NCBI GenBank assembly: GCA_944324465.1
Contig: CALUWI010000005.1
Location: 1-64,000 of the forward strand
DNA: 64,000 bases
Reading direction: 5' to 3'
DNA from: an uncultured Mucispirillum sp.
GTDB taxonomy: Bacteria; Chrysiogenota; Deferribacteres; Deferribacterales; Mucispirillaceae
Position 1 is the stretch's first letter, and every line of letters starts with the position of its first letter. Below are positions 1 through 64,000 of the stretch, one piece after another. The translations under genes and the position numbers were made by a program. The notes below the pieces were generated by a model that worked only from the letters and a program-made list of their open reading frames with translations, ran no database searches and was not told where the DNA came from.

Positions 1-107
1 TTTTGTAATAAATCATCAATAAAATTATAAAATTATAAAATTTATCTTTATTTTCTTTCTGTTTTATTATATAAATCTTATTTATTATTCAATATATGAG
101 GTAAAAA
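1..107 (+). other. AT-rich leader upstream of queC
   Basis: This stretch is almost pure A/T and ends in a GAGG Shine-Dalgarno about 7 nt before the queC ATG. No preQ1 riboswitch-like stem or C-rich aptamer core is visible, and no earlier reading frame enters from the left edge. It probably holds a promoter, but no convincing -35/-10 pair can be singled out in such AT-rich sequence. Confidence 0.4.
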
Positions 108-782
108 ATGGATAAAGCTATTGTTTTAGCAAGCGGCGGGCTTGACAGTTGTGTTACTATAGCTTGTGCTGTAAATGATGGGTATGATGTTTCACTTTTA
201 CATATAAATTATGGACAAAGAACTCAAAAAAGAGAAGATAAAGCTTTTGATGATATAGCAGCTTATTATAATATAAAAAATAAAATGACAGTAGATATTG
301 ACTATTTAAAAAGGATAGGCGGTTCATCATTAACTGATATGTCTATGAAAGTGGAAGAAGATACTACTCCGTCATCAAATGTCAGCAGCCTGCCTTCTAC
401 TTATGTGCCGTTTAGAAATGCAAATATGATTTCTATTGCTGTAAGCTGGGCAGAAGTTATTGGTGCTAAAAAAATATATGTTGGTGCTGTTGAAGAAGAT
501 TCAAGCGGGTACCCAGACTGCAGAGAAATATTTTATGAAAAATTTAATGATTTATTATCTGTTGCTCTTGCACCAGAAAGTAATGTGCAGATAGTTACAC
601 CAGTTATACATTTAACTAAAAAAGATATTGTAAAAAAAGGCATAGAACTTAAAGCTCCACTTCATCTTACATGGAGCTGTTATCAAAATGAAGATGCAGC
701 ATGTGGAGTATGTGAAAGCTGTAAATTAAGGTTAAAAGGGTTTGAGCTTGCAGGCGAAAAAGACCCTATACCATATAAATAA
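108..782 (+). CDS. queC: 7-cyano-7-deazaguanine synthase QueC
   Basis: QueC converts 7-carboxy-7-deazaguanine to preQ0 with ATP and ammonia, in the cytosolic pathway to queuosine in tRNA. The 224-residue protein has the ATP-pyrophosphatase P-loop SGGLDS at residues 9-14 and a C-terminal zinc site formed by Cys191, Cys199, Cys202 and Cys205. The length is usual for the family. A GAGG Shine-Dalgarno precedes the ATG. No other queuosine gene is in the window, so the rest of the pathway lies elsewhere. It heads a co-directional run with the YqeY-type gene, cvpA and mutS2, and the gap to the next gene is only 20 nt. Identification is firm. Confidence 0.95.
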   Translation: MDKAIVLASGGLDSCVTIACAVNDGYDVSLLHINYGQRTQKREDKAFDDIAAYYNIKNKMTVDIDYLKRIGGSSLTDMSMKVEEDTTPSSNVSSLPSTYVPFRNANMISIAVSWAEVIGAKKIYVGAVEEDSSGYPDCREIFYEKFNDLLSVALAPESNVQIVTPVIHLTKKDIVKKGIELKAPLHLTWSCYQNEDAACGVCESCKLRLKGFELAGEKDPIPYK

Positions 783-802
783 AATAATAAAGGGAGATAG
801 AT

Positions 803-1243
803 ATGACTTTAAAAGAACAAATTTTAGAAGACATTAAACACTACATGAAAGAAAAAGATAATGTAGCATTAAATGCTGTCAGAATGTTAAAATCTGATGT
901 TAAAAATGCTGAAATTGCTGCAATTAAAGAGCTTGATGATGAAGGCGTAATTAAAGTCGTTGCATCAAGTATAAAAAAACGCAAAGATTCTGCAGAAATA
1001 TATATAAAAAACGGCAGGCAGGATTTAGCAGATAAAGAGCTTGCAGAAATTAAAGTATTAGAAAAATATTTACCAGCTCAGCTTGATGATGAAGCAATTA
1101 AAGCAGTTATTAATGAAGTTATTGCATCTCTTGATGATAATATGAAGAAAAACTTTGGTGCTGTTATGAAAAATGTAATGGCAAAAGTAGGTTCTTCTGC
1201 AGAAGGTAAAAGAGTAAGTGAGTTAATAAAAGGTATGTTATAG
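803..1243 (+). CDS. GatB/YqeY domain-containing protein
   Basis: This 146-residue protein matches the stand-alone YqeY family, related to the tail domain of the GatB subunit of the tRNA-dependent amidotransferase. The typical opening (LKEQILEDIKHYMKEKDNVALNAVRML) shows as a basic helix followed by the LNAVRMLK signature near residues 23-30. The C-terminal KxFGxVMK-type helix and the MAKVGSSAEGKRVSELIK segment also fit. The cellular role of the family is not settled; a link to tRNA-dependent amidation or tRNA binding is an inference from homology. GGGAG lies 8-12 nt before the ATG, and the stop is 1 nt before the cvpA start. Confidence 0.85.
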   Translation: MTLKEQILEDIKHYMKEKDNVALNAVRMLKSDVKNAEIAAIKELDDEGVIKVVASSIKKRKDSAEIYIKNGRQDLADKELAEIKVLEKYLPAQLDDEAIKAVINEVIASLDDNMKKNFGAVMKNVMAKVGSSAEGKRVSELIKGML

Positions 1244-1244
1244 T

Positions 1245-1751
1245 ATGGGCGTAGTAGATATTATAATTATAGTATTTATACTTGTCTTTGCATTTAAAGG
1301 AACGATTAATGGCTTTATTACAGAAGCTATCAGCATATTAGGTATAATTTTAGCCTTACTTTGTTCCTATATGCTTTATGAACCGCTTTTTAAAGTAATG
1401 CAGGCAGTTGGTTTTGGCAAACAGGGTGCATCTATTGCCGCATATATTTTAGGTTTTTTAATTGTGTATGTTATTGTTATAATATTAGGCAATCTTATAC
1501 ACAGAACATTACAGGTTATTCATTTAGGCTGGATAAATAAAGTATTTGGCTTTTCATTTGGTATATTAAAAGGGGCTTTTATAGCAAGTGTTATACTTTG
1601 GATAATTGTTTCTGTATTTCCAAATAAAGTTAAATTTGTGCAGGACATAAAAAGCTCACAAACAGCTCAGGTTACTATGAAAGTACTGCCTTACTGTTAT
1701 GACAGGCTGAACGCTGTTTCTAATATAGACAGGTTTAACCCATTTAAATAA
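1245..1751 (+). CDS. cvpA: CvpA family inner-membrane protein
   Basis: The 168-residue protein has about four hydrophobic segments (roughly residues 3-22, 28-47, 64-84 and 104-125), with the charged loop and NRTLQ/IHLGWINK-type linker seen in CvpA. Family members are inner-membrane proteins linked in enterobacteria to colicin V production and to envelope or bile stress; the molecular function is unknown. It starts 1 nt after the stop of the YqeY-type gene and is followed 15 nt later by mutS2. The cvpA-mutS2 neighbourhood is common in many bacteria and supports the call. Confidence 0.85.
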   Translation: MGVVDIIIIVFILVFAFKGTINGFITEAISILGIILALLCSYMLYEPLFKVMQAVGFGKQGASIAAYILGFLIVYVIVIILGNLIHRTLQVIHLGWINKVFGFSFGILKGAFIASVILWIIVSVFPNKVKFVQDIKSSQTAQVTMKVLPYCYDRLNAVSNIDRFNPFK

Positions 1752-1766
1752 ATTATAAGGGATGAT

Positions 1767-4043
1767 ATGAAATTTGATATTGCAGCATTAGAGTTTGAAT
1801 CTTTTAAAGAATTTTTACTTGATAATTTTGTTTCATCATTTTCAAAATCATCCTTTAAAGTTATTAACATACTTCATGATATTGAAAGTATTTATAAAAG
1901 ACAGAATGAAATAAGGCAGGCTGCAGAATATAGAGAAAGTTCATCATTTATTGATGATGATAATGATTTTTTCAGCCTGTTTTACTCTCTTACAGATAAA
2001 ACAAAATCTTTTGACCCAATGGATTTTGTAATAATCAAAAATTTCCTTGTAAAAATTTCACTTCTTAAAGAAGCGTTAGAAGAAAAAAAATATACTCATT
2101 TAATAAGTTACAGCGAAAGTTTTGCATCGTATCAGTATTTAATAGATTTAATAAGCCAGTCTATTAATGATAAAGGTGCTGTAAAAGATGATGCAACACC
2201 AAAATTACAGGAAATAAGGTATTCTTTAAATCAGTTTAAAAATAATATTCGCAAACTTCTTTCTAATATTTTTAATTCCACAAATGCTGATAAATTTATT
2301 CAGGATAAAGTTATCGTTTTAAGAAACGGCAGATATACAATACCTTGTAAAACAAATTTCAGCCAGTATATTCAAGGTATTATTCAGGATAAATCAGCAA
2401 GCGGGCAAACATTATATATTGAGCCAGCATCAATAGTTTCTGAAAATAATGCTATGCAGGAATTAATTATTGAAGAATCAGAAGAAATTGCAAAGATTAT
2501 TTATACATTGATTACTTCTGTTAAATCTTCATTAGTAGATTTAAATAAAACAGTAAAAAACTATTCATATTTAATGATGATATTAGAAATAGGGCTTTTC
2601 TATTCTAATAAACAGCATACTTTTGGTGAGCTTGGAAGCAGTATGGTTTTTTCTCAAGTTCATCATCCACTTTTATATTTAAGAAAAGGTGATAATTCAA
2701 TACCTATTGATTTTACCATAGATAATCAAGGCGACCATATTATAATTACAGGTCCAAATACTGGTGGTAAAACAGCAGCCTTAAAATCTATAGGTTTAAA
2801 TCATTTAATATCATACTGCGGACTTCCTGTTTTTGGTAAATATTTTAAATTTATGGCTTTTGAAAGTATATTAGCAGATATTGGAGATAACCAGTCCATT
2901 ATTATGGATTTAAGTACATTTTCATCTCACATGGTAAATATTAATAATATAGTGGAAAGGGCAGACAGTAAAACATTAGTATTGTTTGATGAATTAGGAA
3001 CAGGAACAGAGCCTAGAGAAGGTGCATCTTTAGCAGTTGCTATACTTAAATATTTAAGAAAAAAAGGTGCAACGGTTATTCTTACAACTCACTTTACAGA
3101 AGTAAAAAATTATGCACTTAACAGCGATAATGCATATTTTTATGCTGTAGATTTTGATTATGATAATTTAAGTCCAAGGTATAAATTGATAAAAGATGTT
3201 ATGGGAAAATCAGACCCTATAATGATAGCTGAAAGGCTTGGATTTAATAAAGAAATTATAACAGATGCTGAAGAAGAATTAATGCGGTATAAATCTTCTA
3301 TTGAAGTGCAGGTAGAAGAATTAAACAGGATGAGAGCAGAAGCAGAGCATACTAAAAAAATACTTGCTGCAAAAGAAAAAGAACTGCAGGAAAAAGAAGA
3401 AGTATTTAATGCTGCAAATCAGGAACTGCAGAAAAAACTTAATTCTAAAGAAATAGAGTTATTAGAAGAAACATATTCACTTTTACAAAAAAGCAGAAGG
3501 CTTGCAAACCAGAAAGAAAAACTTACAAATGAAGAAATAGAAAATGTTATTAAAAAAACTTCTTCTAAAATAGAAGATGTTAAAGCAAAACAGGTAACTA
3601 TTGAAGATATAAAAGTTAATGATATTATATTTCTTGATAAATATAATAGTCAGGTAAAAATATTAGAGATTTCTGGCAATAATGTTACAGTAGATTTAAA
3701 TGGCATGAAAATGAAAATGAAGAAAAATGACATTGTCGGCCATAAAGTAGAGCAGGTAAAACCTAAAACTGTTAAAATAACAAATAATACAAGCAAAAGC
3801 AGTTCTAAAAGAGAAATTGTGCTTGTAGGCAAGCGAGTTGAAGAAGCACTTGATTTACTTGAAAAATTTATAGATGATTTACTACTTACAAGTTATGATA
3901 AAGCATATGTTGTTCATGGCAGAGGTTCTGGTCAGTTAAGAAAAGCAGTTCATGAATATTTAAGAGTGCATCCAAAAGTTGCTAAATACTATTTAGCAGA
4001 AAATAATGAAGGCGGTAATGCTGTAACTATAATTGAGTTTTAA
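1767..4043 (+). CDS. mutS2: Endonuclease MutS2
   Basis: MutS2 is a MutS homologue that lacks the mismatch-recognition domain. It acts in suppression of recombination or in rescue of collided ribosomes, depending on the species. The 758-residue protein has a MutS core and clamp in the N-terminal half. Walker A GPNTGGKT is at residues 329-336 and the Walker B DELGTGTEP begins at Asp408. A long charged coiled coil covers about 500-620. A C-terminal Smr domain contains HGRGSG at 717-722. The LDLR-type motif at the start of the Smr region, implicated in nuclease activity of some homologues, is degenerate here: the corresponding segment reads IVLVGKRVEEAL near residues 684-695, without the Asp and Arg. 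Its TAA shares bases with the opposite-strand carbonic anhydrase stop. Confidence 0.95.
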   Translation: MKFDIAALEFESFKEFLLDNFVSSFSKSSFKVINILHDIESIYKRQNEIRQAAEYRESSSFIDDDNDFFSLFYSLTDKTKSFDPMDFVIIKNFLVKISLLKEALEEKKYTHLISYSESFASYQYLIDLISQSINDKGAVKDDATPKLQEIRYSLNQFKNNIRKLLSNIFNSTNADKFIQDKVIVLRNGRYTIPCKTNFSQYIQGIIQDKSASGQTLYIEPASIVSENNAMQELIIEESEEIAKIIYTLITSVKSSLVDLNKTVKNYSYLMMILEIGLFYSNKQHTFGELGSSMVFSQVHHPLLYLRKGDNSIPIDFTIDNQGDHIIITGPNTGGKTAALKSIGLNHLISYCGLPVFGKYFKFMAFESILADIGDNQSIIMDLSTFSSHMVNINNIVERADSKTLVLFDELGTGTEPREGASLAVAILKYLRKKGATVILTTHFTEVKNYALNSDNAYFYAVDFDYDNLSPRYKLIKDVMGKSDPIMIAERLGFNKEIITDAEEELMRYKSSIEVQVEELNRMRAEAEHTKKILAAKEKELQEKEEVFNAANQELQKKLNSKEIELLEETYSLLQKSRRLANQKEKLTNEEIENVIKKTSSKIEDVKAKQVTIEDIKVNDIIFLDKYNSQVKILEISGNNVTVDLNGMKMKMKKNDIVGHKVEQVKPKTVKITNNTSKSSSKREIVLVGKRVEEALDLLEKFIDDLLLTSYDKAYVVHGRGSGQLRKAVHEYLRVHPKVAKYYLAENNEGGNAVTIIEF

Positions 4044-4723
4044 ATATCCTTATTATAGTTTACGGGGCATACGATAGTATCGTCAAAAAATGTTACTTTT
4101 CCTGTAGCTATACCATATTTTGCACCAACTACAATAATTTTGCCTGATTCTATATACGGTTTTAAGATAGAGCTGCTTTTTATTTTATCTACTGTGTGAT
4201 ATACATTTAAATCTTCTGCCCGCTCTAATAAGTCAAATTTATTATTAGTTTCTTTTGCAGCTCTATCTATTGAGGGCTGTACTTCATGAAGAATATCTTT
4301 TATATATCCAAGTTCAGCACCCTCATGGTCTTCAATACAGCTTTTAACTGCACCGCAGTTTTCATGTCCCATAACTATCACAATATCTACACTGCTGTGA
4401 GTAACTGCATATTCTATACTGCCCATTTCAAGAGCTCCCACCACATGTCCTGCTGTGCGTATTATAAAAAAATCACCCATTTCAGCATTAAATATTCTTT
4501 CAGGAGAAATTCTTGCATCAGAGCATGTAACAATAACCGCCTGCGGATTTTGCCCATGTATTGCCATTTGACGAACTCTTTCTATATTACTTACAGGGGC
4601 AGAATGGAGAGTGTATGATGTAAACTGCTCATTTCCTTCCTTTAAGATATCAAGAGTTGTTGAATGGTCTTCTACATGATAATTCCAAAATTCTATAAAT
4701 GCTTTTAAAAATTTTTTAAACAT
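4040..4723 (-). CDS. Beta-class carbonic anhydrase
   Basis: This enzyme interconverts CO2 and bicarbonate in the cytosol with a zinc ion. The 227-residue protein carries the family's zinc ligands and the Asp-Arg dyad: Cys67, Asp69 and Arg71 in CSDAR, and His120 and Cys123 in GHENCGA. An amphipathic N-terminal segment (MFKKFLKAFIEFWNYHV) is too weak for a secretion signal. The gene stands alone on the minus strand and converges with mutS2, and the two stop codons share the palindrome TTAA. A GAGAGA purine run lies upstream of the ATG. It probably supplies bicarbonate for carboxylases. Confidence 0.93.
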   Translation of the reverse strand: MFKKFLKAFIEFWNYHVEDHSTTLDILKEGNEQFTSYTLHSAPVSNIERVRQMAIHGQNPQAVIVTCSDARISPERIFNAEMGDFFIIRTAGHVVGALEMGSIEYAVTHSSVDIVIVMGHENCGAVKSCIEDHEGAELGYIKDILHEVQPSIDRAAKETNNKFDLLERAEDLNVYHTVDKIKSSSILKPYIESGKIIVVGAKYGIATGKVTFFDDTIVCPVNYNKDI

Positions 4724-4851
4724 ATATCTCTCAGTGGTTTTATTTATATTATTTTATATTATAAATTACAAATAATCAAATATTTATTAAGCAGTTTTTT
4801 TGAAATTTTTTGGTTTAAGTCATTTTTTAGTGATTTTTTTAATTAAAATTA

Positions 4852-4878
4852 TTGACTATACAAAAGAATTTATATAAC
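4852..4878 (+). promoter_or_regulatory. Predicted promoter of the hom operon
   Basis: TTGACT at 4852-4857 is followed by TATAAC at 4873-4878 (15-bp spacing; an alternative TAACAT at 4875 gives 17 bp). It lies about 35 nt before the hom ATG, in the intergenic region divergent from carbonic anhydrase. No T-box stem or lysine/threonine attenuator is visible in the short leader. Confidence 0.5.
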
Positions 4879-4912
4879 ATAACAATTTAAATTAGATATT
4901 ACAGGAGTTATT

Positions 4913-6226
4913 ATGAATAAAGTGGTAAATGTTGGAATAATAGGCTACGGAGTTGTAGGCAAAGGAACTGTTGCCGCTTTAATGGATAATTTTGAGACTG
5001 TTAAGCGTAAAACAGGTATAGATATTATTGTTAAAGGCATTGCAGATATTAATATTGATAAAGTAAAAGACAACTATCTGCCTAAAGTAGATATTTTAAC
5101 AAAAGATGCAATGGAGCTTATTACCAATAAAGATATAGATATTATTGTAGAGCTTGTTGGCGGATATACTTTTGCAAAAGATTTTGTAAAAGCAGCATTA
5201 CAGAACAAAAAACATGTTGTTACTGCAAATAAGGCACTTCTTGCAACTTATGGCAGTGAAATATTCCCGCTTGCTTATGAAAATGGTGTAGATATTGGTT
5301 TTGAAGCATCTGTTGGCGGCGGTATTCCTATTATCAGAGTTATGAAAGAAGATTTAGCAGTTAATAATATTAATGAAATTTATAGTATTATTAACGGCAC
5401 AGCTAACTATATCTTAACAAGAATGACAGAAGAAGGCAAAGAGTTCAGCGAAGTATTAAAAGATGCACAAAAGCAGGGCTATGCAGAAGCAGACCCTACT
5501 TTTGATATAGAAGGAATAGATTCAGCTCATAAATTATCTATTCTTTCATCTATTGCTTTTTCTACAGTTGTGCGGGTGGATAAAATATTTGTAGAAGGTA
5601 TTTCAAATATTAAACCTATTGATATAGCTATTGCAAAAGAATTTGGCTGTGTTATCAAACTTTTAGCTATCGCAAAAAGGCATGATAATGATATAGAAGT
5701 AAGAGTTCATCCTACAATGATACCATTAACTAATACTCTTGCTCAGGTTAATGGTGTATTTAATGCTGTATATGTAAAATCAGATAAAACAGGGCCTACA
5801 CTCCATTATGGACGAGGTGCAGGAAGTGAGGCAACAGGTGCTGCAGTAGCTGGTGATATTATTAATATTGCAAGAAATATTGCTCAAGGTATAAATGTAA
5901 GAGTGCCTGTATTAGGTTATGTAGAAAAAGAAGAAAATATTAATATTATTGATATAAAAGATATTTGTTCAGCTTTTTATATGAGATTAATGGTTGAAGA
6001 TACACCGGGTGTATTAGCTCAAGTAGGGCTTATACTTGCAAATAATGGTATAAGTGTATCTTCTGCACTGCAAAGAGAAGCTGGAGTAGACTGCAAAGGC
6101 TGTGTGCCGCTTGTATTTATGACACATGAAGTAATTGGCAGCAGCATAATAAATGCAGTAAAAGAAATAGATTCTAAATCATTTGTTAAAGAAAAAACAG
6201 TGATAATCAGAGTGGAAGGCAATTAA
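4913..6226 (+). CDS. hom: Homoserine dehydrogenase
   Basis: It reduces aspartate semialdehyde to homoserine with NAD(P)H, the branch point to threonine and methionine. The 437-residue protein has the Rossmann motif GIIGYGVVGKGT at residues 8-19. The catalytic domain contains the NGTANYILT motif, and a C-terminal ACT domain (about 355-435, beginning FYMRLMVEDTPGVLAQV) is expected to confer threonine feedback. The start follows an AGGAG sequence. The stop codon overlaps the next ATG (TAATG), indicating translational coupling with the mutase-like gene. With lysC and cimA just downstream and asd at 13983, much of the aspartate-family pathway is encoded here. Confidence 0.95.
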   Translation: MNKVVNVGIIGYGVVGKGTVAALMDNFETVKRKTGIDIIVKGIADINIDKVKDNYLPKVDILTKDAMELITNKDIDIIVELVGGYTFAKDFVKAALQNKKHVVTANKALLATYGSEIFPLAYENGVDIGFEASVGGGIPIIRVMKEDLAVNNINEIYSIINGTANYILTRMTEEGKEFSEVLKDAQKQGYAEADPTFDIEGIDSAHKLSILSSIAFSTVVRVDKIFVEGISNIKPIDIAIAKEFGCVIKLLAIAKRHDNDIEVRVHPTMIPLTNTLAQVNGVFNAVYVKSDKTGPTLHYGRGAGSEATGAAVAGDIINIARNIAQGINVRVPVLGYVEKEENINIIDIKDICSAFYMRLMVEDTPGVLAQVGLILANNGISVSSALQREAGVDCKGCVPLVFMTHEVIGSSIINAVKEIDSKSFVKEKTVIIRVEGN

Positions 6227-7389
6227 TGAAATATATAGTGTTACTTTGTGATGGTCTTGCAGACAGACCAATAAAAGAATTAGATAATAAAACTATTATA
6301 GAATATGCAAATATTCCAAATATACACAAAACTGCAGAGCAGGGAATATGCGGCTATATTCAAACAACACCAGAAGGTATGGCTCCAGGAAGTGATATAT
6401 GTAACTTAAGCATATTTGGTTATAATCCTAAAAATTACTATACTGGCAGAAGTCCCCTTGAAGCCTGCAGTATGGGTATAGAACTTGGTGAAAACGATAT
6501 GGCTTTTCGCTGCAATACTGTAACTATTACTGATAATATTATGGAAAGTTTTACAGCTCACCATATAGAAGAAAAATATGTGGAAAATATTATAAATGCT
6601 TTAAATCAGGAATTTCAAGGTGAAGGCATAGAGTTCTATAAAGGTGTAGGCTATAGAAATTTAATGGTAATCCGTAATACTTCTAATATGGAATTATTTA
6701 CTACTCCGCCACATGATATAAGCGATAAAGATACTACTTCTTATGCTCCAAAAGGAAAAGGTGCTGAAAAATTAATAGAAATAATGAAAAGGGCAAAAGA
6801 AAAAGTATTTAATGGAAGTATAGATACTGGTAAAGCTACAAATATCTGGCTCTGGGGGCAGGGTAAAAAACCTGCACTTCCTGCTTTTATTGATGAATAT
6901 AAAGTAAAAGGTGCTGTTATATCAGCTGTAGATTTAATTAGAGGTATTGGTGTATGTGCTGATATGAATATAATTAAAGTGCCGGGTATTACAGGTTTTA
7001 CAGATACTAACTTTAAAGGCAAGGCAGAATATGCTGTAAATGCATTAAAAGATTATGACTATGTTTTTATACATGTGGAAGCTCCAGATGAAGCAGGTCA
7101 TTTAGGCAGCATAGAAGAAAAAATTAAGGCAATAGAGCTTATTGACAGCCAGATGATGCCTGTTATTTTAGATGGCTTAAAACAGTATGGTGAATACAGG
7201 CTTTTAATTACACCAGACCATGCAACACCTATTGAATTAAAAACACATTCATCTGAAAAAATACCAGCCATTATTTTTGGTTCTGATATTAAAGCAGATG
7301 AAAATAAAACATATACAGAACATATTAAATCGCCATCTTTTGATTTAAAAGAAGGTTATAAAATAGCAGAATTATTTATAAAAAATTAA
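6226..7389 (+). CDS. ApgM-like phosphoglycerate mutase; proposed homoserine kinase
   Basis: The 387-residue protein belongs to the archaeal-type cofactor-independent phosphoglycerate mutase family within the alkaline phosphatase superfamily. Visible metal and catalytic positions include Asp9 (LLCDGLADRP), the probable nucleophile Ser56 (APGSDICN), HVEAPDEAGH, and TPDHATP near the C terminus. Versions of this family found next to hom were proposed on genomic context to be a non-orthologous homoserine kinase (TIGRFAM family TIGR02535, from memory). Here it sits directly between hom, with a 1-nt overlap, and lysC, and no ordinary thrB is in the window. Homoserine phosphorylation is therefore plausible but unproven; true glycolytic mutase activity is the alternative. 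Confidence 0.8.
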   Translation: MKYIVLLCDGLADRPIKELDNKTIIEYANIPNIHKTAEQGICGYIQTTPEGMAPGSDICNLSIFGYNPKNYYTGRSPLEACSMGIELGENDMAFRCNTVTITDNIMESFTAHHIEEKYVENIINALNQEFQGEGIEFYKGVGYRNLMVIRNTSNMELFTTPPHDISDKDTTSYAPKGKGAEKLIEIMKRAKEKVFNGSIDTGKATNIWLWGQGKKPALPAFIDEYKVKGAVISAVDLIRGIGVCADMNIIKVPGITGFTDTNFKGKAEYAVNALKDYDYVFIHVEAPDEAGHLGSIEEKIKAIELIDSQMMPVILDGLKQYGEYRLLITPDHATPIELKTHSSEKIPAIIFGSDIKADENKTYTEHIKSPSFDLKEGYKIAELFIKN

Positions 7390-7411
7390 GTAAAATAAAT
7401 TGGAGGAATTT

Positions 7412-8650
7412 GTGAGTCTTGTTGTTATGAAATTTGGCGGCACAAGTGTAGGCAGTATAGAACGCATACGCAATGTTGCAAAAATAGTAGAAAAGAAAAA
7501 AGACGAAGGCCATGATGTTATTGTTGCAGTTTCTGCAATGTCTGGCGAAACTGACAGACTTATCGGCCTTTTAAAAGAAATCACACCTGATTACTCATTA
7601 AGAGAATATGACCAGCTTGTTTCTACAGGTGAAACTGCATGTATCCCGCTTGTTACTCAGGCACTTTTAGTGGATGGATATGATGCAATATCATTAACCG
7701 GTTTACAAATCGGTATGGAAACGGATATTGCTCACTCTAAAGCTCGTATTCTGAATATTAAAGGCGATAGAATAAAAAAAGCAATTAGTGAAGGCAAAAT
7801 AGTTGTTGTAGCAGGTTTTCAAGGCTATAATGTGGAAACTGGAGATATTACCACTTTAGGCAGAGGCGGTTCAGATACTACTGCTGTTGCAATAGCTGCT
7901 GCAGTAAAAGCTGATGTATGCGAAATATATACAGATGTTGACGGCGTATATACTGCTGACCCAAGAATTGTTAAAAATGCTAAAAAATTAGATACTATTT
8001 CCCATGAAGAAATGCTTGAACTTGCATCCCTTGGTGCAAAAGTTCTGCAGTCAAGAAGTGTTGAACTTGGAATGAATTATAATGTAGATATTATGGTGCT
8101 TTCTTCTTTAGAAGATAAACCAGGCACTCTTGTAACATCAAAGGAGGATAAAAATATGGAGCGTATCGTTGTTTCAGGCGTTACTAGTGATAAAAATCAA
8201 GCAAAAATAACACTTTTAGGTGTAAAAGATGAGCCAGGAGTGGCTGCACAAATATTTATAGGTTTAGCAGAAGCAAATATAAATGTAGATATGATTATTC
8301 AAAATGTAGCTAAAGAAGACGGCAAAACTGATATTTCTTTTACAGTTCCTAAAACTGACCTTATAAAAGCTAAAGCAGCATGTGAAAAATTAGGAAAAGA
8401 TGCAGGTGTTACAGAAATATTATCTGATGAAAATATTTCAAAAGTATCTATTGTTGGTATTGGTATGAAAAGCCATTCCGGCGTTGCTGCTACTATGTTT
8501 AAAGTGTTATCAGATAACCAGATTAATATAAAAATGATTTCAACAAGTGAAATAAAAGTTTCCTGCATAATTGAAGAAAAATTTACTGAACTTGCAGTTC
8601 GTGTTCTTCATAGTGCATTTATAACTGAGAAACAAGATGGACAGCTCTAA
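7412..8650 (+). CDS. lysC: Aspartate kinase
   Basis: It phosphorylates aspartate, the committed step to lysine, threonine and methionine. I place the start at the GTG at 7412, giving a 412-residue protein beginning [15 protein letters not shown], because GGAGGA at 7402-7407 is a Shine-Dalgarno that the upstream in-frame TTG at 7400 would overlap. The kinase signature KFGGTSV is at residues 7-13; the STGE and GRGGSDTTA motifs follow. Two C-terminal ACT domains occupy roughly residues 255-412. A strong internal Shine-Dalgarno and ATG at 8140-8158 precede the ACT pair (separate entry). The gene overlaps cimA by 14 nt. Confidence 0.95.
8140..8158 (+). promoter_or_regulatory. Internal ribosome-binding site and start for an aspartokinase beta subunit
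   Basis: AAAGGAGG at 8140-8147 lies 8 nt before an ATG at 8156-8158 that is in frame with lysC (Met249). Initiation there would give a 164-residue protein made of the two ACT domains only. Alpha2-beta2 aspartokinases of Bacillus subtilis and Corynebacterium make their beta subunit from an internal start at the equivalent junction, so this is probably functional. It is one of the best-matched Shine-Dalgarno sequences in the window. Confidence 0.75.
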
Positions 8651-10226
8651 TAAAAAAATATTTTTATATGATACAACATTAAGGGACGGTACTCAGTCTG
8701 AAGATGTAAATTTTACTGTTATTGATAAATTAAGAATAGCAGAACGGTTAATTGAATTTGGCATAGACTGTATAGAAGGGGGATGGCCAGGCTCAAACCC
8801 TAGAGATATGGAATTTTTTAATGCTTTAAAGAAAAATAAAAGTATTGATATAAATAAAATATCTGCTTTTGGTTCTACAAGGCGTGCTAAAAAAACATGT
8901 GAAAATGATGAAATAATACAGGCACTTCTTGAAGCAAATGTTCCAAATATTACTATTTTTGGTAAAACATGGGATTTGCATGTTAGAGAAGCCTTAAAAA
9001 TATCTCTTGATGAAAATATTGAAATTATCCACGATACTGTCCGCTATTTGAAAAGCAAAGTGGATAAAGTTTATTATGATGCAGAGCATTTTTTTGACGG
9101 CTATAATGCTAACCCAGAGTATGCATTAAAAACACTGCTTGCTGCTCGTGATGCAGGGGCAGACTGTGTTATACTTTGTGAAACAAATGGCGGAGCAATG
9201 CCTGATAAAGTTGCAGAAATAGTTGCTGTTGTAAAAAATACACTTGGTGATTATCCTTTTGGAATACATGCTCATAATGACTGTGAAATGGCTGTTGCAA
9301 ACAGTATTGTTGCAGTTAGAGGTGGAGCAAGCCATGTTCAAGGCACTATTAACGGCTATGGTGAAAGGTGCGGTAATGCCAACCTTTGCTCTATTATTCC
9401 AAACCTGCAGCTTAAATATGGATATAATTGCATAACAAGTGAAAGTTTAACTAAATTAAAAAGCCTATCAGACTTTTTAGATGAAATAGGTAACTTAAAG
9501 CATAATACTCACAGACCTTATGTTGGCAAATCTGCTTTTGCTCATAAAGGCGGTGTGCATGTATCTGCTATCTTAAAAAACTCTAAAACTTATGAGCATA
9601 TTGCTCCAGAGCTTGTTGGTAATACTCAAAGAGTTCTGTTATCAGATTTATCTGGTAAAAGTAACTTAATCTATAAGGCAAAAGAATTTGGCTTAGATAT
9701 TGAAAGCCAGTCTGATACTATACAAAATGTATTGCAGCAGCTTAAAGAACTGGAAAACAGAGGGTTTCAGTATGAAGGTGCAGAAGCATCTTTTGAACTT
9801 TTAATTAGAAGGGCAATGAACACTCTGCCGGAATTTTTTGATATTTTAAGCTACCGTGTAATTGATGAAAAAAATAAATCATTATCAGTTGCACCAATGG
9901 CAGAAGCAACAGTCAGAGTATCTGTTAATGGTGAAGTAGAGCATACAGCAGCAGGTGGAAACGGCCCTGTAAATGCACTTGATAAAGCAATAAGAAAAGC
10001 ATTAATCCATTTCTATCCACAGCTTAAGGATATGGCTCTTGTTGACTATAAAGTTCGTATTTTATCAAGCCACAATGGTACACAGGCAACAACCCGTGTT
10101 CTTGTAGTAAGCCAGGATTCAGCTGCTACATGGAGCACTGTAGGGGTTGCAGAAAACATTATTGATGCCAGCTATCAGGCTCTGCTTGATTCTATTATTT
10201 ATAAACTTTTAAAAGATAATAAATAA
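8637..10226 (+). CDS. cimA: (R)-citramalate synthase
   Basis: CimA condenses acetyl-CoA with pyruvate to citramalate, which opens the threonine-independent route to isoleucine. The 529-residue protein starts with the LeuA/HMGL-like motif [13 protein letters not shown] near residues 10-22. It carries the metal-binding HAHNDCEMA segment in the barrel and ends with a LeuA dimer-type allosteric domain (about 400-529). The sequence resembles the longer CimA-type subfamily rather than 2-isopropylmalate synthase, but substrate choice cannot be proven by eye. It overlaps lysC by 14 nt and lacks a strong Shine-Dalgarno, so translation is probably coupled. A strong terminator follows. Confidence 0.88.
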
Positions 10227-10231
10227 AAATT

Positions 10232-10262
10232 AATACCTGCTGTATTTCAGCAGGTATTTTTT
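10232..10262 (+). terminator. Rho-independent terminator of the hom-cimA operon
   Basis: A perfect 11-bp stem (10232-10242 with 10248-10258, core TACCTGCTG/CAGCAGGTA) with a 5-nt loop is followed by a T run. It begins 5 nt after the cimA stop. Confidence 0.9.
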
Positions 10263-10546
10263 ATGTGCAGAATTATATTCAGAATTATTTTAAGATATAG
10301 TATAAAAGTTATTTGAAATATTATAAGCTGTATATGCATACATAAAAATATTTGTATGTTTTTACAGATATAGTCTTTATATGCAGCTTTAAAATAAATA
10401 TATGCAGGATATAAATTTTCATTATATATACTAACTTTAAAATATAAAGATAGTATATTATAATTTACTAAATGAATAATTAATTAAATAATGTAACAAA
10501 AAAATAGTTTTAAGGTAATATTTATCTTAAAAAGGGAATAAAAAAA
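10263..10546. other. AT-rich intergenic region
   Basis: About 280 nt separate the cimA terminator from the convergent small gene at 10547. No reading frame longer than about 20 codons with a ribosome-binding site is visible. The right end (10499-10552) can fold into an AAATAGTTTT/AAAACTATTT stem followed, on the minus strand, by T residues. This could terminate the 10547-10915 gene, but it overlaps that gene's TAG and is weak. Confidence 0.4.
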
Positions 10547-10915
10547 CTATTTTTGATTTTCAGATAATCCAATAAATTTATCCATTATATCATCAAGTTT
10601 ACTAATAGAAACAGTACCCCACATTTCTTCTATTTTGTTATTGCCTATACCATGGGTATATTTTACTGTAACATCAGTAATAGAAGGCAGTATAATTAAA
10701 TCAAGAAAAACATCTTTAATATTAAACATTAAATCAATAGAGCCATCTTCAGAAGGTGTGCCGCTTACTGTTAATGAGTATTTTTTGTAATACCTTAATG
10801 CAACTAATGCTGCCACTTCAACATGTTCTGCACTGAACGGTTCACCTTTACCAAATGACCAGCCTTTTTTTAGTTTAGCAATTTCTCTAATTCGTACTTC
10901 AAAGTTTTCCTGCAT
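10547..10915 (-). CDS. Hypothetical protein
   Basis: This 122-residue protein is not recognised with confidence. It has no signal peptide or membrane helix. The N-terminal half is helical and contains KKGWSFGKGEPFSAEHVEVAALVALRYY. That recalls a pattern seen in assorted small bacterial proteins (Leu-x-x-Gly-Trp-x-x-x-x-x-x-x-Pro followed by an amphipathic helix), often from mobile or defence-like loci, but no function is assigned to it. The C-terminal half is beta-rich (GSIDLMFNIKDVFLDLIIL). It is a single gene on the minus strand, divergent from the PHP-domain gene, with an 8-bp inverted repeat between the two. Confidence 0.6.
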   Translation of the reverse strand: MQENFEVRIREIAKLKKGWSFGKGEPFSAEHVEVAALVALRYYKKYSLTVSGTPSEDGSIDLMFNIKDVFLDLIILPSITDVTVKYTHGIGNNKIEEMWGTVSISKLDDIMDKFIGLSENQK

Positions 10916-10954
10916 ATAAGTAACCCATTTTAAAATTATTTATTTTTTAAATAA

Positions 10955-11002
10955 TATACTTGCCATTTCTCTAAAAAACAAGTATAACTGAAAAACTATA
11001 AT
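10955..11002 (+). promoter_or_regulatory. Inverted repeat and -10 box upstream of the PHP-domain gene
   Basis: TATACTTG at 10955-10962 and CAAGTATA at 10979-10986 form a perfect 8-bp inverted repeat with a 16-nt spacer, in the gap between two divergent genes. TATAAT follows at 10997-11002, so the right arm sits near the expected -35 region. This looks like an operator, but the regulator is unknown; an RNA hairpin or chance in AT-rich DNA is possible. Confidence 0.4.
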
Positions 11003-11035
11003 TTGTAAATAATTACTTTATTTTTGGGTTTTATT

Positions 11036-11707
11036 ATGATTTATGATTTACATACACACTCCACACACTCTGACGGTATGCTTATTCCTGCAGAAGTAGC
11101 ACGCACAGCACAAGTGCAGGGCTATCTTGGTATTGCATTAACAGACCATGTGGACAGTTCTAATATTTATCAAGTTTTACAGGCTAATTTAAAATTTAAA
11201 GAGTGGTTTAATAAATCAACAGATGATAATTTTAAAGTAATTGTTGGTGTAGAAATAACTCATGTTAATCCTAAAGATATTGCACCGCTTACTAAAATAG
11301 CAAGAGATAATGGTGCAGATATAGTTGTAGTTCATGGAGAAACAATTTCTGAGCCTGTTACTCCAGGCACTAACAGGGCAGCAATAGAAGCACATGTTGA
11401 TATATTAGCCCATCCTGGACTTATGAGTTATGAAGATGCATGTTTTGCTGCAGAAAATAATGTTTATCTTGAAATTACTACAAGAAAAAGCCATGCATAT
11501 ACTAATGCACATGTTGCAAATATGGCAAGAAAAGCTGGAGCACAGCTTGTTATTGATAATGACGCTCACAGTCCTTCTGATTTTGTAGGCAGTGAAAAAG
11601 CATGTAAAATTATGCTTGGAGCAGGCATCAGTGAAGATGAAATAAAAAATATAATTAATAATAATAAAATAATATTTGAGAAAGCTATTGGAGGCAAAAA
11701 TGGCTAA
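11036..11707 (+). CDS. PHP-domain phosphoesterase (histidinol-phosphatase-like)
   Basis: The PHP domain fills this 223-residue protein. Metal-ligand motifs visible in order are HTHSTHSDG (residues 6-14), TDHVD (about 36-40), GVEITH, VVHGE, LAHPG and DNDAHS. Family members are metal-dependent phosphoesterases, including histidinol-phosphate phosphatases and nucleoside 3',5'-phosphate hydrolases. The substrate cannot be read from sequence, and no his gene is nearby. I use the ATG at 11036 rather than the in-frame TTG at 11024 because MIYDLHTHS is the usual opening. There is no good Shine-Dalgarno. It overlaps the next gene by 8 nt. Confidence 0.85.
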   Translation: MIYDLHTHSTHSDGMLIPAEVARTAQVQGYLGIALTDHVDSSNIYQVLQANLKFKEWFNKSTDDNFKVIVGVEITHVNPKDIAPLTKIARDNGADIVVVHGETISEPVTPGTNRAAIEAHVDILAHPGLMSYEDACFAAENNVYLEITTRKSHAYTNAHVANMARKAGAQLVIDNDAHSPSDFVGSEKACKIMLGAGISEDEIKNIINNNKIIFEKAIGGKNG

Positions 11708-12260
11708 AAAAGATAAAATCAATATTGATAATACTGGTGTAGACAGGCTTGAAACATTTATGCAGAATAACATTAAAATGATTGTTATATTAATAACTGC
11801 ATTAGTAGTATTATTTATTGCTGTATATCTTGGATATACTGCTTATGGTGTATCTAAAAATAAAAAGATTTCTTCTCTTAGTGCTGCAGAAATGGTAATG
11901 CTTGATAATGCTTCTGTTGATGCTTTTGCTGCATTATCTTCAACTGTACCATCATTAAAAGACTATATTGCTGTTCGCAGTGCAGGAATGTATTATATGT
12001 TTGGTAACAGCGAAAAAGCAGTAAGCGAGCTTCAAAAGGCTGGCGGCAGATTTTCAGAATTAAGTGCTGGTATGCTTTATGATTTAGGTCAGAATGTTGT
12101 TCCTGCAAACTATTTACAGGGTGAAATGAGAGAATTATGGTATTATAGAAATGTATTATCATCTAATGATAATAATACTGATAAAAATATTAATGATTTT
12201 AAAATGCTTTACCCAGAAAGCCAGCTTTTAACATTAGTTGAAAACTGGAATGTTAAATAG
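11700..12260 (+). CDS. Membrane-anchored TPR-like protein
   Basis: The 186-residue protein starts at the ATG at 11700 (MAKKDKINIDN), because GGAGG lies 5 nt upstream; the frame is open further upstream. Residues about 27-49 form one transmembrane helix, preceded by a basic N terminus. The rest is an Ala-rich helical region resembling tetratricopeptide repeats. This architecture resembles YfgM/TPR_21 proteins, which are inner-membrane proteins with a periplasmic TPR domain that assist envelope protein folding. That is an inference from layout only. It overlaps the PHP gene by 8 nt and is followed 14 nt later by the DUF502 gene. Confidence 0.7.
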   Translation: MAKKDKINIDNTGVDRLETFMQNNIKMIVILITALVVLFIAVYLGYTAYGVSKNKKISSLSAAEMVMLDNASVDAFAALSSTVPSLKDYIAVRSAGMYYMFGNSEKAVSELQKAGGRFSELSAGMLYDLGQNVVPANYLQGEMRELWYYRNVLSSNDNNTDKNINDFKMLYPESQLLTLVENWNVK

Positions 12261-12274
12261 AAGCTCTATAAATT

Positions 12275-12928
12275 ATGAGTATCACTCAAAAAATTAAAAA
12301 GATTTTTATAGCAGGTATACTGGCTCTTTTACCTATTGTAGTAACAGTATATCTGCTTTACTTTTTATATAATCTTGTAGTTTCAAAAGCCAGTCCAATT
12401 GTAAAAAAAATAGCACATCAATATAATTATGACTTTAGTGAATATATTTTTCAGATAGGTACATTTCTGCTTATCTTATTAATTATCTTTATTATTGGCA
12501 TATTTACAAGAATGTATCTTGGTAAACTTTTTATTAAGATGCTTGATAATATTATGACACATATTCCTATTGCCCGTTCTATATATAATGCAACAAAGCA
12601 GGTTATAGATTCTTTTGGCAATACTTCCGGCTCATCATTTTCTAAAGTTGTGCTTGTAGAGTTTCCAAGACGGGATATGTGGATGATTGCATTTCTTGTT
12701 AGAGATTCGCTGCCTGTAATGCAGGAAGCATCTACAAAAGAGGAAAGTGTAAATGTTTTTATTCCAACTGCACCTAACCCTACATCTGGTTTTATTGCAG
12801 TAGTACCTAAAAAAGATATTAGAGAAATAGATATTACAGTGGAAGAAGGGATTAAATTTGTGCTTTCTGTTGGAATAATTAATTTAGATAAACATTCAGA
12901 TATAAAAGAATTAGTAAAGGATAAATAA
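12275..12928 (+). CDS. DUF502 family membrane protein
   Basis: The 217-residue protein has two strong transmembrane segments (about residues 9-33 and 58-83). They are followed by the conserved block HIPIARSIYNATKQVIDSF and a beta-rich soluble part with FVPTAPNPTSGFIAVVP-like sequence. Both are hallmarks of DUF502 proteins, a widespread family of inner-membrane proteins with no established biochemical role. It is in an operon with aroE, whose GTG start follows its stop directly. No regulatory feature is visible in the 14-nt upstream gap. Confidence 0.88.
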   Translation: MSITQKIKKIFIAGILALLPIVVTVYLLYFLYNLVVSKASPIVKKIAHQYNYDFSEYIFQIGTFLLILLIIFIIGIFTRMYLGKLFIKMLDNIMTHIPIARSIYNATKQVIDSFGNTSGSSFSKVVLVEFPRRDMWMIAFLVRDSLPVMQEASTKEESVNVFIPTAPNPTSGFIAVVPKKDIREIDITVEEGIKFVLSVGIINLDKHSDIKELVKDK

Positions 12929-13729
12929 GTGTATATTAATTTAGGATTAATTGGAAACCCATTAACTCATACATTTTCTCCATTTATACATAACTATTTT
13001 TTATACAAATCAGGCCTTTGCGGCGGATATACTTGTTATGATATAAGTTTAGAAGAACTTGAAGAAACTATTATAATGTTTCAGAAATTTCATTTTAAAG
13101 GTGTAAATGTAACAGTTCCTTATAAGCAGGAAGTTATGCAGTTTTGTTCAGAGCTTGATATTACAGCAAAAAGTATAGGTGCTGTAAACACTCTGCATTT
13201 TACTGATAATGGAATTATTGGACATAATACTGATATTTTTGGATTTCATATGATGCTTGAAACTTCAGGTATTAATACATTAAATAAAAAAGTGCTGTTA
13301 TTAGGTGCAGGTGGTGCTTCAAGAGCTGTTATACCATATTTATTAATGAATAAGCCTGAATATTTTTTAATAGCAAACAGAACAGTAGAAAAAGCTAAAG
13401 ATTTATCATCACTATACGATAATAATGCAGATATTTGCAGTTTAGATGATTTACAGGGATTAGAGTTTGATATTGTTATTAATGCCACATCTATGGGCGT
13501 AAAAGGTGAGCCTTATACAGACTATGGATTTAAAATTAATGAAGCAGCAGTAGATATGATATATAAACCACAAATGACATCTTTTTTATCATTATACAGC
13601 AAAAATAATATAAAACTTGTAAACGGTCTTGCTATGCTTATTTATCAGGCAGCAGGTTCATTTAATATATGGACTGGATGCGATATTATACCAAATATGG
13701 AATATTTTAATAAGGCAGTATATAAGTAA
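12929..13729 (+). CDS. aroE: Shikimate dehydrogenase
   Basis: AroE reduces 3-dehydroshikimate to shikimate with NADPH in the chorismate pathway. The 266-residue protein has the substrate-binding HTFSPFIHN (residues 14-22), the catalytic Lys66 in NVTVPYKQE, the substrate-binding Asp in GHNTDIFGF, the nucleotide-binding GAGGASRA and the C-terminal GLAMLIYQAA. The start is the GTG at 12929, immediately after the preceding TAA, with AAAGG 8 nt upstream. tRNA-Arg lies just beyond its stop on the other strand. No other aro gene is in the window. Confidence 0.94.
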   Translation: MYINLGLIGNPLTHTFSPFIHNYFLYKSGLCGGYTCYDISLEELEETIIMFQKFHFKGVNVTVPYKQEVMQFCSELDITAKSIGAVNTLHFTDNGIIGHNTDIFGFHMMLETSGINTLNKKVLLLGAGGASRAVIPYLLMNKPEYFLIANRTVEKAKDLSSLYDNNADICSLDDLQGLEFDIVINATSMGVKGEPYTDYGFKINEAAVDMIYKPQMTSFLSLYSKNNIKLVNGLAMLIYQAAGSFNIWTGCDIIPNMEYFNKAVYK

Positions 13730-13734
13730 TTTAG

Positions 13735-13807
13735 TGGGCTATGCAGGAATTGAACCTGCGACACCCAACTCCGGAGGTTGGTGCTCTATCCACTGAGCTA
13801 ATAGCCC
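13735..13807 (-). tRNA. tRNA-Arg (anticodon CCG)
   Basis: Read on the minus strand, the 73-nt sequence folds into a full cloverleaf. The acceptor stem is GGGCTAT/ATAGCCC, the D arm contains GCTCAGTGGATAGAGC, the anticodon stem is CCAAC/GTTGG around loop CTCCGGA, and the T arm is GCAGG-TTCAATT-CCTGC. The anticodon is CCG (plus-strand positions 13772-13774), which reads the arginine codon CGG. The discriminator is A and the next bases are CTA, so the CCA end is not encoded and must be added by a nucleotidyltransferase. Confidence 0.95.
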
Positions 13808-13927
13808 TAAATCGCATAATGATATATAAAATAAACTTAAATAGCAAGTTATTTTTAAAAAATGTACTGTTAAAATTGTAAAAATCAAACATAGATAATT
13901 TTTTTTGTCATTTTTATATTATTATTC

Positions 13928-13955
13928 TTGACAAAACCTGATTAAAAGCTATAAA
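13928..13955 (+). promoter_or_regulatory. Promoter of asd
   Basis: A consensus -35 TTGACA (13928-13933) and -10 TATAAA (13950-13955) are separated by 16 bp. The box pair lies 27 nt before the asd ATG, which has GGAGAGG as its ribosome-binding site. Confidence 0.8.
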
Positions 13956-13982
13956 GTTATTTACATTTTAGGAGAGGATATT

Positions 13983-14999
13983 ATGATACCACAAAAAAAA
14001 TCAGCTTATAATGTTGCTGTTGTTGGAGCTACTGGTGCAGTAGGGCAGACTTTTTTAGATATTTTATCTGAAAGAAATTTTCCTATTGATAATTTAAAAC
14101 TTTTAGCATCATCCAGGTCTGCTGGTAAAAAAATGCAGTATAATGGTAAAGAATATACTGTTGAAGAATTAACTCATGATTCATTTAAAGATGTTGATAT
14201 AGCATTATTTTCTGCTGGTGCATCAAGGTCAAAAGAATTTGCACCATCTGCAGTTAAAGCTGGAGCTGTAGTAGTAGATAATTCTTCTGCTTTTAGAATG
14301 GATAAAGATGTACCATTAGTTGTGCCTGAAGTAAACCCAGAAGATGCATTAAAAAATAATGGTATAATAGCTAATCCAAACTGTACAACAATTATTATGC
14401 TTGTGCCTTTAAAACCACTGCATGATTATGCAAAAATTAAAAGAGTTGTTGTATCATCATATCAATCAGCTTCTGGTGCAGGAGCTGCAGCTACTATGGA
14501 ATTAATGGAGCAGACAAAAGCATGGTCAAAAGGTGAATCAATTGAAATAAAAGCTTTTGCTCATCAGCTTCTTTTTAATGTTATTCCGCATATTGATGTG
14601 TTTACAGAAAATGGTTATACAAAAGAAGAAATGAAAATGTATAACGAAACTCGTAAAATGCTTCACTCTGATGAAATAAAAGTTAGTGCTACATGTGTTC
14701 GTGTGCCAGTGTTAACTGCTCATTCAGAAAGTGTTTTAATAGAAACTGAGAAAAAACTTACTCCTGAAAAAGCTAGAGAATTACTTTCTAATGCACCAGG
14801 TGTTAAACTTTATGATAATCCTGATGAAAAACAATATCCAATGCCGCTTTTAGCATCAGGGCAGGATTTATGCTATGTTGGCAGAATTAGGGAAGATATA
14901 GCATACGATAATGGCTTATCATTTTTTGTAAGTGGTGACCAGTTAAGAAAAGGAGCAGCTACAAATGCTGTCCAAATTGCAGAGTTATTAATAAAATAA
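13983..14999 (+). CDS. asd: Aspartate-semialdehyde dehydrogenase
   Basis: Asd reduces aspartyl phosphate to aspartate semialdehyde, linking LysC to Hom and to the lysine/diaminopimelate branch. The 338-residue protein has the NADP-binding GATGAVG at residues 15-21, the catalytic Cys134 in NPNCTT, the QSASGAGAA segment and the active-site His in VRVPVLTAHSE. The length is typical. It has its own strong promoter and is separate from the hom-lysC operon, so the two can be controlled independently. Confidence 0.96.
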   Translation: MIPQKKSAYNVAVVGATGAVGQTFLDILSERNFPIDNLKLLASSRSAGKKMQYNGKEYTVEELTHDSFKDVDIALFSAGASRSKEFAPSAVKAGAVVVDNSSAFRMDKDVPLVVPEVNPEDALKNNGIIANPNCTTIIMLVPLKPLHDYAKIKRVVVSSYQSASGAGAAATMELMEQTKAWSKGESIEIKAFAHQLLFNVIPHIDVFTENGYTKEEMKMYNETRKMLHSDEIKVSATCVRVPVLTAHSESVLIETEKKLTPEKARELLSNAPGVKLYDNPDEKQYPMPLLASGQDLCYVGRIREDIAYDNGLSFFVSGDQLRKGAATNAVQIAELLIK

Positions 15000-15037
15000 A
15001 TAATTAATAAAATACAGGATAAATGGTATATCTTTAC

Positions 15038-15065
15038 TTGACAAGTAGAAGTAATTGTATATAAT
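15038..15065 (+). promoter_or_regulatory. Promoter of the HU gene
   Basis: Consensus TTGACA (15038-15043) and TATAAT (15060-15065) with a 16-bp spacer make this one of the strongest promoter matches in the window. That fits an abundant nucleoid protein. A GGAGG ribosome-binding site follows at 15091-15095 before the GTG start. Confidence 0.88.
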
Positions 15066-15101
15066 AGCCAAATCTATCCTATATATTTATGGAGGTTTTA
15101 C

Positions 15102-15371
15102 GTGAATAAAAAAGAGCTTATCGATTCTATTGCACAAAAAACAGGTGTAAAAAAAGTTGAAGCTGAAAAAGTATTATCTGCTTATGAAGCTACAATCCTT
15201 GAAACATTAAAAAAAGGTGAAAGAGTAACTATCGTTGGTTTTGGTACTTTCACTGTAAGTGACAGAAAAGAAAGAAAAGGCCGTAACCCTAAAACTGGTG
15301 CAGAAATGGTTATTCCTGCTAAAAAAATGCCTAAATTTCTTGTTGGTAAATCTTTTAAAGAATCATTCTAA
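15102..15371 (+). CDS. hup: HU-family DNA-binding protein
   Basis: HU binds DNA without sequence preference and bends it, helping to organise the nucleoid. The 89-residue protein shows the whole fold: the helical N terminus (MNKKELIDSIAQKTGVKK), the core GFGTFTVSDRKERKGRNPKTG and the C-terminal KKMPKFLVGKSFKE. It starts with GTG behind GGAGG. It is monocistronic, with a consensus promoter and a 16-bp hairpin terminator right after the stop. HU versus the sequence-specific IHF cannot be separated with certainty, but the sequence is HU-like. Confidence 0.95.
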   Translation: MNKKELIDSIAQKTGVKKVEAEKVLSAYEATILETLKKGERVTIVGFGTFTVSDRKERKGRNPKTGAEMVIPAKKMPKFLVGKSFKESF

Positions 15372-15381
15372 TTATTTAATG

Positions 15382-15431
15382 GATATAATAAGCATGTCTA
15401 AAACATGCTTATTATATCATTTTACTTCTTT
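15382..15431 (+). terminator. Terminator of hup
   Basis: A perfect 16-bp stem (15382-15397 with 15403-15418, core AAGCATGT/ACATGCTT) with a 5-nt loop is followed by a T-rich tract that runs to within a few bases of the next ATG at 15435. Confidence 0.85.
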
Positions 15432-15434
15432 TTT

Positions 15435-16007
15435 ATGTCTAAAAATTCATCAGATAATAAAATAGTTTCTTTTATATTTGAAGCTGGATTATTAAATCGT
15501 TTTAAACGCAGTGGATTTGATTTTCTAGGTACTGGAAATCAAAATATATCATCTCATTCCTTTAGAACAGCAGTTATTTCATATATTTTAGCTGAAAGAT
15601 TAAATGCAGACAGCAGCAAAGCTGTATTATTATCTCTATTTCATGATATACCAGAAACAAGAACAGGAGATATAAACTATTTCCAGAAACAATATGTAGA
15701 AAAAAATGAAATGAAAGCAGTAGAAGATATTGTAGAAAATATTAAAGAACTTTCATTACTTCCTGCATTAATTTTAGAGTTTAATAATGGCAGCAGTATT
15801 GAAGCTGAAATAGCACGAGATGCCGATGTATTAGAGCTTATTTTTACTTTAAAGGAAGAATTAGATAAAGGCAACAAACAGGCTGAAATATGGGTAAAAG
15901 ATGCTTTAAAAAGGCTGAAATTAAGCGACAGTATAAAAATAGCAGATACTGCATTATCTGTTAATTCTTATGACTGGTGGATGGATATTCTGAAAGTAGA
16001 TAGATAA
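15435..16007 (+). CDS. HD-domain hydrolase (HD_3/YfbR-like)
   Basis: The protein is a cytosolic HD-superfamily phosphohydrolase of about 190 residues. Metal-ligand motifs are His41 (SSHSFR), His70-Asp71 with Glu74 (LFHDIPETRTGD) and the late Asp in RDADVLEL near residue 130. YfbR-like members hydrolyse deoxynucleoside 5'-monophosphates; this substrate is only a suggestion. I choose the ATG at 15435 over the in-frame ATG at 15405, which would lie inside the hup terminator stem. Neither has a Shine-Dalgarno, so initiation is unusual or the transcript starts close by. Confidence 0.8.
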   Translation: MSKNSSDNKIVSFIFEAGLLNRFKRSGFDFLGTGNQNISSHSFRTAVISYILAERLNADSSKAVLLSLFHDIPETRTGDINYFQKQYVEKNEMKAVEDIVENIKELSLLPALILEFNNGSSIEAEIARDADVLELIFTLKEELDKGNKQAEIWVKDALKRLKLSDSIKIADTALSVNSYDWWMDILKVDR

Positions 16008-16270
16008 TCTAAATTCTTTTATTATTAATCATTTACTCTATATTCTTATTAAAACTTAAAAATATAAATATCATTAAAAGATTTTATAAATCATAATGTA
16101 TATATATTGCAGCATATAGTTAATATTTGTATAATAATGGCTATATATTATGAAACTATATAGCTATGGTATTATTGTATCTTAAGATTTATTTATTTTG
16201 TTTAATTATTAATTATTAATTATTTAAGAATATAATATTTATTATTATTTTTAAGATTGTATGAAGAATT
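16008..16270. other. AT-rich intergenic region
   Basis: The region between the HD-domain gene and the convergent pot operon is nearly all A/T with short runs of TTATTAATTATT. I see no reading frame with a ribosome-binding site, no tRNA and no clear stem-loop apart from the terminator entered separately. Confidence 0.5.
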
Positions 16271-16299
16271 AAAAACCCCATCTGCATAAACAGATGGGG
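16271..16299 (-). terminator. Terminator of the pot operon
   Basis: A 9-bp GC-rich stem, CCCCATCTG (16276-16284) with CAGATGGGG (16291-16299), has a 6-nt loop. On the minus strand it is followed by five T residues (plus-strand A run 16271-16275). It lies 19 nt beyond the potD stop. The plus-strand side has a weak CTTTAT tract, so it may also stop transcription from the HD-domain gene. Confidence 0.85.
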
Positions 16300-16317
16300 C
16301 TTTATATTATGGTTTAA

Positions 16318-17358
16318 TTATTCGCCTATTTTTAATTTTTCCCAGAAAGCACTGTATATTGGAAGTGCTTCTTCAACATCAAGCTGAAATTCAGAATTTT
16401 TTAAATCATCATCAGTAGGGAAGATAGTTCTGCTGTTTTTTGATGTTTCATCAAGATATTGTGCAACTTCTTCTTTTTTTACAGGGGTAGTGTATCCTAC
16501 ATAGTTAGAAATTTGTGCAGAAACATCTGGACGGATAATAAAATCTATGAATTTATAAGCATTTTCTACATTTTTAGCTTTGCTTGGAATAACAAGGCTG
16601 TCTACCCATACAGCAGCACCATCTTTTGGATAAATGTATTTAATATTTTCATTTTCCTGAGCTGCCATAAAAGCTTCACCGCTCCACATAATACCAATAT
16701 ATACTTCTTCATTTAAAAATGGTGTTCTAGGAGAATCTGAGTTAAAAAGTTTAACTGAAGGCATAAGTTTTACAAGTTTATTATATGCTGCTTCTAATTC
16801 ATCTTTATTTTTTGTATTGCCAGAATATCCAAGAGAACGAAGTGCTGCATGGAAAACTTCTCTTAAATCGTTTTGAAGCATTACTTTTCCTTTAAATTCA
16901 TCTCTCCATAAATCTGCCCATGAAGATATTGTTGCAGGGTCAATATATTTTGCATTTACACCTATTGCAGTAGTTCCCCACATAAAAGGTACACTGTATT
17001 TGTTATCTGGGTCATAAGGCTGGTTAATAAGCTGTGGATTAAGTTTACTAAAGTTAGTAAGTTTTGTTTTATCAATAGCTTGTATTAAGCCTTCTTTCTG
17101 CATTTTCTGCACATAGTAAGTTGATGGCACTGCAACATCATAATCTGCACCACCAGTTATTTTGATTTTAGCATACATTGCTTCGTTACTGTCATAAGTA
17201 GTGTAACGAACTTTAATACCAGTTTCTTTTTCAAACTGTTTAATAACTTCATCAGGAATATATTCTGACCAGTTATAAACATACACTTCGTTTTCTGGTT
17301 TTTTTGTGCAGGCAAAAACAGCTAAGCTGACCAGCATAAGAATAATGATTTTTTTCAT
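16318..17358 (-). CDS. potD: Spermidine/putrescine ABC transporter substrate-binding lipoprotein
   Basis: This is the polyamine-binding protein of the PotABCD importer. The 346-residue protein has a lipoprotein signal with lipobox LAVFAC and the lipidated Cys17, so it is probably anchored in the periplasm. The mature part begins with the PotD-like VYVYNWSEYIPDEVIKQFEKETGI, and the family pattern continues (YDSNEAMYAKI, YDVAVPSTYYV). It is the last gene of the operon and overlaps potC by 4 nt. Putrescine versus spermidine preference cannot be decided by eye. Confidence 0.92.
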   Translation of the reverse strand: MKKIIILMLVSLAVFACTKKPENEVYVYNWSEYIPDEVIKQFEKETGIKVRYTTYDSNEAMYAKIKITGGADYDVAVPSTYYVQKMQKEGLIQAIDKTKLTNFSKLNPQLINQPYDPDNKYSVPFMWGTTAIGVNAKYIDPATISSWADLWRDEFKGKVMLQNDLREVFHAALRSLGYSGNTKNKDELEAAYNKLVKLMPSVKLFNSDSPRTPFLNEEVYIGIMWSGEAFMAAQENENIKYIYPKDGAAVWVDSLVIPSKAKNVENAYKFIDFIIRPDVSAQISNYVGYTTPVKKEEVAQYLDETSKNSRTIFPTDDDLKNSEFQLDVEEALPIYSAFWEKLKIGE

Positions 17359-18128
17359 TTTTTCCTCTCTCTTAACATTATTTGAGCTATTATAATTATG
17401 AGCATTGATGCTCCAAAAATAAGCGTACTTAAAGCATTAACTTCAGGTTTTACACCAGTTCTAACCATTGCATATATTTTCTGCGGAAGTATTTCAAACT
17501 GTGGTCCTGATGTAAAAAATGCACATATGCTGTCATCCATGGATATAGTAAAGCTCAATATCCAGGCAGCTATAACTGCAGGCAATATGGAAGGCAGAAT
17601 AATATGAAAGAATGTCTGCAGTTCATTTGCACCTAAATCTTTTGCTGCTTCAATAATATGCACATCAAAGTTAGCAAGTCTTGTAAAAAGAACTGCCATA
17701 ACAAAAGGAAGGCATAAAGTAATATGTGTAATAAGCAGTGTTTGAAAGCCTAAATCCATGCTTAAAAATTTAAAAAGTAAAAGCAGTGATATACCCATAA
17801 TAATTTCTGGAGACATTATAAGTATATATAATAACGACATAATAAAATTCTTGCCGAAAAACTTAAATCTAAATAAAGTAACGGCAGAAAGCGTGCCTAT
17901 AATTGTAACAAGAGTAGCTGCAGATACACCTACAATTAATGAGTTTACAAGGCCGCTTATTAATGCACTTGAATTAAATAATTTCTCATACCATTTTAAA
18001 GAAAAACCTTTCCATACAGTGCCAGAAGATGCTTCATTAAATGAAAAGATTATTAAAATAATTAACGGCAGATATAAAAATAAATAAACTAAAAATATAT
18101 AGAGCCAAGGCCATTTTGAGTTTTTCAT
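17355..18128 (-). CDS. potC: Spermidine/putrescine ABC transporter permease PotC
   Basis: One of two membrane subunits of the polyamine importer. The 257-residue protein has about six transmembrane helices. The permease EAA-type loop EAAKDLGANELQTFFHIILPSILPAVIA (about residues 160-187) contacts PotA. The CLPFVMAVLFTRL and SMDDSICAFF stretches are typical of PotC. The start overlaps the potB stop by 1 nt and the stop overlaps the potD start by 4 nt. Confidence 0.92.
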   Translation of the reverse strand: MKNSKWPWLYIFLVYLFLYLPLIILIIFSFNEASSGTVWKGFSLKWYEKLFNSSALISGLVNSLIVGVSAATLVTIIGTLSAVTLFRFKFFGKNFIMSLLYILIMSPEIIMGISLLLLFKFLSMDLGFQTLLITHITLCLPFVMAVLFTRLANFDVHIIEAAKDLGANELQTFFHIILPSILPAVIAAWILSFTISMDDSICAFFTSGPQFEILPQKIYAMVRTGVKPEVNALSTLIFGASMLIIIIAQIMLRERKK

Positions 18129-18985
18129 TACAGCACCTTTGTCCTAAATGATTTTGAGCTTTTATAGTATGCCCATATCATAATACCCATAATAACAGTA
18201 ATTAATACACTTGCAGCAGAGCCAAGCGGCCAGTTTTGCAGTACATTTGATGTAAACTGTTCTTGAATAATATTACTTACCATTATATTTTTGCCGCCGC
18301 CTAAAAGGCTTGGTATATAGAATAATCCAAGGGCAGGCAGGAAAACTAAAACTGTACCTGCAATTATTCCTGGAGAAGTAAGCGGTAAAATAATGTGGTA
18401 GAAAGTGCGAAGTTTACTTGCACCTAAATCCTGTGCTGCTTCTATATATCTAAAATCAAATTTATCAATTGTTGCATAAAGCGGCAGTATCATAAATGGT
18501 AAAAGAGTATATACAAAACCAAAAATAATAGCACCTTCTGTATAAAGCAGTGAAAGTGGGGCATCTATTATACCAATTTTAATAAGAATAGTATTAATAA
18601 GCCCGTTTGCAGCAAGCATATATGATATTGCATAAGTTCTGATTAATGCACTTGTCCAGTAAGGAATAACAACAAGAAGTGCCAGCAGCCCTTTATATTT
18701 TGATTTTGAGCGTGCTAATATATATGCAAAAGGGTATCCTATTATTAAACATAAAAAAGTAGCAATTGCTGCAATTTTAAAAGAGTTTAAAAATATATTA
18801 AAATATGCACCAGTAAAAAAGCGTTTATAGTTTTCTAATGTGAAAACAGCTTTTACAAAAGACTGGCTGTCATATTCTAAAAAGCTGACAATAAACATTA
18901 TAATATTTGGTATTAATGCAAAAAGCAAAAGCCATAAAACTATTACTGCAATAGTTACAGTATGGAATAGGTTACGCTCTTTCAT
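18128..18985 (-). CDS. potB: Spermidine/putrescine ABC transporter permease PotB
   Basis: The partner membrane subunit of PotC. The 285-residue protein has an N-terminal helix, a periplasmic loop, about five further helices and the EAA loop EAAQDLGASKLRTFYHIILPLTSPGIIAG near residues 184-212. PYWTSALIRTYA in the middle is a PotB-type signature. It overlaps potA by 14 nt, which suggests translational coupling. Confidence 0.92.
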   Translation of the reverse strand: MKERNLFHTVTIAVIVLWLLLFALIPNIIMFIVSFLEYDSQSFVKAVFTLENYKRFFTGAYFNIFLNSFKIAAIATFLCLIIGYPFAYILARSKSKYKGLLALLVVIPYWTSALIRTYAISYMLAANGLINTILIKIGIIDAPLSLLYTEGAIIFGFVYTLLPFMILPLYATIDKFDFRYIEAAQDLGASKLRTFYHIILPLTSPGIIAGTVLVFLPALGLFYIPSLLGGGKNIMVSNIIQEQFTSNVLQNWPLGSAASVLITVIMGIMIWAYYKSSKSFRTKVL

Positions 18986-20075
18986 CTTTTAACACGACCT
19001 CCCAGCCGGAAACCCAGCCAACAGAAACCTGTTCATTCATATTATAGTCAAAATCTTCATATTCTTCGTCAAAAAATTCACTGGCTTTAATAATTGTGCC
19101 GTTATTTAATTTGATAGTAGTATCAAGGGTAGCACCTTTATATACTTTAGTTTCAATATTTCCAATCATTAACCCTTCAGTATCTGGGTGTTCGCTGAGT
19201 TTTTCTATTCTCATATCTTCTGGTCTAAGAAGAAGTGTAAATTTCTCACCAATTTTTAATTCTTTTTTAGTTTTAATACTGCATATTCTGCCTTCAACTT
19301 TTGCTTTAACAAGGTTATCTTCAAACCCAAGTACTTCGCCGTTTAATACATTAACATCGCCGATAAAGTTAGCAACAAATATAGAGTTTGGTTCTTCATA
19401 TAAATTTTTAGGTGTGCCGCACTGTTCTATAACACCTCTGTTCATAACAATAACTCTGTCAGACATAGATAATGCTTCTTCTCTGTCATGAGTAACTAAA
19501 ACAAAGGTAATGCCTAATTTACGCTGCAGCTGTTTTAATTCTTTCTGCATATTAAGGCGAAGTGATGCATCTAATGCACTTAAAGGCTCATCAAGAAGTA
19601 AAACTAATGGTTTATTAACTAAAGCCCTTGCAAGAGCAACACGCTGCTGCTGCCCGCCTGAAAGCTGATGTGGTTTTCTGTCAACAAATTCTTCAAGTTT
19701 TACAATGCGAAGAACATCCATAACTTTTTCTTTTATTTCATTTTTAGGTACTTTATGCATTTTAAGCCCAAATGCAATATTATCAAATACAGTCATATGT
19801 GGAAAAAGTGCATAGTTTTGAAAAACAGTATGTACTTCTCTGTTATTTGCAGGGATATTATTGATGCGTTTACCTTGAAGTAATATATCACCGCTGTCAG
19901 CCTGCTCAAAACCTGCAATAAGTCTAAGGGTAGTAGTTTTTCCGCAGCCTGATGGACCAAGTATTGTTAAAAATTCACCATTATATATTTTTAAATCTAA
20001 ATTATCTAATACAGATTTGCCGTCAAAGCTTTTGCAAATATTTTTTAACTCTACAAGTGTTTCCTGCTGTTTCAT
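18972..20075 (-). CDS. potA: Spermidine/putrescine ABC transporter ATP-binding protein PotA
   Basis: PotA is the cytosolic ATPase that drives polyamine import. The 367-residue protein has Walker A GPSGCGKTT (residues 40-48), the ABC signature LSGGQQQRVALARAL, Walker B VLLLDEPLSALD and a C-terminal TOBE domain (about 285-365). It is the first gene of the operon and is preceded by a consensus promoter. AGGTGG lies upstream of the ATG. Confidence 0.94.
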   Translation of the reverse strand: MKQQETLVELKNICKSFDGKSVLDNLDLKIYNGEFLTILGPSGCGKTTTLRLIAGFEQADSGDILLQGKRINNIPANNREVHTVFQNYALFPHMTVFDNIAFGLKMHKVPKNEIKEKVMDVLRIVKLEEFVDRKPHQLSGGQQQRVALARALVNKPLVLLLDEPLSALDASLRLNMQKELKQLQRKLGITFVLVTHDREEALSMSDRVIVMNRGVIEQCGTPKNLYEEPNSIFVANFIGDVNVLNGEVLGFEDNLVKAKVEGRICSIKTKKELKIGEKFTLLLRPEDMRIEKLSEHPDTEGLMIGNIETKVYKGATLDTTIKLNNGTIIKASEFFDEEYEDFDYNMNEQVSVGWVSGWEVVLKDERA

Positions 20076-20157
20076 TTTCCACCTTTTTTAAATATTTCAT
20101 CTAAAAATCAGGCTTAAGCCAGTTAATATGTTTAAAATTTTTAAATTTTGACAAGTA

Positions 20158-20186
20158 TTAATATACTTCCTTCCTTTTAATGTCAA
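20158..20186 (-). promoter_or_regulatory. Promoter of the pot operon
   Basis: On the minus strand TTGACA (20181-20186) and TATTAA (20158-20163) are 17 bp apart, about 80 nt upstream of the potA ATG. The leader contains the 10-bp palindrome GGCTTAAGCC at 20111-20120, which could be an operator or chance. Confidence 0.65.
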
Positions 20187-20443
20187 GCATATTTTTATAA
20201 ATTATATTATTTTATAATAAATATATAAAAATATATGTATATAAGTATCTATTATATAAGATAAGATATTGATATATAACAAATAATATAAAATTGTTGG
20301 ATTGGTGATTTTATAGATAAAAATATAATATTTTATATAAAAAATGTAAAAAATTATAAAAAATGATGTTATATTTTAGTAAAAAATATTAATTTTTGAT
20401 ATTTTTTTATAATTTTGAATATGTCAAAGTAAGATTTTACTTA
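20187..20443. other. AT-rich intergenic region between pot and cop operons
   Basis: This is part of a 440-nt divergent gap. It is extremely AT-rich (TATATAA and AAAAAT runs), with no gene, tRNA or clear hairpin. It may insulate the divergent pot and cop promoters. Confidence 0.45.
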
Positions 20444-20497
20444 TTGACTTTTTTATTGAGATATATTATTAATAAGTATCCCCATACCATAGGGGTA
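20444..20497 (+). promoter_or_regulatory. copA promoter with CsoR-like operator
   Basis: TTGACT (20444-20449) and TATTAA (20467-20472) are 17 bp apart. Immediately downstream, over the expected transcription start, lies CCCC (20480-20483)-N8-GGGG (20492-20495), flanked by TA-rich bases (20477-20497). GC-rich TACCC/GGGTA-type dyads are the known CsoR operators (for example Bacillus subtilis copZA). This block is exceptional in its AT-rich surroundings, and csoR is in the same operon. I infer copper-responsive autoregulation. Confidence 0.75.
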
Positions 20498-20516
20498 GGG
20501 AACATAAGGTGTTTGT

Positions 20517-23003
20517 ATGAAAGAGAAGTATAATATTACAGGTATGACATGCTCTGCATGTTCTGCCCATGTTACAAAAGCAGTATCTAAACTTAATGGG
20601 GTAAAAAATGTTAATGTTAATCTGCTTTCAAATAATATGGTGGTAGAATATGATGATACAATATCCAGCAGTGATATTATATCGGCAGTAACAGAAGCAG
20701 GGTATGGAGCAGAAATAGAAAATAATAAAGGCATGATAAAGCAGGCTCAAAAACTTCCTTATGATACAGAGCTTGATAATATGAAAAAAAGGCTTATTGT
20801 ATCATTTATATTTTTTATTCCTGTAATGTATATGTCTATGGGTAGTATGGCAGGACTGCCTCAGTTTTCTTTTTTTAAGCATTATGAAGGCAGCTTTAAT
20901 TATGCTTTCACTTTATTTTTACTAACAATTCCTGTTTTAATAGTTAACAGGAAGTTTTTTATTAATGGTTTTAAAGCATTAATAAATAAAGCACCTAATA
21001 TGGACAGTCTTGTTGCTCTTGGTTCATCTGCAGCTTTTATATATGGTATATTTGCAATATACAGAATAGGCTATGGATATGCTTATCAGGAAGCATCTAT
21101 AGTTATGAAATACAGCCATGATTTATATTTTGAATCAGCTGTTACAATACTAACATTAATTACTCTTGGAAAATATCTTGAAACAAAATCAAAAAGAAAA
21201 ACTAGAGATGCTGTTGAAAAATTAATCAGCTTAACACCGAAAACTGCTGTTATTGAAAAAGATGGTAAAGAAGTTACTGTTGCGTATGATGATATACGAG
21301 AAGGGGATATTATAATAGTAAAGCCTGGCGGTATTATAGCCTGTGATGGTATAATTATTTCAGGCAGTGCATCTATTGATGAATCTGCTATTACTGGTGA
21401 AAGTATGCCTGTTGAGAAAAAACAGGGGGATAAAGTAATAAGTGCAACTATAAATAAAACTGGTCATATAAAGTTTAAAGCATTAAAAGTAGGCAGTGAT
21501 ACAACATTATCTCAAATAATATCATTAGTAGAAGAAGCAGCAAACTCAAAAGCACCTATTTCTAAACTTGCAGATAAAATTAGTGGAATTTTTGTGCCTG
21601 TAGTAATAATAATTGCTGTAATCTCTGGTCTTTTCTGGCTTTATATGGGTGAAAGTTATGAATTTGCACTTTCTATTGCAATATCTGTTTTAGTAATATC
21701 CTGCCCATGTGCTTTAGGTCTTGCAACACCAGTAGCTATTATGGTAGGCACAGGAAAAGGTGCAGAAAATGGTATCTTAATAAAATCTGCAGAAAGTCTT
21801 GAAATGGCACATAATATAAAAGCTGTTGCTATTGATAAAACAGGCACTATTACTGAAGGAAAAATGAATGTTGTCAATATTCAGTCCTTTAAATACAGTC
21901 AAAATGAATTGCTACAGATTGCTTATTCTATGGAAATAAAATCAGAGCATCCTATTTCAAAAGCTGTTGTTAAAAAAGCAGAGGAATTAAACTGTAAGTT
22001 ATTAAATATTGATAATTTTACTTCCTATTCAGGTCTTGGTATATCATGCACAGTAAATAATAATGTGTACTATGTTGGAAATGGCAAATTTTTATATGAT
22101 AAAAATATAGATATAAATAAAATTTCAAATATGATGCTGCCAAATAAAGCTGCTGCACCTGTTTATATAGCAGAAAATGATGAAGTAATAGGTATTATAT
22201 ATGTGGCAGATACTATTAAAGAATCAAGCATAGAAGCAGTTAAAGGGTTTAAAGAACAGGGCATAGAAGTTTATATGCTTACAGGTGATAATAAGGAAAC
22301 TGCAGAATATATTGCAAATCAGGCAGGTATTAATAATATATATGCAGAGCTTTTGCCACAGGATAAAGAAAAAATAATTAGAGAGCTGCAGGCAAAAGGG
22401 CTTAAAACTGCAATGGTGGGAGATGGCATAAATGATGCACCTGCATTAATGCGTTCTGATTTAGGAATAGCAATAGGGGCAGGTACTGATGTGGCAGTAG
22501 AATCAGCAGATATTGTTTTAATTAAAAATAATCTTTTAGATGCATTAACTGCTGTAAAATTAAGCCATGCAACTATTAAAAATATTAAAACTAACTTATT
22601 CTGGGCATTTTTTTATAATATTATAGGTATTCCTGTGGCTGCTGGTGTCTTTTATACTTCATTTGGTATAACATTAAACCCAATGATAGCAGCAGCTGCA
22701 ATGAGTTTCAGCTCAATATTTGTTGTAACTAACGCTTTAAGATTAAAATTTTTTAAAGCAGAAAAATATAGTAAAGGAGATAAACTTATGAAAGTTATTG
22801 TGAATGTAAACGGTATGAACTGCAACCATTGTAAAATGGCAGTTGAAAAAGCATTAAATACTGTAGATGGAGTAGTTTCTGCTGAAGTTAATTTAGAAGC
22901 AAAAAATGCATCTGTTACATTATCAAAAGAAGTTGCAGACAGTGATTTAATGAATGTTGTAAATGAAGCTGGATTTGAAGCAGTTTCTGTGGAGAAAGCA
23001 TAG
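20517..23003 (+). CDS. copA: Cu(I)-exporting P-type ATPase CopA with C-terminal CopZ-like domain
   Basis: This inner-membrane pump exports Cu(I) from the cytosol. The 828-residue protein has an N-terminal HMA domain with Cys12-x-x-Cys15 (GMTCSAC), eight predicted helices, the transport motif Cys396-Pro-Cys398, phosphorylation site Asp440 (DKTGT) and GDGINDAP from about residue 635. The late-helix motifs YN (YNIIGIP) and MSFSS mark the Cu(I) class P1B-1. Residues 758-828 form a second, complete HMA domain with Cys769-x-x-Cys772, preceded by its own Shine-Dalgarno and ATG (separate entry). An HMA domain at the C terminus is unusual. csoR begins directly after the TAG. Confidence 0.95.
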   Translation: MKEKYNITGMTCSACSAHVTKAVSKLNGVKNVNVNLLSNNMVVEYDDTISSSDIISAVTEAGYGAEIENNKGMIKQAQKLPYDTELDNMKKRLIVSFIFFIPVMYMSMGSMAGLPQFSFFKHYEGSFNYAFTLFLLTIPVLIVNRKFFINGFKALINKAPNMDSLVALGSSAAFIYGIFAIYRIGYGYAYQEASIVMKYSHDLYFESAVTILTLITLGKYLETKSKRKTRDAVEKLISLTPKTAVIEKDGKEVTVAYDDIREGDIIIVKPGGIIACDGIIISGSASIDESAITGESMPVEKKQGDKVISATINKTGHIKFKALKVGSDTTLSQIISLVEEAANSKAPISKLADKISGIFVPVVIIIAVISGLFWLYMGESYEFALSIAISVLVISCPCALGLATPVAIMVGTGKGAENGILIKSAESLEMAHNIKAVAIDKTGTITEGKMNVVNIQSFKYSQNELLQIAYSMEIKSEHPISKAVVKKAEELNCKLLNIDNFTSYSGLGISCTVNNNVYYVGNGKFLYDKNIDINKISNMMLPNKAAAPVYIAENDEVIGIIYVADTIKESSIEAVKGFKEQGIEVYMLTGDNKETAEYIANQAGINNIYAELLPQDKEKIIRELQAKGLKTAMVGDGINDAPALMRSDLGIAIGAGTDVAVESADIVLIKNNLLDALTAVKLSHATIKNIKTNLFWAFFYNIIGIPVAAGVFYTSFGITLNPMIAAAAMSFSSIFVVTNALRLKFFKAEKYSKGDKLMKVIVNVNGMNCNHCKMAVEKALNTVDGVVSAEVNLEAKNASVTLSKEVADSDLMNVVNEAGFEAVSVEKA
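22773..22790 (+). promoter_or_regulatory. Internal ribosome-binding site and start for a CopZ-like copper chaperone
   Basis: AAAGGAGA at 22773-22780 precedes an in-frame ATG at 22788-22790 by a standard distance (8 nt from GGAG). The ATG starts exactly at the HMA fold (MKVIVNVNGMNCNHC). Initiation there would give a 71-residue protein with the size and CxxC site of CopZ. There is no stop between the ATPase and this domain, so a full-length fusion and a free chaperone could both be made. Confidence 0.7.
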
Positions 23004-23267
23004 ATGAAAGCAGATAAAGCTGAAGTGCTGCCACTTTTAAAAACGGCAAAAGGTCATATAGAAGGTATTATTCGTATGGTAGAAGATGACAGATACTGTA
23101 TGGATATTTCAAACCAGATATTTGCTGTAGAAGCTCTTATGCGTAAAACAAACAAGATAGTTTTAAAAGCTCATTTATTATCATGTGTTTATGCTGCAGC
23201 AAAAAGTGGTGATGTAGATAAAAAAATAGATGAACTTGTTTCTATGCTTAATACATTAATGAAATAA
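23004..23267 (+). CDS. csoR: Copper-sensing transcriptional repressor CsoR
   Basis: CsoR-family repressors (formerly DUF156) are all-helical and release DNA on binding Cu(I). The 87-residue protein has the diagnostic ligand set Cys32-x24-His57-x3-Cys61, which matches the Cys-His-Cys spacing of CsoR, and the early helix LLKTAKGHIEGIIRMVEDDRYC. It follows the copA TAG directly, with GGAG 9 nt before the ATG, so it is cotranscribed. It probably acts on the CCCC-N8-GGGG operator upstream of copA. Related sensors of nickel (RcnR) or persulfide (CstR) differ in their ligands; the copA linkage favours copper. Confidence 0.92.
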   Translation: MKADKAEVLPLLKTAKGHIEGIIRMVEDDRYCMDISNQIFAVEALMRKTNKIVLKAHLLSCVYAAAKSGDVDKKIDELVSMLNTLMK

Positions 23268-23273
23268 ATATAT

Positions 23274-23310
23274 ACTTTTGAAAAAAGGTGTTATTCCTTT
23301 TTTCAAAAGT
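23274..23310. terminator. Bidirectional terminator between csoR and the convergent metal operon
   Basis: A perfect 15-bp stem (23274-23288 with 23296-23310, core TTTTGAAAAAAGG/CCTTTTTTCAAAA) has a 7-nt loop. The arms contain A and T runs that can serve as the U tract in either direction. It lies 6 nt after csoR and 4 nt beyond the minus-strand stop at 23315. Confidence 0.8.
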
Positions 23311-23314
23311 TAAT

Positions 23315-23620
23315 TTACTGTTTAAAAAAATTATCCATTTCTTTTATAATGGATAAAATTTCAGGAACTGCTTCTTCGCCATAAATTTCATATATTTCTT
23401 TTATTTTTTCAAAATAAGGCATAGCTTTTTTTATTTTTAAAAGAGGTATTTTGCTTGGAGAATATTCTATAAGCATACTTCCAGTTATTTCATTTACAGT
23501 AATATTTTCAACTGATTTTGAAGCCATCAGCATATCAGTTATTTGTCTGCTTATTTCACTGTTTTTTAAAAGTGATGCTTTTAAACGAACTCTGCCTTCA
23601 AAAAAGCTTGATACTATCAT
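23315..23620 (-). CDS. HMA-like (HMA2-type) small protein
   Basis: The 101-residue protein has a beta-alpha-beta-beta-alpha-like pattern. Its start (SSFFEGRVRLKASLLKNSEISRQI) and middle (VENITVNEITGSMLIEYSPSKI) parallel the N-terminal domain of the adjacent ATPase (HKLPGRIRLHY, IKSININPLTCSILIYYS). It therefore looks like a free copy of the HMA2-type ferredoxin-like domain. It has no CxxC or any Cys, so it is unlikely to bind Cu(I) as classical HMA domains do. It overlaps the ATPase gene by 4 nt (ATGA). A role as an ATPase partner or regulator is inferred from context only. Confidence 0.7.
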   Translation of the reverse strand: MIVSSFFEGRVRLKASLLKNSEISRQITDMLMASKSVENITVNEITGSMLIEYSPSKIPLLKIKKAMPYFEKIKEIYEIYGEEAVPEILSIIKEMDNFFKQ

Positions 23621-25710
23621 TTTTTCTCCTTTAACATAGGTCGCATTGCATTTGCACTAATACTTACAGTTAATGTATTATGCAGAAGTGCTGCTGTTGA
23701 TGGTTTAATTATACCCATAAGCCCTGCTAATATTAATAAAGAATTACCTGCAATAATAATTTTATTATTTAAAGATATTCTTTTTAAAAGTTCCTGACCT
23801 AATATTCTTGTTTCATACAGGCTTTCTATACCTTTATCACTAAGTATAATGTCAGCAGTTTCTCCGGCAATATCAGAACTTCCTTTCATAGCTATTCCTG
23901 CATTTGCAGAAGCAAGAGCAGGGGAGTCGTTTATTCCATCACCTGTCATTATAACTTTATGACCATTTTTACGCATATTTTTAACATAAGCTGTTTTATC
24001 TTCTGGAAGTGCCTGAGAAACATAATCATCAGCATTAATAATTTTAGCTGCTTTTGCAGCTGCTTTTTCACTGTCTCCAGTAATCATTATAATATTTTCA
24101 ATACCTGTTTTTCTTAAGTTATCAACAACTTCTGCAGCATTTGGCAGCACAGGGTCATCAATTAAAATAATACCCATAAGTTTATTATCCATAGCAAGGT
24201 ATAAAATAGAGCTGCAGTCTTTAGATGCCTGCTCAATAATTTCTTTTTCTTCCTGTGTAATATGTGTTTTTTCATCATCAAATATAAAATGAGCACTGCC
24301 TATAGCAACTTTTTTATTATGCAGAGTAGAAGCGATACCATGGGCTACAATATATTCTACTTTTGCATGTTCTTCTTTATGGTCTATGCCTTTATTTGCT
24401 GCTTCCTGCACAACAGCTCTTGCAAGCGGGTGGGGGAAGTGTTCTTCTAAACAGGCAGCTGTTTTTAATACTTCTTCTGTAGAGTAATTGTTAAAAGCTA
24501 TAATATTTATCACTTTTGGAGATGCATTTGTTAAAGTACCAGTTTTATCAAAAATAATAGTATCTGCATTTGCAGTTTCTTCAAGAAATTTGCCGCCTTT
24601 TACTATAATACCGTATTTAGCAGCTTCTTTCATAGCTGATAGATTAGCAATAGGTGCTGCAAGCTTCATAGCACAGGAATAATCTACCATTAATGTTGAA
24701 GATGTTTTAATAATATCTCTAGTTACAAGATAAGTTGAGCCTGCAAGTAAAAAGTTATATGGCACTAGTTTATCTGCTAATCTTTCAGCTTTTTCCTGTG
24801 CAGCTGATTTAAGATTATTTGCATCATCTATTAATTTAACTATTTTACTTACTTTTGTATCTTTTCCTGCAGCAGTGATTTTTAAAATAATTTCGCCTTC
24901 TTCTACAAGTGTTCCAGCATATACTGCATCATCTATTTCTTTTTTAACAGGCAGACTTTCGCCAGTGATAGATGCCTGGTTAATCATAGCTTCCCCATGG
25001 ATTATAATACCATCAGCATGTATAGTCTGGCCTGTTCTAACTATTATTTTATCATCTTTTTTTAAAGTATGGGATAATACTGAATATTCCTGTCCATTAT
25101 CATTTATAACTCTTGCCTGCTCCTGCAGGTTAAGTAAAGATTCAGCAAGATTATCATAAGATTTACGCTTTGCATAATCTTCTAAAGTTTCCCCCATATT
25201 TAAAAGGAAATTAATAGAGCCTGCAGTTTTATAATCACCATTTGCAATAGATAAGCTGATAGCTGCTGCATCAAGAGTTTCTGAAATTAACTGCTTTTGC
25301 ATAAGCAGTGTTTTTAACCCCTGCTTTATTCTTGGTATAGTATTTATCATTGTAATAATTCTACGAACAGGAACAGGCAGAAATGCTTTACTGAAATGTT
25401 TTGCTGTCATCATAAATAAATTTGCAGCAATACTTGTTTCTGCCTTTGTTTCATTAATAGAATTAAGCATATCTTCATCGTTTAAATAATCATCATTTAA
25501 AGCTTTAAATAATGCTAATATCTGCTTTTCTGAAATATCGCTGTAATAAATCAATATAGAACAAGTTAACGGGTTAATGTTAATACTTTTTATACCTTCT
25601 TGAGTAGATAAAAGCACTTTAACAAGTGTAGTCTGTTTATTAGTTAAAGTGCCTTTATTATAATGAAGGCGTATTCGTCCAGGAAGTTTATGAACTATTT
25701 TAACATCCAT
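23617..25710 (-). CDS. P1B-type heavy-metal ATPase with non-canonical Y-S-C motif
   Basis: The 697-residue pump has an N-terminal HMA2-like domain without CxxC (about 1-70) and an actuator domain with ITGES. The phosphorylation site is Asp388 (DKTGTLTN), and GDGINDSPA follows. In the transport helix the canonical CPC is replaced: the motif reads YSCAMKLAAPI, with Cys346 aligned to the second Cys and Ser in place of Pro. The last helix carries HNTLTVSISANAMRPM. The membrane part looks shorter than in CopA. The metal cannot be named; manganese or zinc, as proposed for mycobacterial CtpC, would fit the small partner gene upstream. GAGG precedes the ATG. Confidence 0.85.
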   Translation of the reverse strand: MDVKIVHKLPGRIRLHYNKGTLTNKQTTLVKVLLSTQEGIKSININPLTCSILIYYSDISEKQILALFKALNDDYLNDEDMLNSINETKAETSIAANLFMMTAKHFSKAFLPVPVRRIITMINTIPRIKQGLKTLLMQKQLISETLDAAAISLSIANGDYKTAGSINFLLNMGETLEDYAKRKSYDNLAESLLNLQEQARVINDNGQEYSVLSHTLKKDDKIIVRTGQTIHADGIIIHGEAMINQASITGESLPVKKEIDDAVYAGTLVEEGEIILKITAAGKDTKVSKIVKLIDDANNLKSAAQEKAERLADKLVPYNFLLAGSTYLVTRDIIKTSSTLMVDYSCAMKLAAPIANLSAMKEAAKYGIIVKGGKFLEETANADTIIFDKTGTLTNASPKVINIIAFNNYSTEEVLKTAACLEEHFPHPLARAVVQEAANKGIDHKEEHAKVEYIVAHGIASTLHNKKVAIGSAHFIFDDEKTHITQEEKEIIEQASKDCSSILYLAMDNKLMGIILIDDPVLPNAAEVVDNLRKTGIENIIMITGDSEKAAAKAAKIINADDYVSQALPEDKTAYVKNMRKNGHKVIMTGDGINDSPALASANAGIAMKGSSDIAGETADIILSDKGIESLYETRILGQELLKRISLNNKIIIAGNSLLILAGLMGIIKPSTAALLHNTLTVSISANAMRPMLKEKK

Positions 25711-25725
25711 ATACGCCTCTTTAGA

Positions 25726-25959
25726 TTATTTACCGTGTTGTTTTTTACCATAGTGTTTTGCTTCTGCTGCAAAATCTTCGGCATCTTCTTTGATTGATTC
25801 TATAAGTGCAGCAGCATCTTCTTTTAATTTAAGACCTTTACCAGCTGCTTTTGCAAGCATACTTCTCACTTGTGGAGAGCGTGCAGAATACACTATTAAA
25901 CCACCAACAGCAACACCTGCTAAAAAATATAAAAGTTTGTTTCCACCAATATTGTCCAT
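25726..25959 (-). CDS. Small single-helix protein, PacL/DUF6110/YtxH-like, partner of the P-type ATPase
   Basis: The 77-residue protein has one transmembrane helix (about residues 8-25). After it comes the basic segment RSPQVRSMLAKAAGKGLKLK and a long acidic amphipathic helix (EDAAALIESIKEDAEDFAAEAK), then a short tail with His69 and His75. This layout resembles PacL1 of mycobacteria (DUF1490), which binds metal and stabilises the P-type ATPase CtpC encoded beside it, and DUF6110 proteins beside metal ATPases in Firmicutes and Fusobacteria (from memory). It is the first gene of the operon, 15 nt upstream of the ATPase gene, with AAGGAG before the ATG. A generic YtxH-type stress protein is the alternative. 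Confidence 0.65.
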   Translation of the reverse strand: MDNIGGNKLLYFLAGVAVGGLIVYSARSPQVRSMLAKAAGKGLKLKEDAAALIESIKEDAEDFAAEAKHYGKKQHGK

Positions 25960-25993
25960 ATTATTACTCCTTAGTAAATTTTATATATTTAGT

Positions 25994-26027
25994 TTTATAC
26001 ACTTAAATAAATTTAGTTTCAACTAAA
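25994..26027 (-). promoter_or_regulatory. Promoter and palindromic operator of the metal-ATPase operon
   Basis: On the minus strand TTGAAA (26017-26022) and TATAAA (25994-25999) are exactly 17 bp apart, 35 nt before the first ATG. The -35 box lies inside a palindrome, TTTAGTT-TC-AACTAAA (26012-26027), with 7-bp arms. A second half-like TTTAGTTTTA lies at 25988-25997 over the -10. The dyad resembles DtxR/MntR-type metalloregulator sites in size and symmetry. The regulator is not in the window. Confidence 0.6.
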
Positions 26028-26150
26028 ATTTTTAATATTTTTAAAATTTCTTGCTGGTAAAAATTGTTAAGAAGTATAAGTTTATATTGAAATAATATAG
26101 AATATAATATACTTTTATATGTGTTTTAAATAATTTATAGAGGATTTAAA

Positions 26151-26789
26151 ATGAAAAAAAATAAAAATAAAAAATCAGGTTTATTATATAAATCAGTTGG
26201 CTTTATGCTGTTTTTAGGTGTAATAGTTATGGTTATTATTGTAACAAGCAGCTTTCGTTCTGATAAAAGTTTTACATCAAGTGATAATGTAAAAATAACA
26301 GATAATAGTCTTGGTTATGAAACTTTTGAAAATATTAAAAAGGGTAATATTAAAATATCATGTAATGATGCAAAAAAACTTGGTGCTCTTTTTGTTCAAA
26401 TTAATAATGAAATGACAAATGATAATATAAGTGAAGCTCAAATGCAGGAATATGCTGTTTCTACTCCAGCAAAAAAAGCAATTGATGATTTTAGTATGAA
26501 TTTTGTTTCATTTTTAGAAAATTTTTATGGTCAAAAAAATATTTCTCAGGCAGAAGCAGTGCTGCAGGCTGTTAATATGGAAATATATACAAATATTGTG
26601 CAAACATCTCTTATGATAAATACTGGCAATATTACAGAAAAAGAGTTTTATGATTATTTAAATATTGAATACTGCGGAGTAACACCACCAGCATCATATA
26701 TATCTCCAAAAGATATAGTATTATACTCCATTAATAACTCTTACGGCAGAGAAGCAGTTGATAAAATAATGGATAATGCAAGCAAATAA
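26151..26789 (+). CDS. Hypothetical membrane-anchored protein
   Basis: The 212-residue protein is not recognised. A very basic N terminus (KKNKNKKS) precedes one transmembrane helix at about residues 14-34; the remainder is predicted outside the cytosol. The outer part is helical and contains two Cys (residues about 66 and 180) that could form a disulfide. AGAGG precedes the ATG, and a TATAAT-like box is at 26103-26108. It is transcribed away from the metal-ATPase operon and could share its regulatory region. The next gene has its own promoter, so it may stand alone. Confidence 0.65.
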   Translation: MKKNKNKKSGLLYKSVGFMLFLGVIVMVIIVTSSFRSDKSFTSSDNVKITDNSLGYETFENIKKGNIKISCNDAKKLGALFVQINNEMTNDNISEAQMQEYAVSTPAKKAIDDFSMNFVSFLENFYGQKNISQAEAVLQAVNMEIYTNIVQTSLMINTGNITEKEFYDYLNIEYCGVTPPASYISPKDIVLYSINNSYGREAVDKIMDNASK

Positions 26790-26798
26790 TTATTTATA

Positions 26799-26827
26799 TT
26801 GACAAACAAATAATTATTTCATAAATT
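26799..26827 (+). promoter_or_regulatory. Predicted promoter of the 71-residue protein gene
   Basis: TTGACA (26799-26804) and TAAATT (26822-26827) are 17 bp apart, 34 nt before the ATG. A GGAG ribosome-binding site follows. The strong -35 supports expression of the small gene. Confidence 0.6.
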
Positions 26828-26861
26828 ATATCTATGGGGATAACCCAGCAGGAGTGTAATT

Positions 26862-27077
26862 ATGGCTTATGTTTCTGGTTTACCTTCTTTTGAAAAATCG
26901 CAGATGTTAGGTATGGAATATTCTATAGCAGCTGCCAATAAATCAAAAGGTATATCTCATCAGCATGGTATTACAGAGCTTACTAATACAGATACAGCTA
27001 CTAAACAGGCAAGTATGGCTGGAGCAAATATAGAAGTATCAAAAGGTGTTGGTCAGCTTATTAATGTAGTAGGCTAA
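26862..27077 (+). CDS. Hypothetical small protein (71 aa)
   Basis: I do not recognise this protein. It has no signal peptide, membrane helix or Cys. It is rich in Ser, Ala, Gly and Thr and looks like a helical or partly disordered cytosolic protein; HQHG near the middle is the only metal-like motif. Support for a real gene comes from a consensus -35 promoter and a GGAG ribosome-binding site 7-9 nt before the ATG. The following gene has its own promoter. Protein composition vaguely recalls small flagellar-associated proteins, but this is too weak to assign. Confidence 0.6.
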   Translation: MAYVSGLPSFEKSQMLGMEYSIAAANKSKGISHQHGITELTNTDTATKQASMAGANIEVSKGVGQLINVVG

Positions 27078-27100
27078 GGAAGGTATAATATTTATCATAC

Positions 27101-27130
27101 TTGACTTAATATATAAAATATGCTAGTAAT
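27101..27130 (+). promoter_or_regulatory. Predicted promoter of the 416-residue protein gene
   Basis: TTGACT (27101-27106) and TAGTAA (27124-27129) are 17 bp apart, with an extended -10 TG at 27121-27122. It lies 33 nt before the TTG start. Confidence 0.5.
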
Positions 27131-27162
27131 TTTCCCCGAAATATTTTATAGAGAGTGAAGTT

Positions 27163-28413
27163 TTGTTTGAGAAGTTAACATCATTTAAGCTGGAAAATCT
27201 TTCAGCTTTTTCCGACACTTGTTCGTCTGTTTTAAAAAGAATCAAATTTGTAGACAGCAGTTCATTTATTATTCTTGAAAATACATTTAATATTTTTACT
27301 TTTCACCATATGACTTTAGAAGGTGAACTTATTAAAAAATGGGAATTTGAGTTTGAAGAAGATATGCTGCTTGACTATATTTATATAGACGGCAGGCTTT
27401 ATCTTGTTTTTATTTCACAGTATTCCCAGTATGAAGAAAGTATTGATTTTTACTGTTCCAGCGATGAAGAATTTGAATGGATTGGCTCTATGCAGAAAGA
27501 ATCTTATATGCATGATATGGATTTTCTGCATATATTTAATAAAAATAACAAAGTAAGATTTTTAATTATACGCCATAACAGGCTGCACTTATATACAGTA
27601 GATGAAGAAGATAATAACAGCTCTATCACTATTGATGATGATTATGAAATACATACAAACTTATACCATTTAAATGAAATAGCGGTGTTAGAAGGCAGTA
27701 AATGGATAATCAGCAACGGTTATGCTGTTAATATAAAAGGTAAATTATGGGAAATATATAATACTGATTTAGAATTAGTATGCAGTTTTGAATTTACTGA
27801 TGATTTAATAGACTGGCTTGGTATTTCTGTTTCAGATGATGGCTCACTTATTGCTGCTGCAACAGACTGCAGCGAAGAAGAAAAGGGTGCATTAGCTGTA
27901 TATAATAAAAAAACAGAACAGGTTTACACTCATTATCAAAGGTATGGATTTTTCAGCACAGGTATTGCTGCAGGCAGAGTGTGGGCAACAATAGCAAGTT
28001 CATTTTCAGATATTGGCGGTTTAATGATTTTTGATAAAGAAGCTAATCTGAAATATGCAGTATTAAAAGATGAAGAAGAAGGTGAAAGTTTAAGGGCATA
28101 TAATCCATCACCTGTTATATATCAGGCATTAAGTTTTGAAAGTCTGCCTGATAATAAAGTGTTAATAATAACAGATAATAGTGTATTTTTAACGGATTTA
28201 ACATGCAGAAATATACAGGATTTACCTGCTGAGCCTTATGAATGTATTGATTTATCAAAAGATAAATCTAAATTAATTATGATTTCATATACAAACAGGC
28301 TTTATGGTGGCAACCCTGACCAAAAATATTCAGCAGAAGTGGTGGTATATAAATGGTCAGCTAAACATACACCAGCAAGCATAGTTGATTTAAAATCATA
28401 TAGAAAAAATTAA
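27163..28413 (+). CDS. Hypothetical protein, beta-propeller-like
   Basis: The 416-residue protein has no recognised domain signature, but it is strongly beta-rich. Repeated strand pairs with aromatic and acidic residues (for example KWEFEFEEDMLLDYIYIDGRL, LIDWLGISVSDDGSLIAAATD, LPDNKVLIITDNSVFLTDL) suggest a seven- or eight-bladed propeller of the WD40/YVTN kind. There is no signal peptide, so it is probably cytosolic. The start is a TTG at 27163 with a GAGAG/GAAG purine run upstream; the next in-frame ATG is about 50 residues later and would remove the first strands. A terminator follows. Function unknown. Confidence 0.65.
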   Translation: MFEKLTSFKLENLSAFSDTCSSVLKRIKFVDSSSFIILENTFNIFTFHHMTLEGELIKKWEFEFEEDMLLDYIYIDGRLYLVFISQYSQYEESIDFYCSSDEEFEWIGSMQKESYMHDMDFLHIFNKNNKVRFLIIRHNRLHLYTVDEEDNNSSITIDDDYEIHTNLYHLNEIAVLEGSKWIISNGYAVNIKGKLWEIYNTDLELVCSFEFTDDLIDWLGISVSDDGSLIAAATDCSEEEKGALAVYNKKTEQVYTHYQRYGFFSTGIAAGRVWATIASSFSDIGGLMIFDKEANLKYAVLKDEEEGESLRAYNPSPVIYQALSFESLPDNKVLIITDNSVFLTDLTCRNIQDLPAEPYECIDLSKDKSKLIMISYTNRLYGGNPDQKYSAEVVVYKWSAKHTPASIVDLKSYRKN

Positions 28414-28457
28414 CATAATAGTTTAATAAATTTTAATAAAATCAAGCCTTAAACTGT

Positions 28458-28486
28458 AAAATACCTTGTGTTTTACAAGGTATTTT
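28458..28486 (+). terminator. Terminator after the propeller-like gene
   Basis: A perfect 11-bp stem (28458-28468 with 28476-28486, core TACCTTG/CAAGGTA) has a 7-nt loop. The right arm ends in TTTT. It lies 45 nt after the stop. Confidence 0.75.
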
Positions 28487-28525
28487 GATATATACAGAAT
28501 AATAAAATATGTCCATTATTTTTGT

Positions 28526-28622
28526 TTGACAATATATTAAAAATCATATATTTTAAATAATACCTTTTTGGTATTTTTATGTTTTTATATTTTTTTTATT
28601 ATTTTTTTATTTTATTTTTTTA
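28526..28622 (+). promoter_or_regulatory. Promoter and T-rich leader of the activase gene
   Basis: TTGACA (28526-28531) is followed by TATATT (28547) or TATTTT (28549-28554, 17-bp spacing). The untranslated leader from about 28565 to 28622 is nearly all T in the coding strand, with only one G-containing stretch. This U-rich leader is unlike the other leaders in the window and may be single-stranded to aid ribosome access. Confidence 0.5.
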
Positions 28623-28633
28623 TGAGGCGTAAT

Positions 28634-31600
28634 ATGAATAAGAAAGTTTATCATATGGGGCTTGATATTGGTTCTACTACAATTAAAATCGTAATTACTG
28701 ATGAACATGATAATATGCTTTATCATCAGTATAGAAGACATTTATCTGATATGCGTAATACATTAACTGCATTAATCAGAGAAGCTTATGCAGAATTTCC
28801 AGATGCATATATAACTATAAATGTTACAGGTTCTGGCGGTATATCTGTATCTCAATGGCTTGGTGTAGATTTTATTCAGGAAGTTATTGCATCTACAGAA
28901 TGTATTAAAACTAAAATTCCAGAAACCAATGTTGCAATTGAGCTTGGCGGGGAAGATGCTAAGCTGACATTTTTTGATAACGGCATAGACCAGAGAATGA
29001 ATGAAACTTGTGCCGGCGGTACTGGTGCATTTATTGACCAAATGGCTGTTGTTCTTCAAACTGATGCAGCAGGTCTTAATGAAATGGCAAAAAACTATAA
29101 AACTATTTATCCTATTGCTGCAAGATGCGGTGTATTCGCTAAAACTGATGTACTGCCATTATTAAATGAAGGGGCAGCAAAAGAGGATATTGCAGTTTCT
29201 ATTTTTCAGGCTGTTGTTGACCAGACTATAGGCGGTCTTGCATGCGGAAGAACAATTTCTGGAAATGTTGCATTTTTAGGCGGTCCTTTATTTTTCTTAT
29301 CAGAACTTCGTAAAAGGTTTATTGAAACATTATCTTTAACTCCAAATGAAGTTATTTTCCCAGAACATCCACAGCTTTTTGTTGCTATGGGTGCAGCACT
29401 TGTTTCTAAAAAAAGTAAGGAAGTTTCTTTTAAATCCATTATTGATAAAGTAGAAGCACTGCAAAACACTAAAGTGGAAAGTGAAATTGAGCAGCTGCCT
29501 CGTCTTTTTGAATCAGAAAAAGATTATGAAGAATTTAAAGAACGCCACTCTAAAGAAGGTGTTTTAAATAAAAAAGATTTATCTCTTGCAGAAGGGGACC
29601 TTTATCTTGGTTTAGATGTTGGCTCTACTACTACAAAAGCAATATTAATAGATAAAGATGATAATTTATTATTTGAATCATACTCATCAAACCTTGGCAA
29701 CCCTGTAAAATCTGTTTTACTTGTATTAGAAAAAATATATGCAGCACTGCCGGAAAAAGCATATATCGCTAATTCATGTATTACAGGATATGGCGAAGGC
29801 TTAATTAAAGCGGCTCTTGGTGTTGATGAAGGGGAAGTTGAAACTGTTGCTCACTTTACTGCAGCAAGATATTTTGTGCCAAATGTATCTTTTATTTTAG
29901 ATATTGGCGGACAGGATATGAAATGTATGTATGTTCGTAATGGTGCAATAGATAAAATTGTATTAAATGAAGCCTGTTCTTCTGGCTGCGGCTCATTTAT
30001 TGAAAACTTTGCAAAATCTGTACAGTCTACTGTTCAAGACTTTGCTTCAGCTGCACTTAAAGCAGAACATCCTGTTGATTTAGGTTCAAGATGTACAGTA
30101 TTTATGAACTCAAAAGTTAAACAGGCACAAAAAGAAGGTGCATCAGTAAGTGATATTTCTGCTGGTCTTTCATACTCTGTTGTTCGTAATGCATTATACA
30201 AAGTTATTAAAATGAGCAGTGTGGAAGATTTAGGCGAACATGTAGTTGTGCAGGGTGGTGCATTCTTTAATGATGCAGTATTAAGAGCTTTTGAGCTTTC
30301 TGTTGGCAGTAAAGTAACAAGATTTGCTATTTCTGGCCACATGGGTGCTTTTGGTTCAGCATTAATTGCAAAAGAAAGAAGTGGAAAAGGTAAACACTCC
30401 ACTATTATTAAAGCAGAAGATATTGACAGTTTTCAAATGGAATCAGTTAATGTTAGATGTAAACGCTGCTCTAACCACTGCTTATTAACAGTTAATAAGT
30501 TCGGTGGCAATAAAAAACGCTATATTACTGGTAACAGATGTGAAAAAGGTGTGCAGGAAGTAGAAGAAGCAAATAAACTTCCTAACCTTTATGCTTATAA
30601 AAATATGCGTCTTTTTGAATACTATATTCCATTAAATAAAGAAAATGCACCTCGTGGTGTTGTTGGTATTCCAAGAGTATTAAATATTTATGAAAACTAT
30701 CCATTCTGGTTTACATTATTTACAAACCTTGGTTTCAGAGTGGAAATATCTGATAAATCATCAAAAGAATTATTTAATACAGGACTTGAAACTATTCCAT
30801 CTCAAACAGTATGTTATCCTGCAAAAATAGTGCATGGTCATATAATGAATTTAATAAGCAAAGGTATTAAACGCATATTCTACCCATGTATTCAAAAAGA
30901 AGTACATGAAGAAGGGGCAGATAATAACTATAACTGTCCTGTAGTATGCAGTTACCCTGAAGTTATCAGATTAAATGTAGATGCAATAGCACATGAAAAA
31001 GTTGATTTTATGGGGCCATTTTTACCATTAAATGACTATAAATATTTAGAAAACTCTCTTGTTCAAATGTTTAAACAGTTTAATATTCCAGAACAGGAAG
31101 TGCGTATTGCTGCAAGAAAAGCTGATGCAGAAATGAAAAACTTTAAAAAGGATATCCGCGAAAAAGGGGAAGAAACTCTTGCATATATTGAAAAACATGG
31201 TATTCAAGGTGTTGTTTTATCAGGCAGACCATACCATATTGACCCTGAAATAAATCACGGTATTCCTGAGCTTATTACATCTAACGGACTTGCTGTATTA
31301 ACAGAAGACTCTATTGCTCATCTTGCAACAGTTGAAAGGCCGATGAATGCAGTTGACCAGTGGACATATCATTCAAGATTATATAAAGCTGCTAGTTTTG
31401 TATCAGAACATGATAATATTGAATTAATTCAGCTTAACTCTTTTGGCTGTGGTCTTGATGCTGTTACTACTGAGCAGGTTTATGATATTTTAAACAGACA
31501 TGATAAACTTTATACTGTTATTAAAATAGATGAAGGCAGTAACTTAGGTGCTGTTCGTATCCGTATACGCTCACTTATGGCAGCTATTCAAGACAGGAAA

Positions 31601-32884
31601 AAACGGGGTATCAGCAGAAGTTTTACACCTGCTAAAAAAGGTGCAGAATTTACAAAAGAAATGAAAGATACTCATACTATTATTATTCCGCAGCTTTCAC
31701 CAATTCATATACATTTAATGAAAGAGGCTTTAGTTGCTGAAGGTTATAAAGTAAAAGTATTAGAAACAACTGATAGAAGCGATATAGAATGTGGTTTAAA
31801 ACATATTAATAATGACGCATGTTTTCCTGCTATTGTGGCAGTAGGTCAGTTATTAAACTATGTAATGTCGCCAGAATGTGATACAGAAAGAGTGGCTGTA
31901 CTTATTTCTCAAACTGCAGGTGGCTGCCGTGCTACAAACTATATAGGCTGGCTTAAAAATGCATTAAACAGAGCTGGTTTAAGCCATATACCTGTACTTT
32001 CTTTTAATCTGCATGGTATGGAAGCTCATGAAGGATTTAAAGTAACAATGCCAATGGTTAGGCGTATGGTTATGGGTATATTATATGGTGATTTACTTAT
32101 GAGAATGTTATACAGATGCCGTCCTTATGAAAAAGTAAAGGGCGAAACTGAAGCATTATATAATAAATGGGCAGATATTTGTGCAAGAAATGTGTATAAC
32201 TATAACTGGCGTCAGTTTAAAAAAGATGTCTATGATATTGTGGAAGAATTTGATAATATACCAATGAATGAAACTCGCAAACCTAGAGTTGGTATTGTTG
32301 GTGAAATTTTAATTAAATTCCACCCTGATGCAAATAATAAAGCTGTAGAAGTTATAGAAAGGGAAGGCGGCGAAGCTGTTGTGCCTGACTTTATGGACTT
32401 TGTTTTATACAGTGCTTATGATGATATATATAGAAGTAAATATATGGCAGGCTCTAAAATTCGTAAATATGTTGCAAGATATATTATATGGATGATTGAA
32501 AGAAAAAGAAATATTATGCGTAAAGCATTAAGAAAAAGTAAACACTTTGATGCTATGCCTGATATTTTTGAGCTTGCTCATTTAGCTGAAAAAATAGTTT
32601 CTCTTGGTAATCAGTCTGGTGAAGGCTGGCTGTTAACTGCTGAAATGGTAGAGTTAATAGAAGGCGGTGTTGGTAATATTCTTTGTGTTCAGCCATTTGC
32701 ATGTCTTCCAAACCATGTTACAGGTAAAGGGGTTATGAAAGCATTAAGAGTTGCTTATGACAATGTAAACATTGCAGCAGTAGACTATGACCCAGGTGCA
32801 AGTGAAGTTAACCAGTTAAACCGTATTAAACTTTTAATGAGTGTTGCTCAGAAAAACTTAGCAATCACTAGAAAAGAAATATAA
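28634..32884 (+). CDS. Large acyl-CoA dehydratase activase (two ASKHA domains plus DUF2229)
   Basis: The 1416-residue protein belongs to the activator family of 2-hydroxyacyl-CoA dehydratases and benzoyl-CoA reductases. It has two ASKHA ATPase domains (BcrAD/BadFG type): GLDIGSTTIK near residue 9 with Cys126 (NETCAGGTG), and GLDVGSTTTK near 326 with Cys448 (NEACSSGCG). These Cys are the positions that hold the bridging [4Fe-4S] cluster in dimeric activators. A Cys-rich segment (VRCKRCSNHC, NRCEKG), a DUF2229 region and a dehydratase-subunit-like C terminus follow. I start at the ATG at 28634 behind GAGG; the open frame upstream is a T-rich leader. It is monocistronic, and the target enzyme is unknown. 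Confidence 0.88.
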   Translation: MNKKVYHMGLDIGSTTIKIVITDEHDNMLYHQYRRHLSDMRNTLTALIREAYAEFPDAYITINVTGSGGISVSQWLGVDFIQEVIASTECIKTKIPETNVAIELGGEDAKLTFFDNGIDQRMNETCAGGTGAFIDQMAVVLQTDAAGLNEMAKNYKTIYPIAARCGVFAKTDVLPLLNEGAAKEDIAVSIFQAVVDQTIGGLACGRTISGNVAFLGGPLFFLSELRKRFIETLSLTPNEVIFPEHPQLFVAMGAALVSKKSKEVSFKSIIDKVEALQNTKVESEIEQLPRLFESEKDYEEFKERHSKEGVLNKKDLSLAEGDLYLGLDVGSTTTKAILIDKDDNLLFESYSSNLGNPVKSVLLVLEKIYAALPEKAYIANSCITGYGEGLIKAALGVDEGEVETVAHFTAARYFVPNVSFILDIGGQDMKCMYVRNGAIDKIVLNEACSSGCGSFIENFAKSVQSTVQDFASAALKAEHPVDLGSRCTVFMNSKVKQAQKEGASVSDISAGLSYSVVRNALYKVIKMSSVEDLGEHVVVQGGAFFNDAVLRAFELSVGSKVTRFAISGHMGAFGSALIAKERSGKGKHSTIIKAEDIDSFQMESVNVRCKRCSNHCLLTVNKFGGNKKRYITGNRCEKGVQEVEEANKLPNLYAYKNMRLFEYYIPLNKENAPRGVVGIPRVLNIYENYPFWFTLFTNLGFRVEISDKSSKELFNTGLETIPSQTVCYPAKIVHGHIMNLISKGIKRIFYPCIQKEVHEEGADNNYNCPVVCSYPEVIRLNVDAIAHEKVDFMGPFLPLNDYKYLENSLVQMFKQFNIPEQEVRIAARKADAEMKNFKKDIREKGEETLAYIEKHGIQGVVLSGRPYHIDPEINHGIPELITSNGLAVLTEDSIAHLATVERPMNAVDQWTYHSRLYKAASFVSEHDNIELIQLNSFGCGLDAVTTEQVYDILNRHDKLYTVIKIDEGSNLGAVRIRIRSLMAAIQDRKKRGISRSFTPAKKGAEFTKEMKDTHTIIIPQLSPIHIHLMKEALVAEGYKVKVLETTDRSDIECGLKHINNDACFPAIVAVGQLLNYVMSPECDTERVAVLISQTAGGCRATNYIGWLKNALNRAGLSHIPVLSFNLHGMEAHEGFKVTMPMVRRMVMGILYGDLLMRMLYRCRPYEKVKGETEALYNKWADICARNVYNYNWRQFKKDVYDIVEEFDNIPMNETRKPRVGIVGEILIKFHPDANNKAVEVIEREGGEAVVPDFMDFVLYSAYDDIYRSKYMAGSKIRKYVARYIIWMIERKRNIMRKALRKSKHFDAMPDIFELAHLAEKIVSLGNQSGEGWLLTAEMVELIEGGVGNILCVQPFACLPNHVTGKGVMKALRVAYDNVNIAAVDYDPGASEVNQLNRIKLLMSVAQKNLAITRKEI

Positions 32885-32891
32885 TCTTAAA

Positions 32892-32925
32892 AAATATGGG
32901 GAATTTTTCTCCATATTTCTTATTT
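32892..32925 (+). terminator. First terminator after the activase gene
   Basis: An 11-bp stem (32892-32902 with 32908-32918, core ATATGGGG/TCTCCATAT, one G-T pair) with a 5-nt loop is followed by a T-rich stretch, 8 nt after the stop. Confidence 0.65.
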
Positions 32926-32945
32926 TAAAATTCATCATTATTAAT

Positions 32946-32978
32946 AAAGTGGAGAAAATATCTCCACTTTTTTATTTC
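32946..32978 (+). terminator. Second terminator after the activase gene
   Basis: A perfect 10-bp stem, AAAGTGGAGA (32946-32955) with TCTCCACTTT (32961-32970), is followed by TTTATTTC. Its core resembles the first hairpin, so the pair looks like tandem terminators insulating the downstream secretion genes. Confidence 0.8.
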
Positions 32979-33111
32979 TTAATATATTTTATTATCTGCC
33001 GATAAGTCTAGTGTATATGTAATTTTTTTATATACTTTTATATTTATATTGATAAAATAGTAAAAATTGATTATTTTAAAATAGTTATGTATAAATTTTT
33101 GGCATATAATT

Positions 33112-33120
33112 TGTTATAAT
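33112..33120 (+). promoter_or_regulatory. Extended -10 promoter of the tpsBA operon
   Basis: TGTTATAAT is a consensus extended -10 element, 35 nt before the tpsB ATG. No good -35 is present at 17 bp, as expected for extended -10 promoters. GGAG is the ribosome-binding site. Confidence 0.55.
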
Positions 33121-33155
33121 TTTTTTAATATACTATCCATTTTGGAGCGAGTTTA

Positions 33156-34835
33156 ATGATAAAACGGTTATTTTTACCAGTTATTGCGTTTATTCTTTGT
33201 TTTTCTGGATTAAGTTATGGTCAATCTCAGATAGGTATAAGTGGTGTAATTGATGACAGCTTTGAGAAAGATTTTCGTAATACACCTTTTCCAAGAGATA
33301 AGAATGCAAAGATTATTACAGAAAAAGAACTGCTTGATAATCTTCCAAAAGAAACATCAGCAGAAACAGTGTATGTTTCAAAGTTTGAAATAACAGGCAA
33401 CAGGGTTATTGATAAAAAAGATATCCAAATGGTACTTATTGATTATGTTGAAAGAAATCTTACTTTAGCTCAGTTAAATGAAGCAGCAGATGCTGTAACA
33501 AAATTCTACAGACAAAAAGGATACATAATAAGCTATGCATATATTCCACCACAGGTAGTTAATAACAGCACAATTAATATTGCTGTTGTAGAAGGTGAAA
33601 TTGGTGAAGTATATGTAGAAGGGCTTTCAGATTATAAAAAAGAATTTATTTTAAAGTATTTAAAACCATTGCAGTCTGGTCTTGTTCTTGATACAAAAAC
33701 TTTAGAAAGACGACTTTTATTATTAAACAGCTTTATGGATTTAAAAGTTAATGCCACATTAAGACCAGGTAAAAGAAAAGGTACATCAGATATTATTATC
33801 TATGCACAGGATACAAACCCATACAGAGCAAGTTTCAGTGTAGATAACTATGGTAATAAAATAACTAACGAATACCGCTTAAATGGTGCAGCTATGGTTG
33901 GCAATGTTATCACAAGCGGTGACAGGCTTGCATTAAATTTATCACTTGGTTTAGATAATTTTAATCCATGGCAGCTTTTTTACGGCAGAATAGATTACAG
34001 ACTTCCTATTGGCAGTGAAGGTTTTAAACTTGGCTTTGCTTATTCAAGAAGTAATTATATAGGTACAAAAGATTTTGCTAAAACACTTGAATTAGAAGGC
34101 TATTCTAACGATTATTCTATATATACAGAATATCCAATTATTTTGAGAAATAAAGGCACATTAAATTTAGGTGCAGGAATATATGTAAAAGAATCAGCAG
34201 ATAAAATACTTGGTGAAAAAAATGCTCAGGATATTTTAACTACTGCATCTTTAAGCCTTTATGGTGAAGCTTATCCTTGGATTGGAGCAAATATGTATTA
34301 TTCTTTTGCTTTTTCTCAAGGTTTAAGCGGTCTTTATGGAGTATCCCATTACAGTAAAGATTCTTCTAACCCTAATGCCAGCGGCTATTATGAAAAGCTC
34401 TATTTAGATTATGAGTATCATCAGTTTATTACATGGTTTTTTAGAATGAGATTATTCTTTTCTGGCCAGTGGACATCAGGAACTACTTTTGCAGGGGAAA
34501 GATTTTATATAGGCGGCATTTACAGTGTTCGCGGATTTGAAAGCGGTTTAGAATCTGGTGATAATGGATACAGACTTAGTGTAGAAGCTGAGTTTGATTT
34601 AGGTATTCCACACATAAAAGCATTAGTGTTTTATGACAGAGGCCAGGTGTTTAATTATAATGCAGATTATCATGGGTATGGCAGTGCATCTCTTGATTCA
34701 GCAGGTGCAGGACTCCGTTTTTATCCATGGAAAGGGCTTGCAATCAAAATTGATTATGGTTACCCATTAATGTCATCACAAAATCGTGAAGCAGGCTGGG
34801 GTGTTGTATATGGGAGAATAAGCTATGATTTCTAA
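33156..34835 (+). CDS. Two-partner secretion transporter TpsB (ShlB/FhaC family)
   Basis: This outer-membrane protein secretes the TpsA partner encoded next to it. The 559-residue protein has a signal peptide (about 1-22, cut after SYG or nearby). Two POTRA domains follow (about 70-150, YVSKFEITGNRVI; and about 150-210), then a 16-strand beta-barrel ending in an aromatic residue (ISYDF). The family's barrel motif is present as RFYIGGIYSVRGFESG, which contains the loop-6 VRGF. It overlaps tpsA by 11 nt. Confidence 0.93.
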   Translation: MIKRLFLPVIAFILCFSGLSYGQSQIGISGVIDDSFEKDFRNTPFPRDKNAKIITEKELLDNLPKETSAETVYVSKFEITGNRVIDKKDIQMVLIDYVERNLTLAQLNEAADAVTKFYRQKGYIISYAYIPPQVVNNSTINIAVVEGEIGEVYVEGLSDYKKEFILKYLKPLQSGLVLDTKTLERRLLLLNSFMDLKVNATLRPGKRKGTSDIIIYAQDTNPYRASFSVDNYGNKITNEYRLNGAAMVGNVITSGDRLALNLSLGLDNFNPWQLFYGRIDYRLPIGSEGFKLGFAYSRSNYIGTKDFAKTLELEGYSNDYSIYTEYPIILRNKGTLNLGAGIYVKESADKILGEKNAQDILTTASLSLYGEAYPWIGANMYYSFAFSQGLSGLYGVSHYSKDSSNPNASGYYEKLYLDYEYHQFITWFFRMRLFFSGQWTSGTTFAGERFYIGGIYSVRGFESGLESGDNGYRLSVEAEFDLGIPHIKALVFYDRGQVFNYNADYHGYGSASLDSAGAGLRFYPWKGLAIKIDYGYPLMSSQNREAGWGVVYGRISYDF

Positions 34836-37800
34836 AATTAAATATTACACAGCTGTTGTTTTAGTATTCTTATTTAATATTCCTGTTTATGCTGCTCCAA
34901 ATGGTGCAAATGTGGTGCATGGTGATGTAAATATATCACAAAGCGGCTCAAATACTGTTATTAACCAGAATACTGATAAAGCAATTATAAACTGGGATTC
35001 TTTTGATGTTAATAAAGGTGAAAGTGTTCTTTTTAACCAGAATTCTTCATCAAGCATTATTTTAAACAGAGTTACAAACGGACTTCCGACTAATATTTTT
35101 GGTAATATTTCAGCTAATGGTAATGTATTTATTTTAAATCAGGCTGGTGTGTTAGTAGGAAATGGAGCATCCATTAATACTAACAGCTTTTTAGCAGGGG
35201 CAGCAAATATTAATGATAATGATTTTATTGCTGGAAAATATAATTTTTATGGTGCACAGGGCAATGTTATTAATAACGGCAGCATAAAAGTACAAAATGG
35301 CGGATATGCTGTTTTAATGGGTAAAAATGTTGCAAATAACGGGCTTATTTCTGCAAAGCTTGGTAAAATATATTTATCATCTGGTGAAGCTTTTAGAATG
35401 GATATGAGCGGTAACGATTTAATAGGGGTGGAAATTGAAAAAGGCATAACTGATGCTTATATCTCTAATTCTGGCCATATTCATGCAGAAGGCGGCACTA
35501 TAGTAATGACTGCTAAAAATGCTTCTGATGTAATCCGCCAGGCAGTAAATAATACTGGTATTATTGATGCTTCATCTATTTCTTATGAAGGTGGTAAAGT
35601 TATATTAGGTGCAGAAAATGGTCAGGTTATAAATGACGGCGAAATTAATGTTTCCTCTAAAGCTGATAATGGCGGTTCTATAGAAATAAAAGCAGAACAT
35701 ATTATAAATAACGGCTTAGTATATGCTAACGGCTTAAATGGCGGTTTAATTAATATGCTTAGTTCTGATTTCCTTAAAATCGGCAGTACAGGTATTATAC
35801 AGGCAAACAGCTTTGGATATGGCAATGGCGGCAATATTAAGCTCATATCTCAAAAAAGAGCAGAAGCTCATAAGGGAGCATTAATAGAAGCAGGCTCTAT
35901 TTATGGCAGCGGCGGTTTTATTGAATTAAGCGGGTATGATTCTGTTTATGCTTTCAGCAATTTTAATACAAAATCACTTTACGGTATATATGGTCAGTTT
36001 TTATTAGACCCGTCAAATATGTTTATTGGTAATTACTCTAATTTAGCTGATGATGAAAATAATCAGGTATCAAGTGACGGTAATACTTATATTGATATTA
36101 CATGGCTTAATAATATGCTGAATACTTCTAATGTTTCACTTCAAACATTACAGGGTAACGGCAGCGGCGATATTACATTAAATGCAGGTGTTACATTAAC
36201 AGGTGCTAACGGTTTAACTCTTGATGCAGCTAATAATATCAGCTTATTAGGAAATATTGACGGGCTTGCTGCTTTAACATTAAATGCAGGCGGCAGTATG
36301 ACTGGCAATAATAATATTACTGTTGGAGATATTACTGCAAATGCTGTAAATAATATTCTTTTAACAAAATTAAATGTTACTGGTAAATCATCATATATTT
36401 CATCAACTGGTGATGTTAACTTAGTAGGCGACAGCATTGGTCTTATCACTAATATTACAGGTAAAAAAGTAGGTATAGAAGTAACGGGTACAGGTAACGG
36501 AATATCTATGGATGCATCTGTAGAAAAAGATAAAGCAGCTGTTACAGGGCAGGAAATTACTTTAAAAGCAGATGGAGCTGTAAATGTATCTGTAGATACT
36601 GCAAGTTTATCTGCAGAAAGTGTAAGCGACAGCTTAGGAATTACTAACTTAAACAGAGATACAACTGTATTAATTAAATATTTTGGCGGTAAAGCATCAA
36701 CTTATACTCAAAATAATGGAGTAATAGATTTAAGCTACATACCAGAAAATGCAATAGGGCAGGATTTAACAATTTCAAGTGTTTATGGTACTGTACAGGC
36801 TGTTGACAGGTTAGAAGCATTAAAACAATATACAGGGCTTAAAATTGATGCAAATACTATACATTTTATAGAAAACAATGATAATTTATTAACTATTGAT
36901 TCTTCCTTTTTAGGCAATAAAAAAGCAGTTAAGTATGTATTTGAAACAAATGGCGATATTAATGTAGATTTAAACTCAATGGCATCGAATTTATTAAACA
37001 GTGGTATAGAGTTAATTTCAAGAAATGGTGCAATAACATCACTTTCTGATATTTCAGCTATGTATTTTTCAGCAAATGCTTTAAATGATATAAATGTTAC
37101 TTCTTATTTATTAGGCGGCATTTCTTTGGAAAGCGGTATTGGTAATATTAACTATACACATAAAGCAGGCCCTGTAAGTATTAGAGGTTTAAAAGCATTA
37201 AATGGCAATATTAATGTAAGTTTAGTGGGTATTTCTGGTGAAATACCTTCTATTCCAGGTGTTACACTTCCGCCAGAATTTGATGCTGGAGATTTATATA
37301 TTTCAGGACTTGCATCTAATAATCCTGTAAATATTACTACAGCAAATGCAGCAGTTATTTCTATTGCAGGAAGCGGTGAAACAGCATTAAATTTAAATAT
37401 TACAAACAATAATACTAACCCATATAAATTAGAAATATCTAATAATTATGATATTACATTAAATACTTTAAATACTCAGTATAGTGATATAAAACTTGAC
37501 AGTAATAATGGCAGTATTTACTTTCCTGTTACTGATAATACTTTAACAGCTGTTGATAAAATATATTTATCAGCAAATCATATAAATGGTGACAGCGGCG
37601 ATTTATTATTATCTGCAAAAGAAGTATATATAAACCAGAAATCTGGAAATAATGAATTTATAATTAATGCAGATAAAGCAGATATTAATGGCAGTGATGT
37701 AAGTGTTGCATTTCAAAAAGATACACTGCTTACAGATATTAATAATGATGATTATGCTGTAAAAGGCGGTAATATTAATATAGCATCACCTTTTAATGTT

Positions 37801-38367
37801 ACTCAGCAGGATAAAATATCTGTTGCAGATTTAAATATGATTACTGGCAGTTTTAATTTTGAAAATGGCGGTAAAAATAATGTTATACAAGGCAGTAATA
37901 TATCAATTTATGCAGAAGGTGATATTGCTGGCTCTGGTAAAATAATAGCTGATAAAGTAAATTTAGCAGGCTCTACAATTGCTTCTACTTCTAATCTTTT
38001 AGTATTAGCTGATTATGGCCACTTTATTTCAACAGCGGTAGATAAACCAGCAAATGATGTTTTAATAAATATCAACTCAGATAACTGGTTTGAAAATTTA
38101 AAATCATATAAATTTGAAGCTTATGGTCCTGGCTTATCTTATTTAAACGGCAGAATCGTTGATTACAAAGTGTATGATATGGTAAAAAATATGTACAGCA
38201 GGAATTTACAGCCAATAGAAAATACAAATATAGATAAAGTAACTGGCGATGATTTAATTAAAGGCGGCAGACTGCAGGATACAAGTGAACTTGTAACTGT
38301 TGAAGATAATAAAACACCAAAAGTTAATACTATAACCAAGAAAAACAAATCTATTGAATTAAGATAA
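34825..38367 (+). CDS. Two-partner secretion exoprotein TpsA (filamentous haemagglutinin-like)
   Basis: The 1180-residue exoprotein has a signal peptide (about 1-24, ending VYA-AP) and an N-terminal TPS domain (about 25-165) with NWDSFDVNKGESVLFNQ and GNVFILNQAGVLVGNGA. These are the signatures recognised by TpsB. The rest is Asn/Gly/Ser-rich repetitive sequence expected to form a right-handed beta-helix. The C terminus (ending TKKNKSIELR) shows no toxin or CDI-like module and no immunity gene follows. An adhesin of the HMW1/HxuA size class is therefore the best guess. There are very few or no Cys. A terminator follows. Confidence 0.9.
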   Translation: MISKIKYYTAVVLVFLFNIPVYAAPNGANVVHGDVNISQSGSNTVINQNTDKAIINWDSFDVNKGESVLFNQNSSSSIILNRVTNGLPTNIFGNISANGNVFILNQAGVLVGNGASINTNSFLAGAANINDNDFIAGKYNFYGAQGNVINNGSIKVQNGGYAVLMGKNVANNGLISAKLGKIYLSSGEAFRMDMSGNDLIGVEIEKGITDAYISNSGHIHAEGGTIVMTAKNASDVIRQAVNNTGIIDASSISYEGGKVILGAENGQVINDGEINVSSKADNGGSIEIKAEHIINNGLVYANGLNGGLINMLSSDFLKIGSTGIIQANSFGYGNGGNIKLISQKRAEAHKGALIEAGSIYGSGGFIELSGYDSVYAFSNFNTKSLYGIYGQFLLDPSNMFIGNYSNLADDENNQVSSDGNTYIDITWLNNMLNTSNVSLQTLQGNGSGDITLNAGVTLTGANGLTLDAANNISLLGNIDGLAALTLNAGGSMTGNNNITVGDITANAVNNILLTKLNVTGKSSYISSTGDVNLVGDSIGLITNITGKKVGIEVTGTGNGISMDASVEKDKAAVTGQEITLKADGAVNVSVDTASLSAESVSDSLGITNLNRDTTVLIKYFGGKASTYTQNNGVIDLSYIPENAIGQDLTISSVYGTVQAVDRLEALKQYTGLKIDANTIHFIENNDNLLTIDSSFLGNKKAVKYVFETNGDINVDLNSMASNLLNSGIELISRNGAITSLSDISAMYFSANALNDINVTSYLLGGISLESGIGNINYTHKAGPVSIRGLKALNGNINVSLVGISGEIPSIPGVTLPPEFDAGDLYISGLASNNPVNITTANAAVISIAGSGETALNLNITNNNTNPYKLEISNNYDITLNTLNTQYSDIKLDSNNGSIYFPVTDNTLTAVDKIYLSANHINGDSGDLLLSAKEVYINQKSGNNEFIINADKADINGSDVSVAFQKDTLLTDINNDDYAVKGGNINIASPFNVTQQDKISVADLNMITGSFNFENGGKNNVIQGSNISIYAEGDIAGSGKIIADKVNLAGSTIASTSNLLVLADYGHFISTAVDKPANDVLININSDNWFENLKSYKFEAYGPGLSYLNGRIVDYKVYDMVKNMYSRNLQPIENTNIDKVTGDDLIKGGRLQDTSELVTVEDNKTPKVNTITKKNKSIELR

Positions 38368-38374
38368 TCATTAT

Positions 38375-38415
38375 ATCTCTCCCTGATAATAAAAGGGGAG
38401 AGATGTTTTCTTTTT
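38375..38415 (+). terminator. Terminator of the tpsBA operon
   Basis: A 9-bp stem, ATCTCTCCC (38375-38383) with GGGAGAGAT (38396-38404), has a 12-nt loop and is followed by GTTTTCTTTTTAT. Confidence 0.8.
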
Positions 38416-38686
38416 ATCCTTTATTATATATCCAGCATAATTATAATATCTTGATATTTTGCAGTTATGAATACTTATTTATACATAAATATTAGTTCAA
38501 AATAAGCTCTATTTAGACTTCTATAATGTATTATTACTCATAAAGAATTTTATTAAGATGATTTCATATTAAGCTTTATAGTATTATTTAAATTTTAAAA
38601 GTATATAATAAATAATATAAGCAGTATGTAAATATATACCGCTTTAATTTTATAATTATTAATATAATGGTATAGATTTTTAGAAT
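38416..38686. other. AT-rich intergenic region
   Basis: The gap between the tps terminator and the convergent rubredoxin terminator is AT-rich. I see no credible reading frame, tRNA or repeat in it. Confidence 0.5.
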
Positions 38687-38717
38687 AAAAAAGGCTGCTA
38701 AATTTTTCAACAGCCTT
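38687..38717 (-). terminator. Terminator after the rubredoxin gene
   Basis: AAGGCTG (38691-38697) pairs with CAGCCTT (38711-38717) around a 13-nt loop. On the minus strand the stem is followed by a T run (plus-strand A tract from 38687). It ends the long minus-strand operon that begins with pdxA. Confidence 0.75.
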
Positions 38718-38746
38718 AATTATATTATGGTAATTTATTTTACTGA

Positions 38747-38911
38747 TTAATCTTCCAGTGGAGAAAATTCGTCTTTACTAACAAAACACTGTGGACAAAC
38801 CCAGTCATCTGGTAAATCTTCAAATGCTGTGCCGGGAGCTATTCCATCTTCTGGTATTCCTATAGCTGGGTCATAAATCCAGCCGCATACATTGCAAACA
38901 TATTTTTTCAT
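38747..38911 (-). CDS. Rubredoxin
   Basis: A 54-residue electron carrier with one iron bound by four Cys, easily missed because of its size. Translation gives [18 protein letters not shown] at the N terminus (Cys6, Cys9) and [15 protein letters not shown] at the C terminus (Cys39, Cys42). [15 protein letters not shown], the family's central signature, lies between. Position 43 is Phe where Gly is usual after the second knuckle. A strong AGGAGG lies 6 nt before the ATG. The gene is 12 nt downstream of the DHH phosphoesterase gene in the same operon. It probably serves oxygen or peroxide reduction, but no partner oxidoreductase is adjacent. Confidence 0.93.
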
Positions 38912-38923
38912 AATTTTCCTCCT

Positions 38924-39913
38924 TTATATTTGCTTTTCTTCAGCGTTTTTTATACCTAGTTTTTTCAAAAGTCTAGATTTTAATATTTCAACTATCTGCT
39001 CATAAGTTTTTGATTTTAAAGGAATTTGACCGCCGGCAGATTTCATATGTCCGCCGCCGTATCCTATACCTCTAACAATGGCTAATGCTATTGTACCAAC
39101 TGCTTTTTTGCTTGTTTTATTTCGTATAGAAAAATAACATGTCTGGTCAATTCTGCCAACAACAAACGATGATTTAACTTCTCTCATTCTAAGAAGATAG
39201 TCTGAAATTTCTGCTATTAAATCAGCATTTCTAACTTCTTCTAAATCGCAGAATATTAAATCATTATATATAATTGCCTGGTCTACTGCCTTACGGATAG
39301 TTTTAAAATAATATCTTGGCAGTTCAGGTGTTTCTATTTTATTAAGTTTAGCAAAAGAAGCATTTGGAAATACATAGCTTATCATATCCATATCTGCCTG
39401 AGTATTACCTCTGCCTGCACCAAAAGTATCTGTTTTTATACCATAATACAGGGCTGTAGCAGTATTGATATCTGGTATTATGCCAAGTTCTTTATAATAT
39501 TCTGCAATAATAGTTGATGTGGAGCCGTAATGGGTTCTTATATCATTAAATGGTATAGTTGTAGATATTGCACGAAGGTTATGGTGGTCTATAACTGCAT
39601 CAGGCAGTCTTTGACCTGTTTCATAAATATTACCAGCGCCAGGCTGAGTATCTACTAATATAAGATAATCATATCTGGCAAGGTTTAATTTTGTAATATA
39701 GTGCATATCAATTTTACAGAGTTTTACAAACTCTTTATTTTCTGCTCGTCCAATAACCCCCATATAAGCTATTGTAACGCGTTTTTTTAATGTAGCATTA
39801 AGTAAGTTTTTTAATGCAAAAGCAGCAGCAATAGTATCAGGGTCTGGGTTATTGTGCGTTTGAATTAAAACTTTTCGTTTTGATTTTACTGCTTCTAATA
39901 GTTTGTTAATCAT
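38924..39913 (-). CDS. DHH-family phosphoesterase (NrnA-like)
   Basis: The 329-residue protein matches the DHH/DHHA1 family that includes nanoRNase and pAp phosphatase NrnA. Visible motifs are THNNPDPDTIA (about 19-29) with the metal-binding Asp residues, LVDTQPG, IDHHN (the DHH signature), and the DHHA1 motif GGGHMKSAGG near residue 295. It is cytosolic. The activity could be degradation of 2-5-nt RNAs, pAp hydrolysis or cyclic-dinucleotide linear product cleavage; sequence alone does not separate them. It lies between an unknown exported protein and rubredoxin. Confidence 0.87.
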   Translation of the reverse strand: MINKLLEAVKSKRKVLIQTHNNPDPDTIAAAFALKNLLNATLKKRVTIAYMGVIGRAENKEFVKLCKIDMHYITKLNLARYDYLILVDTQPGAGNIYETGQRLPDAVIDHHNLRAISTTIPFNDIRTHYGSTSTIIAEYYKELGIIPDINTATALYYGIKTDTFGAGRGNTQADMDMISYVFPNASFAKLNKIETPELPRYYFKTIRKAVDQAIIYNDLIFCDLEEVRNADLIAEISDYLLRMREVKSSFVVGRIDQTCYFSIRNKTSKKAVGTIALAIVRGIGYGGGHMKSAGGQIPLKSKTYEQIVEILKSRLLKKLGIKNAEEKQI

Positions 39914-39927
39914 AAAAAATCCTGTTT

Positions 39928-40983
39928 TTATTCAACTGAAAAATCTAGTATCAGTTTTTTATCATTAAACTCTATTTTAGTAGGCTGTTTTGGAAAGTTA
40001 AAGCCTTGTATTTTTTTACTTAATTCTTCTGTAGAAAAATAAGAATCTACTTCAAAAACAACATTTTTCTGTGAGTATGAAATTGTTTTATATGATTTAA
40101 TAAGTCCTCTTTGAGAAAGAGTATCTATAATATTTTTAGTTAATACAAGATTGTTTGCATTAATAAAATTAATATTATATTTCTGCAATTTTGCAGCTGT
40201 TTCTGGAAGCTGTATAATATTATCTCTCACATAAGCAACAGTATCAGAAGCTGCCTGTTTTACTGCATTATTATAACATTTTATAATATTACCATTATCA
40301 TTACCAGTAACTATTTGTATTGTTTTAGTGTCATTTTTTTTGTTTGTAATAGTAACAGTAGTTTCTACTTCACATGTATTATTCAGGTCTTTAAATTCTT
40401 CTAAATTATCAATAACTCTAAAATCAAAGATAATTAAAGAAGCACTGTTTATTTCGCTGAATGCTTTATTTATTTTCTTTTCATCATAAATATCATCTAT
40501 TTTACCTAAAAATAAAGCTTGGTCTGCTAAAGAGAACTGTTTTGCTGCAAGTGTATTTGTAATAGTATTTTGTATTTGTTTTGCAGGAATTACGGTATCA
40601 TCTATACCTCTATACAGATATACTGTAGAATCGGCATACTGATTAAGTAAAAGCCTTGCATCTTTAAGTGCTGCATCATCAAGGTCAATTTTAACTTTAA
40701 CAGCAACTGTTGTATTATCTTCAATATTCTGCTCTAAAACAGAATAACTTCTTATAAATTTGAAATAATCTTCATTTACTTCCATATCTGTAATTTTATT
40801 TTCTTTATAATACCAGCGAATAGAAGCAAGTTTTGCATTGTTTAATGCACTGTAATAAGCATCTCTTAGTCTTAAATTTTTTATAGTTGCTTTGCCTGTA
40901 GCTATCACATTATATGCATAACTTTCAGGAGCATAAGATATTACAGCGGCTAATAATATTATTATTGTTATTACTTTTTTCAT
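39928..40983 (-). CDS. Hypothetical exported protein (FlgT/LPP20-like N-terminal pattern)
   Basis: The 351-residue protein has a signal peptide (about 1-23, MKKVITIIILLAAVISYAPESYA) and is probably periplasmic. The mature N terminus (ATGKATIKNLRLRDAYYSALNNAKLASIRWYY) follows the Gly-x-Ala, Arg-x-x-Ala-x-x-x-Ala pattern of FlgT/LPP20-type domains. The rest is mixed alpha/beta, with Cys in NTCEVE and IIKCYNN that might pair. No enzyme motif is visible. It lies between lptD and the DHH gene, so a role in the envelope is possible. The start follows AGGAA. Confidence 0.7.
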   Translation of the reverse strand: MKKVITIIILLAAVISYAPESYAYNVIATGKATIKNLRLRDAYYSALNNAKLASIRWYYKENKITDMEVNEDYFKFIRSYSVLEQNIEDNTTVAVKVKIDLDDAALKDARLLLNQYADSTVYLYRGIDDTVIPAKQIQNTITNTLAAKQFSLADQALFLGKIDDIYDEKKINKAFSEINSASLIIFDFRVIDNLEEFKDLNNTCEVETTVTITNKKNDTKTIQIVTGNDNGNIIKCYNNAVKQAASDTVAYVRDNIIQLPETAAKLQKYNINFINANNLVLTKNIIDTLSQRGLIKSYKTISYSQKNVVFEVDSYFSTEELSKKIQGFNFPKQPTKIEFNDKKLILDFSVE

Positions 40984-41046
40984 ATTATTCCTGTATAAAT
41001 ATTTTTATTATCATATCATATTTTTTTGTTTTTTGCAATAAATCTT

Positions 41047-43272
41047 CTAAATAGGTTCTTCCTTATTTATTGAAAATACTTGAATATTACTGTCTCCAAG
41101 TCCTCTTAAGCTAAATAATAAGAAAAATTTTATATCATTTTTATTATATCTGCCATCTATAGAATTCACTACAGATTGTGTTACTTCTGCATTTAATCCA
41201 AGACTCCAGCATTCTGCATTATATAAAATAGAGCCGCCGTAGCTTTTAGGTTTCAATCCATTAAAACTCATATCTGTATTATAACCACTCCAGTTATAAT
41301 ATCCTTGAACTACAACTCGCCATATATTTATACCTGATGATATTTGTGCAGTAGTATTATATGTATTTGAAGTGATGTTTTTATAAACAGCACCATTATA
41401 TGTATATGAACCAGTTACAAAAAAGTATTTAAGAAATTTAAGTGTAGTGTTGTTTGAAAAATACTTTATTTTTGGCTCATTTTCTTCAAAAGGTCCAGTA
41501 TGTTTGTAATCAAGCTCAGTATTATTTGTTAAGTATCCTAATACATTGGCATCTAATTTTAATTCCAGTGGAAGAACATTATTTTTTTCTGCCATAAAAT
41601 CATAGCCTTGTTCTGCTGTCAGCTTAATATTCCAGCCTTTGCCTATTAATGATGTAATAAACTCATAAGAAAGAGAGCTTTGATATGTTGTTACATCATT
41701 AAATAAAAGGTTAGGGTAATTAGTAATTTTATTAATAGCAGGATGCTTTAATTTTGGAGAATATGAAAGGCTAATATTATTTTGTATAGAGTGTCTAAAT
41801 ATTCCATAATCTCTATATATTTCTTTTACTGTTAATGTTAAATCAGCTCCGCCCCAGTATTTTTCTGCAGTGCTTTCATTTAGTGTATATATGCCGCCAA
41901 AATCAGGGCTGTAATAGTCATTAAAATTAAATGGAAGTGTGCTGTCCTGCCATCTGATATATCCAATATATGCAGAAGGTGTGATAGTTAAAACTTTTGC
42001 ATCTATTGGTGCATAAAGTCTGCCATAAGCACCAAATCTATTCATTGCCCATTCTGTTTCTTCTTTTGGCTTGTTTTGAGTAGTGTGATAATATTGTGTA
42101 TTTTTTGAAACTAATCTATCATAAGATAAGTCATACTCTAAAAATACATAAGGTATTTCTTTTACTATTTTATTTACTCTAATAGAAGGCATTCTAACAA
42201 GCTGATTTTGTGTATAACCAGTTGTAGTATCTCTATAAAGCATATCTCTTCTGTAATATATTTGAGTATCAATATAATCATTTACATATTTCAGCTTAAA
42301 TTCACCAAAAAACATATTTTGGTAGTTTTCTTCATTAAACATAGATATAGAGTAGTCATCATAATCTCTGGTATAAAGATAATCTGAAACATAATCTCCA
42401 TTTAAATTAATGTATAAATTATCAACTGGCATATACTGATTTTTTAATGTTGCACGCCAGCGGGATTGTGTATCTGCTTCTGAACCAAAGTCTTTTATGT
42501 GTTCTGCTGCAATATAGAATTTACTTTCTTCTGAATGAGCATATCGTGCTTCAAATTGTTCCTGCACACCTCTTTCAGAATAAAGCCCAAGTCCTATAGT
42601 GAAATCATAATTTACATCGGGAGCAATAAAATACTGGAAGTTACCCATAGCACCCATTGTTTCATCATAACCAATATTAGGCATTAAAAACCCTGTTTTT
42701 CTATTAGAAGATACAGGGTAGAAAAATTTTGGCACATAAACAAAAGGGCTGTCATATATATTAACAGTTGCATGGTTTAGCTGCATATATCCATCAATAT
42801 CAAGTTTACCTTCATACATTGAAAGGGACCATTCTGGAACACTGCCAGAGCAGGCTGAAATTTTAGCATCAGTTACAGTAAATGTAGTAGGACCTGTTTT
42901 ATTCATATTTTTAGCACAGAGATAGTTAAACGGTGCTAAAAACCCTTGAATATCTTCTGCTGTTCCTGTTTCTGCATTAAGGTTATATACTATTTTTCCA
43001 GCTTCTAATTTTTGTTCAGGGCTTTCTATTTTTACAGTGCCTGAAGCCTGAACTTCTGTTGTTTTAGAATTATATATAATTTTTTCAGCTGTAATTGTTA
43101 AGCCTTTAGCCTGCAGCTCAACATTTCCAATAGCTTCATATGTATTTTCGCCAATTTTTGTTACCTGGTCAGCTTCAAGCACATAGGAAATATCTGTATT
43201 GTTAACTTGAGCATAGATATTTGTATGAAAAAATAATAAGAATATAAGAAAAAGCAGTGTTTTATACTTCAT
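41047..43272 (-). CDS. lptD: LPS-assembly protein LptD
   Basis: LptD is the outer-membrane barrel that, with LptE, inserts LPS in the outer leaflet. The 741-residue protein has a signal peptide (about 1-21) and an OstA-type beta-jellyroll (about 28-130, with repeated strands such as YEAIGNVELQAKGLTITAEKIIY). The C-terminal barrel contains FVYVPKFFYPVSSNRKTGFLMPNIGY, a conserved LptD segment. Cys residues near 117 and 139 are candidates for the disulfides LptD needs. It overlaps folC by 11 nt. Together with hldE/hldD it proves an LPS outer membrane. Confidence 0.92.
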   Translation of the reverse strand: MKYKTLLFLIFLLFFHTNIYAQVNNTDISYVLEADQVTKIGENTYEAIGNVELQAKGLTITAEKIIYNSKTTEVQASGTVKIESPEQKLEAGKIVYNLNAETGTAEDIQGFLAPFNYLCAKNMNKTGPTTFTVTDAKISACSGSVPEWSLSMYEGKLDIDGYMQLNHATVNIYDSPFVYVPKFFYPVSSNRKTGFLMPNIGYDETMGAMGNFQYFIAPDVNYDFTIGLGLYSERGVQEQFEARYAHSEESKFYIAAEHIKDFGSEADTQSRWRATLKNQYMPVDNLYINLNGDYVSDYLYTRDYDDYSISMFNEENYQNMFFGEFKLKYVNDYIDTQIYYRRDMLYRDTTTGYTQNQLVRMPSIRVNKIVKEIPYVFLEYDLSYDRLVSKNTQYYHTTQNKPKEETEWAMNRFGAYGRLYAPIDAKVLTITPSAYIGYIRWQDSTLPFNFNDYYSPDFGGIYTLNESTAEKYWGGADLTLTVKEIYRDYGIFRHSIQNNISLSYSPKLKHPAINKITNYPNLLFNDVTTYQSSLSYEFITSLIGKGWNIKLTAEQGYDFMAEKNNVLPLELKLDANVLGYLTNNTELDYKHTGPFEENEPKIKYFSNNTTLKFLKYFFVTGSYTYNGAVYKNITSNTYNTTAQISSGINIWRVVVQGYYNWSGYNTDMSFNGLKPKSYGGSILYNAECWSLGLNAEVTQSVVNSIDGRYNKNDIKFFLLFSLRGLGDSNIQVFSINKEEPI

Positions 43273-44407
43273 CTCTGCTACCGTTTATATATTCTTTAAT
43301 ATATGCACATAAATAAAATGAACCAGTAATTAAAATAGTGCCTTTAAAATTGTTTTGTGCATACTTAAAAGCATCTATTGGTGATGGTATAAATGTTACA
43401 TCTTTACTATTACATTCATATATACTTCTAATATTATCAGGTAATGTAGTAACAATAAGGTTAGGGGATACCTGTTTTAATATTGCAGCAGTATTTTCTA
43501 TGTTTCTGTCATTAGTAACTGTAAAAATAACAGCACTTATATTCTGTTTTTTCCATGTTTCTTTAATTTTTAATATTCCAGGCATATTATGTGAGCCGTC
43601 TAGGATAACATTTCCTAATCTTTCCATTCTGCATGGTGGAAGTTTTAATTCAGCATTATACTTAAACTCTTTATTTAATAAAAGTTTATAAATATATGAT
43701 GAAGTTGTATAATTTTCATTATAAGGATATGGATAATCTTTATCAGTTATAACCATATCTTTTTCTATAAATTTAATTTCATTTCTAACTGTATTTTTAA
43801 TATGTTCTAATACAAATGGCTTATTATAAGCAAGTACAAGGGTAGAGTTTTCTCTTAAAATACCAAGTTTTTCATTAATTATGCCGTATATATTGTTTCC
43901 AAGATATGCAGCATGGTCCTGACCCATGGAAGTGATTACACATAGTTTATTGTTTATTAGATTTGTATTTGTAGCATCAAATCTGCCTCCTAAGCCGGTT
44001 TCTAAAATTATAAAATCAGGTGATTTAGCTGCAAAAAATAACATGGCAGTAAAAAAAACTGCTTCAAAATAAGAAAGGTTATTTTTTATGATTAAATCTT
44101 GATACTGAGTAAAGATATTATCCATATCATCATCAGAAATATCTGACAGATTATAAGAAATTCTTTCATTAATTTTTAAAATATGGGGTGAAGTAAAAAG
44201 GGCAGTTTTATATCCTGATAACTGCAGCATCTGATATAAAAAGTATGATGTAGACCCTTTACCATTAGTTCCTGCTATATGGATTATTCTGCCAAGACTT
44301 TTTTCATTAAACCCGGCTTTTTTTAATGCATTATCAATACGGCTTAATGATAAATCTAAGTTTTTAAATTCAAATTTATCTGCATAATAAGATTCAAACT
44401 TATTCAA
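43262..44407 (-). CDS. folC: Folylpolyglutamate synthase / dihydrofolate synthase
   Basis: FolC adds glutamate to dihydropteroate or folates in an ATP-dependent Mur-ligase-type reaction. The 381-residue protein, slightly short for the family, has the P-loop GTNGKGST near residues 46-53, LTSPH-like FTSPHILKINERI, ETGLGGRFDATN and, late, ILDGSHNMPG. The start is a TTG at 44407 with AAGGTGG 9 nt upstream; MNKFESYYADKFEF is a plausible N terminus. It overlaps lptD by 11 nt. Confidence 0.9.
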   Translation of the reverse strand: MNKFESYYADKFEFKNLDLSLSRIDNALKKAGFNEKSLGRIIHIAGTNGKGSTSYFLYQMLQLSGYKTALFTSPHILKINERISYNLSDISDDDMDNIFTQYQDLIIKNNLSYFEAVFFTAMLFFAAKSPDFIILETGLGGRFDATNTNLINNKLCVITSMGQDHAAYLGNNIYGIINEKLGILRENSTLVLAYNKPFVLEHIKNTVRNEIKFIEKDMVITDKDYPYPYNENYTTSSYIYKLLLNKEFKYNAELKLPPCRMERLGNVILDGSHNMPGILKIKETWKKQNISAVIFTVTNDRNIENTAAILKQVSPNLIVTTLPDNIRSIYECNSKDVTFIPSPIDAFKYAQNNFKGTILITGSFYLCAYIKEYINGSRDEV

Positions 44408-44471
44408 TCTTTAAAACCACCTTGAATTAAATTGATTTTATTTATACAGATAAACTTAATATTTTGCAAGA

Positions 44472-45050
44472 CTATAAATGAGAAATATCACAAATTCCTT
44501 GTTTTTCTAGTATTTTAAAGCATTCTGTTAATACAATTGCCGTATTGACTGCATCAAACAATGCTCTATGTCTGTCACTTTCTGGCAGTGATATATTAAT
44601 ATTGAAATAGTCAATTAAGTTATCAAGTTTATAGCCAGGAAGTCCCGGCACAGCTTTTTTTGCAAGTTTTACAGTATCTATACTGTAAGGAAAGGGTAGT
44701 TTTAATGAGCAGCAGGCAGCTTCATGCTCAATAAACCGCATATCAAAATTAATATTATGACCTACTATAATACTTTTAGATGCAAATGATAAAAAAGAAG
44801 GCAGCACTTCATGAACAAGTGGTTTATCCTGCACCATTTCATTTGATATTTTATGAATTTTATATGCATTATAAGGTATTTCTATTTCTGGATTAATTAA
44901 AGCAGAAAAAGTGTCGTTATAGTCTATCTGGTAATCAGGATATATTTTTACTGCTGCAATTTCTACCATTTTTGCATATTTTGGACTGTATCCAGTTGTT
45001 TCTGTATCTACTACAGTATAAGTCAGTTGATTAAAAGGTGTGTTTTTCAT
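44472..45050 (-). CDS. DnaQ-like 3'-5' exonuclease
   Basis: The 192-residue protein is a DEDDh exonuclease. Motifs are VVDTETTGYSP (Asp-x-Glu, about 13-23), GHNINFDMRFI (second Asp) and DRHRALFDAVNTA (His and final Asp). Similar proteins are proofreading epsilon subunits or stand-alone nucleases; without a polymerase partner nearby, no choice is made. The start overlaps the rsmA end by 20 nt, and there is a 64-nt gap to folC. Confidence 0.88.
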   Translation of the reverse strand: MKNTPFNQLTYTVVDTETTGYSPKYAKMVEIAAVKIYPDYQIDYNDTFSALINPEIEIPYNAYKIHKISNEMVQDKPLVHEVLPSFLSFASKSIIVGHNINFDMRFIEHEAACCSLKLPFPYSIDTVKLAKKAVPGLPGYKLDNLIDYFNINISLPESDRHRALFDAVNTAIVLTECFKILEKQGICDISHL

Positions 45051-45849
45051 AGATTATATTAAATAACTCCTTAAATTTTTCAAGAGTAAGTTCTTCGGCT
45101 CTTGAAGTATTAATAAGCCCAGCCTGCGACAGTAGGTTACCTATATCATCAATATCCTGCAGATTATTTTTTAAAGTTTTTCTTTTCTGTCTGAAAGCAT
45201 GGCGAAGAAACTTAAAAAACTGCTGTTCTTTTTCGCCTTGAAATGCTCTTTCTTCTTTTGGCACAAATTTTAAAACTGTACTCATAACATTAGCATTAGG
45301 CCAAAAGTTTGCTCCGCTTATGTCTTTTACTTTTATTGTATCAAAAATATAGCTTGTAAACACAGAAAGGGAAGAATATGCTTTTGAGTTAGGTTTTGCA
45401 ATAATTCTATCTGCCACTTCTTTTTGAAACATAAATACCATATTTTTAATATTTTTCCGCATAGCTGCTTTTTCAAATATTTTAACAGATACATTATAAG
45501 GCAGATTGCCGATGATTATTACAGGTCTGCCTTCAAATATCTTATCATAATCAGCATTTGCTGCATCTTGATTAATAATAGTTAAGTTTTTATAGAAAAA
45601 CAGGTATCTGTTTAAAAACTCCATAAGTTCAGTATCTATTTCTAAAGCAACAGCTTCTGCTTTTGTTTCAGCAATTAACTGAGTTAAAACACCGCATCCT
45701 GGACCTATTTCAATAACATTATCATTTTCAGTAATGTCTGCAGCATCTATAATTTTATCAAGCATAGATTTATTTGTTAAAAAATGCTGACCAAATTTTT
45801 TCTTTGTAAAACCATCTTCGTTTTTAAATGCTTCTAACAGATTTATCAT
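45031..45849 (-). CDS. rsmA: 16S rRNA (adenine(1518)-N(6)/adenine(1519)-N(6))-dimethyltransferase RsmA
   Basis: RsmA (KsgA) dimethylates two adjacent adenines in the 3' hairpin of 16S rRNA during 30S assembly, using SAM. The 272-residue protein has KKKFGQHFLTNKSMLDKI (about 15-32), the SAM-binding EIGPGCGVLTQ, LEID and the catalytic NLPYNVS motif, followed by the C-terminal helical domain. It overlaps pdxA by 26 nt and the exonuclease gene by 20 nt. Resistance to kasugamycin would follow its loss. Confidence 0.94.
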   Translation of the reverse strand: MINLLEAFKNEDGFTKKKFGQHFLTNKSMLDKIIDAADITENDNVIEIGPGCGVLTQLIAETKAEAVALEIDTELMEFLNRYLFFYKNLTIINQDAANADYDKIFEGRPVIIIGNLPYNVSVKIFEKAAMRKNIKNMVFMFQKEVADRIIAKPNSKAYSSLSVFTSYIFDTIKVKDISGANFWPNANVMSTVLKFVPKEERAFQGEKEQQFFKFLRHAFRQKRKTLKNNLQDIDDIGNLLSQAGLINTSRAEELTLEKFKELFNIIYEKHTF

Positions 45850-46783
45850 ATTCTACCATCATTTTTGCCATATTTACGGCTTTAATTAAACTTGAATAAG
45901 AGCATATACCTTTTCCTGCAATATCAAAAGCTGTTCCATGGTCAACAGATGTTCTGATAAAGGGCAGGTTAAGTGTAATATTTACAGCTTCTCCAAATGC
46001 ATCCATTTTTACAGGTATCATTCCCTGGTCATGATACATTGCTATAATAAAGTCCCATTCTTTTGCTTTTGTATATATTGTATCAGCTGGGAACGGGCCA
46101 TATACATTTATATTATTTTTGCTGGCTTTTTCTATGGCAGGAGATATGATTGTCTGTTCTTCATAACCTAATGCACCATTATCTCCAGCATGGGGGTTTA
46201 ATCCGCATACTGCAATTTTTGGGGATAATGTGCCAAAATATCTGCCTGCATTATGAGCGCTTTCTATTGCATTTATAACAGTATTTTCATCTAAATGGGC
46301 TGATACATCTTTTAATGGATAATGTGTTGTAGCAAGAATAGTTTTTACATATTTTCCTGCAAGCATCATAGCTTGATTATCAATATTTGCAAGATAACCT
46401 AAATATTCTGTATGACCTGGAAAATTATATCCTGCATCTTTAATGGATTTTTTATTAATAGGGCATGTTATAACAGCATCAAAATCACCATTTAATGCAC
46501 CACGGACTGCCATATCAATATATGAAATGGCAGCTTTACCGCACTCTGCACTTATTTTGCCATATTCATAGTTAAATCTATTATTATCTGGCTCTAATAC
46601 AGTTAAATGACTTGGCATATCCTGTTTTAATATATTTTTATATGTATTTTCTACAATCCATTTATGGCCTATTAATGCAATATCATATTTTTTGCTTTCA
46701 TCATCTAAGAAAAATTTACATACTTCTTCATATCCGATTCCAGCTGGGTCGCCTGCTGTAATCACAAGAGAAAACTTTTGCAT
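45824..46783 (-). CDS. pdxA: 4-hydroxythreonine-4-phosphate dehydrogenase PdxA
   Basis: PdxA oxidises 4-phosphohydroxy-threonine in the DXP-dependent pathway to pyridoxal phosphate. The 319-residue protein has TAGDPAGIGYE (about 9-19), CPINKKSIKDAGYNFPGHTEYL (catalytic and metal His), CGLNPHAGDNGALG and MYHDQGMIPVKM, all PdxA hallmarks. It is the first gene of the minus-strand operon down to rubredoxin, and is divergent from the FAD/Fe-S dehydrogenase gene. The pdxA-rsmA linkage is common. Confidence 0.94.
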   Translation of the reverse strand: MQKFSLVITAGDPAGIGYEEVCKFFLDDESKKYDIALIGHKWIVENTYKNILKQDMPSHLTVLEPDNNRFNYEYGKISAECGKAAISYIDMAVRGALNGDFDAVITCPINKKSIKDAGYNFPGHTEYLGYLANIDNQAMMLAGKYVKTILATTHYPLKDVSAHLDENTVINAIESAHNAGRYFGTLSPKIAVCGLNPHAGDNGALGYEEQTIISPAIEKASKNNINVYGPFPADTIYTKAKEWDFIIAMYHDQGMIPVKMDAFGEAVNITLNLPFIRTSVDHGTAFDIAGKGICSYSSLIKAVNMAKMMVEYDKSVRSI

Positions 46784-46962
46784 ATACTACCTTATTATGT
46801 TTATTATTTAGTCATACTTATATTATGAAATATCTATATAAATCAAGTATAAAATTATTTACAAAATATATTTTATAAAATATAAAAATTATACTGTAAA
46901 TTTATATTAAAATTTGATATAATAAAAAAAGTGATGTGTTTAATGATTTATATGAGGATTGT

Positions 46963-49803
46963 ATGAGTAATTCAAATGAAAATATTTTTGATGAATTAAA
47001 GAATAAAATAGCAGGTGATATTTATACTGATAAGATAAGAAGATATATGCACTCTACTGACGGCAGTATTTTTAGAGTAGAGCCTGCATGTATAGTTTAC
47101 CCAAAATCTACTGAAGATGTAGTAGAAGTTGTAAAATTTGCAAATAAATATCAGCTTTCTATTCACAGCCGCGGTGCTGGTTCTGGTTTATGCGGTGCAG
47201 CAATCGGCAGAGGCATTGTAATTGATTTCTGTAAATATATGAATAACTTTTTAGGTTATGAAAAAATAAGCGATACAGAAGGCACTTTTACATGTGAGCC
47301 AGGGTATAAATATGGTGAACTGGAAGCCTTTTTAAAAGGCAGTTCAATGTGGTTTCCAGCAGCTCCTTCAAGTGGTGAATATGCAACATTTGGCGGCATG
47401 TATGGCACTAATGCAGGGGGCGGATATTCTGTAAAATATGGCAATGTAGCAGATTATATTGTAGATGCAGAAGTAGTTTTTCATGATGGACATATTGATA
47501 CTTTTTCAAATATAGCACAAACTGATATTGATAAATTAAGTCCAGAATTAAAAGAACTTTATAATGTGCTTCTTAATAATCAGCAGGTAATAAATGGTTC
47601 TTATCCGCCTATTAAGTGTAATGTAAGCGGTTATGAACTAAGAGATGCAGCTAAAGATAACTCATTAAAACTCCATAAATTATTTGGCGGTTCAGAAGGT
47701 ACACTTGGTGTTATTACTAAACTGACTTTTAGAGTAATTCGTAAAAAACCATATAATGCACTGGTTATTGCTTACTTTGATAATAAAACAAACAGTTCAA
47801 AAGCAGCTCAGGTTGGTTTAAAGTTTGAGCCTGCAGGCATTGAGATAATGGATAAATCTCTTTTAAATTTAGCAGTTACTCACGAGCCATCATTAGAAGG
47901 CAAGCTGCCAACTGATGTTGATAATGTATTAATGTTTGAATTTGAAGGAGAAAGTGTAGAAGAAGTCAGCAAATACTGCCATGATACTGTAAAAGAAATA
48001 ACTGATAAAAACTATGCAACTCAGGCATTTACAGCAGTTAGTGAAGAAGAAAAAGCAAGCTACTGGGCAGTTAGAAAAGCTGCAGTGCCTATATTATATT
48101 TATTAAAAGGTAAAAAGAAAATACTTGCACTTGTTGAAGATGCAGCAGTGCCTACAGATAAACTTGTTGAATATTTTGACGGACTTTATGAAATATTTAA
48201 TAGACATAAAGTAGATTTTGTAAGTTATGGTCATATTGCAAAAGGGCTTTTACATAACAGGCCTTTACTTGATTTGAAAGACCCTTATGATATTAACTTA
48301 TTAAAAGTTTTAGCAGATGAAGTATTTGAACTTGTTCACAGACTAAATGGCACAATATCTGGCGAGCATGGAGATGGCAGAATTCGTTCATGCTATATTA
48401 ATAAGCAGTATAATACAGAACTTTATTCATTATTTTTAAGAGTAAAATCTATATTAGACCCAGACGGTTTATTTAATCCAGAAATAAAAGTTACAAGCGA
48501 CCCTGCTCAAATGACTAAACATTTAAGATATGGGGCAGATTATGGTGCAAGTGATAAAGCATTAAATAAACAGCTTGTATGGGAAGAAGATTTTATTTTA
48601 GAAGCAGAAAAATGCCACGGCTGTTCAAAATGTACAACAGTTACAAATGCTACTAGAATGTGCCCAGTATATAAAGCTTTAAGAGATGAAGCAGCAGCAC
48701 CAAAAGCAAAAGCAAATATTTTAAGAGGGCTTTTAAGTAATGTGATAGATTCTGAAGCTATGTATCAGGAAGCCTTTCAGTATGTAATAAATCACTGTGT
48801 AAACTGTGGAAGCTGCTCAAAAGAATGTCCTTCGAAAGTAAATATACCAAAACTTGCTTTAGAAGCAAAATCAAGATATGCAGAAAAATTTGGCGTTTCA
48901 ATGGACGCAAAATTAGTTACTAACTTTGAAATGGCAGGAAGAATGACTCATAAATTAAGCCCTGTAGTTTCTGCATTAATGGCACCAAAATTTATGCGTA
49001 ATATTCTTAAAGTTACAACAGGTCTTTCTAGTGACAGGAAATTTGTAAAATTTGCAACTAAATCATTATATGAAAGAATAAGTCAGACAGAAGGAAATGG
49101 TGAAAAGGTAGTAATGTATTTTGCAGGCTGCTATGCTTCTTTTATTAAACCAGAAATTGGAGAAAGCACAGTAAATGTTCTTAAAAAATTAGGATATAAA
49201 GTGGTAACACCTGCTCAGCACTGCTGTGGTATTCCACATTTATCAAAAGGTCTTGCAAAAGATACACGCAGCCAAATTAAAAAGAATTTAAAAGAGTGGG
49301 GCAGTTTAATAGACCAGGTTGATTATATAGTTTCAGCATGCTCAAGCTGTACATTATCTTTAACAAAAGAATGGCTTTATTATCAAAACGATGAAATCAC
49401 TCAAAAAATTAGAGATAAAACTATATTTATTATGGATTTAGTTGAAAAACATATAGATGAAGTAGAAGTTGTAGAAAACAATATAACTCTTGGTTATCAT
49501 ATACCATGTCATATGAAATTATTAAAAAATCCTGCAAGTACTCAGAATGTTCTTAAAAAACTGAATGGTGTTACTGTAGATGATTTAAAAAGCGGCTGCT
49601 GTGGTATGGCAGGAAGCTGGGGTATGTCTGCTAAAAACTATGATTTATCTATAAAAATAGGCACACCTATGGTGGATAAATTAATGGCTTCATCATGCAG
49701 CGCAGGTATTACAGAATGTCCAACATGTTCTATGCAGATGGAGCATTTAGGCAGTAAAGAAGTAATGCATCCTATTGAGGTAGTAGATAAATGTATAAAA
49801 TAA
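46963..49803 (+). CDS. FAD-binding and [4Fe-4S] dehydrogenase fusion (D-lactate/glycolate dehydrogenase-like)
   Basis: The 946-residue protein joins a GlcD-like flavoprotein to a GlcF-like iron-sulfur protein. Residues about 45-220 form the FAD-binding PCMH domain (SRGAGSGLCGAA, GTNAGGGYSVKYG), and about 280-520 the FAD-oxidase C domain (GEHGDGRIR). Two 4Fe-4S motifs follow (CHGCSKC and CVNCGSCSKECP), then two CCG-type Cys-rich domains (FAGCYASF with QHCCGIPH, and later GCCGMAGSWG). It probably oxidises a 2-hydroxyacid and passes electrons to quinone or an electron-transfer protein; the substrate is not defined. I start at the ATG at 46963 behind GAGGA rather than the GTG at 46936. Confidence 0.88.
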   Translation: MSNSNENIFDELKNKIAGDIYTDKIRRYMHSTDGSIFRVEPACIVYPKSTEDVVEVVKFANKYQLSIHSRGAGSGLCGAAIGRGIVIDFCKYMNNFLGYEKISDTEGTFTCEPGYKYGELEAFLKGSSMWFPAAPSSGEYATFGGMYGTNAGGGYSVKYGNVADYIVDAEVVFHDGHIDTFSNIAQTDIDKLSPELKELYNVLLNNQQVINGSYPPIKCNVSGYELRDAAKDNSLKLHKLFGGSEGTLGVITKLTFRVIRKKPYNALVIAYFDNKTNSSKAAQVGLKFEPAGIEIMDKSLLNLAVTHEPSLEGKLPTDVDNVLMFEFEGESVEEVSKYCHDTVKEITDKNYATQAFTAVSEEEKASYWAVRKAAVPILYLLKGKKKILALVEDAAVPTDKLVEYFDGLYEIFNRHKVDFVSYGHIAKGLLHNRPLLDLKDPYDINLLKVLADEVFELVHRLNGTISGEHGDGRIRSCYINKQYNTELYSLFLRVKSILDPDGLFNPEIKVTSDPAQMTKHLRYGADYGASDKALNKQLVWEEDFILEAEKCHGCSKCTTVTNATRMCPVYKALRDEAAAPKAKANILRGLLSNVIDSEAMYQEAFQYVINHCVNCGSCSKECPSKVNIPKLALEAKSRYAEKFGVSMDAKLVTNFEMAGRMTHKLSPVVSALMAPKFMRNILKVTTGLSSDRKFVKFATKSLYERISQTEGNGEKVVMYFAGCYASFIKPEIGESTVNVLKKLGYKVVTPAQHCCGIPHLSKGLAKDTRSQIKKNLKEWGSLIDQVDYIVSACSSCTLSLTKEWLYYQNDEITQKIRDKTIFIMDLVEKHIDEVEVVENNITLGYHIPCHMKLLKNPASTQNVLKKLNGVTVDDLKSGCCGMAGSWGMSAKNYDLSIKIGTPMVDKLMASSCSAGITECPTCSMQMEHLGSKEVMHPIEVVDKCIK

Positions 49804-51089
49804 CACTTGCTGTTTTTTCTATACTGTTTTTTGCTTTTAATGGCTATAGTGCTGATAATAAAAGCAAAAGTGATGTAGAAAATAAAAAGACAGAAACAGA
49901 AGTTAAAGCTCCAGATATGAGTTTTAATGATGATTATTTTGTAGGCTTAAAAGCTTATGATGATGGTTTATATGATGTTGCAGAATCATGCCTTTCAAAC
50001 TATTTAAGCCATGAAAATAAGTCGCAGCAAGCAGGTTTTGCCACATACCTTTTGTATCAGGTATATATGTCGCAGGGGAATTATAAAGCAGCACAATATA
50101 CTTTTACTCAGCTTGCAAACTTTAAAGACAGCAGGTTTAATAAACAGAAAATGCTTAAAGACCAAATGTTTATAGAAACAAAGTTAAGCTGTGATGGTGC
50201 AAAAAATCTGCTTTTAACTAATCCTAAAAATGAGTATCTTGAAGTATATGCAAAAAGTGCATGTATAGTAGATAAAGACATTACTAATCTTTTAAGCAAA
50301 ATAGATGTATCTTCTGAAACATTATACAGTGTTTTAGAAAGAGTGCAGAAAGATAAAGAGCTTGTGTTTTCTACTTATGATAATTTAAGGGCAGAAAAAC
50401 GAACACCTAAACTTATGAATTTTTATGGCAAATATTTCTATTCAAACAATATGAAATCTGAGTTTTATGCTCTTTATAAAATATATCAGGACAGCGAACT
50501 TGCTTCTTTTGTACTTGATGATACATGGAAAAGCGGTGATTATAAAAAATATATAGAATCATTTAAAAAAGAAGTAAAAAATGATTACAAGCTTGATAAA
50601 GTAGTGTACTGCAGAATGATAGAAGCATCTAATAAAGAAATGGTTAATTTTGATTGTGATTTAGTAGATAAATGTTTAGGCACAAAAAATCCTGATTTTA
50701 ATAAAACAAAATTAGCATGCTACATGAGAAAAGAAGATAAAGAAAAAATCTCTTGGTTTATAGGCACATTAACTGTTCAGGATACTTTAAAACTCTGCGA
50801 ATACGGCAAATATATTATTGGCAAAAAATTATATGATATTAAGTTTTTAAATAAATTTGAAAAATGCCCAGATAAAGCATCTATGTATGAATCTCTGCTG
50901 AAATTTAAAGATTATGATGCAGTAATCAAATTAGGCGGCAGTGGAAACAGTCAGTTAGATGTAGCTTATATGGCAATCGCTTATTATTATCTTGGCAATA
51001 ATGCTCAGTATAATAACTATTTAAATAAACTTACAGATGTAGATTTATCAGGTATGGTAAAAAGAGCAGTAAGCAGGGGTAGCTTATAA
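49791..51089 (+). CDS. Hypothetical exported TPR-like protein
   Basis: The 432-residue protein has a signal peptide (about 1-20, MYKITLAVFSILFFAFNGYSA) and a charged linker. A helical array follows with TPR-like helices (YFVGLKAYDDGLYDVAESCLSNYL, ATYLLYQVYMSQGNYKAAQYTFTQL). Several Cys (for example in CDGAKN, ACIVDK, NFDCDLVDKCLG) could form disulfides in the periplasm. The start lies within the last 13 nt of the dehydrogenase gene, and the stop overlaps the next ATG. Function unknown; a scaffold in the envelope is possible. Confidence 0.7.
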   Translation: MYKITLAVFSILFFAFNGYSADNKSKSDVENKKTETEVKAPDMSFNDDYFVGLKAYDDGLYDVAESCLSNYLSHENKSQQAGFATYLLYQVYMSQGNYKAAQYTFTQLANFKDSRFNKQKMLKDQMFIETKLSCDGAKNLLLTNPKNEYLEVYAKSACIVDKDITNLLSKIDVSSETLYSVLERVQKDKELVFSTYDNLRAEKRTPKLMNFYGKYFYSNNMKSEFYALYKIYQDSELASFVLDDTWKSGDYKKYIESFKKEVKNDYKLDKVVYCRMIEASNKEMVNFDCDLVDKCLGTKNPDFNKTKLACYMRKEDKEKISWFIGTLTVQDTLKLCEYGKYIIGKKLYDIKFLNKFEKCPDKASMYESLLKFKDYDAVIKLGGSGNSQLDVAYMAIAYYYLGNNAQYNNYLNKLTDVDLSGMVKRAVSRGSL

Positions 51090-51832
51090 TGTGGAAAGTG
51101 GCTGTAGGGGTTTTACTTATAGTTGGCGGTATAGCATTCAGCGGTTATAAATATTTTACTGGTGAAGAAAATAAACTTTATGAGCAGGCAAAACAGCTTG
51201 AAGCAGAAGGTAAAATATATGAAGCCCATGATACTATTGTTAAGGCTCTTGAGCTTAACCCTACTAACAGGAAAATTATTGCTTATAAATCACAGCTTTT
51301 TGCAGTAGTAGACAGCGATACAAAATTAAAAAATGCAGTATCTTATAGAAATGATGCTGTGCGTGCAATGGATAGAGGTGATTATGTTGATGCTGCAGAA
51401 AAGCTGGATAAAGCTAACACATTAGTATATGAAATCTTTCCATCATCACCAGTTTATAAAAAAGCTGAAGAATTACAGGCTCAAATCTTAAAAGATACTG
51501 AAAGGCTGAAAAGAGAGCTGCCTGAAAGATATTATAACAGGGCGAAAGAGCTTGCAAATAATGGTGAATATGAAAGAGCTTATAATGCTTTGTTATATAT
51601 TAAACAGCCAAACAATAAGATAATAGAATTAATGGACCAGCTGGCTTATCAGATAGGCAATGATAAAATGGCAGAAATAGAAAGAGATGCTGACCCAACA
51701 GCATTTTTAATAAGAGATGCTATAAGCTGGTATAATCAAATAAGCAGTAATTCACCAGATAAGATTGATGCAAAAATAAAGGCTGCAAATTTAAATAAAA
51801 AATTACAGGAAGTAGAAAAGAAAAATGAATAA
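51089..51832 (+). CDS. Membrane-anchored TPR/coiled-coil protein
   Basis: The 247-residue protein has one N-terminal transmembrane helix (about 3-22) and then TPR-like helices (LYEQAKQLEAEGKIYEAHDTIVKALELNPTN is a near-canonical TPR; RYYNRAKELANNGEYERAYNALLYI is a second). The C terminus is charged and likely coiled coil. Its ATG overlaps the previous stop by 1 nt and its end overlaps hldE by 8 nt. Together with the preceding exported TPR protein it may form an envelope scaffold; no specific function can be assigned. Confidence 0.7.
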   Translation: MWKVAVGVLLIVGGIAFSGYKYFTGEENKLYEQAKQLEAEGKIYEAHDTIVKALELNPTNRKIIAYKSQLFAVVDSDTKLKNAVSYRNDAVRAMDRGDYVDAAEKLDKANTLVYEIFPSSPVYKKAEELQAQILKDTERLKRELPERYYNRAKELANNGEYERAYNALLYIKQPNNKIIELMDQLAYQIGNDKMAEIERDADPTAFLIRDAISWYNQISSNSPDKIDAKIKAANLNKKLQEVEKKNE

Positions 51833-53246
51833 ATTATTATCAGATTTAGACTTTAGTAAGGCAAAGGTTCTAATAGCCGGCGATATGATGCTTGATAGAT
51901 ATTATTATGGCAGTGTATCAAGAATATCACCAGAAGCACCTGTTCCTGTTATAAATGTTAAATCAGAAATTTATACTCTTGGCGGTGCTGGTAATGTTGT
52001 AAATAACATTAAAGGACTTACAGCAGACTGCACTATTATAGGAGCAGGTAAAAAAGATGATGATGCAGGCAGACTTTTAAATAATTTATTTAATAATATT
52101 CAAGCTAAATCTTTTTTTATAGATGCAGATATGCCAACTATTTCTAAATTAAGAGTAGTAGGCGGCAAGCAGCAGATAGCAAGGCTTGATTTTGAAGATA
52201 TTCATCCATTTAGTGAAGAAGTAAATAATCAAATAAAATCTATATATGAAAGAGAGCTTGAAAACCATAATGTAGTTATTATTTCAGATTATGGCAAAGG
52301 TTTATGTTCTAAAGAGATATGCTCTTTTATTATAGAAAAAGCAAATGCTCAGAATAAAAAAGTATTAATAGACCCAAAAGGCAGTAACTGGGATAAATAC
52401 AGTAATGCATATCTTGTTACACCAAATGTAAAAGAATTAAGTGAAGTATGCGGCTGTGAAATAGAAAATGAAGATGAGCCTGTTATAAAATACGGCTCAA
52501 TGATTAGAGAAAAATATAATCTTACTTATCTTATTGTTACAAGAAGTGAAAAAGGTATTACAATAATAGGTAAAGACCATATAAAAACTATTCCAACTCA
52601 GGCAATGGAAGTATTTGATGTATCAGGTGCTGGTGATACTGTTATATCCAGTATTGCTGTATTTTTAGGCTTAAACTTAAATATTGATGATGCAGTATAT
52701 CTTGCAAATGCAGCAGCAGGCGTTGTGGTTGGAAAGCTGGGAACTGCACCTATTACTTTATCAGAGCTGCATTATTCATTAAGTGGTTTTAGAAGTTCAA
52801 AAGTTGTATCATTCAACCATATTGCAGATATTATTAAAAGAGAAAAATCATTTAATAAAAAAATAGTATTCACTAACGGCTGTTTTGATATTCTGCACAG
52901 GGGACATGTTACTTATTTAAAACATGCTAAAACATTAGGTGATATACTTGTTTTAGGATTAAACAGTGATGATTCTGTTAGAAGATTAAAAGGTAGTGAT
53001 AGACCAGTAAATAATGAGCAGGACAGGGCAGTAGTTTTAGAAGCCTTAGAGTGTATTGATTATATTGTTATTTTTGAAGAAGATACACCACTTAATTTAA
53101 TAAAAAATGTTATGCCTGATATATTAGTTAAAGGCGGCGATTATAAAGCAGAAGATGTTGTTGGCAAAGAGTATGCAGGCAGAGTTGAAATTATAGATTT
53201 TGTTGAAGGATATTCTACAACATCAACTATTAATAAATTAAAATAG
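51825..53246 (+). CDS. hldE: Bifunctional heptose-7-phosphate kinase / heptose-1-phosphate adenylyltransferase HldE
   Basis: HldE makes ADP-D-glycero-beta-D-manno-heptose for the LPS inner core. The 473-residue protein has an N-terminal ribokinase-like domain (about 1-315) with GDMMLDRYYYGSVSRISPEAPVP and the anion-hole VSGAGDTV. A C-terminal nucleotidyltransferase (about 340-473) carries FTNGCFDILHRGHV. Both halves look intact. It is followed by hldD 10 nt later. gmhA and gmhB, the other heptose genes, are not in the window. Confidence 0.95.
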   Translation: MNKLLSDLDFSKAKVLIAGDMMLDRYYYGSVSRISPEAPVPVINVKSEIYTLGGAGNVVNNIKGLTADCTIIGAGKKDDDAGRLLNNLFNNIQAKSFFIDADMPTISKLRVVGGKQQIARLDFEDIHPFSEEVNNQIKSIYERELENHNVVIISDYGKGLCSKEICSFIIEKANAQNKKVLIDPKGSNWDKYSNAYLVTPNVKELSEVCGCEIENEDEPVIKYGSMIREKYNLTYLIVTRSEKGITIIGKDHIKTIPTQAMEVFDVSGAGDTVISSIAVFLGLNLNIDDAVYLANAAAGVVVGKLGTAPITLSELHYSLSGFRSSKVVSFNHIADIIKREKSFNKKIVFTNGCFDILHRGHVTYLKHAKTLGDILVLGLNSDDSVRRLKGSDRPVNNEQDRAVVLEALECIDYIVIFEEDTPLNLIKNVMPDILVKGGDYKAEDVVGKEYAGRVEIIDFVEGYSTTSTINKLK

Positions 53247-53256
53247 GAGCATTGAT

Positions 53257-54198
53257 ATGGTAATTGTAACTGGCGGAGCTGGATTTATTGGCTCAAATAT
53301 TGTTAAAGGTTTAAATGACAGAGGTATTGATAAAATATTAATTGTTGATAATTTATCCAATGCTTCTAAACATAAAAATTTAAATAAAATCAAATTTTAT
53401 GATTATATAGATAAAACTGATTTTGATATAACTGAATTTCTTGTAAAAAATAATGTGGAAGCTGTATTTCACCAAGGTGCATCATCTAATACTATGGAAA
53501 CAGATGGCAAATATATGATGAAAAATAACTATGAATGTACAAAAAATACTTTTAATGCATGTCAGCAGCATAATGTTCGTCTTTTTTATGCATCAAGTGC
53601 CTCTGTTTATGGTAATGGAGATAATGGGTTTATAGAAAAAGAAGAATGCGAGTATCCATTAAATGTATATGCTTTTAGTAAATATCAGTTTGACAGATAT
53701 TTAAACCAGCATTTTGCAGGAATATCCAGCCAGGTTGTAGGTCTTAGATATTTCAATGTTTATGGACCACAGGAAAACCATAAAGGTAAAATGGCATCAG
53801 TTGCGTTTCATATGTTTAATCAAATTAAAAATAATGAACCTATGAAACTTTTTGAAGGCAGTGAAAATTTCAGGAGAGATTTTATATATATAGATGATGT
53901 AGTATCAGTAAATATGTTTTTCTATGATAACCCAGATAAATCAGGCATATTTAACTGTGGAACAGGTCATGCAGAAAGTTTTTGTGAAATTGCTAACGCA
54001 CTAAAAGAAAAATATACAGATGCAAAAGTGGAATATATACCATTTCCAGACAACTTAAAAGGTAAATATCAAACATTTACAGAAAGCGATATTACAAAAC
54101 TTCGTAATGCTGGGTATGATAAACCATTTACCAATCTTAAAACAGGTACATTAAAATATGCTGAAATATTAGAGAAAAGCGGCGGATATATTATTTAA
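53257..54198 (+). CDS. hldD: ADP-glyceromanno-heptose 6-epimerase HldD
   Basis: HldD inverts C6 of ADP-heptose, giving the form used by heptosyltransferases. The 313-residue extended short-chain dehydrogenase has TGGAGFIGSNIVKGLNDRG at the N terminus and NLSN-type cofactor contacts. The HQGASSNTMETDG segment is characteristic of HldD, and the catalytic Tyr and Lys are in YAFSKYQFD. NVYGPQENHKGKMASVAFH and RRDFIYIDDV are further family signatures. AGGAG precedes the ATG. Its stop overlaps the glycosyltransferase start by 1 nt. Confidence 0.94.
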   Translation: MVIVTGGAGFIGSNIVKGLNDRGIDKILIVDNLSNASKHKNLNKIKFYDYIDKTDFDITEFLVKNNVEAVFHQGASSNTMETDGKYMMKNNYECTKNTFNACQQHNVRLFYASSASVYGNGDNGFIEKEECEYPLNVYAFSKYQFDRYLNQHFAGISSQVVGLRYFNVYGPQENHKGKMASVAFHMFNQIKNNEPMKLFEGSENFRRDFIYIDDVVSVNMFFYDNPDKSGIFNCGTGHAESFCEIANALKEKYTDAKVEYIPFPDNLKGKYQTFTESDITKLRNAGYDKPFTNLKTGTLKYAEILEKSGGYII

Positions 54199-55328
54199 TG
54201 AAATTTGATTTTGGTAAAAAGAAATTAAAAAAACTTATTGATAACTCTGTCTTAAAAAAGAAAGATTCTCTTATAGGGCTCCCTGTTTTATTTACATTAT
54301 CAGGGTTTTCTAACATTCGTCAGGCACATAAACCTGAAGTTGTTAATAAAATAGCAGTATTAAAAATAACTTCTGTAAGAGATACTATTTTTACAGTTTC
54401 ATCAGTTAATGCATTAAAAAAAGCATATCCTAGTGCAACAATAACTTATTTTACTGGTGAAGATAATTTTAATACAGCTTCTGAAATAGAAGGTGTAGAT
54501 AATACTATAAGGCTTTTTTCTAATGATTTATCAAAAAGTATGAAAATAGTAAAAAACGCAGGTCATTTTGATTTATGGATAGATTTTGGAGCATGGTCCA
54601 GATTTGAAGCTATAATGACTCAGACTGCAAAAGCATCATATAAAGCTGGTTTTAAAACAGAAGGCGAGCACAGGCATTTTGCATATGATAAAGTGGCTGA
54701 TTATTCTTTTGATATACATGAAACAGCAAACTATGCTTTTTTGCTTTCATCTATAGGTATAAAAGTAAGTAACAGCGAAATAGAAACAAAACAGGCAGAA
54801 AATATTGATGAAAAGCTGGTTGTAATTGATATTTTTGCAGATAATCCTGAGCAGAATAACAGGAAATACAGCCAAAGTAACTGGAAAATTATAGTTGAAC
54901 ATTTAAATAAGCTGGGTTATAGGGCAGCATTAATTGGTGATAAAAAAGATTTGGAAGAAGCTGAAGCTTTTAATGAGCTTGCAGGCAGCAGTGCAGATAT
55001 CGATTTTTTTGTAGGCAGGCTTGATTTTGCAGATAAATTAAAAGTTATCTCCAGTGCTGCTCTTGTTATCGCAGGCGATACATCTATTTTACATACTGGT
55101 GCATTTTTAGGCAGGAAAGTTATAGGACTTTATGGACCAACAGATAAAAAAAGATATGCACCAGTTGGAAATAGTGTATATATATTATCTTCTAATGGCT
55201 GCTCTGGCTGCCAGAACCTGTATGGTGATGAAAAATGTACAATGGATACTCCAGATTGTATGGATAGTATTCCCGTAGAAAGTATTATATCAAAAATAGA
55301 TTTAGCATTGGGAGTAAATGTTGAATAA
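54198..55328 (+). CDS. Glycosyltransferase family 9 protein (heptosyltransferase-like)
   Basis: The 376-residue protein has the GT-B layout of ADP-heptose:LPS heptosyltransferases. Its N-terminal Rossmann half contains IAVLKITSVRDTIFTVSSVNALKKAYP. The C-terminal half has VIAGDTSILHTGAFLGRKVIGLYGPTDKKRYAP, the sugar-nucleotide-binding signature of GT9. The canonical opening RxGDxxxTLP is altered to TSVRDTIFTVS. Cys-rich NGCSGCQNLYGDEKCTMDTPDCM near the C terminus is common in the family. Position after hldE-hldD supports transfer of heptose to the LPS core; WaaC versus WaaF cannot be told. Confidence 0.85.
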   Translation: MKFDFGKKKLKKLIDNSVLKKKDSLIGLPVLFTLSGFSNIRQAHKPEVVNKIAVLKITSVRDTIFTVSSVNALKKAYPSATITYFTGEDNFNTASEIEGVDNTIRLFSNDLSKSMKIVKNAGHFDLWIDFGAWSRFEAIMTQTAKASYKAGFKTEGEHRHFAYDKVADYSFDIHETANYAFLLSSIGIKVSNSEIETKQAENIDEKLVVIDIFADNPEQNNRKYSQSNWKIIVEHLNKLGYRAALIGDKKDLEEAEAFNELAGSSADIDFFVGRLDFADKLKVISSAALVIAGDTSILHTGAFLGRKVIGLYGPTDKKRYAPVGNSVYILSSNGCSGCQNLYGDEKCTMDTPDCMDSIPVESIISKIDLALGVNVE

Positions 55329-56760
55329 AAACAACAGTAAACTGCATATAAAAAATATAGTATATATACTTATATTATTAACTGGGGATATTGCTGCATA
55401 TTGTATTTCTTTTGTATTAGCATATTATTCAAGAGTATATATAGACAGCTTTATCACTGTTGCTCCATTTGCTTTTTCTTTGGAATATTTAGCAAAAAGT
55501 TTGTGGTGGATACCTGTTATATTTATTATAATGCTTGCTTATAGAAATTTATATACTTTAAAAAAACCTTTCTGGCATGAAAGCAGGCGGCTGATGTTGT
55601 CATGTCTTATGACTTTTCTTATTGTATTTTCAATAGTATCATTAGGCAAACTTTCTAATTTTGTTTCAAGGTTGTTTTTAATATTCTTATTTGGATATTT
55701 AGTAATATTTGTTACAATATTTAGATATATTTTAAAAACAAAAGTCTTAAACAGGAAATATTTGGCAGAAAGCATTGTTATTATAGGCTGCTCTAATTAT
55801 TTAGACCATGTAAAACGCAGCATACTTCATGAAAACGGCTTATGTTTTTATGTGTCAGGTGTAGTATTAACAGATAACTGTAAATATACAGGAAATCAGA
55901 AAATTTTAGGACATATTTCTGATATTGAAAATATTATAAAGAAATATAATATTACATCTGCTGTTGTTGTAAAAAATGAAGTAGATAAATCTTTTGAAAA
56001 AATCTTAAACAATCTGCAGATTAATTTAAATAAATTATTGATAGTGCTTGATTCTCAGGGAATAGGATTTTCCAATACGGAAGCTGTTCAGCTTTTATAT
56101 ACAGGTTTAAATTATATACAGATTAATAATAATTTTAAATCTTTGCTAAATAGTATTGTAAAAAGATTTTGTGATATTATATTATCTATAATACTGCTGC
56201 CATTTCTGCTTGTTTTCATTGGTATTATAGCCCTTTTAATTAAAGCAACATCAAAGGGACCTGTATTTTACGGACATAAAAGAGTAGGAAGATATGGAAA
56301 AGAATTTAAAGTTTTAAAATTCCGCTCTATGTATCAGGATGCAGATATCAGGCTTAAAGAAATACTTGATAATGATGAAGAAGCAAGAAAAGAATGGAAT
56401 ATGTATTATAAATTAAAAAATGACCCTAGAATTACAAAAATAGGTAAGTTTTTAAGGAAATCATCTCTTGATGAAGTACCTCAGATATTTAATGTATTAA
56501 AAGGGGAAATGAGCTTTGTTGGACCAAGACCTGTGCTGCAGGATGAGCTTGATAAATATTATAAAGAATTATCATCATATTACTATATGGTTCGTCCTGG
56601 TATTACTGGTCTTTGGCAGATAAGTGGAAGAAATGAATTAAACTATGAAATGCGTGTAGCAAAAGATTCATGGTATGTATTAAACTGGTCTATATGGCTT
56701 GATATTGTAATATTATTTAAAACACCGGGTGCCGTTTTTCAGAAAAAAGGTGCTTATTAA
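55318..56760 (+). CDS. Polyprenyl glycosylphosphotransferase (WbaP family)
   Basis: This inner-membrane enzyme places the first sugar phosphate on undecaprenyl phosphate to start O-antigen, capsule or exopolysaccharide repeat synthesis. The 480-residue protein has about four N-terminal helices (to about 150), a CoA-binding-like middle domain and a reentrant helix (about 283-308). The catalytic domain has GPVFYGHKRVGRYGKEFKVLKFRSM, SLDEVPQIFNVLKGEMSFVGPRP and RPGITGLWQISGRNEL. Galactose, glucose or other sugar specificity is unknown. The start overlaps the glycosyltransferase gene by 11 nt. Confidence 0.92.
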   Translation: MLNKNNSKLHIKNIVYILILLTGDIAAYCISFVLAYYSRVYIDSFITVAPFAFSLEYLAKSLWWIPVIFIIMLAYRNLYTLKKPFWHESRRLMLSCLMTFLIVFSIVSLGKLSNFVSRLFLIFLFGYLVIFVTIFRYILKTKVLNRKYLAESIVIIGCSNYLDHVKRSILHENGLCFYVSGVVLTDNCKYTGNQKILGHISDIENIIKKYNITSAVVVKNEVDKSFEKILNNLQINLNKLLIVLDSQGIGFSNTEAVQLLYTGLNYIQINNNFKSLLNSIVKRFCDIILSIILLPFLLVFIGIIALLIKATSKGPVFYGHKRVGRYGKEFKVLKFRSMYQDADIRLKEILDNDEEARKEWNMYYKLKNDPRITKIGKFLRKSSLDEVPQIFNVLKGEMSFVGPRPVLQDELDKYYKELSSYYYMVRPGITGLWQISGRNELNYEMRVAKDSWYVLNWSIWLDIVILFKTPGAVFQKKGAY

Positions 56761-56781
56761 AATAAATTTATAAGGATATTT

Positions 56782-58095
56782 ATGACTACAAAACATTATT
56801 TTATATACACATTTGGTTGTGCTATGAATGAATATGATACTGAAAGAATTGCCGCTTCTTTAGAAGCAAAAGGCTATATTCCTTCAGATAAAGTGGAAGA
56901 TTCTGATTTTATTGTATTAAATACATGCAGTGTAAGAGAAAAACCGCAGGTTAAAATATTAAGTTATTTAGGTCAGATAAGGCTTTTAAAAGAAAAAAAT
57001 CCTAATATGATAGTTGGTATATCTGGCTGTGTTGCTCAGCAGGAAGGCGAGAAGTTTTTAAAAAATAATAAAGTAGTTAATTTTGTTATGGGCACAGATG
57101 CTATCGCTCATATTGATAATGTTATAGAAAGAGCAATAAATGGTGAAAGATTTGCAGATACTGATGTAGACAGCTCATCTTTTTCTATTGCAAACTTTAA
57201 CCGTAAAGATAAAATTACTGCAAATGTTACTATTATGAAAGGCTGTAATAATTTCTGCAGTTACTGTATTGTGCCTTATGTTCGCGGCAGAGAAGTTTCA
57301 AGACCTTCAGCAGAAATAGTAAATGAAATAAAATCTCTTATTGATAAAGGTGTAAAAGAAGTATGTCTTTTAGGGCAGAATGTTAACTCTTATGGTAAAA
57401 ATTTATCAGAAGATACTGATTTTCCTAAACTTTTATCAATCGTTAATAAAATAGACGGTTTAGAAAGAATACGGTTTGTTACATCTCACCCAAAAGATTT
57501 TTCTCTTGAGATGATTAATGCTATGGCTGAAAATGAGAAAGTATGCCGTTATCTTCATCTGCCTTTACAGTCAGGCTCTAATAGTATTCTTAAAGCAATG
57601 AATAGAAGATATACTTATGAAGATTATAAAGCAAAAATAGAGCAGGCACGAAAAATTATGCCTGATATAGAGTTTTCATCAGATTTTATTGTAGGCTTTC
57701 CTAATGAAACAGATGAAGACTTTAATGCTACATTAAAAGCAGTTGAAGAAATAGGGTATGATAGAATATTTTCATTTAATTATTCTCCGCGTCCTGGCAC
57801 AAAAGCATTTGATATTGAAGATAATGTGCCTGCAAACATAAAATCTAAAAGATTAAATAATCTATTTGCTTTACAGGACAGCCTTTATGATAAAAGACTT
57901 CCAGAAATGAAAGGTATTACTACTAAAGTTTTAGTTACAGAGATTGATGAAACAAAAGAATATCCATATTATGGATTAAATATATATAATAGAAAGGTTG
58001 CTTTTTCTTCTAAAAGTAAGCTAGAATATGGAAGCATAGTAAATGTATTAATTGATACTGCAAAAAGAAACTGCATGTATGGTGTAGAGGTATAA
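56782..58095 (+). CDS. miaB: tRNA-2-methylthio-N6-dimethylallyladenosine synthase MiaB
   Basis: MiaB is a radical-SAM methylthiotransferase that modifies A37 of tRNAs reading UNN codons. The 437-residue protein has the N-terminal MTTase domain with cluster Cys13, Cys49 and Cys83. The radical-SAM site is Cys155, Cys159 and Cys162 (KGCNNFCSYC), and a C-terminal TRAM domain covers about 375-437. YVRGREVSRP after the radical-SAM site is typical of MiaB rather than RimO or MtaB. AAGGA lies upstream of the ATG. The nuclease gene follows after 1 nt. Confidence 0.95.
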   Translation: MTTKHYFIYTFGCAMNEYDTERIAASLEAKGYIPSDKVEDSDFIVLNTCSVREKPQVKILSYLGQIRLLKEKNPNMIVGISGCVAQQEGEKFLKNNKVVNFVMGTDAIAHIDNVIERAINGERFADTDVDSSSFSIANFNRKDKITANVTIMKGCNNFCSYCIVPYVRGREVSRPSAEIVNEIKSLIDKGVKEVCLLGQNVNSYGKNLSEDTDFPKLLSIVNKIDGLERIRFVTSHPKDFSLEMINAMAENEKVCRYLHLPLQSGSNSILKAMNRRYTYEDYKAKIEQARKIMPDIEFSSDFIVGFPNETDEDFNATLKAVEEIGYDRIFSFNYSPRPGTKAFDIEDNVPANIKSKRLNNLFALQDSLYDKRLPEMKGITTKVLVTEIDETKEYPYYGLNIYNRKVAFSSKSKLEYGSIVNVLIDTAKRNCMYGVEV

Positions 58096-58096
58096 T

Positions 58097-58501
58097 ATGT
58101 TAATTCGTCTGTTTTTTAAACGCATAATTAAAGAGCCTGTTCAGTCAAGATATTTGATGCTTTTACAGGATAATCAAGAGCGGTATTTGCAGATATATGT
58201 TGGAGAAAGAGAAGGTGAAACTGTTGCTTCATGGAAAGAATCTATTAAGCCGCCGCGTCCTATGACTTATGATTTAATCAGCTCTATATTAAACCTTTCT
58301 GATAATGTAGTTTTAACAAAAATATTAATAGATGGTTGCAGTCAGGATGTTTTTTATGCTAAAATGTTTTTTAATGTAAATGGCGAAGAAAAAGTTATAG
58401 ACTGCAGACCTTCAGATGCTATTGCTGTAGGCTTAAGAATGAATGTACCAATATATGCTGAATCCTGTGTTTTAGAAAAACACGGGCTTATGATAATATA
58501 A
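58097..58501 (+). CDS. Bifunctional nuclease family protein (DUF151)
   Basis: The 134-residue protein matches the DUF151 family, some members of which show DNase/RNase activity in vitro. Signatures are QERYLQIYVGEREGETVA, the ARPMTYDLI-type segment PRPMTYDLISSIL and the closing DCRPSDAIAVGLRMNVPIYA, which is near invariant in the family. It follows miaB by 1 nt, an arrangement seen in other bacteria. Its physiological substrate is unknown. Confidence 0.9.
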   Translation: MLIRLFFKRIIKEPVQSRYLMLLQDNQERYLQIYVGEREGETVASWKESIKPPRPMTYDLISSILNLSDNVVLTKILIDGCSQDVFYAKMFFNVNGEEKVIDCRPSDAIAVGLRMNVPIYAESCVLEKHGLMII

Positions 58502-58540
58502 TTAATTTAGTTTTACTATAAAAATCAAAGAGGTTTTATT

Positions 58541-60091
58541 ATGAGATATCCTAATCTTGGCGAAATGATGACAATTCAAGCAAAACGCTGGAAAAATAAG
58601 CCCCTTGTATATTTTGAAGATAAAGTTTATACATACATGCAGGTAGAAAAAATGGCAAATAAAGCTGCCCGTATGTTAAAAGAAAAAGGCTTAAAAAAAG
58701 GCGATAAAGTAGCTGTAATTATGGAAAATTCAGCTCATTATATTATATCTCTTGTTACTATTTTTAAAGCTGGCGCTGTTGCTATTCCAGTAAATAATAT
58801 GCTTAGAGAAAGCGAATTTGCTTATATTTTAAATGACAGTTATACAAAATTTGTATTTTTATCAGAAAAATATGCAGAAATTGCAAGCTATTTAAAAGAT
58901 AATGTTTCTTCTTTAGAAGATATATTAAGCTGGGAAAAAATCAACTGTAATTCGATTAATGTTACAGAAGCATCTGCACCTTTTTCTGATGAACCATTAG
59001 AATATAATTTTGGTTATGATGATTTAGCATTTTTTGTATATACATCAGGCACAACAGGACACCCAAAAGGTGCAATGTTAAGCCATGGCAATATGTTAAG
59101 CGATGCAAAATCTATTGATGGTGCATTAAAATGGCATCCATCTAAAAAATTCCTGTTATTTTTACCAATATTTCATTCATATACTCTTATGACTTCAGTT
59201 TTATATCCTATATATTTAGGCTGCAGTATTATTATGTTTGCCTCAGTTATGGAACTTAAAACTAAAAAATTCAGGCAGACATTAATATTTAAACGACCTA
59301 AAGTAATGGTTGGTGTACCGCAGATTTATCAGGCTTTAATAAAAGCTCAAATGCCAAAATGGTTTATTAAGCTATTTTATCCTATAGAGCTGCATATTTC
59401 TGGTGGAGCACCAATTTCTGCTGATACTCTTGATGCTTTTGAGAAAAAATTTGGAGTACCTATTGTTGAAGGTTATGGTCTTTCTGAAGCAGCACCAGTT
59501 GTTGCCGTTAATACTGTAGAATATCACAGGGCAGACAGTGTTGGTAAACCAATGCCTGGAATACAGGTTAAAATTGTAGATGAAGAAGAAAATGAAGTAC
59601 CTGTTGGCGAAGTTGGTGAATTAATAGTAAAAGGCGGTAATGTTATGAAAGGATATTACCATATGCCAAAAGCAACAGATGATGCAATACGCAATGGCTG
59701 GCTTTTTACTGGTGATTTTGCTAAACTTGATGAAGATGGGTTTATATATATAGTTGACAGAAAAAAAGATTTAATCATTTCAAAAGGTATGAATGTATAC
59801 CCTAGAGAAGTGGAAGATGTTATTAAGCAGTTAGATGGCATTGATGCTGTTGCAGTAATTGGTGTACCAATTGAAGGCAGAGATGAAATGATACTTGCTT
59901 ATGTTATGAAAAGTGAAAATTCAAATATTACTGTATCAGATATAAAAGCTCATTTAAAAGAACGCTTAGCATCCTTTAAAACACCAAAACATATTTTTAT
60001 AGTTGATGAACTGCCGCTTACAGCAACTGGTAAAGTTTTAAAACGAGAGTTAAAAGCAAAAGTTTTAAGTGGTGAATTTAAAATAGATTAA
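58541..60091 (+). CDS. AMP-binding long-chain acyl-CoA ligase-like protein
   Basis: The 516-residue protein is an ANL-family adenylate-forming enzyme, probably a fatty-acid:CoA ligase. Motifs in order are YTSGTTGHPKGAMLSHGN (P-loop, from about residue 167), EGYGLSEAAPV, the GWLFTGDFAKLDEDGFIYIVDRKKDLI hinge region and the C-terminal catalytic Lys in LPLTATGKVLKRELK. It would activate fatty acids imported or released from lipids. It has its own ribosome-binding site (AGAGG) and a 39-nt gap from the nuclease gene. Confidence 0.9.
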   Translation: MRYPNLGEMMTIQAKRWKNKPLVYFEDKVYTYMQVEKMANKAARMLKEKGLKKGDKVAVIMENSAHYIISLVTIFKAGAVAIPVNNMLRESEFAYILNDSYTKFVFLSEKYAEIASYLKDNVSSLEDILSWEKINCNSINVTEASAPFSDEPLEYNFGYDDLAFFVYTSGTTGHPKGAMLSHGNMLSDAKSIDGALKWHPSKKFLLFLPIFHSYTLMTSVLYPIYLGCSIIMFASVMELKTKKFRQTLIFKRPKVMVGVPQIYQALIKAQMPKWFIKLFYPIELHISGGAPISADTLDAFEKKFGVPIVEGYGLSEAAPVVAVNTVEYHRADSVGKPMPGIQVKIVDEEENEVPVGEVGELIVKGGNVMKGYYHMPKATDDAIRNGWLFTGDFAKLDEDGFIYIVDRKKDLIISKGMNVYPREVEDVIKQLDGIDAVAVIGVPIEGRDEMILAYVMKSENSNITVSDIKAHLKERLASFKTPKHIFIVDELPLTATGKVLKRELKAKVLSGEFKID

Positions 60092-60114
60092 TAATTTTTA
60101 GCTTTTGCAAAATT

Positions 60115-60954
60115 ATGAAAAAATTACTTATTATAGTTATATTAGCAATACTGCCTTGTGCTGTTTTTGCCCAAAATAACATGTTTAATAACCCAAATAA
60201 AAATCCTTTTACTAATAAAGATTTTTATGGCAGTGCTAATGTATCTATGGATTATAAATTTAATTCTATAAACCCTTATGGTGAAGCTAAACCAGATACT
60301 GTTACTACTTTAGGGCTTAATCTGCGGTATGATTATTTTGATTTTTTTGGATATATTGATATTCATGATATATTTTATATATATAATGATAAACCTTATG
60401 TGTTTGGAGAAATCAATAACTATCTTTTTGGTGAGATTAACCCTAGAATATCACTTTTAGCACTGGCAGGTCAGAAGTTAGGCAATGGCAATATTTTTAA
60501 AGATTTTTTAATTGCTTATAATTTTACTTTTGATTCTGATGATTTACTTCAGCATTATATGGGCTTTGGTATTGATTTTAATATTCCAATATTTTCCTAT
60601 TTAAAAATAAATCTTTATGCTAGATATAATCAGGCATACTATGGCAGGAATGAAAACTCTTTTGATGGCTTTTTATTAAATATTGCTTATGAAGTGCCTA
60701 TTTATAAATTTTCTCCAGGTATAGAGATTATTTATTCCAGCTGGTTTAAGTATATATTTGCACCAAGCACCAGTGGAAATATTGAAAATGAAACAGACTA
60801 TTCTATCCAATGGAAAAATACTTTTAAAGTAGGGTATAAAGGCTTTTATCTTGCTTATTCATACCAGCATAACACAAACTATTTAGAATTAAATACAAGA
60901 AATGCACAAGTTGGAGAACATTCTATTGGTATTTATTATTCATATAAATTTTAA
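60115..60954 (+). CDS. Tsx-like nucleoside-specific outer-membrane channel
   Basis: The 279-residue protein has a signal peptide (about 1-19, ending VFA) and predicted beta-strands throughout, ending in Phe (YYSYKF), as expected of an outer-membrane barrel. The pattern FYGSANVSMDYKF, LNLRYDYFDFFGYIDIHDIF and FGEINPRISL fits the Tsx/OmpK family, which passes nucleosides. Homology is judged by eye on a divergent family, so a general porin role is possible. It stands 24 nt after the ligase gene. Confidence 0.75.
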   Translation: MKKLLIIVILAILPCAVFAQNNMFNNPNKNPFTNKDFYGSANVSMDYKFNSINPYGEAKPDTVTTLGLNLRYDYFDFFGYIDIHDIFYIYNDKPYVFGEINNYLFGEINPRISLLALAGQKLGNGNIFKDFLIAYNFTFDSDDLLQHYMGFGIDFNIPIFSYLKINLYARYNQAYYGRNENSFDGFLLNIAYEVPIYKFSPGIEIIYSSWFKYIFAPSTSGNIENETDYSIQWKNTFKVGYKGFYLAYSYQHNTNYLELNTRNAQVGEHSIGIYYSYKF

Positions 60955-60966
60955 TAAGGGTGAAAT

Positions 60967-61434
60967 ATGTATAAAATAATATTTTCATTAATAATTTGCT
61001 TATTTACTGCAGCACAAAGCTATGCTCAGATTTTTATTACTGGTATGCCGGACTGCTCTAAGGTTACTTTTTATGAAGATAATATTACTATAGGTTCGTG
61101 CAAACTTAATGTATATATGGCTTATACTGACGAGCAGAAAATATGCGGTATGCTTAATTTTACTGATAATACATTTATAAAAGACGGTATGCTTTTTGTA
61201 GATAATGATGACAAAGTTAAATCTCACTACTTTCATACAGAAGGAATGAAAATGGATATTCGCATTATGGGAGTAGTCAAAAAAGCTGATAAAACATACA
61301 TTGTATATGATAATGATGCAAAATATTCTCCACCAGGGATAAAATCTGTAACTATATATGGAAATGGAGTATTTGAAACAAGCGAAAAAAAATATCAGAA
61401 TGGATTAAATAAATGCTTAACAGGTGTGAAATAG
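60967..61434 (+). CDS. Exported DUF192-like protein (divergent)
   Basis: The 155-residue protein has a signal peptide (about 1-20, ending SYA) and is probably periplasmic. The core aligns by eye with DUF192: LNVYMAYTDEQKICGMLNF parallels the family's V-x-x-A-x-T-x-x-x-x-x-x-GLM segment, and KDGMLFVDNDDKVKSHYFHTEGMKMDIRIM parallels GMLF...FWMKNT-x-x-PLDI. The usual WMKNT is replaced by HTEGM, so key residues are changed. Three or four Cys in the mature part may pair. AAGGGTG precedes the ATG. Function of DUF192 is unknown. Confidence 0.65.
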   Translation: MYKIIFSLIICLFTAAQSYAQIFITGMPDCSKVTFYEDNITIGSCKLNVYMAYTDEQKICGMLNFTDNTFIKDGMLFVDNDDKVKSHYFHTEGMKMDIRIMGVVKKADKTYIVYDNDAKYSPPGIKSVTIYGNGVFETSEKKYQNGLNKCLTGVK

Positions 61435-61437
61435 GTT

Positions 61438-62196
61438 ATGGAAATAAGTAAAACACAATCATACATTACAGCAGAAAATGCACCAAAAGATATAGAGATA
61501 AAAACATCTACCCGTTATGGCGGCTTTTCCTCTGCACCATACAACAGCTTAAATATGGGATATTTTACTGGTGATGATGTTACTACTGTAGTAAAAAATT
61601 ACTATTATTATCAAAATCTTACAAAAACATATAATATTGTTACTTTAAATCAGGTTCATGGTGATACTGTATTAGAAGTAAATAAGGAAAATGCTGCAGA
61701 TATTATGTTTTCAAAAGCTGATGGTTTATTTACCTGCGAAAGTAATCTTCCATTAGGTGTAATTACAGCAGACTGCCTGCCTGTTATGATTGCAGGAAAT
61801 AAATGTATATCATCACTTCACTGCGGCTGGAGGAGCTTAAATGCAGGTATTATTGATAATGCATTTAAACTTTTTAAAAAATATAATGATACACCAGTAT
61901 ATGCATATATTGGTGCGGGAATATGTGAAAAATGCTATGAAGTTCGTGATGATTTAGTTCAGCAGTTAAATCCTGCATATAATCCTGAGCAGGCATTAGA
62001 AACAAAAGGGCAGGGACAGTATTTGCTTAATATGAAAAAACTTGCATCTAATGCTTTAATTTATAATGGCTTAAGTATTGATAGTATTGAAATAAGCAAA
62101 TATTCTTCATGCTGCAGTAAAGGTTTTTATTCATATAGATTAGAAAATGGAAAAACAGGCCGCATGGTTACAACTATACAAAGAGCAGTAAGATAA
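61438..62196 (+). CDS. pgeF: Laccase-domain protein YfiH/PgeF (purine nucleoside phosphorylase / peptidoglycan editing factor)
   Basis: The 252-residue protein carries the copper/zinc-binding pattern of the YfiH family: NQVHGDTVLEV (His), TADCLPVMI (Cys) and SLHCGWRSLNAGI (His-Cys). Family members act as purine nucleoside phosphorylase/adenosine deaminase in some reports and as editing factor for mis-made peptidoglycan precursors in E. coli. The Tsx-like channel two genes upstream would fit a nucleoside link, but this is only context. The stop overlaps the yggS start by 1 nt. Confidence 0.9.
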   Translation: MEISKTQSYITAENAPKDIEIKTSTRYGGFSSAPYNSLNMGYFTGDDVTTVVKNYYYYQNLTKTYNIVTLNQVHGDTVLEVNKENAADIMFSKADGLFTCESNLPLGVITADCLPVMIAGNKCISSLHCGWRSLNAGIIDNAFKLFKKYNDTPVYAYIGAGICEKCYEVRDDLVQQLNPAYNPEQALETKGQGQYLLNMKKLASNALIYNGLSIDSIEISKYSSCCSKGFYSYRLENGKTGRMVTTIQRAVR

Positions 62197-62867
62197 TGAG
62201 TGTTATTGAAAATTATAATGAAATATTAAAAGAAGTACATGAAGTATCAAAAAAAGTAAATCATCATGTAGATTTACTTGCAGTATCTAAAACCCAGAGT
62301 GTAGAAAAAATTGACGAACTTGCACTAAATGGTGTTAAAATGTTTGGTGAAAGCAAAGTGCAGGAAGCTGTTCCTAAAATTGAATATTTATCCAGTAAAT
62401 ACAATAACTTAGAGTTTCATTTTATAGGTAAAGTGCAGACTAATAAACTGAAAAAAATAGTAGAATATTTTTCATTAATACATTCTGTAGACAGGCTTGA
62501 TGTGCTGCCATTAATAGATAAATATGCTTATGAACTAAATAAAAAGCAAAACATCTTAATACAAATAAATATAGCTCATGAAGCTCAGAAAAATGGTATT
62601 GACCCAGTTTTGCTTGATGAAATAGTAAAAAGTGCATTAAGCTGTAAAAATATTATACTAAAAGGCTTAATGTTTATGCCGCCTTATGAAGAAGATGTTA
62701 CAAAAAATATACCTTACTTTAATCAGGCTGCAGAATTATTTAATAAGTATAAAAATGATACTTTCAATATATTATCTATGGGTATGAGCCATGATTTTAA
62801 AGAAGCGGTTATGTGCGGGGCTACACTTGTAAGAGTAGGAACAAGCATTTTTGGAGAAAGAGTTTAA
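62196..62867 (+). CDS. yggS: YggS-family pyridoxal phosphate homeostasis protein
   Basis: A PLP-binding alanine-racemase-fold protein without catalytic activity that buffers PLP. The 223-residue protein has the PLP-binding Lys in LLAVSKTQS (about residue 30). GESKVQEAVPKI, EFHFIGKVQTNKLK (the family's HxIGxLQxNK) and MSHDFKEAVMCGATLVRVGTSIFG follow. Its neighbours pgeF upstream and yggT downstream are its usual company. The protein is cytosolic. Confidence 0.93.
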   Translation: MSVIENYNEILKEVHEVSKKVNHHVDLLAVSKTQSVEKIDELALNGVKMFGESKVQEAVPKIEYLSSKYNNLEFHFIGKVQTNKLKKIVEYFSLIHSVDRLDVLPLIDKYAYELNKKQNILIQINIAHEAQKNGIDPVLLDEIVKSALSCKNIILKGLMFMPPYEEDVTKNIPYFNQAAELFNKYKNDTFNILSMGMSHDFKEAVMCGATLVRVGTSIFGERV

Positions 62868-62941
62868 AAATAACTTAAATATATTGAATTTTTTTTATTT
62901 TTAGTTCATTATAAATTGCAATTAATTATGTGGAGAGATAA

Positions 62942-63742
62942 ATGTCTTTTGTTGTTTTTTTAGCAAAGTGTTATATAGTTATTCTTTTATTTAGATTTGT
63001 TACCACAAAGCAGGAATTAGTTTTTAATCCTTTAGGAAAAATTATTGCAAAAGCAACTAATCCTGTACTTCCAAAAAATAATGAGAAATTTATTCCATTA
63101 TTAATTACAGCTGTAATCGTTGTAACATCTTTATTATATTCTATTTCAACTACTGCTGTAGAGTTTCAAATTAAATTACTGTCAATTTTAATTAATTATG
63201 CACACTTCTTTATGCTTTTTTACATAGTTTCTATGATTTTTGGCAGTTTTGGAAACAGACCTATTGGCGGCGGTTTTATTGCCTTATTTTTTAGATTAGG
63301 GCTGCCTTGGGTAAAAATGACAAGGCTTTTTATTCCAATTAACAGTGGTAAAATTATTATTCCAGCTATTATTGTTGTATATCTTTTAACTGTATGCTTA
63401 ACAGCTGTTATCAATACTATTTTTAATCTTATGATATATCAGTCAATTGGCAACACTGCAGGTATTTTTATTTCTGCATTTGCTTTTAGTGCATATAAAA
63501 TATTTGGCCTATTATATTATATGAGTTTTGTGATTGCATTTAGAGCATTAATATCATGGGTAAGTCCAGACCCTAGAAATATTATAGTTCAGCTAGTATA
63601 TACAATCACTGAACCAGTGCTTGAACCATTAAGAAGAATAATACCACCTATTGGTATTATAGATTTTTCAGCACTTATTGCTATGATTGGTTTTTATTTC
63701 GGCGGTATGATACTTCAAAATATTGTGCAGCCTTTTATTTAA
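62942..63742 (+). CDS. YggT family membrane protein (two repeats)
   Basis: The 266-residue protein has about six transmembrane helices in two YggT-like halves. The C-terminal half has the diagnostic FRALISWVSPDPRNIIVQLVYTITEPVLEPLRRIIPP, while the N-terminal copy is degenerate (FVTTKQELVFNPLGKIIAKATNPVLP). YggT proteins are inner-membrane proteins of unknown role, linked to osmotic stress and cell division loci. It has GGAGAG before the ATG and is 74 nt downstream of yggS. Confidence 0.88.
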   Translation: MSFVVFLAKCYIVILLFRFVTTKQELVFNPLGKIIAKATNPVLPKNNEKFIPLLITAVIVVTSLLYSISTTAVEFQIKLLSILINYAHFFMLFYIVSMIFGSFGNRPIGGGFIALFFRLGLPWVKMTRLFIPINSGKIIIPAIIVVYLLTVCLTAVINTIFNLMIYQSIGNTAGIFISAFAFSAYKIFGLLYYMSFVIAFRALISWVSPDPRNIIVQLVYTITEPVLEPLRRIIPPIGIIDFSALIAMIGFYFGGMILQNIVQPFI

Positions 63743-63754
63743 TATGAGGTTTTT

Positions 63755-64000
63755 ATGATTTTATTTAGAATAGCTTATTCAATAGCAATTTTCGCAGTAT
63801 TTATTATTTTCAGACAAAGTATGGATATAAGTCTTTATATGGCTCTTCTTTATTCTGGAGTAGCTGTATTATGTATTTTACTTTTAGACTTATTACTAGG
63901 CGGTATTAAAAGCTACCGTATTATTTCTTCACTGCTTATAGGAATAGCATTTTTAGTGCTTGGCTTTTTGCTTATACAGTCCTTTCAGTCAGTATTTCAG
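63755..64000 (+). CDS. Partial membrane protein, cut by the window end
   Basis: The ATG at 63755, behind GAGG, opens a frame that stays open for all 82 remaining codons. The translated part (beginning MILFRIAYSIAIFAVF) holds two or three hydrophobic helices and ends in LLIQSFQSVFQ. It may be the N-terminal membrane region of a longer protein such as a PIN/TRAM-domain (YacL-like) protein, but the diagnostic part is missing and I cannot assign it. It follows yggT by 12 nt, so it is in the same operon. Confidence 0.65.
   Translation, partial: MILFRIAYSIAIFAVFIIFRQSMDISLYMALLYSGVAVLCILLLDLLLGGIKSYRIISSLLIGIAFLVLGFLLIQSFQSVFQ

Follow-up and report, generated by a model that had tools for sequence, protein, structure and literature searches.

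The copA gene of Mucispirillum very likely encodes two proteins on a single mRNA, i.e. the fused copper pump and, beside it, a free CopZ chaperone that would be produced by internal initiation at a conserved Shine-Dalgarno (SD) sequence and ATG within the gene. This interpretation comes from comparison of sequences, without expression data; initiation at the site and the activity of the chaperone are inferred. Internal initiation had been put forward from the sequence of the locus alone, and it is supported by conservation of the site in eight of eight Mucispirillum genes and by nucleotide-level selection across a clade of Clostridia. It also appears likely that copZ-in-copA is a clade-wide, in-frame nested gene of gut Clostridia that reached Mucispirillum by transfer, and that it is an independent counterpart to the frameshifting of E. 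coli copA.

The window, i.e. the whole 64,000 nucleotide stretch of DNA analyzed, carries copA on its forward strand together with the features listed in Table 1. The translated product scores 598.4 bits with TIGR01511 (cut-off 397), has the CPC motif in its translation and displays an HMA domain at amino acid positions 5–63; it thus qualifies as a CopA copper-exporting P1B-type ATPase. The csoR-like gene directly adjoins the copA stop codon (TAG, 23001–23003). Variant forms of the CsoR-operator-like palindrome are also found upstream of the other Mucispirillum copA genes. An Rfam search of the copA region gave no match. Positions 23315–25710 on the minus strand, convergent with the copA-csoR operon, contain a 697 aa P-type ATPase, whose HMA_2 domain is weak, and a 101 aa open reading frame.

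Table 1. Positions of copA, its nested segment and adjoining elements in the window.
Feature	Position	Strand	Remarks
Palindrome CCCCATACCATAGGGGTAGGG, CsoR-operator-like, 5′ of copA	20480..20500	+	Read directly; regulatory role inferred
copA	20517..23003	+	828 aa copper-exporting P1B-type ATPase, HMA domain at both ends; TIGR01511, CPC motif
N-terminal HMA domain, CSAC type	20529..20705	+	Pfam HMA, 63.7 bits
Internal Shine-Dalgarno, AAAGGAG	22773..22779	+	Pairs with the anti-SD at −8.0 kcal/mol; conserved throughout the clade more strongly than synonymous resampling predicts
Nested in-frame copZ (putative), CxHC-type HMA domain	22788..23003	+	ATG and 71 codons, stop common to copA
csoR-like metal-sensing repressor gene	23004..23267	+	Pfam Trns_repr_metal, 82.8 bits

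The original prediction described an AAAGGAG and an in-frame ATG ahead of the C-terminal domain with no intervening stop codon, and read the last 71 codons as a complete HMA domain with the motif Cys769-x-x-Cys772. The positions of the SD and ATG are correct to the base, the motif reads C769-N-H-C772, and the Pfam HMA model covers the full segment (52.3 bits vs. 24.8). The ATG is codon 758 of copA, is separated from AAAGGAG by a spacer of 8 nt, and is followed by 71 codons up to the TAG. The site meets the sequence criterion for a nested gene in that it has an in-frame start, an SD at a working distance and conservation beyond protein constraint. A canonical 16S 3′ end with the anti-SD (TGGATCACCTCCTT) is present in two copies in a complete Mucispirillum genome; the 16S 3′ end was not found in the assembly to which the window belongs.

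The window contains a single exact AAAGGAG-N8-ATG where 0.18 occurrences are expected from dinucleotide shuffles, and the looser pattern AGGAG-N5-10-ATG gives 12 matches vs. 7.5 expected. Because of these figures the single copA site is by itself weak evidence, suggestive but not decisive, and its significance comes from the comparison with relatives. The 12 looser matches are mostly ordinary gene starts; just two are found well within a longer open reading frame and in its frame, the copA site at 22788 and one in an aspartokinase gene at 8156.

The closest copA sequences in named genomes are from the genus Mucispirillum, with identities of up to 94%. Eight distinct genes were compared, including that of the window, and these are 71–100% identical. 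All retain the ATG and an SD, the latter in the form AAAGGAG, AAAGGGG, CAAGGGG or AAGAGGT and with energies of −7.1 to −8.0 kcal/mol. One of them (L012) has QEV in the linker in place of KGE/KGD, yet the SD is still present. Loss of both elements in close relatives that keep the C-terminal HMA domain would have refuted the original prediction, and no such loss was seen. The possibility that relatives carry a split copZ was borne out in other Deferribacterales, where copA and copZ are separate and each copZ has its own SD. No stand-alone HMA protein was detected in the assembly of the window (97.5% complete), whose four HMA matches are all in long open reading frames of P-type ATPase size. Stand-alone HMA proteins are likewise absent from five of six further Mucispirillum genomes; the sixth (G001) shows one weak match of 25 bits in a 101 aa frame.

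A scan of genome contigs, together with 150 evenly drawn Lachnospiraceae genomes, gave a wider sample of 162 distinct pumps with a fused C-terminal HMA domain. An in-frame ATG is found at the domain boundary in 149 of these, and in 132 it is located exactly eight residues before the HMA glycine. Where a strong SD is defined as −6 kcal/mol or lower, 90% of the 149 boundary ATGs have one, compared with 5.3% of 3710 other in-frame ATGs in the same genes; at a second threshold of −8 kcal/mol or lower the values are 74% and 0.7%. The validation set from Lachnospiraceae agrees with the discovery set (up to L114), strong SDs being present in 67/77 and 67/72, respectively. When synonymous codons were resampled from the usage of each gene, strong SDs were expected in only 36% of cases (Wilcoxon p = 7e-25), and the control ATGs showed no shift. 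After removal of similar genes (32 genes remaining, <65% identity) the observed and expected values were 88% and 35% (p = 1e-7).

The five residues that precede the nested Met occur as 116 different strings, and the SD signal is present in fused genes that span 30–67% G+C. The distance from SD to ATG is nearly fixed, mostly 8–9 nt, and the distance from the pump core to the start ranges from 8 to 101 codons. The mRNA near the nested ATG is less structured than its synonymous versions (−1.26 vs. −2.27 kcal/mol). The contrast in structure between nested and other ATGs (−1.2 vs. −8.3 kcal/mol) is confounded by the A-rich linker and was not accepted as evidence. Given the excess of SDs over the synonymous null, the near-fixed spacing, the variable core distance and the G+C range, selection appears to act on the nucleotide signal in its role of start site and not on the linker or the distance to the membrane. 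The putative device is not peculiar to the Mucispirillum lineage; judged by these comparisons it is a clade-wide property of the fused copA family in Clostridia.

The nested segment is of the CopZ type. It is a complete Pfam HMA domain with the sequence GMNCNHC, in agreement with the MxCxxC motif of CopZ, and its length of 71 aa is that expected of CopZ (the family median is 69 aa). The CxHC motif is found in 152 of the 162 C-terminal domains and in 14 of 15 separate CopZ proteins, but in none of 158 N-terminal domains; MxCxHC is a signature of CopZ2-like chaperones (PMC7558416). A tree of HMA domains separates the N-terminal domains completely from the others, with every C-terminal domain falling together with the separate CopZ proteins (support 0.999). 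The 71 aa segment thus has its affinity with stand-alone CopZ and not with the N-terminal domains of the pumps. The NCBIfam cut-offs for CopZ are not reached by the segment, the best score being 67.6 bits for CopZ_AFE_1862 (cut-off 85), with 48.9 bits for TIGR00003 (cut-off 62). It is therefore termed CopZ-type and not a certified member of the family.

Thirteen of the 162 fused genes lack an ATG at the first C-terminal HMA domain. Two of these, both from Lachnospiraceae (L190 and L219), carry a pair of HMA domains in tandem at the C-terminus, of which only the second has an ATG with a strong SD (−8.1 and −10.9). A third (L169) has a TTG start behind AGGAGG (−11.3) in place of the ATG. The other ten show no ATG, GTG or TTG with an SD at the junction and are mostly of the Ruminococcus flavefaciens type; the free form therefore appears dispensable for some. 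An SD-like stretch at the equivalent place is present in two of the 13 genes and absent in 11. By simple count the combined absence of SD and ATG stands out, but it represents six to seven independent events and is not significant once relatedness is controlled. No clear complementarity was seen between a lost nested start and a separate CopZ gene at another locus. The R. flavefaciens-type genes L068, L070, L072, L078, L092 and L113, which are fused and have neither an internal start nor an SD, form a natural start-less comparison group.

In the proposed mechanism, initiation at nt 20517 would give the full pump with its C-terminal CopZ-like domain. Other 30S subunits would bind at AAAGGAG and begin at Met758, which would give a free CopZ of about 7.5 kDa. 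This protein is presumed to collect Cu(I) and deliver it to the pump. Copper would induce copA, probably through the adjoining CsoR, and pump and chaperone would then rise together; this control by copper is likewise an inference. An SD within an open reading frame must compete with elongating ribosomes, and this counts against internal initiation.

The tree of pump cores places 161 fused genes and eight others in one clade (support 100). Two of the eight (L097 and L126) are actually fused but are short or cut by a contig end. The Mucispirillum copA branches within genes from Clostridia and Anaerococcus and away from the split copA/copZ of other Deferribacterales. Because it sits inside a clade of Clostridia pumps, Mucispirillum probably obtained copA, with its nested start, by horizontal transfer. 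Split forms with a stop codon before the SD are found both inside the clade (L117 and L120) and outside of it (L013, L015, L019 and L034, in the same order), and represent the state that precedes, or results from, a fused gene. As in the fused genes, a CopZ-type sequence with an SD and ATG of its own comes after the pump, and the separate copZ is mostly of the CxHC type, like the nested one. Unlike the fused copA, however, these operons have a stop codon between copA and copZ and no fused product. The fusion probably arose in a copA-copZ operon through loss of the copA stop codon, which turned the intergenic region, SD included, into the linker. The arrangement would then have spread across Clostridia and been passed on to Mucispirillum; the order of these events is inferred.

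The SD and ATG may be used on a separate short transcript, a copZ mRNA formed from an internal copA promoter or by processing, so that the free form would owe as much to transcription as to initiation within the long mRNA. This is improbable but remains open, and such a transcript could act together with the internal start. Differential transcript formation accompanies frameshifting in E. coli, to judge from a title cited in PMC7558416 (Drees 2017). The A+T-rich copA gene does contain promoter-like matches, but their number barely exceeds that in shuffled sequences (29 vs. 21.7, sd 4.5). A short transcript would moreover add to the nested start and not contradict it.

It is very unlikely that the two elements are a relic of the copA-copZ fusion, now unused, with the fused pump as the sole product. 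The presence of split copA/copZ with the same SD in relatives, as well as the ten fused genes without a start, would be consistent with a relic. A relic should however decay to the synonymous expectation, whereas strong SDs persist at 90% vs. 36% in pumps that are as little as 46–60% identical.

SD-like sequences within open reading frames have been proposed to pause ribosomes. The stretch in copA is located after the last membrane helix and could slow ribosomes there for insertion or folding, the ATG being incidental, but there is very little to recommend this. The position of the SD is fixed with respect to the ATG and not to the membrane part, it is found at the last domain in genes with tandem domains, and most of the ATG-less genes also have no SD there. 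A chance occurrence of AAAGGAG and ATG in an A-rich linker can be practically dismissed, for although 0.18 such sites are expected per window, and Lys/Glu linkers favor AAGGAG so that the synonymous null is already 36%, the excess over that null is clade-wide and extends to genes of 30% to 67% G+C. Three observations thus speak against relic, pausing and chance alike, namely selection at the nucleotide level, the fixed spacing of SD and ATG, and the genes with tandem domains.

Internal initiation, the preferred reading, has a parallel in the copA gene of E. coli, where the free chaperone CopA(Z) is produced by programmed −1 frameshifting (Meydan 2017; Drees 2017), as far as can be gathered from the accounts in PMC7558416 and PMC5009743. 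Here again, one gene would provide the pump together with a free chaperone some 70 aa long, without a separate copZ gene. According to the same accounts, the E. coli chaperone is the N-terminal domain and the frameshift, which involves a slippery site, a pseudoknot and the nascent chain, leads to an early stop. In the Mucispirillum copA the putative chaperone corresponds to the opposite, C-terminal end of the protein, lies in the zero frame, has an SD and ATG of its own and shares the stop codon of the pump. The locus therefore does not belong to the E. coli type.

No description of internal initiation in copA was found in the open-access literature searched. If the proposal is correct, it is a second, mechanistically unrelated route to a pump and a chaperone from one gene. 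Many gut Firmicutes that seemingly have only a pump would also make a free copper chaperone, which would be overlooked in annotation, since nested starts in the same frame are not usually called. The question of why cells want both tethered and free copies of the domain would become testable by a one-codon mutation, and a natural comparison set is at hand in genes with the start present, the start lost, a split gene or a tandem domain.

Starts of this kind are known from other gene families. In Bacillus subtilis a single gene, lysC, gives both the alpha and the beta subunit of aspartokinase II by means of an internal start in the same frame. Proteoform pairs such as those of ClpB and InfB arise in the same manner (PMC11005335). 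In common with these, copA has an in-frame start and an SD deep in a longer open reading frame, which would yield a separate C-terminal protein. It differs from aspartokinase II in gene family and in that the nested product would be a free metal chaperone derived from a membrane protein and not an enzyme subunit. The window itself contains an aspartate kinase gene at positions 7394–8647 of the plus strand (NF005155, 581 bits). It displays an in-frame AGGAGG-N9-ATG whose ATG at 8156 would yield a 164 aa C-terminal product, an arrangement like that of the alpha and beta subunits of the B. subtilis enzyme.
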